NCBI GenBank assembly: GCA_019418195.1
Contig: DYCJ01000008.1
Span: 6,532-24,599, forward strand
DNA from: Clostridiales bacterium
GTDB taxonomy: Bacteria > Bacillota > Clostridia > Lachnospirales > Lachnospiraceae
Length of the DNA stretch: 18,068 bases
Direction: 5' to 3'
The notes under the pieces were generated by a model. That model worked only from the letters and a program-made list of their open reading frames with translations, was not told where the DNA came from and made no database searches. Within the stretch, counting starts at the first letter, position 1; each line of letters begins with the position of its first letter. Position numbers and translations under genes: made by a program. Shown piece by piece: positions 1 through 18,068 of this stretch.

Positions 1-1112
1 GCTTTTACTCCATCTTTCTCCCGGACGCCGTCGTCCCCCACGGTCCAGCCCGCCTCGTCGAGCAGCGCCGCCGCTCCCTCAGGATCATACTCCACCTCTG
101 AGGCTTCATTGTACCACGGGAGCTGGTCGCAGACACTGCAGGCCGGACTGCCGTATCCATTTAATACATTGTCGATCATCTCCTGCCGGTCGATGCCGAT
201 ATTGATGGCACGGCGGACCAACACATCGGAGGTAAAGTCATTTCCCACTGTGCGTCCTTCAGAATCCGTGCTCTCTTCCACAGTCGGAAGATTAAATCCT
301 CTATTGTCTACACTTGCATATGCCGCAAGCTCATATCCGTCAATCTCCTGATCCGAATAAGTGGCGGATGTATATGCCAGATCCACTTCTCCTGCCTGAG
401 CCGCAAGAAATGCCGCATCCTCTTCCATGAACAGTATCGTGACCTGTTTCATCTCCGGTGCCTCACCGTAATAATCCGGATTTGCCTCAAGGATCACCTG
501 CTGCCCCCGGTCCCACTGCTTCAGGATATACCTTCCCGAACCGATGGGATTAGAACCGTAAGTGGCGCTGTCGTAAGCGTGTTCCGGTACAATCCCTACG
601 ATCGCCATAGTATACGGCCAGATGGAGAACGGACGGGTCATATGAAAGACGGCCGTCGTCTCATCTGTGGCCTCCGCATAATCCAGCATGGTAAAATCAT
701 TGACTGAGCTGGACTCTTTTACTGTGTTGTACGTAAACGCCACATCTTCTGCGGTCAGCGGCTCCCCGTCGGTAAACTTCACATCATCGCGGATGGTTAC
801 CGTCCAGGTCAGTCCGTCTTCGCTGACTGTGTAATCTGTCGCCAGATCATACCCGATCGTCAGATCTGTGTTCGTCACTGTGAGCGTACTCTGGATCAGC
901 GGCTCATGGACGTGTTCACCAGCTCCCCAACCGTAGGCCGGATCAAATCCAGCCTCGGGCTCGGAATTGGGATCCATGGCGATCACTACAGAAGAGTCGG
1001 CGACCCGCTGCTGTACCGCCGACTGGTTTTCCAAATTGTCCCTTTGGCATCCCGCAAGAACCGATACTGACATGACAAATACAAGCAATACAGAAATCCA
1101 TCGTTTTCTCAT
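1..1112 (-). CDS. ABC transporter substrate-binding lipoprotein, family 5 (peptide/nickel type), 3' part cut off by window edge
   Basis: The first ~370 residues are visible; the C-terminus lies beyond the window. The protein opens with a lipoprotein signal: Lys/Arg at residues 3-4, a hydrophobic stretch, and the lipobox LAGC with Cys22 as the lipidated residue. The mature part matches the extracellular solute-binding family 5 (DppA/OppA/NikA type): an ATDYTVSEDGLTWTV strand, then RDDVKFTDGEPLTAEDVAFT, then a NPIGSGRYIL segment. It would capture a ligand outside the membrane and hand it to ABC permeases expected further left. The start overlaps the larC stop as ATGA, so it is translationally coupled to the lar genes, and AGAGGGG lies just upstream. 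In Lactobacillus plantarum nickel transport genes accompany lar genes, so nickel or a nickel chelate is the likely ligand. This is inference; peptide binding is the alternative. A HVH motif lies near residue 69. Confidence 0.88.
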   Translation of the reverse strand, partial: MRKRWISVLLVFVMSVSVLAGCQRDNLENQSAVQQRVADSSVVIAMDPNSEPEAGFDPAYGWGAGEHVHEPLIQSTLTVTNTDLTIGYDLATDYTVSEDGLTWTVTIRDDVKFTDGEPLTAEDVAFTYNTVKESSSVNDFTMLDYAEATDETTAVFHMTRPFSIWPYTMAIVGIVPEHAYDSATYGSNPIGSGRYILKQWDRGQQVILEANPDYYGEAPEMKQVTILFMEEDAAFLAAQAGEVDLAYTSATYSDQEIDGYELAAYASVDNRGFNLPTVEESTDSEGRTVGNDFTSDVLVRRAINIGIDRQEMIDNVLNGYGSPACSVCDQLPWYNEASEVEYDPEGAAALLDEAGWTVGDDGVREKDGVK

Positions 1113-2449
1113 CTCTGCGCCCCTCTCTGATCCGCCCCTTTGTCCTGCCCATTTTCGTCCTGCTCTTTCCTGGCCTGCTCATTTCTCAGGGAAATGATAT
1201 GTTCATACGCTTCCCTGTAAGACATCTGTGCCTTTTTCGCATAGGCAGCCGTATCCTCATATTCCGGCTTCTCATGCCTGATCCCGAAGCCTTCCGCTGT
1301 CTTGATCCGCACCTGCCCGCACTCTGTCTGTACCATTTCAATACCGGGTGTAAGGAAATATTTCTCACAGAGACGCACTCTCACTCCGTTGGTCGTTGTC
1401 TCTCTCATGATATTTTTTGCCGTCTCATCGATCCGCTCTGTCTCACAGAGCACTGTGAGCTCCCATCCCGGACGGCCCTTCTTCATGGTCCCTGCCACCG
1501 TATACGCATCCAAAGCACCAAGCTCTATCAGTCTTGCTGTGGCAAATGCAAGGGTTTCCGGCGTCATATCATCAATATTGCACACCAGCTCAGCAATACG
1601 TCCGTTTCCCGCGGCTGCGTCTTGGAACTGCTCCTCTGCGGTTTCTCCTATGGTTTCAGTTGCATTCGTCTCTTTCATCGGCTGTGCTTCGCCCAGGAAC
1701 ACTCTCACACAGTTTGCCTGTTCAAATTCCTTCGTTCCCACACCGATGCCCACACTCGTTTTCGACATGACCGGCATATCACCGAAGCTGTCCGCAAAGT
1801 GTACAAGCAGTGCAGCACCTGTAGGTGTACACAGTTCTCCGCGGATATTTCCGCCGTACATCGGCACATCCGCCAGCAGGTTGGCCGTGGCAGGCGCCGG
1901 CACCGGCATGATCCCGTGAGCACAGCGCACAGTTCCGCTGCCCACATGAACAGGAGATGCCACGATGCGCTCTGGCCTCAGCAGATATATGGCATAGCAC
2001 ACTCCTGTAACGTCGGCCACTGCATCCAGCGCGCCTACCTCATGGAAATGTACCTGTTCCACCGGGCAGCCGTGGGCTTTTGCCTCGGCGTCCGCGATCG
2101 CATCGTAGACCTTTCCTGCATTGTCGCGCACCTCCTCCGGCAAATCCAGCCCGCCGATCAGCTCCGCAATATGCAGGGGATCCGCATGGTGATGATGTCC
2201 CGCATGCAGTTCGGCATGCTCTCCTCCCGGTTCATGTTCTTCCTCCCCGTACACAGTCACTTCCATATGCGTGCCGGATATGCCGCATGTGCTGCTCTTA
2301 CGGGGTGTGATCCTGACACCGGGCAGTCCCAGTCCGTTCATACGTTTCAGAAACTCTTCTTTCTGCTCCTCATCCATCAGTTCATACAGAGCGGACATGA
2401 GCATATCGCCGGCCGCTCCCATATTGCACTCTATATAAAGTGTTCTCAT
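1109..2449 (-). CDS. larC: LarC, nickel insertion protein (pyridinium-3,5-bisthiocarboxylate mononucleotide nickel chelatase)
   Basis: LarC inserts nickel into the pincer nucleotide in a CTP-dependent reaction, the last step of NPN cofactor synthesis in the cytoplasm. At 446 residues it is full length. Recognisable blocks are the N-terminal YIECNMGAAGDM, a histidine-rich stretch around residues 75-95 (EHEPGGEHAELHAGHHHH) suited to holding nickel, VHFHEVGALDAVADVTG, and the C-terminal-domain start CNIDDMTPETLAFAT. In L. plantarum the gene is split as larC1/larC2 and joined by a programmed frameshift; here both domains lie in a single open frame. It starts 3 bases after the larB stop, and its AAAGGAGA ribosome binding site is inside the end of larB. 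Its own stop overlaps the next gene by 4 bases. The C-terminal tail is short, charged and Gln/Asp rich. Confidence 0.95.
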   Translation of the reverse strand: MRTLYIECNMGAAGDMLMSALYELMDEEQKEEFLKRMNGLGLPGVRITPRKSSTCGISGTHMEVTVYGEEEHEPGGEHAELHAGHHHHADPLHIAELIGGLDLPEEVRDNAGKVYDAIADAEAKAHGCPVEQVHFHEVGALDAVADVTGVCYAIYLLRPERIVASPVHVGSGTVRCAHGIMPVPAPATANLLADVPMYGGNIRGELCTPTGAALLVHFADSFGDMPVMSKTSVGIGVGTKEFEQANCVRVFLGEAQPMKETNATETIGETAEEQFQDAAAGNGRIAELVCNIDDMTPETLAFATARLIELGALDAYTVAGTMKKGRPGWELTVLCETERIDETAKNIMRETTTNGVRVRLCEKYFLTPGIEMVQTECGQVRIKTAEGFGIRHEKPEYEDTAAYAKKAQMSYREAYEHIISLRNEQARKEQDENGQDKGADQRGAQR

Positions 2450-2452
2450 ATC

Positions 2453-3217
2453 CTAATTCTCCTTTATCCCTTCCATCTGATTGATCATACTTGCCAGATA
2501 TCCCGCTCCGAATCCATTGTCTATATTGACAACGCTGCACCCGGACGCGCAGGAGTTGAGCATGGACAGAAGAGCCGACACCCCTCCGAAGCTTGCGCCG
2601 TATCCCACGCTTGTAGGCACCGCGATCACCGGACAGTCCGTCAGGCCGCCGATCACCGATGCCAGCGCGCCTTCCATCCCCGCCACTGCCACAACACACC
2701 GGGCGCTCATGAGCGGATCCAGATTCGAGAGCAGGCGGTGGAGCCCTGCCACCCCTACATCGTAGAGACGGGTGACTTTATTTCCCATGGTCTCCGCAGT
2801 CAGTGCAGCCTCTTCCGCAACCGGTATGTCGCTTGTGCCCCCGGTAGCCACTACAATACTGCCCCGGTGTTCCTGTTCCTCCGGATAGGCGACGGCAAGC
2901 TTCGGAAGAGGATAATACTCCGCCGGGACTGCCCCGCACAAAATGTCTGCCGCCTCCTGCCCGACCCGCGTGACAAGGATGTTCCTGCATCCCCTATTTC
3001 CCATAGCGGTGACGATCCCTTTAATTTGTTCCGGCGTCTTTCCGGCGCCATAGATTACTTCGGACGCGCCCTGCCGGATGCTCCGGTGATGATCGATCTT
3101 GGCATAATCCAGATCCTCAAAAGGTTCCTCTTTTAAATTCAGAAGTGCATCTTCCGGTGAAGTCGTACCGTCTGCCACACTCCGCAGTAATTGAAGAATA
3201 TCGTGTTTATTATCCAT
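2453..3217 (-). CDS. larB: LarB, nicotinic acid adenine dinucleotide carboxylase/hydrolase
   Basis: LarB carboxylates the pyridine ring of nicotinic acid adenine dinucleotide and cleaves the phosphoanhydride, giving the precursor that LarE then thiolates. The 254-residue length is typical. The C-terminal half resembles PurE (AIR carboxylase). The signature blocks are VATGGTSDIPVAEEA, DVGVAGLHRLL, VAGMEGALASVIGGL, VPTSVGYGASFGGVSALL and NIDNGFGAGYLA. The start ATG is preceded by AAGGAG 9 bases away. The same nine bases (AGATAAGGA) occur again 11 bases further upstream as a local duplication. The gene lies 35 bases after the larE stop and 3 bases before larC, so the three form one operon. Confidence 0.95.
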   Translation of the reverse strand: MDNKHDILQLLRSVADGTTSPEDALLNLKEEPFEDLDYAKIDHHRSIRQGASEVIYGAGKTPEQIKGIVTAMGNRGCRNILVTRVGQEAADILCGAVPAEYYPLPKLAVAYPEEQEHRGSIVVATGGTSDIPVAEEAALTAETMGNKVTRLYDVGVAGLHRLLSNLDPLMSARCVVAVAGMEGALASVIGGLTDCPVIAVPTSVGYGASFGGVSALLSMLNSCASGCSVVNIDNGFGAGYLASMINQMEGIKEN

Positions 3218-3252
3218 ACTGAACGCTCCTTATCTAGTCCTTATCTGATTTC

Positions 3253-4008
3253 CTAATCCGACGGGTTCCTTTCCTCCAGATCGAGGAGTACCACTGAAAA
3301 AAGCCGTCCCAGTTTTTCATAGATCTGTTTTCTCTTCTCCATCACAAACTGCATCTGGTCTCCCGTAACCTGAATCCGTGCCACGCCCCCGTACAGACGC
3401 ACACGAAAATCCCGAAATCCCAATGCAGACATCGCGTTTTCCGCCTGTTCCACCCGGTCGAGATCCGCCGCTGTAATTGGGGTTCCCGCAGGAATGCGCG
3501 TTGCCAGACAGGCATATGCGGGTTTATCCCATGTAAAAAGACCTGCTTCTTTCGATTGTTCTCTCACCTGCTCTTTCGTGATGCCACATTCCCGGAGAGG
3601 CGAGCGGACTTCCAGTTCTCTCAGTGCCCTCATGCCCGGACGGTCTCCCGCATCATCCGAAGCATTCGTTCCATCCAGAAGTACAGAATAACCATCGTCC
3701 TTTGCCGCTTCCCGCAGGCGTGTAAAAATCGCACGTTTACAGTAATAGCACCGCTCCGGTCCATTTTTCTCTGCCTCAGGAAGAGAAAGGATGTCCATGT
3801 CCACTACGGTCATAGGAATATCCAGTTCTTCTGCCAGATGCCGTGCGTCTTCAAGTTCGAAAGCAGGCTGAAAAGCAGTCTTTACATAATAGGCATGCAC
3901 ATCACAGCCGTATTCTTTTGCCGCCCAGAGTACAAACGCCGAGTCTGTCCCTCCGGAAAATGCCGCCGCCGCTTTTGGCACCTGTTCAAAAAATTCTTTT
4001 AATGTCAT
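3253..4008 (-). CDS. larE: LarE, ATP-dependent sulfur insertase of NPN cofactor synthesis
   Basis: LarE adenylates the carboxylated nucleotide and inserts sulfur, acting twice per cofactor. The PP-loop SGGTDSA is at residues 18-24 and DGTNASDD at 112-119. Cys87 and Cys90 form a CxxC (ERCYYCKRA) and Cys167 sits in PAYACLATRIPAGTPI. Three such cysteines are the pattern described for LarE enzymes that carry a [4Fe-4S] cluster (Thermotoga maritima type), as opposed to the single sacrificial cysteine of L. plantarum LarE. I chose the ATG at 4008 (251 residues) because GAGGGTGAAG lies just upstream. The upstream in-frame ATG at 4086 would translate straight through an intrinsic terminator hairpin. 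The C-terminal ~70 residues form the usual FRDFRVRLYGGVARIQV region. Confidence 0.93.
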   Translation of the reverse strand: MTLKEFFEQVPKAAAAFSGGTDSAFVLWAAKEYGCDVHAYYVKTAFQPAFELEDARHLAEELDIPMTVVDMDILSLPEAEKNGPERCYYCKRAIFTRLREAAKDDGYSVLLDGTNASDDAGDRPGMRALRELEVRSPLRECGITKEQVREQSKEAGLFTWDKPAYACLATRIPAGTPITAADLDRVEQAENAMSALGFRDFRVRLYGGVARIQVTGDQMQFVMEKRKQIYEKLGRLFSVVLLDLEERNPSD

Positions 4009-4027
4009 ATCTTCACCCTCGTTCTTC

Positions 4028-4075
4028 AAAAACAAAAGGAAAGTACCCGCCTTCTTCCGAAAGCAGATACCTTCC
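4028..4075 (-). terminator. Strong intrinsic terminator in the larE leader, possible attenuator
   Basis: Read on the minus strand, arm 4075-4059 pairs with arm 4054-4038 in an unbroken 17-pair stem (four G-U pairs) closed by a GGAA tetraloop. A TTTTGTTTTT tract follows at 4037-4028. Only 19 bases separate the T tract from the larE start codon, which leaves no room for a separate promoter downstream. The lar transcript must therefore cross this hairpin. It could be the terminator of the DUF3842 operon with partial read-through, or a regulated attenuator. Confidence 0.85.
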
Positions 4076-4083
4076 TGATATCT
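4065..4083 (-). promoter_or_regulatory. Candidate antiterminator hairpin in the larE leader
   Basis: On the minus strand AGATATC (4083-4077) can pair with GGTATCT (4071-4065) over seven pairs with one G-U, around an AGGAA loop. The second arm is part of the 5' arm of the terminator, so the two structures exclude each other. A further GATAT at 4105-4101 could pair with 4081-4077 and release the terminator. The rest of the 4207-4084 leader has a GCGGC/GCCGC hairpin at 4157-4170 and no known riboswitch that I recognise. The pairing is directly visible; a regulatory role is inference. Confidence 0.45.
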
Positions 4084-4206
4084 CATACATACATAAATAA
4101 ATATCTGATGACATAAAACGTCTGCACAAACACTAATACTCCTCAGCCCGATCGCAGCGGCTTCTGCCGCATCCGCCGACTTCCTGCCGTTACGGTCTTC
4201 GTTGAT

Positions 4207-4623
4207 CTATCTGATCTCCTGAGTAAAACGCGCCAGTGCTTCTATTGCATTTTGTACATTTTTTCCCATGGATGCGTCAGAGACGCCCACGACAATATTA
4301 TCACAGAGATTCACCGGAATCAAGATTCTCTTTGCACTGCTCTGTCCCACCGCCACAGCCATACGCGGAGTGATCTCTCCCAGCATAGAGTCCGCGATCA
4401 CGATTCCCACCGGTCCCATGATCACATCAGCCCGGACTGAAGCAACAACCACGGAATTCTCCCCGGTGGCAGCCTGATCCGCCCCCGCCTTAAGCATAGC
4501 GTTTGTAGCCGCACTGTTCGTTCCCACAGCCAGCACCTCAATATCCGGATTGTACTCCTTTACAGCGCTCACAAGCTGGCGCCCCAGGCCTCCGCCCTGT
4601 CCGTCAATGACCAAGACCTTCAT
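4207..4623 (-). CDS. DUF3842 family protein
   Basis: A 138-residue cytoplasmic protein of the DUF3842 family, common in Clostridia and of unknown biochemical role. It begins MKVLVIDGQGGGLGRQLV, a beta strand plus glycine-rich loop that resembles a nucleotide-binding fold. Conserved-looking blocks are VGTNSAATNAMLKAGAD, ADVIMGPVGIVIADSMLGEITP and ILIPVNLCDNIVVGV. I chose the ATG at 4623, since GGGAG lies 8 bases upstream; an in-frame ATG at 4638 adds five residues and has a weaker site. It follows the DUF951 gene by 21 bases and is the last gene before the larE leader terminator. The lar operon may be reached by read-through from it. Confidence 0.85.
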   Translation of the reverse strand: MKVLVIDGQGGGLGRQLVSAVKEYNPDIEVLAVGTNSAATNAMLKAGADQAATGENSVVVASVRADVIMGPVGIVIADSMLGEITPRMAVAVGQSSAKRILIPVNLCDNIVVGVSDASMGKNVQNAIEALARFTQEIR

Positions 4624-4644
4624 CGCATCATCTCCCATGTCCTT

Positions 4645-4857
4645 CTATCGCTGAGCAGCTCCATCCTGCTGCTCCTTTTTGGTAATCTGTCTTGTATTCT
4701 TCTCTACCAGTTTTCTCGATACCATGATCTGATGGCCGCATCCCATGCATTTCAGCCGGAAATCCGCTCCTGTCCGCAGGACTTCCCACTCGCTGCTCCC
4801 GCAGGGATGGGGCTTTTTCATCTTAATGATATCGCCTACATCAAATCTGTCTGCCAT
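4645..4857 (-). CDS. DUF951 family protein, small zinc-ribbon-like
   Basis: A 70-residue protein of the DUF951 family (related to Bacillus YyzM), of unknown function. It begins MADRFDVGDIIKMKKPHPCGSSEWEVLR and contains LKCMGCGHQIMVSRKLVEK. The Cys in HPCG and the CxxC could bind a metal together with the His. The ATG at 4857 is chosen because AAAGGAAAG stands 4-5 bases upstream. The longer in-frame start at 4887 would overlap the sortase end. The C-terminal tail is polar and poorly structured. It sits between the sortase gene (22-base gap) and DUF3842 (21-base gap), so the three are very likely cotranscribed. Confidence 0.87.
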   Translation of the reverse strand: MADRFDVGDIIKMKKPHPCGSSEWEVLRTGADFRLKCMGCGHQIMVSRKLVEKNTRQITKKEQQDGAAQR

Positions 4858-4879
4858 ATTTCTTTCCTTTCCACGACCG

Positions 4880-5809
4880 CTAATCAACCGCAGTCAGCAC
4901 TCCCTGAAGCAGAAAACGTTCATCCCGCTGGTCACCGGTACAAGTAGAGAGGCTTACAATCTGTGACTGCGCATTTACCTCCACATCCACCTGATAGTTA
5001 GAGGATTCCCTGCAGAGTTCTATGTACTGCTCAAACTCTTCATCTGATGCGAATTCAATATCATAGTTATCCGCCGACGCATTTACAACGCCCGCTGAGA
5101 ATACTGTATAAGTCCTCACACTTCCGTCCGGTGTGTAAATGTAGAAGTTCGGGTGTTCCTGACAGAACTCTTCATCCTCATACAGATGCAATCTGGAGAA
5201 CATATCCGGGCTTACATTGAGGTGATGCCCGTAGATGATCGTATTTCTGTCCGAAAAATCACTGCTGTTCCTCATATCCATGAAGATTGCACCCAGTTTA
5301 TTGTCGTTCTCCGCAAATGTCTTTGTGAGATACTCATTATTGTCCGCACTCTTTACCACCGGATAGTTTATGATCGACGGCTCCTCAAACCTGATCCATG
5401 CGATCGTATCGGGATTGATCTCCAGGAGTGCATCAAAATCGACAGAAAATCCGGTGCCGTCTCCGTCTGCCGTAACAGCCAGATCCTGAATTTCTTCATA
5501 CTCCTGTCCCCCGGTATGATACGGGATCAGCATCATTACAAGCTGATAAAGCGAAAATACAAAAACACAGACCGCCACAATAAGGATCGTACCGGAAAGG
5601 ATATCGAACGTCGCTCGTTTCTGTTTCTTCTTTTTTCTGCCGCTGACAACGGTACGGGAATCTGAGGTCTTTTTCCTCCTGATGTTATCCCCGGCTGCTG
5701 CCTGCTGTACTTTATCCGTTTCTCTCCGGCGCCCGCTCCGTCTGCTGTGCCTGCGGCGTCTGCGTCTCTCGGCACCGGATTTTCTCTCTTCGCCTGTTCC
5801 CATTGCCAT
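4880..5809 (-). CDS. Class B sortase
   Basis: A membrane-anchored transpeptidase that would join surface proteins to the cell wall or to one another outside the membrane. The first ~66 residues are very basic (RRRRRRHSRRSGRRR, RKKKKQKR), followed by one membrane helix at about 68-95, giving an N-in, C-out topology. The catalytic residues are present: His195 in IIYGHHLN, Cys290 in SLSTCTG (the TLxTC-type motif) and Arg298 in DERFLLQG. The alternative ATG at 5803 has better spacing to AAAGGG (9 bases) than the ATG at 5809 (3 bases), so the true protein may lack the first two residues. No LPxTG-type substrate lies in the window, so its target is unknown. It follows the LUD gene by 29 bases. Confidence 0.92.
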   Translation of the reverse strand: MAMGTGEERKSGAERRRRRRHSRRSGRRRETDKVQQAAAGDNIRRKKTSDSRTVVSGRKKKKQKRATFDILSGTILIVAVCVFVFSLYQLVMMLIPYHTGGQEYEEIQDLAVTADGDGTGFSVDFDALLEINPDTIAWIRFEEPSIINYPVVKSADNNEYLTKTFAENDNKLGAIFMDMRNSSDFSDRNTIIYGHHLNVSPDMFSRLHLYEDEEFCQEHPNFYIYTPDGSVRTYTVFSAGVVNASADNYDIEFASDEEFEQYIELCRESSNYQVDVEVNAQSQIVSLSTCTGDQRDERFLLQGVLTAVD

Positions 5810-5838
5810 AAACCCTTTCTATGTCCTTTTTATCTTGA

Positions 5839-6474
5839 TCAGAAACCGAGGTTCTCATCTACAAGAATAATCTTAAAACGCTTCGGGATCCTGCTGAATC
5901 TTGTAACCATGATCTGGCAGCAGATACAGTCAGGACTCTTGCAGTCAAAGCAGCTTCCGTTTTTCACACACGGGGTATCGATACCGAATCTCTGCGTATT
6001 AATCGGCGCCGCCTCATTTCTCGCCCTGTGCATGGCGTCCTCTTCCGTCTTAACGATCTTATTCATTCCAACAATAAGGAGAACATTCTTCGGACCAAAT
6101 GCATAAGCTGCCACACGGTTTGCATTCCCGTCGATGTTTACAAATACACCGTCCTCGCTCATGGCATTGACACTCCCGAGGAACCAGTCACATGTAAAAG
6201 CTTTCAGTGCGATTTCCTGCTTCTCCTCCGGTGACGTTGCCTTATCCCGGTCGTAGAACACATAATTTCCTGCATTGATAGCGTCGATCAGCCCTGCCTC
6301 GCGCACAGACGCCGAACCGCCCATATTAATCGTGCTTCCTTCCGGAATCAGCTCAAGAGCTTTCTTAACAGCCTCTTCCTTATTAGCCACGTAGTAAGCC
6401 TCCATATTTCTTGACTCCAATGCCTTTACGACACGTTTCCCGAGAACCTCATTTCTCATCTGCCTTACATCCAT
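5839..6474 (-). CDS. LUD-domain (lactate utilization) protein
   Basis: A 211-residue LUD (LutC/DUF162) family protein. Relatives of LutC take part in L-lactate oxidation complexes, but many stand-alone clostridial members have no proven role. Visible blocks are EGSTINMGGSASVREAGL, FTCDWFLGSVNAMSEDGVFVNIDGNANRVAA and KNVLLIVGMNKIV. The C-terminus carries a cysteine-rich stretch (CVKNGSCFDCKSPDCICCQ, six Cys), which could hold a metal or iron-sulfur cluster. I chose the ATG at 6474 over 6501 because GAGG lies 8 bases upstream of it. It has its own promoter at 6519-6548 and appears to lead the operon through the sortase to DUF3842. A lactate theme with the downstream lar genes is suggestive only. 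Confidence 0.88.
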   Translation of the reverse strand: MDVRQMRNEVLGKRVVKALESRNMEAYYVANKEEAVKKALELIPEGSTINMGGSASVREAGLIDAINAGNYVFYDRDKATSPEEKQEIALKAFTCDWFLGSVNAMSEDGVFVNIDGNANRVAAYAFGPKNVLLIVGMNKIVKTEEDAMHRARNEAAPINTQRFGIDTPCVKNGSCFDCKSPDCICCQIMVTRFSRIPKRFKIILVDENLGF

Positions 6475-6518
6475 CCCAATGACCTCACTTTCATAAATCA
6501 AACGCCAGAGTTGTAATC

Positions 6519-6548
6519 ATTATATCATATGTCATATCTAAATTGCAA
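6519..6548 (-). promoter_or_regulatory. Promoter for the LUD-sortase-DUF951-DUF3842 operon
   Basis: On the minus strand a TTGCAA -35 box (6548-6543) is followed after 18 bases by TATAAT (6524-6519), with an extended TG one base before the -10 box. The -35 lies inside the last codons of the MoxR gene. No terminator is visible between the MoxR stop and this promoter. Confidence 0.65.
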
Positions 6549-8040
6549 AAAACTGTTCTGCCTCTTCCATCTGCCTTACAACATTCTCATGCCGCTCTTC
6601 AAAGAGCAGTCCCTTATTATGCCGGTAATACAGATCATTTCCATTTTCATTAATGAACCATACACTGTAATAGTTCGCGTTGAGCTCCGTGACAAAGGCC
6701 ACCATCTCCTGGCTCTCTCCGAACGCATCTTCCAGAAAACGGAACGCATTGTCAAGAGCATCCGATGTTTCTTCTGTCATCCGGTCAAGTTCTTCTCTCT
6801 CCTGTCCGAACATCTCCCTGACTTCATCCAGTGCACCGTCTCCGACAAAGATCTCTCCTTTTATCTCCAGCGCGAACCTGTTCAATGTCTCGATCACACG
6901 GCTCAGGATCTGCTCCTGTTCACGGGTGAGCTGTTCTGCTCTTCGCTGCTCCTCCAGGTCTTTTTCCGCCATGGCACGCACATCGTCCAGCATCATGATC
7001 GCCTGATCATCGCGATAATAGATCAGATATTCGTACAATTTTGCCACGTAAGCATCCTGAAGGAAACATTCCCGGAACATATTTCCAAGCCTGCTGTTTA
7101 ACAGGCTGACGATACTCAGATGCTCGTCAAATGCTGCCGCCTGTACCTTCCGAAGAATCACCGGATCCCATTTTCCTTCCAGGATCTCCCCGATGTTATA
7201 ATCTGTTTTGTATTTATAATAGAGCTCCAGATAATTTGCAAAATCCTTCGCTATCGTCCGGTGCTGGATATACTGGAAGATCACTTCCCTGTCCGCCGTC
7301 TTGCCGAGCATCTCATAGACCTGGAGCATCCTCGAGAGGTCTTCCCAGCCTCTTGCCGTGGCAAACCGCTTCCCGTCCACTGTATTTTCAATACGGCAGA
7401 AATTCTCTCTGCGCACATCCAGATAAGATATCACGGCCTGGTGGATTCCCTGACGGTAGGCATATTCTTTCCATACCGGGAAATCTGCCTCCACATCAAT
7501 CTTCTTCAACCGGTCCAGCGTAACAACGTCAAACTCACGGACAGATTTGTTGTACTCGGGCGGATTGCCTGCTGCCACGATGATCCAGCCATCCGGAAGT
7601 TTATGAGTGCCGAACGTCTTTCCCTGAAGGAACTGGAGCATGGCAGGCGCCAGCGTCTCCGAGACGCAGTTGATCTCATCGAGGAAGAGAATTCCCTCCT
7701 GATTTCCGGTCTGTTCAATCTTATCATAGACAGATGCTATGATCTCGCTCATCGTATATTCGGTCACAGAATATGTCCTGCCGCCGTATTCTTTCTCCCG
7801 GATAAACGGCAGTCCCACTGCACTCTGTCTTGTGTGATGAGTGATCGTGTAAGAAACAAGTCCGATCCTCATCTCTTTCGCGATCTGCTCCATGACCTGG
7901 GTCTTTCCGATCCCCGGCGGTCCCATCAAAAGGATCGGCCTCTGCCTGATCGCCGGAATCTGGTACTCCCCGAAGGCGTCCTTTAAAAGATATGCTTCTA
8001 CAGCGTCTTTAATCTCCTGTTTTGCTCGTTTAATGTCCAA
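6538..8040 (-). CDS. MoxR-type AAA+ ATPase
   Basis: A 500-residue AAA+ ATPase of the MoxR group, which act as chaperones that remodel or load cofactors into partner proteins together with VWA proteins. Walker A is GPPGIGKTQ at 40-48, Walker B is ILFLDEIN with Asp121-Glu122, sensor 1 is Asn159 in VAAGNPPEYN, and a probable arginine finger is Arg177 in LDRLKKI. The AAA core covers about residues 1-290. The remaining ~200 residues are helical and charged, longer than ordinary MoxR, and unassigned. The start is TTG at 8040, supported by AAGGAGG six bases upstream; there is no better ATG. It lies 76 bases downstream of the VWA gene, and that gap is filled by a palindromic repeat. It closes the phosphatase-LRR-VWA-MoxR cassette. 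Confidence 0.92.
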   Translation of the reverse strand: MDIKRAKQEIKDAVEAYLLKDAFGEYQIPAIRQRPILLMGPPGIGKTQVMEQIAKEMRIGLVSYTITHHTRQSAVGLPFIREKEYGGRTYSVTEYTMSEIIASVYDKIEQTGNQEGILFLDEINCVSETLAPAMLQFLQGKTFGTHKLPDGWIIVAAGNPPEYNKSVREFDVVTLDRLKKIDVEADFPVWKEYAYRQGIHQAVISYLDVRRENFCRIENTVDGKRFATARGWEDLSRMLQVYEMLGKTADREVIFQYIQHRTIAKDFANYLELYYKYKTDYNIGEILEGKWDPVILRKVQAAAFDEHLSIVSLLNSRLGNMFRECFLQDAYVAKLYEYLIYYRDDQAIMMLDDVRAMAEKDLEEQRRAEQLTREQEQILSRVIETLNRFALEIKGEIFVGDGALDEVREMFGQEREELDRMTEETSDALDNAFRFLEDAFGESQEMVAFVTELNANYYSVWFINENGNDLYYRHNKGLLFEERHENVVRQMEEAEQFFAI

Positions 8041-8057
8041 AATGCTCCTCCTTATAG

Positions 8058-8119
8058 TAACAGTCCGGCCCGCACCATTCGTAAAACCGCACTACGCGCT
8101 TACTATGGCCGAACTGTTA
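8058..8119 (-). repeat. Dispersed palindromic repeat, copy A
   Basis: Arms 8058-8070 and 8107-8119 are inverted copies of TAACAGTTCGGCC with one mismatch. The inner part shares 19 identical bases (8075-8093) with copy B at 13558-13576 in opposite orientation. The right arm begins in the stop codon of the VWA gene (TAA of TAACAGTTC). No T tract follows either arm, so it is not a standard terminator. Confidence 0.75.
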
Positions 8120-9517
8120 TTCCGTATCTTCTTCGCTTAAAATAAGTTTGATCGCCCACGGCGGCACATCCACGTCCCGGTAATCCTCTTCCAGAAACAC
8201 AAACGCGGTCCGCCACGCCGGCATTTTCTCCGGATAGATTCCGTATCCGTCCGTAAAATAAATCATGCCTTTCAGATCCGTAAACTCTCTGTTCTGCCGC
8301 AGTTCTTCCACATATTCAAAAGCCGGCCGGAAGTCGGTGCCTCCCTCGCCGTATAATTGAAAATGTTCCATGTAATCCTCAAGCTCTTCCCCAGAGGTAA
8401 TCTTCACATCCTGATGCACTTTCTCATCACACTGTATAATATGGACGTTTACTTTTTGGAAGAAACTTTCATTTTCCGTCAGAACACTGTATGTCTCTTC
8501 CAAAAACTTCCGGATCAGCTCGCCGGAACAGGACATGGAAGTGTCGATCACAACAGCAAATTCTTCAATCCGGTACTCTTCCCTTGTCTCCAGCGGTTCA
8601 ATCAGCGGCATATTTCCATACAGTGACATGCCGTAACTGTAAAAGCCATAGTCAAACGTATCAGGGTCGGCTTTTAACTCTTCCCGGAATACAGAAAATT
8701 TCCTCAAAAATTCTCTGTAGTCATGGCGCTCCCTGTTCTCCACACGAAGCCCGCCCAGAAAATCAGCGTTTTTGTCCGCCGCCTCTTTGGAAAATATCTC
8801 CAGATCTGTCTCTATCTTTTCATCAATGTCTTTCCATTTCCGCTGCATCTGCTGATCCGGCGGACGTTTCTGGCTGTCTTTTTCCCAATACCTGTGGTCG
8901 TCCACGCGGAACTCTTCTTCCAGCATATTGAAATCTTTCTCCGTCAGCTTCCATTCGGCCAGCAGACTGCATACTCTCTCCGCGTTAAGCACATGCCCGG
9001 AGAGTTCCATCTTCCGGTAAGTCTCCCGCCGGAGCAGGCTTCTGGAAAACCGGACCGGCCGCAGGTCGCAGCCGTCGATGATGTGCTCCGCTGCAATGTC
9101 GCAGCTCAGATTCCAGAGTCTATTTCCGCTCCCCGGGCCGTTCCCTTGGCTGTTCTCCGTGCTGCCATATACAGAGTCCCTGACACCGCCTTTCTTCCAG
9201 ATATGTCGGAAGATGCAGTGCATGACCATATGGAGATATCCCCTGTTTACAAGAATACGATTCTCCCGATACAGTCCGCCCAGCTCACGGGGATGAAAAT
9301 ACATATGATATCCGTCTGTCCCGAAAGGGCTCACATCCGCGTCCATCGTATAGACAAAACTGCTCAGCGCCACATCCAGAAACCGCATGGAAAAATACAG
9401 CTCATCCCGGCAGATTCCCAGGATCTCCCTGCCGATCTGTTCCAGCCGCCGTGCCGCCTCTTCCGGCGTTCTTTCTTCTATTTCATCTGCTATCTTACGC
9501 AATGTTCTTTCTGCCAT
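8117..9517 (-). CDS. VWA-like protein with N-terminal DUF2201-type putative metallopeptidase domain
   Basis: A 466-residue partner protein for the MoxR ATPase. The N-terminal ~220 residues resemble the DUF2201 metallopeptidase-like domain: LHMVMHCIFRHI gives His96, His100 and His105, and CDIAAEHIID (around 139-148) is the following helix. The position after the first His is Met rather than the catalytic Glu of HExxH, so peptidase activity is doubtful. The C-terminal domain (about 318-460) is a von Willebrand A fold with a MIDAS metal site: DTSMS at 325-329, Thr394 in EGGTDF, and Asp423 in FTDG. The middle part is charged and helical. The start is supported by GGAGAGG 11 bases upstream. It lies 24 bases after the LRR gene. 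Neighbouring MoxR and VWA proteins normally act as one complex. Confidence 0.88.
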   Translation of the reverse strand: MAERTLRKIADEIEERTPEEAARRLEQIGREILGICRDELYFSMRFLDVALSSFVYTMDADVSPFGTDGYHMYFHPRELGGLYRENRILVNRGYLHMVMHCIFRHIWKKGGVRDSVYGSTENSQGNGPGSGNRLWNLSCDIAAEHIIDGCDLRPVRFSRSLLRRETYRKMELSGHVLNAERVCSLLAEWKLTEKDFNMLEEEFRVDDHRYWEKDSQKRPPDQQMQRKWKDIDEKIETDLEIFSKEAADKNADFLGGLRVENRERHDYREFLRKFSVFREELKADPDTFDYGFYSYGMSLYGNMPLIEPLETREEYRIEEFAVVIDTSMSCSGELIRKFLEETYSVLTENESFFQKVNVHIIQCDEKVHQDVKITSGEELEDYMEHFQLYGEGGTDFRPAFEYVEELRQNREFTDLKGMIYFTDGYGIYPEKMPAWRTAFVFLEEDYRDVDVPPWAIKLILSEEDTE

Positions 9518-9541
9518 TTTATCTGCTGCCTCTCCGATGCC

Positions 9542-10546
9542 TCACAGTTCATATTTTTTCTTTTTCTCCGGGAACAGACGATGCTTTTCGTTCATAAGAA
9601 AAGTCAGGATTTCCCGTTTTCCTTTCGTGGCCACATATTCCACCGCCCCGCTCAGAGTCTCCGCCGTCCAGAAACTCCTTGCGGCAAATTCCTTCAACGC
9701 CGCTATATCTTCCGTATCTGTCAGATACTCCGCTGTCTGCAGCGCATGCTCTCTGATATAATCTTCGTATGCCGCCCGGGACTCTTCCGTCAGTCCGGCC
9801 GGATACATCAGTCTTGAAAATACAAGATCCGTGATCACATCCGTTTTGTCCTGCGCCCGTGCCGAATAAAACAGACTGTCATACTTTCTGAAATCGATCT
9901 CTTTATTGTAAAAACACTGCCTGTAATTATTCCCTGACCCGTGATGCTGCGTAAAGAGAATCCGGGCCGGTGTATTTTCCACGGCTTCCTCATAGTGTTC
10001 GGGAAATACAAGCCGGGCTGAGATTTTCTCCTGTCCCCCGGCTTCGCCGTCTCCATATTTGCCGTCTCCATATTTGCCGTCTCCATAAAAAGTCACATCG
10101 ATCCGCTGCCACAGATCTCCCAGAATATCCGGCACGCAGGAACGGTTTCCATCCAGGAGACGCACCCGCAGAACAGACAGACTCCGACACCCGGTAAACG
10201 CACCGCTCCCGATATTTTGCAGCCGATCCGAAAAGCACAGTTCTCTGAGGTTCCTGCAGCCATAAAAAATATAGCGTCCCAGCTCTTCCATCGTATCCGG
10301 CAGTATTACCTTCTCAACCGCATCTCCTGCCAGAAGCTGTTCCGTGTCACAGAACATACCGTCTCCCTCTGTCGAAAAGACAAGGACGTCCTCATCCTCA
10401 TGATCCTTTCTCGCAGAAAAAGCGTATGGAGCCATACGCTTTACCTGTCTGCCATCGATCACTTCCGGGACGACGATCTCCGGATCCGTTCCAAAACACC
10501 GCACGATCTCGATCTCATCATTTATGATCCTGTAATGAACTTTCAT
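9542..10546 (-). CDS. Leucine-rich-repeat protein with ankyrin-like C-terminus
   Basis: A 334-residue protein without signal peptide or membrane segment. Residues 77-128 form BspA-type LRR_5 repeats (VILPDTMEELGRYIFYGCRNLRELCF, LQNIGSGAFTGCRSLSVL). Residues ~155-167 are a low-complexity KYGDG tandem from a 15-bp DNA repeat. Residues ~275-325 (DTEDIAALKEFAARSF, VEYVATKGKREILTFLM) look like a pair of ankyrin-like helical hairpins. Both repeat types bind proteins, so a scaffold or adaptor for the VWA/MoxR pair is likely; this is inference. I chose the ATG at 10546, which follows GGAGAGG by 6 bases. The open frame continues to 10720, but that extension lies over the phosphatase gene. The real start overlaps the phosphatase end by 29 bases, so the genes are coupled. 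Confidence 0.83.
   Translation of the reverse strand: MKVHYRIINDEIEIVRCFGTDPEIVVPEVIDGRQVKRMAPYAFSARKDHEDEDVLVFSTEGDGMFCDTEQLLAGDAVEKVILPDTMEELGRYIFYGCRNLRELCFSDRLQNIGSGAFTGCRSLSVLRVRLLDGNRSCVPDILGDLWQRIDVTFYGDGKYGDGKYGDGEAGGQEKISARLVFPEHYEEAVENTPARILFTQHHGSGNNYRQCFYNKEIDFRKYDSLFYSARAQDKTDVITDLVFSRLMYPAGLTEESRAAYEDYIREHALQTAEYLTDTEDIAALKEFAARSFWTAETLSGAVEYVATKGKREILTFLMNEKHRLFPEKKKKYEL
10046..10087. repeat. 15-bp tandem repeat, 2.8 copies, within the LRR gene
   Basis: The unit GCCGTCTCCATATTT is repeated exactly at 10046-10060 and 10061-10075 and then in part at 10076-10087. It is in frame and encodes the GDGKY pentapeptide in the linker after the LRR domain. Copy number could change without breaking the frame. 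Confidence 0.9.
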
Positions 10547-11201
10547 AATATTCCTCTCCCGTGTCAAGGCAGAGGCAGCCAAGCCTCCCGCCCATGTCCC
10601 CGAATGCAGCTCCGCAGTCCACATCAATGATGCGCCCGTCCGGGCTGTGCCAGATAGCGGCAGGTTCTTTCGGGTATCCCCTGATAATAAAAGTCGGGAC
10701 ATGACCCACAATCGAGACATATCCCGGTATCCCTCTCTGCCTGTCGATCAGCGACGTGTCCCATATGAGACGTTCCTTCCGCTTCCACACACGCAGTATC
10801 TCTTCTGTGGAGGCATGCGCCATAAGATAACAGTTTCCATTCATCTTTAACTTTCTGTACAGCGGAAGCTTTTTCATGAACTCTACGTATTCCGGAATCT
10901 TTTCCCGTGTCGCTTCACAGTCCGTCAGCACGTCATACGTATTATAGTAATATCTCTGATGTACTTTATCCTCCACATTGTCATACCATTCCGCAAAGCC
11001 GTCCTCATGATTTCCTCTTAAGGCTGTCACATTCTTATGGGACATAACAAAGTCCAGGATCCCCGCAGGATCCGGCCCTCTGTCGATCATATCCCCAAGG
11101 ATATACAAAGTATCCTCATCGCTGAATCTGATCTGCTCCAGCATGCGTTTGAAAAGATCCGCCATTCCGTGAATGTCGGACATCACATATGTCCGCCCCA
11201 T
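10518..11201 (-). CDS. PPP-type metallophosphatase (serine/threonine phosphatase-like)
   Basis: A 227-residue calcineurin-like phosphoesterase. The metal and phosphate ligands are in place: Asp9 and His11 in MSDIHG, GDMIDRG around 36-42, GNHEDG around 63-68, then His in YLMAHAS and GHVPT. This order matches the PrpA/PrpE-like branch of the PPP phosphatases, which act on phosphoproteins, or on Ap4A in PrpE. I chose the ATG at 11201, which begins MGRTYVMSDIHG; GGTGGAG is close upstream. The longer start at 11246 runs into a palindromic repeat. It overlaps the LRR gene by 29 bases and so probably belongs to the same unit. Its substrate is unknown. Confidence 0.9.
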   Translation of the reverse strand: MGRTYVMSDIHGMADLFKRMLEQIRFSDEDTLYILGDMIDRGPDPAGILDFVMSHKNVTALRGNHEDGFAEWYDNVEDKVHQRYYYNTYDVLTDCEATREKIPEYVEFMKKLPLYRKLKMNGNCYLMAHASTEEILRVWKRKERLIWDTSLIDRQRGIPGYVSIVGHVPTFIIRGYPKEPAAIWHSPDGRIIDVDCGAAFGDMGGRLGCLCLDTGEEYYESSLQDHK

Positions 11202-11246
11202 AACTCCACCGCCTTTTCCGGAAATCATGCCTTTTCTGGGAACCAC

Positions 11247-11283
11247 AACAGTTCAGCTCGCGCCATTCCATGGCTGAACTGTT
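11247..11283. repeat. Dispersed palindromic repeat, copy D
   Basis: AACAGTTCAGC at 11247-11257 and its exact reverse complement at 11273-11283 flank a 15-base spacer containing CGCCATTCC. It lies 8 bases beyond the gatD stop on the minus strand and upstream of the phosphatase gene. No T tract is present. Confidence 0.85.
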
Positions 11284-11291
11284 ACTCAACA

Positions 11292-12053
11292 TCAGGTGTG
11301 ACGTTTGATCGTTTCTTTCAAAATATATTTCTTATCATTATACCGTTCTACGATATAATCATTCGCTTTCTGCTCCATTTCATCCGGCAGCGGCTCCAGC
11401 ACTGCGTCTTCGCCGTATTTCCGCTTCAGCGCGCGTTCCAGAAGATAATCGCACACGTGGGGATTCTTTGGCAGGAGCGGTCCGTGCAGATAGGTGGCGA
11501 TCACATTTTTATATACGACGCCCTCATATCCGGACTTTCCGGTATTTCCAAAGCCGTAGGTCACCTTACCGAAAGGAGTGTGATCCCCAATCTCCGTACG
11601 TCCCCCGTGATTTTCAAATCCCACTACCGGGCGGTCAAACAGCGGACTGTCCAGCACGATATCACGGATGAGACGCTCCGGTTCCCAGTCCGTTGTAATA
11701 TTCAGTACCCCCAGCCCCTCTATCGTCTTCTTATCTGTTTTATAGTACTTTCCAAGGAGCTGGTATCCGCCGCACACTGCCAGCACGACGCCGCCGTCCT
11801 CCACATAATTTTTGAAATCGTCTTTGATATTCTGCAGGAAACCGCAGACCAGTTCCTGCTCTCTGTCAGATCCGCCCCCGAGCAGAACGATGTCGAGCTT
11901 CGTAAAGTCGATCTCATCTCCCGACAGAAACGGGATCACTTCTGCTTCGATCCCACGCCATTCAAGCCGCTTGCGGAAGCACTGGATATTTCCTCTGTCG
12001 CCGTACAGGTTCAGAAGATCCGGGTATAAATGTCCGATGGTCAGTTTCATCAC
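11292..12053 (-). CDS. gatD: GatD, glutamine amidotransferase subunit of lipid II isoglutaminyl synthase
   Basis: GatD releases ammonia from glutamine and passes it to MurT, which amidates the D-glutamate of lipid II; the complex acts on the cytoplasmic side of the membrane. It is a class I amidotransferase of the CobB/CobQ type. It begins MKLTIGHLYPDLLNLYGDRGN and holds the nucleophile Cys93 in LAVCGGYQLLG and the catalytic His189 in ATYLHGPLLPKNP (numbering from the ATG). Asn/His in FENHGGRT are also conserved. Two starts are possible: GTG at 12053, nine bases from GGAGG and giving a 4-base overlap with murT, or ATG at 12050. Either start couples it to murT. Confidence 0.94.
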   Translation of the reverse strand: MMKLTIGHLYPDLLNLYGDRGNIQCFRKRLEWRGIEAEVIPFLSGDEIDFTKLDIVLLGGGSDREQELVCGFLQNIKDDFKNYVEDGGVVLAVCGGYQLLGKYYKTDKKTIEGLGVLNITTDWEPERLIRDIVLDSPLFDRPVVGFENHGGRTEIGDHTPFGKVTYGFGNTGKSGYEGVVYKNVIATYLHGPLLPKNPHVCDYLLERALKRKYGEDAVLEPLPDEMEQKANDYIVERYNDKKYILKETIKRHT

Positions 12054-13402
12054 TCTGCCGTGCCTCCTTTCTCCAGTTCTGTGAGCATATGGTTGGTCCG
12101 GTACAGGCCGGAATAATTCACGATCACGTACAGGTTCTTCGTGCCGTTCTTCGCACAGTCTGCCACGACCGCTTTCAGATCCGTCGTCGTCTCACAGGGG
12201 ATATCCTCGTATTTCAGCCGCAGCCCCATATCATACCGGCGTGTTCCCGCCGTGATGATCCTGCTCGCATTACTGTCTGCAAGGTACTGAAAATCCACGT
12301 CCCACAGCCATGAGATATCTCTACCGTCCTGAGCCGTGTCGTTAATCTGGATGATAATATCCTTCGGCTTCTCATCTTTGAGCACGAGAGAAATCTTCTG
12401 CTGGAACCCGATCGGATTCTTCGCCAGATGAAGCTGTACCCTTGCCCCGTCGATATTGAAAATACTCTCTCTGTTATTGCCGTAGTCGAAAGCCTCGATC
12501 ATCTCTTTGAATCCAACGTATCCTGCCCCCATCGTCTTCAGCGCCGTATAGGCCGAAAGTGTATTGTAGATATTGTATGGCGTGCGCGCTGTAGAATCGA
12601 TGTGCATTCCGTCAAGATCAAAAGAATACACTTCGTCATGCAATTCGATATTCTGAGCCGTGTAATCCGGTTCCGGCCGCTCCCAGCCGCAGTTCGGGCA
12701 GTGATAAATTCCGAGCTGTCCGTAATGGAAGAAATCATATTCCAGCTTCTTTCCGCATTTACGGCAGAAGATACTCTCCCGTATCTCGGAGCGGGAAATA
12801 TCATCAAAAATCTGTTCGCTGATCCCGCATGTTACAAACTTATTCCCGCTCTCTTCCGCAAGAGAATATGACAGAATATCATCGCAGTTAATGATCAGTG
12901 TCGTATCCGGAACACTCTTTACTGCGGTCAGCAGTTTATTATAGGTAATATCCACTTCACCGAAGCGATCCAGCTGATCCCTGGAAATATTTGTGAGCAG
13001 CGCACAGTCAGGCTTCAACTTCGGAAGCACACCTACTGAAGAGATTTCATCTACCTCGATGCATGCAAAATCCGCATCCAGCATTCCCTTTCTGTCTGTG
13101 GCGAGGACAAACGCCGAAATAATACCGTTGAGCATATTTGCCCCGGTCCGGTTGATGATCACTTTCCTGCCCTCAGACTCCAGCGCTCTGCATAGGATCG
13201 CATTGGTCGTCGTCTTCCCGTTTGTTCCCATGGTGACGATGATCTTACCTCTGACCTGCTCCGCCATAGCGCTTAAAATATTGGGATCGATCCGGCGTGC
13301 TACATATCCCGGAAGGGTAACCCCGCTTCCTCTTTTCATCTTTTTGATCAGAATGCTCGTCAGTTTCGCGGCTCTGATCGCTAATTTACTTCTTAATCTC
13401 AT
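12050..13402 (-). CDS. murT: MurT, lipid II isoglutaminyl synthase ligase subunit
   Basis: The 450-residue ATP-dependent partner of GatD, which amidates the D-Glu of the stem peptide. The Mur ligase central domain has the P-loop MGTNGKTTT at 58-66, GANMLNGIISAF and DFACIEVDEIS. A four-cysteine zinc ribbon is inserted at Cys213/Cys216 and Cys235/Cys238 (FCRKCG, HCPNCG), typical of MurT. The C-terminal DUF1727 domain has HLAKNPIGFQQ and DISWLWDVDF (362-371); an Asp there is thought to complete the GatD catalytic triad. The N-terminus is basic. The ATG at 13402 has only a weak ribosome binding site. A promoter is visible about 250 bases upstream, across a repeat-filled leader. Confidence 0.95.
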   Translation of the reverse strand: MRLRSKLAIRAAKLTSILIKKMKRGSGVTLPGYVARRIDPNILSAMAEQVRGKIIVTMGTNGKTTTNAILCRALESEGRKVIINRTGANMLNGIISAFVLATDRKGMLDADFACIEVDEISSVGVLPKLKPDCALLTNISRDQLDRFGEVDITYNKLLTAVKSVPDTTLIINCDDILSYSLAEESGNKFVTCGISEQIFDDISRSEIRESIFCRKCGKKLEYDFFHYGQLGIYHCPNCGWERPEPDYTAQNIELHDEVYSFDLDGMHIDSTARTPYNIYNTLSAYTALKTMGAGYVGFKEMIEAFDYGNNRESIFNIDGARVQLHLAKNPIGFQQKISLVLKDEKPKDIIIQINDTAQDGRDISWLWDVDFQYLADSNASRIITAGTRRYDMGLRLKYEDIPCETTTDLKAVVADCAKNGTKNLYVIVNYSGLYRTNHMLTELEKGGTAE

Positions 13403-13438
13403 TGTTCATACCAACTCTTTATCTATTTTTCTAACAGT

Positions 13439-13510
13439 TCTGCCATCGGGAATGAGTAGGCTGATTTATGCCTGCATAAGGATCAGTCTGCTCCGTTCCC
13501 GATGAGCAGA
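13439..13510. repeat. Dispersed palindromic repeat, copy E
   Basis: TCTGCCATCGGGAA at 13439-13452 pairs with 13496-13510 over 14 pairs with one bulged base. The interior carries further pairs: CTGAT with ATCAG, and TATGC with GCATA. The left side continues into TAACAGTTCTGCC at 13432-13444, the family core. The whole could fold as a long cruciform or RNA hairpin. Confidence 0.75.
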
Positions 13511-13527
13511 GCGCCCGTTAATGAGTA

Positions 13528-13591
13528 AAACAGTGGCGGAAGCCACAATAAGCACGAAGTGCGGTTTTACGAATGGCGCGGCTGAACTGTT
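13528..13591. repeat. Dispersed palindromic repeat, copy B
   Basis: The right arm is GGCTGAACTGTTA and the left arm AACAGTGGC is more diverged. Inside is a small hairpin GCAC-GAA-GTGC at 13553-13563. A 19-base core at 13558-13576 is identical to the reverse complement of 8075-8093 in copy A, about 5.5 kb away. Confidence 0.72.
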
Positions 13592-13599
13592 ATACCCGC

Positions 13600-13636
13600 C
13601 AGTTCAGCCATCGGGAACGAGCGAGCTAAACTGTTA
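13600..13636. repeat. Dispersed palindromic repeat, copy C
   Basis: CAGTTCAGC at 13600-13608 faces GCTAAACTG at 13625-13633, inverted with one difference that is a G-U pair in RNA. The spacer begins CATCGGGAACGAG, the same block as in copy E. It directly abuts copy B. Confidence 0.7.
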
Positions 13637-13651
13637 CAGTTCTTCCTATGG

Positions 13652-13685
13652 GGGATATTATACGTGATATCCCTCATGATGGCAA
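13652..13685 (-). promoter_or_regulatory. murT-gatD promoter with overlapping palindrome
   Basis: On the minus strand TTGCCA (13685-13680) and TATAAT (13662-13657) are 17 bases apart. A perfect 7-base inverted repeat, GGGATAT facing ATATCCC with 8 bases between (13652-13673), covers the -10 box and half of the spacer. That is where an operator would sit. The predicted leader to murT is about 250 bases. Confidence 0.6.
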
Positions 13686-13738
13686 GGGCCGCATTCCCCG
13701 GCCGCTCATATCTCTGGTAACAGTTCTGCCATCTGATA

Positions 13739-14620
13739 TCACTCATTTTCCGTCCTCTGGTGCTTCAGCAGTTCGTCTATCGCATACGCCACGCCGAACT
13801 CTGTATTGGACTTCGTAATATACTTTGCCGCGCTCTTTACCTCGGGATCGGCATTTGCCATGGCCACCGTTGCTCCGAAATTCATCTCTATCATAGAGAG
13901 ATCATTCAGGCTGTCGCCCAGCACCATCACTTCATCCATCGTATACCCCAAAGATTCAATATACTCTTTGAGTACCGGCCCTTTCTGCGCTTTGACGTCC
14001 GTTATTTCCAGATTCGTTGGGAAAGAGGACGCCACCGCAATATCCTTATTTTTCTCCAAACGCAACTTCAGCTCGTCCAGCATTTCTTTGTCCTCGGAAT
14101 AAAGGAATAATTTATAAACCGGGACTTTCGCAGCTTCCAGTTCATCCATATCAGCAACCGTTTTCGTAGATTTTATAATGCGCTGATACGTCTCTGTCCT
14201 AACCAGTTCTTCACGCGGCAGATTTGAAAAGAAGAGATGCATCTGAAGCATCAGACTCTCTTCTATCTCCTCCGGAGTTCCGATCTTATAGTCATTCCCG
14301 TCTGTACAGAATGTCACAGACAAGGGGTAATTTTTTACCTCTTTATAGATTTCCCGGCACAGTTCCATACTGATCGGATTTACCGCAACGACCTGTTGCT
14401 GCGGATTTCTCACCTCCGCTCCACTGCCTACGATATAATCGCATACAAGCCCTGAATCTTTCAGCTCAGCCATCGCTCCCGGAAAATTTCTTCCTGTTGC
14501 TATCATAAAACGGATTCCGGCATCACACGCTCTGTTCACCGCCGCCAGCGTCTCCGTCGCCGGCTTGTGATCGTCTCCCAGAAGTGTGCCGTCCATATCA
14601 CTCGCTATCACCTTGATCAT
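13739..14620 (-). CDS. Cof-type HAD-IIB family hydrolase
   Basis: A 293-residue cytoplasmic phosphatase of the HAD superfamily, Cof subgroup, which usually acts on sugar phosphates, flavin nucleotides or similar small molecules. Motif I is Asp8 and Asp10 in SDMDGTLL, motif II is Thr42 in MIATGRN, motif III is Lys213 in QKGPVL, and motif IV is Asp236/Asp240 in LGDSLNDLSMI. The large insert between motifs II and III is the C2-type cap domain. The ATG at 14620 has AAAGGAGAG five bases upstream. It follows the Rpn gene by 21 bases and is probably cotranscribed with it. The true substrate cannot be told from sequence. Confidence 0.92.
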   Translation of the reverse strand: MIKVIASDMDGTLLGDDHKPATETLAAVNRACDAGIRFMIATGRNFPGAMAELKDSGLVCDYIVGSGAEVRNPQQQVVAVNPISMELCREIYKEVKNYPLSVTFCTDGNDYKIGTPEEIEESLMLQMHLFFSNLPREELVRTETYQRIIKSTKTVADMDELEAAKVPVYKLFLYSEDKEMLDELKLRLEKNKDIAVASSFPTNLEITDVKAQKGPVLKEYIESLGYTMDEVMVLGDSLNDLSMIEMNFGATVAMANADPEVKSAAKYITKSNTEFGVAYAIDELLKHQRTENE

Positions 14621-14641
14621 GATGTCTCTCCTTTGTTGTGT

Positions 14642-15058
14642 TTATATTTCATACTGAACCATAAGCTTTTCGCACAGTGCAGGATCTTCCTGTATCTGTT
14701 CAAGAAGATCATACTTCTTTTCCCGGACTAAGATACGGTTTAATTCGAGGAGGCGCTCCTGATCCCGGATCGTCTCCTGCTGCCGGCGCATCTGGCTGTC
14801 CTGCTCTTCAATCTTCCCCTGCTGCTGACGCATCTTACCTTCCTGCTCCTCAATTTGCCCCTGCTGCTGACGCATCCTGTTTTCCTGTTCCTCGATTTGC
14901 CCCTGCTGCTGACGCATCCTGTTTTCCTGTTCCTCGATTCTCTTCTTTCCAGCACGCAGTTTTTTCTCCTGCTCCTTTATCCGTTTTTCCTGCTGTTCTA
15001 ATTCTTTCCGGACGAGTCTTTCATATTGTTTCTCTGTACATGATAATACCATATTCAT
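14642..15058 (-). CDS. Possible internally initiated short Rpn product (in frame)
   Basis: An in-frame ATG at 15058 (Met236 of the Rpn protein) is preceded by AAAGGGCGGCGATT, with AAAGGG eight bases away. The product would be the 138-residue C-terminal coiled coil and repeat region without the nuclease domain. This mirrors the intragenic short proteins described for E. coli rpn genes, which neutralise the full-length protein. The site is only moderate and the proposal is inference. Confidence 0.3.
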   Translation of the reverse strand: MNMVLSCTEKQYERLVRKELEQQEKRIKEQEKKLRAGKKRIEEQENRMRQQQGQIEEQENRMRQQQGQIEEQEGKMRQQQGKIEEQDSQMRRQQETIRDQERLLELNRILVREKKYDLLEQIQEDPALCEKLMVQYEI

Positions 15059-15763
15059 AATCGCCGCCCTTTCTTTGATCAGTATGTCCCGCAGTACTCC
15101 CTTTTCGATACAGGTATCGATCGCATCATCTACCGCCTGTCTTTGATTGCCTCCTTCTGCCAGCGCTTTGCGCACCTCTGCAACAAACGCGGAGTACTCC
15201 TCAAGCCGCCTGCATTTCTCCATCAATTCATAATTATGCCCGTAATTGATATTCAGCATTGTTGCACAGCACTCCAGACATGATTCTCCTGACTCCCCCG
15301 TTTCTGTGAACGCATCTGTCAGTCTGAGAAGCTTCTGATCCGGCTCATCTTTCGATCCGTTATAAAATACGATAAATTTAGGTCTGGGCAGATGTTTCAA
15401 CACCGGACTGAACACATTGATCTCACATTCGTCGATGTAGTTCTGATACAATCTTGCGAAGTATATCAATCCTCTTATCGGCATATTCGGATTGTAAGAG
15501 CTCTGATGTTCGTACAGATTCATCGTACCGCCGAGCAGAAAGGAAACATCATTTTTTATCGAGATATAAATCACATCTTCCAATGTCGTGACGGTCAGTT
15601 CTTCTTCATCTGTATACTGCGTATCATTCAGAGCATTGTAGAGGTCCAGCAGATCTTTTCTGTCCGAAAATATCTTTCGGAACAGGGAATCTTTATACTT
15701 GCGGTTGACTCTGTGTTCATACTGATTCTTCGCATTTCTCTTTTTCAGTTTTCTAATGTTCAT
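14642..15763 (-). CDS. Rpn-family PD-(D/E)XK nuclease with coiled-coil tandem repeats
   Basis: A 373-residue protein of the Rpn (recombination-promoting nuclease / putative transposase) family. Residues ~20-230 hold the nuclease domain: KYKDSLFRKIFSDRKDLLDLYNAL, then Asp72, and Glu85-His-Gln87 in NLYEHQSSYNPNMPIRGLIYFARLY. Residues ~242-345 are a long Gln/Glu/Arg coiled coil. It contains four 14-residue units (276-331), the first two identical (IEEQENRMRQQQGQ). Rpn proteins degrade DNA, and some E. coli members act in phage defence with a short product from an internal start that blocks toxicity. Here Met236 has AAAGGG 8 bases upstream and would yield 138 residues. The main start has a strong AAGGAGG site and a promoter at 15924-15952. 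Confidence 0.88.
   Translation of the reverse strand: MNIRKLKKRNAKNQYEHRVNRKYKDSLFRKIFSDRKDLLDLYNALNDTQYTDEEELTVTTLEDVIYISIKNDVSFLLGGTMNLYEHQSSYNPNMPIRGLIYFARLYQNYIDECEINVFSPVLKHLPRPKFIVFYNGSKDEPDQKLLRLTDAFTETGESGESCLECCATMLNINYGHNYELMEKCRRLEEYSAFVAEVRKALAEGGNQRQAVDDAIDTCIEKGVLRDILIKERAAIMNMVLSCTEKQYERLVRKELEQQEKRIKEQEKKLRAGKKRIEEQENRMRQQQGQIEEQENRMRQQQGQIEEQEGKMRQQQGKIEEQDSQMRRQQETIRDQERLLELNRILVREKKYDLLEQIQEDPALCEKLMVQYEI
14771..14938. repeat. 42-bp tandem repeat in the rpn gene, four copies
   Basis: Four 42-base units, in frame, encode 14-residue coiled-coil repeats (residues 276-331). Two units are almost identical at the DNA level, the next one differs at a few residues, and the last is the most diverged. 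Loss or gain of a unit would change coiled-coil length without a frameshift. Confidence 0.85.
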
Positions 15764-15923
15764 TTTTCCTCCTTATTATAAATTCTTTCGTGTGTTCCCG
15801 CAACCACTGATATCCCTGATGAAAACCGGCTGAATAAGCCTCCTAAAGAAAATGGAATCCCTCAATTCCATCACACCTGCAAAAGATGCTGCCCGGAGCG
15901 GGCACTGCAGGTAAGTAATCCTA

Positions 15924-15952
15924 ATTATATAGAAGTGCAGAAAATGATACAA
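15924..15952 (-). promoter_or_regulatory. Promoter for the rpn-HAD operon
   Basis: On the minus strand TTGTAT (15952-15947) and a perfect TATAAT (15929-15924) are separated by 17 bases. The expected transcript starts near 15917. Confidence 0.65.
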
Positions 15953-15986
15953 GATGTAATACTGCACAAAATAATACAGGGAATTA

Positions 15987-15995
15987 TGGTATAAT
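15987..15995 (+). promoter_or_regulatory. Extended -10 promoter for the plus-strand AAA ATPase gene
   Basis: TGGTATAAT gives a TGn extension with a perfect -10 box at 15990-15995. No good -35 box is visible, as is usual for extended -10 promoters. It lies about 40 bases from the divergent rpn promoter. Confidence 0.5.
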
Positions 15996-16081
15996 TACGT
16001 CAAGCGCAATCCGAAACAGCACGATCGCTTCGCCCTGCTGCGCAGGGATACTGCCGATAATCCAGATCAGAGGTAAGAACT

Positions 16082-16987
16082 ATGCTTGATTTTTTAAGAG
16101 AAGAACATGTTGATGAACATATCATAAAGGGGATCGAAGACTTCCGGCGGGAGCATCCGTCACCGGAGGGAGCCTTAAGCGCCCGCCCGCGTTATGTATA
16201 TTATGGAAAGGAAGTGTGGGAGCAGGCGGCCGAGGCGCTGCTCTGCGGGGAGAATCTTCTGCTGGCAGGTTCCAAGGCGACAGGCAAGAATGTGCTCGCC
16301 GAGAATCTTGCCGCTCTCTTCGGGCGTCCCTCATACAATGTATCGTTCCATATCAATATGGACGCGTCTTATATGATCGGAACCGATACGTTCCGGGACG
16401 GACAGGTCGTATTCCGCCCCGGCCCGATCTGTCAATGCGCAGTTCAGGGCGGTTTCTGCATCCTGGACGAGATCAATATGGCGCGCAACGAAGCACTGGC
16501 GGTCCTTCACTCGGTCCTCGACTTCCGCCGTGTGATCAACGTGCCCGGTTATGACACCATTCAGGTGCACGACGCGGCGCGCTTTATCGCGACTATGAAT
16601 TACGGTTATGCCGGCACGCGCGAATTAAATGAAGCTCTTGCCTCCCGGTTTATGGTGATCCATATGCCGGAGATCACACAGGAAAATCTGGAGAAACTGC
16701 TCCGGCGCGAATTCCCGGATATGAACAAGCAGTTCACCGGACAATTCTCCGGACTGTTTGCTGACATCGATAAGAAATGCCGGAATGGAGAGCTGACGCC
16801 GAAAGTCCTTGATCTGCGGGGACTGCTGGACGCCATCCGCCTGATCCGTGCCGGTCTGCCGCCGCGTTCGGCGCTCGACATGGGAATTACCAATAAAACC
16901 TTTGACGACTACGAACAGTCCCTCGTCCGCGATATCATCTCCTCAAGGATATCCCCGAAGGCGGACCGGAATTCTATATTTCACTGA
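16082..16987 (+). CDS. AAA+ ATPase, MoxR/NorQ-like (AAA_5), with atypical Walker A
   Basis: A 301-residue cytoplasmic AAA+ ATPase. Walker A is GSKATGKN at 63-70, with Asn where Ser or Thr normally coordinates magnesium. Walker B is FCILDEIN with Asp129-Glu130, sensor 1 is Asn173 in ATMNYGY, and the probable arginine finger is Arg189 in EALASRFMV. The layout fits the NorQ/CbbQ/MoxR group, which partner with VWA proteins to activate metalloenzymes. The start is preceded by AGAGGT. It is clearly different from the MoxR ATPase at 6538-8040 in length, P-loop and surrounding residues. It leads an operon with the next gene, 24 bases downstream. Confidence 0.88.
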   Translation: MLDFLREEHVDEHIIKGIEDFRREHPSPEGALSARPRYVYYGKEVWEQAAEALLCGENLLLAGSKATGKNVLAENLAALFGRPSYNVSFHINMDASYMIGTDTFRDGQVVFRPGPICQCAVQGGFCILDEINMARNEALAVLHSVLDFRRVINVPGYDTIQVHDAARFIATMNYGYAGTRELNEALASRFMVIHMPEITQENLEKLLRREFPDMNKQFTGQFSGLFADIDKKCRNGELTPKVLDLRGLLDAIRLIRAGLPPRSALDMGITNKTFDDYEQSLVRDIISSRISPKADRNSIFH

Positions 16988-17011
16988 TATTGTTAAGGAG
17001 CAAGAAACAGG

Positions 17012-18068
17012 ATGAGCAGCACAGATTACGGCATTCCCGCACAGAGGCGGGCTTTAAACATCATATGGACAGCAGCCGGTGAATATGGATTTGAGCCCGC
17101 ATTTATGGCATTTACCCAGGACGGGCAGCCGGATCTCTACATGGATTCCATCATAGGGTACGTTCGGAAATGGTATGATAGTGGAGCCATGCAGGAACTC
17201 TTTAACACGATCGGCTCTTCACTGATGAGGGAGACCTTTGACGGCATCCTCTGGATCGGTCTGGAGAACTGCGCCTTCGAGCGTGAGGTTAAGGAACGCC
17301 CTGTCCTCTCCGAACTGCGCCATTCCTGCGCCGAGTCATTCTTTGAACAGCAGTTCACCAAGTCACGCCAGCAGTGGATGGCACAGAACAGTCTTGTCTA
17401 CGCCCTCCAGTCTGCAAGGTGGAATACAGTCCTCGGGAAGGAGCCCGGTCTTGTAAATCCGTGGGAGAAAAAGCTTTTCCAGGAACTGGCATTCAGCGGA
17501 GACTGGGACGCCCGTCAGATTGCGGGCCATGCCTGCTCCGTCCTGCGCCGGTATTTCCGTTTCATCCCCGGACGGGCAGAGCGTTCTCTCCTGCTCCTTT
17601 TAAAAAACAGGCTTTCCTCTTTTACATCCCGCATCCTTCCATCCCGCATGATGCGCGCAGAAGACCTTACCTTTGCCCGGGACAGCTCGGGGAACGGCAT
17701 CATCACGGCACGGAAATCCCGGAACGCGAGGCTTCTCTCAGCAGCAGAGGAAGAAAACAACCGCATTTATATCCAAAACTGCTTCGGGCTTCCGCTGTAT
17801 AACATGGAAGAAAGCAGCCGGATCGAACAGCTTCTGTGTTCAGGACGACATCAGGACTGTCATGTATACTTTACAGACGGACAGAGGCGGTCAGAAGAAA
17901 ATATTACCGGACAGATCCGCGAAACGCTCCGGGGTGCGCAGGCCCAGGCAGAACGGAACCGGACGCACTATAAAGAAAAACTGCATTTCTATGAGAACTG
18001 CATTGCCCGTCTGTCTCAGCAGATCCGCAACGCACTGCTGGTGTATCCGCAGCCGTCGAGAGTGGCGG
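17012..18068 (+). CDS. Large helical protein, probable VWA-type partner of the AAA ATPase; cut off by window edge
   Basis: The first ~352 residues of a longer protein are visible. It begins MSSTDYGIPAQRRALNIIW after AAGGAG 11 bases upstream. No signal peptide or membrane segment is seen. The visible part is mostly helical and charged, with YMDSIIGYVRKWYD, a Leu-rich RAERSLLLLLKNRL stretch, and a terminal coiled region (AQAQAERNRTHYKEKLHFYENC then LSQQIRNALLVYPQPS). In NorD/CobT-like proteins a segment of this kind leads into a C-terminal VWA domain, which would lie beyond the window. The pairing with an upstream AAA_5 ATPase supports this, but no VWA motif is visible here, so the assignment is inference. 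Confidence 0.6.
   Translation, partial: MSSTDYGIPAQRRALNIIWTAAGEYGFEPAFMAFTQDGQPDLYMDSIIGYVRKWYDSGAMQELFNTIGSSLMRETFDGILWIGLENCAFEREVKERPVLSELRHSCAESFFEQQFTKSRQQWMAQNSLVYALQSARWNTVLGKEPGLVNPWEKKLFQELAFSGDWDARQIAGHACSVLRRYFRFIPGRAERSLLLLLKNRLSSFTSRILPSRMMRAEDLTFARDSSGNGIITARKSRNARLLSAAEEENNRIYIQNCFGLPLYNMEESSRIEQLLCSGRHQDCHVYFTDGQRRSEENITGQIRETLRGAQAQAERNRTHYKEKLHFYENCIARLSQQIRNALLVYPQPSRVA

Follow-up and report, generated by a model that had tools for sequence, protein, structure and literature searches.

A conserved terminator/antiterminator switch with three GAA-loop hairpins precedes larE and co-occurs with the DUF3842 family

The window analysed here (the whole stretch of 18,068 nucleotides) carries on its minus strand, in this order, a LUD-domain gene, a sortase gene, genes for DUF951 and DUF3842 proteins, a leader region, larE, larB, larC and a gene for a nikA-like binding protein; the closest match of larE is 93% identical, and the locus is Mediterraneibacter-like. 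The DUF3842 protein (PF12953; positions 4207..4638), Rossmann-like by prediction, is the candidate trans-acting partner discussed below. The genes on the other side of the leader, likewise on the minus strand, are larE (3253..4008), the first gene behind the switch, larB (PF00731, AIRC-like; 2453..3217), larC (PF01969, nickel insertion; 1109..2449) and, cut by the edge of the window, the gene for a family-5 solute-binding protein (SBP5; 3..1112), for which the best NCBIfam match is nickel_nikA, with a score under the cut-off of that model. At three other loci (L140, L143 and L145), the nikA-like gene is followed by four conserved genes which, from their order, we take to encode ABC permeases and ATPases.

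Read in the direction of transcription, the leader consists of hairpin H1 (4177..4189, CGGC-AGGAA-GUCG, with a pentaloop of the ANGAA class; represented in models R1 and R2) and hairpin H2 (4157..4170, GCGGC-AGAA-GCCGC, with a tetraloop of the NGAA class), both showing compensatory changes across leaders, a linker (4084..4156) that measures 22 to 214 nt across 28 leaders, hairpin H3 (4065..4083, AGATATC-AGGAA-GGTATCT, seven pairs), which is the antiterminator, an intrinsic terminator (4037..4076), the 5' arm of which includes the loop and the 3' arm of H3, and the T tract TTTGTTTTT (4028..4036), all on the minus strand, with the ATG of larE at 4008, 19 bases beyond the T tract. The original prediction had placed a 17-pair terminator with a T tract at this distance from larE, along with a seven-pair hairpin at 4065-4083 that competes for the 5' arm of the terminator; both are present, although the terminator has 18 pairs, and H1 and H2 had been overlooked. 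Terminator-like sites number 22 in the list for the window, against 13.3 expected from shuffles, and the larE terminator has the most pairs of them all; the 198-nt leader folds with z = -4.1, with none of 200 shuffles equally stable. The larE reading frame is open upstream through the terminator, as far as an ATG at 4086 (3253-4086); this extension is probably incidental because the matches of relatives start at the residue corresponding to 4008. Seven related leaders (L002-L008) contain an additional stretch of about 100-200 nt between the terminator and larE, directly after the terminator, that is absent from the window and from L001; in several cases, it is GC-rich, with repeated hairpin-like pieces.

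The larE leaders of relatives share this arrangement of an H1 pentaloop, an H2 tetraloop, a variable linker and an H3 pentaloop overlapping the terminator. We tabulated H3 and the terminator with hand-set anchors in 31 of 35 leaders, omitting the near copies L004 and L006 as well as L167 and L168, which have no terminator; a MAFFT alignment of this region misplaced L010 and was discarded. Base changes in the 3' arm of H3 carry through to the H3 partner and the terminator partner alike, such that the triplet at position 2 (terminator and H3 partners) is A-U-A in 17 leaders and G-C-G in 9, and that at position 5 is G-C-G in 17 and U-A-U in 2; this joint covariation among relatives bears out the competition originally predicted. 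An uninterrupted H3 stem of at least four pairs is present in 28 of the 31 leaders (the exceptions are L009, L019 and L152), and the terminator in all 31, at -17 to -31.5 kcal/mol; the energies in the window are -5.1 kcal/mol for H3 versus -25.5 kcal/mol for the terminator. A strict scan for the switch over 80 larE loci (624,488 bases, both strands) yielded 15 matches, all on the lar strand, 14 of them no more than 240 nt from larE and the remaining one (L020) in front of a gene, presumably fmdE-like, that is followed by larE; the same scan gave no matches in one round of dinucleotide shuffles of these loci or in 168,543 bases of background loci. The scan and the table show that a mutually exclusive antiterminator and terminator have been kept in evolution, as in an attenuator, and the larE leader is, judging by this comparison of sequences, almost certainly a conserved terminator/antiterminator switch.

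The third segment originally proposed, GATAT at 4101-4105, is present in the linker, but its pairing with the 5' arm of H3 is due to chance given that linker complements are no more common than in shuffles: 4 of 28 linkers (from leaders included among the 35 tabulated for loops) contain a five-nucleotide complement of this arm, against 4.0 expected in mononucleotide shuffles. The 1:2 segment was rejected on this count. What stands of the predicted 1:2/2:3/3:4 attenuator is the terminator/antiterminator pair, conserved with compensatory changes; the 1:2 segment, and the four-segment design with it, does not. The element instead has three hairpins that resemble one another, and it is the last one that competes with the terminator. 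That no known riboswitch class had been recognised in the leader also agrees with our searches: Rfam release 15 produces no match at the gathering score on the window, one match on the leader region at E<=5, far under gathering, and two matches on 19 other loci at E<=1, both far under gathering. A known Rfam class was rejected as no family reaches its gathering score in any of these searches, and the larE leader is, as far as sequence comparison goes, a transcription attenuator of a class outside Rfam.

H1 and H2 were assessed in a MAFFT alignment of 24 leaders, namely 14 chosen for visible hairpins (A2, from which the misaligned L019 was omitted) and 10 more chosen as R1 matches (A3). The paired cells amount to 86.3% versus 71.6% in shuffles, a share that is inflated because the leaders were selected by their hairpins or by an R1 match; 8 of 12 pairs show two-sided changes, and the covariation score is 0.373 versus 0.116 in shuffles, a value that none of 500 shuffles reached. 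Slid registers pair in 19-52% of the cells, compensatory changes are likewise seen in the alignment of the 14 lar leaders, and the kinds of base change do not follow from the selection of the leaders. The loops are mostly C-ANGAA-G or C-NGAA-G across 35 leaders, including ACGAA, AUGAA and AAGAA, and variant leaders have CAA-type or AAAA loops (by eye). The hairpins vary in order and number: the tetraloop precedes the pentaloop in L161, and L112 has one additional hairpin upstream (by eye). Within the 47 columns aligned around H1-H2, outside of which the linker lies, conservation is limited to stems and loops. Such modular GAA-loop hairpins look like repeated protein-binding sites rather than one folded aptamer, and it appears probable, from the sequences, that they are bound by a protein.

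The covariance model R1, which describes H1-H2 and was built from 14 lar leaders, has 16 matches among the 80 larE leaders with E values up to 0.0024, followed by a background match at 0.023; 13 of these 16 are training sequences and two (L004 and L006) are near copies, leaving L019 as the independent one. The lar leader is the top-ranking R1 match in 8 of 8 genomes, with L019, outside the training set, among them. Because 62 of the 80 larE loci have neither the strict switch nor an R1 match, the element belongs to a subset of the larE family.

Whole-genome searches with R1, blind to genes, identified more lar operons and other targets. The first round gave 45 matches, of which 30 were examined as loci and 15 left out; those in G001, G043 and G073 and, later, L113 in G223 were accepted, and the other 26 were judged by eye to be background (L114 in contig orientation only). 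The second round gave 33 matches, 20 of them examined (10 accepted and 10 assigned to background, L164 without inspection) and 13 left out; in the third, 6 of 7 matches were accepted. Comparison of these loci reveals several kinds of target. The element precedes genes for ECF-type S components (ECF-S) in six genomes found by RNA models (L151, L152, L153, L157, L167 and L168), all without larC, and the three ECF-S proteins scanned belong to PF12822; it further precedes genes for family-5 binding proteins at L159 and L171. The gene at L113 encodes a nickel pincer cofactor-dependent isomerase, group 22 (NCBIfam, 538 bits against a cut-off of 400); the element, matched at E 1.1e-5 in that genome with 299 genomes searched, probably lies before this nickel-pincer-nucleotide (NPN) isomerase in a leader without an evident terminator (G223 is outside the 66-genome tables used below). 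In G937, G013 and G322, transporter genes behind the switch are found on one contig with lar genes and precede them, so that transporters can head lar operons. Five ECF-S leaders (L264-L266, L268 and L270) have no evident terminator and contain a CUCC stretch able to pair with the ribosome site (by eye); these are perhaps a translational form of the switch. At L017, from a Spirochaetales MAG, a DUF3842 gene is followed by H1/H2-like hairpins, an ABC transporter that we take to be a metal-type, FecB-type system, an fmdE-like gene and larE-larB-larC. G007 has another, more distant ECF-S gene (L275), and GAA-loop hairpins as well as a terminator are visible in the leader of this gene (by eye).

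A close ECF-S homolog (E < 1e-40, a threshold set after inspecting the matches) is encoded in 1 of 40 genomes with larC versus 12 of 26 without (p 2e-5), larC being the only synthesis gene used and some of the genomes possibly incomplete; the larC-containing G008 has a truncated ECF-S match (56% identical, E 3e-30), inclusion of which gives 2 of 40. Among the larC-less genomes, a gene of the Lar_N family (PF09861) above the Pfam cut-off is found in 8 of 12 with a close ECF-S versus 2 of 14 without (two-sided p 0.014), and at E < 1e-20 in 5 of 12 versus 0 of 14 (p 0.012). All seven of the eight carriers that were scanned with NCBIfam (G892 was left out) score above an NPN-enzyme cut-off, as a putative hexonate epimerase in G833, G311 and G314 and as lactate racemase in G429, G673, G894 and G884; G316 and G889, which have neither larC nor a close ECF-S, also have a true NPN-isomerase match, and G316 has a more distant ECF-S. 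In G894 and G892, a common gene cluster includes a LarA gene at a distance of about 5-7 kb from the ECF-S and DUF3842 genes. Between DUF3842 and ECF-S, L183, L196 and L204 encode a protein (about 350 aa in L204) of which the C-terminal half is kinase-like and is matched by PRK/uridine-kinase models of NCBIfam and Pfam under their cut-offs; a kinase-like protein follows ECF-S in L151. Taken together, the near-exclusion between ECF-S and larC, the NPN enzymes in larC-less genomes and the kinase-like partner suggest that the ECF-S of larC-less genomes takes up NPN, possibly as a nucleoside that is re-phosphorylated. Counting against uptake, no Lar_N gene is found in 4 of the 12 larC-less genomes with a close ECF-S (G364, G307, G890 and G895), nor in G374 and G397, two further larC-less ECF-S genomes with the element. 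Lar_N is also absent from 10 of 19 genomes that have both the element and larC, namely G001, G002, G003, G005, G006, G008, G424, G908, G930 and G937, which appear to make NPN while lacking any known NPN enzyme. Makers that lack LarA have, however, been described: according to PMC11796402, larB, larE and larC occur without larA in about 15% of genomes, for which other NPN-binding proteins are inferred.

In the window, the DUF3842 gene immediately precedes the leader; at other loci, DUF3842 genes are found in the vicinity of lar, SBP5 (L171) and ECF-S (L152) elements. Comparison of 66 genomes shows that DUF3842 is encoded in 24 of 26 with the element versus 9 of 40 without (Fisher p 2.5e-8), the latter comprising the first genomes in listing order that gave no match, with filters under which weak matches are lost; excluding G001-G008, which were reached through larE similarity, a route that favours DUF3842 neighbours, the counts are 16 of 18 versus 9 of 40 (p 4.8e-6). 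The two lie on different contigs in 13 of the 24 cases, and the association is seen within three families (p 0.015, 0.011 and 0.013). It also persists both within genomes that have larC (17 of 19 with the element versus 5 of 21 without, p 3.4e-5) and within those that lack it (7 of 7 versus 4 of 19, p 5e-4; G073, in which the contig ends just past the leader, is counted as larC-less), so that DUF3842 as a mere marker of lar genes was rejected. The co-occurrence could reflect descent. Exceptions exist in both directions: the element was found without DUF3842 in G424 and G478 as well as, by the switch scan, in G322, and DUF3842 and larC without the element in G312 and G321. Inspection of the element-less genomes by eye revealed variants in G011, G013, G884, G892, G893 and G894 and the switch in G322, and with such inspection included, a lar element is present in 20 of 22 genomes with DUF3842 versus 3 of 17 without (G009, without DUF3842, is left out, and G014 is represented by 1,265 bases only). 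The model-only counts are the fair ones because inspection by eye is kinder to the genomes with DUF3842; in some genomes, larC alone was recognised, and the operon start may fall outside the sequence inspected. Close ECF-S genes have a GAA- or CAA-loop hairpin within 170 nt in 8 of 9 genomes with DUF3842 (two or more hairpins in seven; the ninth, G311, has none within this distance) and in 0 of 4 without it, with 1.5 kb upstream searched; excluding the four ECF-S genomes found by RNA models, the counts are 4 of 5 versus 0 of 4 (p 0.048).

DUF3842 is predicted to adopt a Rossmann-like fold (mean pLDDT 83) and, across 14 sequences, has a QGGGxG loop and one invariant cysteine. The best PDB matches in a fold search are generic nucleotide-binding or enzyme folds; nothing among the best 50 points toward RNA binding except one RNA methyltransferase at rank 47. 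The predicted fold would go well with NPN, the synthesis of which starts from nicotinic acid adenine dinucleotide according to PMC11770544. Given the co-occurrence in sequenced genomes, DUF3842 may well be the protein that binds the hairpins.

We favour a model in which the RNA begins near H1, or reads through from the DUF3842 gene, and H1 and H2 fold. By default, the strong terminator would form and transcription would end before larE; as H3 is much weaker than the terminator in the window, transcription should stop unaided. A trans-acting protein that binds GAA-loop hairpins (C-ANGAA-G or C-NGAA-G), and that is perhaps loaded onto H1 and H2, would hold H3 and block the terminator, and larE-larB-larC and the nickel-type importer would then be made. 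We infer the default-off direction, the binding by DUF3842 and the signal as parts of this model, with NPN shortage as the favoured signal and the direction of the response a guess. NPN appears to match the target genes better than nickel alone or lactate, which had been suggested as candidate signals, and from the identity of the targets it is a plausible signal of the switch, about which we are evenly divided. As a whole, a default-off attenuator, the hairpins of which would be bound by a protein, probably DUF3842, and which would report NPN status, is a reading that we hold with middling confidence. More tentatively, DUF3842 could be the NPN-sensing, RNA-binding founder of a new family acting on a three-hairpin RNA, with ECF-S importing NPN or its nucleoside for non-makers; this extended reading takes in the kinase-like partner in some genomes and the position of the RNA, which lies ahead of genes for NPN synthesis, for an NPN enzyme and for an importer.

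Alternatively, the switch could report nickel, not NPN, and turn on nickel uptake along with the lar genes. The nikA-like SBP5 genes in lar operons fit this possibility, as do the presumed FecB-type system at L017 and, in the lar operon at L299, a gene that we take to be NikM/CbiM-like; however, none of the six ECF-S genomes identified with the RNA models has larC, and the isomerase encoded at L113 uses NPN and is no importer, which makes nickel a rather unlikely signal. About as doubtful is a true riboswitch, in which NPN or a precursor would bind the H1-H2-H3 RNA directly and DUF3842 would be merely another NPN-related protein. A new riboswitch is possible and accords with the leader position, the terminator switch, the cofactor-related targets and the compact conserved core of 43 positions, but it is not our preferred reading because the hairpins are modular and co-occur with a protein family: conservation around H1-H2 is confined to stems and loops, the order and number of hairpins vary, a single loop type occurs three times, and where DUF3842 is missing, the lar and ECF-S leaders are mostly without the element.

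It is still less probable that the switch is operated by a known hairpin-binding protein, an ANTAR antiterminator or CsrA. The ANTAR dual-hairpin system (EutV/eut), as described in PMC8934654, follows the same logic, with small look-alike hairpins, the last of which overlaps the 5' arm of the terminator, so that protein binding prevents termination; its targets, however, are hexaloops with A1 and G4, whereas the loops here are mostly of five and four nucleotides (ANGAA and NGAA); the overlap of the last hairpin with the terminator is a feature in common. The larE element further differs in its three hairpins, its long variable linker and its co-occurrence with DUF3842. ANTAR proteins are encoded in 22 of the 26 genomes with the element, the set in which they were counted, with a single one found in G002 (M. 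catenae), and were not found in G007, G429, G673 and G833; ANTAR is a weakened candidate for the binder. CsrA/CsrB-RsmZ (RF00018) is another system of repeated hairpins with purine loops, and several loops here are AGGAA; L170 also has a weak CsrB match (24.4 bits against a gathering score of 71). Nevertheless, CsrA was found in just 7 of the 26 element-carrying genomes and not in the other 19, and loops such as ACGAA, AUGAA and AAGAA have no GGA, which a CsrA target requires together with CsrA in the host; CsrA was rejected as the binder. LicT/BglG antitermination likewise involves a protein-stabilised hairpin overlapping a terminator, as proposed here, but the protein there recognises one hairpin only, by way of its internal loops; no regulator gene of this or any other kind was recognised beside the lar operon in eight regions, going by homology among these regions and, for proteins not shared between them, by the first 60 residues. 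The NiCo (czcD) riboswitch, a nickel-related leader RNA, presumably differs in architecture, and no Rfam family scores at or above gathering in the window. Finally, the direct succession of DUF3842 and the terminator in the window might suggest an ordinary operon terminator next to which the hairpin is incidental; this is hardly credible, given that the switch recurs without DUF3842 directly upstream, with promoter-like hexamers directly before H1 in L010, L011, L019 and L151-L153 (by eye), and that H3 is maintained by compensatory change.

No paper on RNA control of NPN cofactor (lar) genes or on NPN uptake or salvage was found in the open literature searched, a scope that leaves subscription and bioRxiv-only work mostly outside, and the word DUF3842 occurs in no open PMC paper. 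The analysis yields an RNA that lends itself to testing, proposes a member of a family of unknown function as its regulator and points to a possible way for NPN to enter the cell; DUF3842 would be a concrete candidate for the other NPN-binding proteins inferred in PMC11796402, and ECF-S import, if true, would let bacteria unable to make NPN use the cofactor. At two distant larE loci (L050 and L051), a GACC-ACGAA-GGUC hairpin about 110-60 nt before larE shares an arm with a terminator, and this terminator has a UGAA hairpin inside it; this arrangement is possibly a compact form of the switch.
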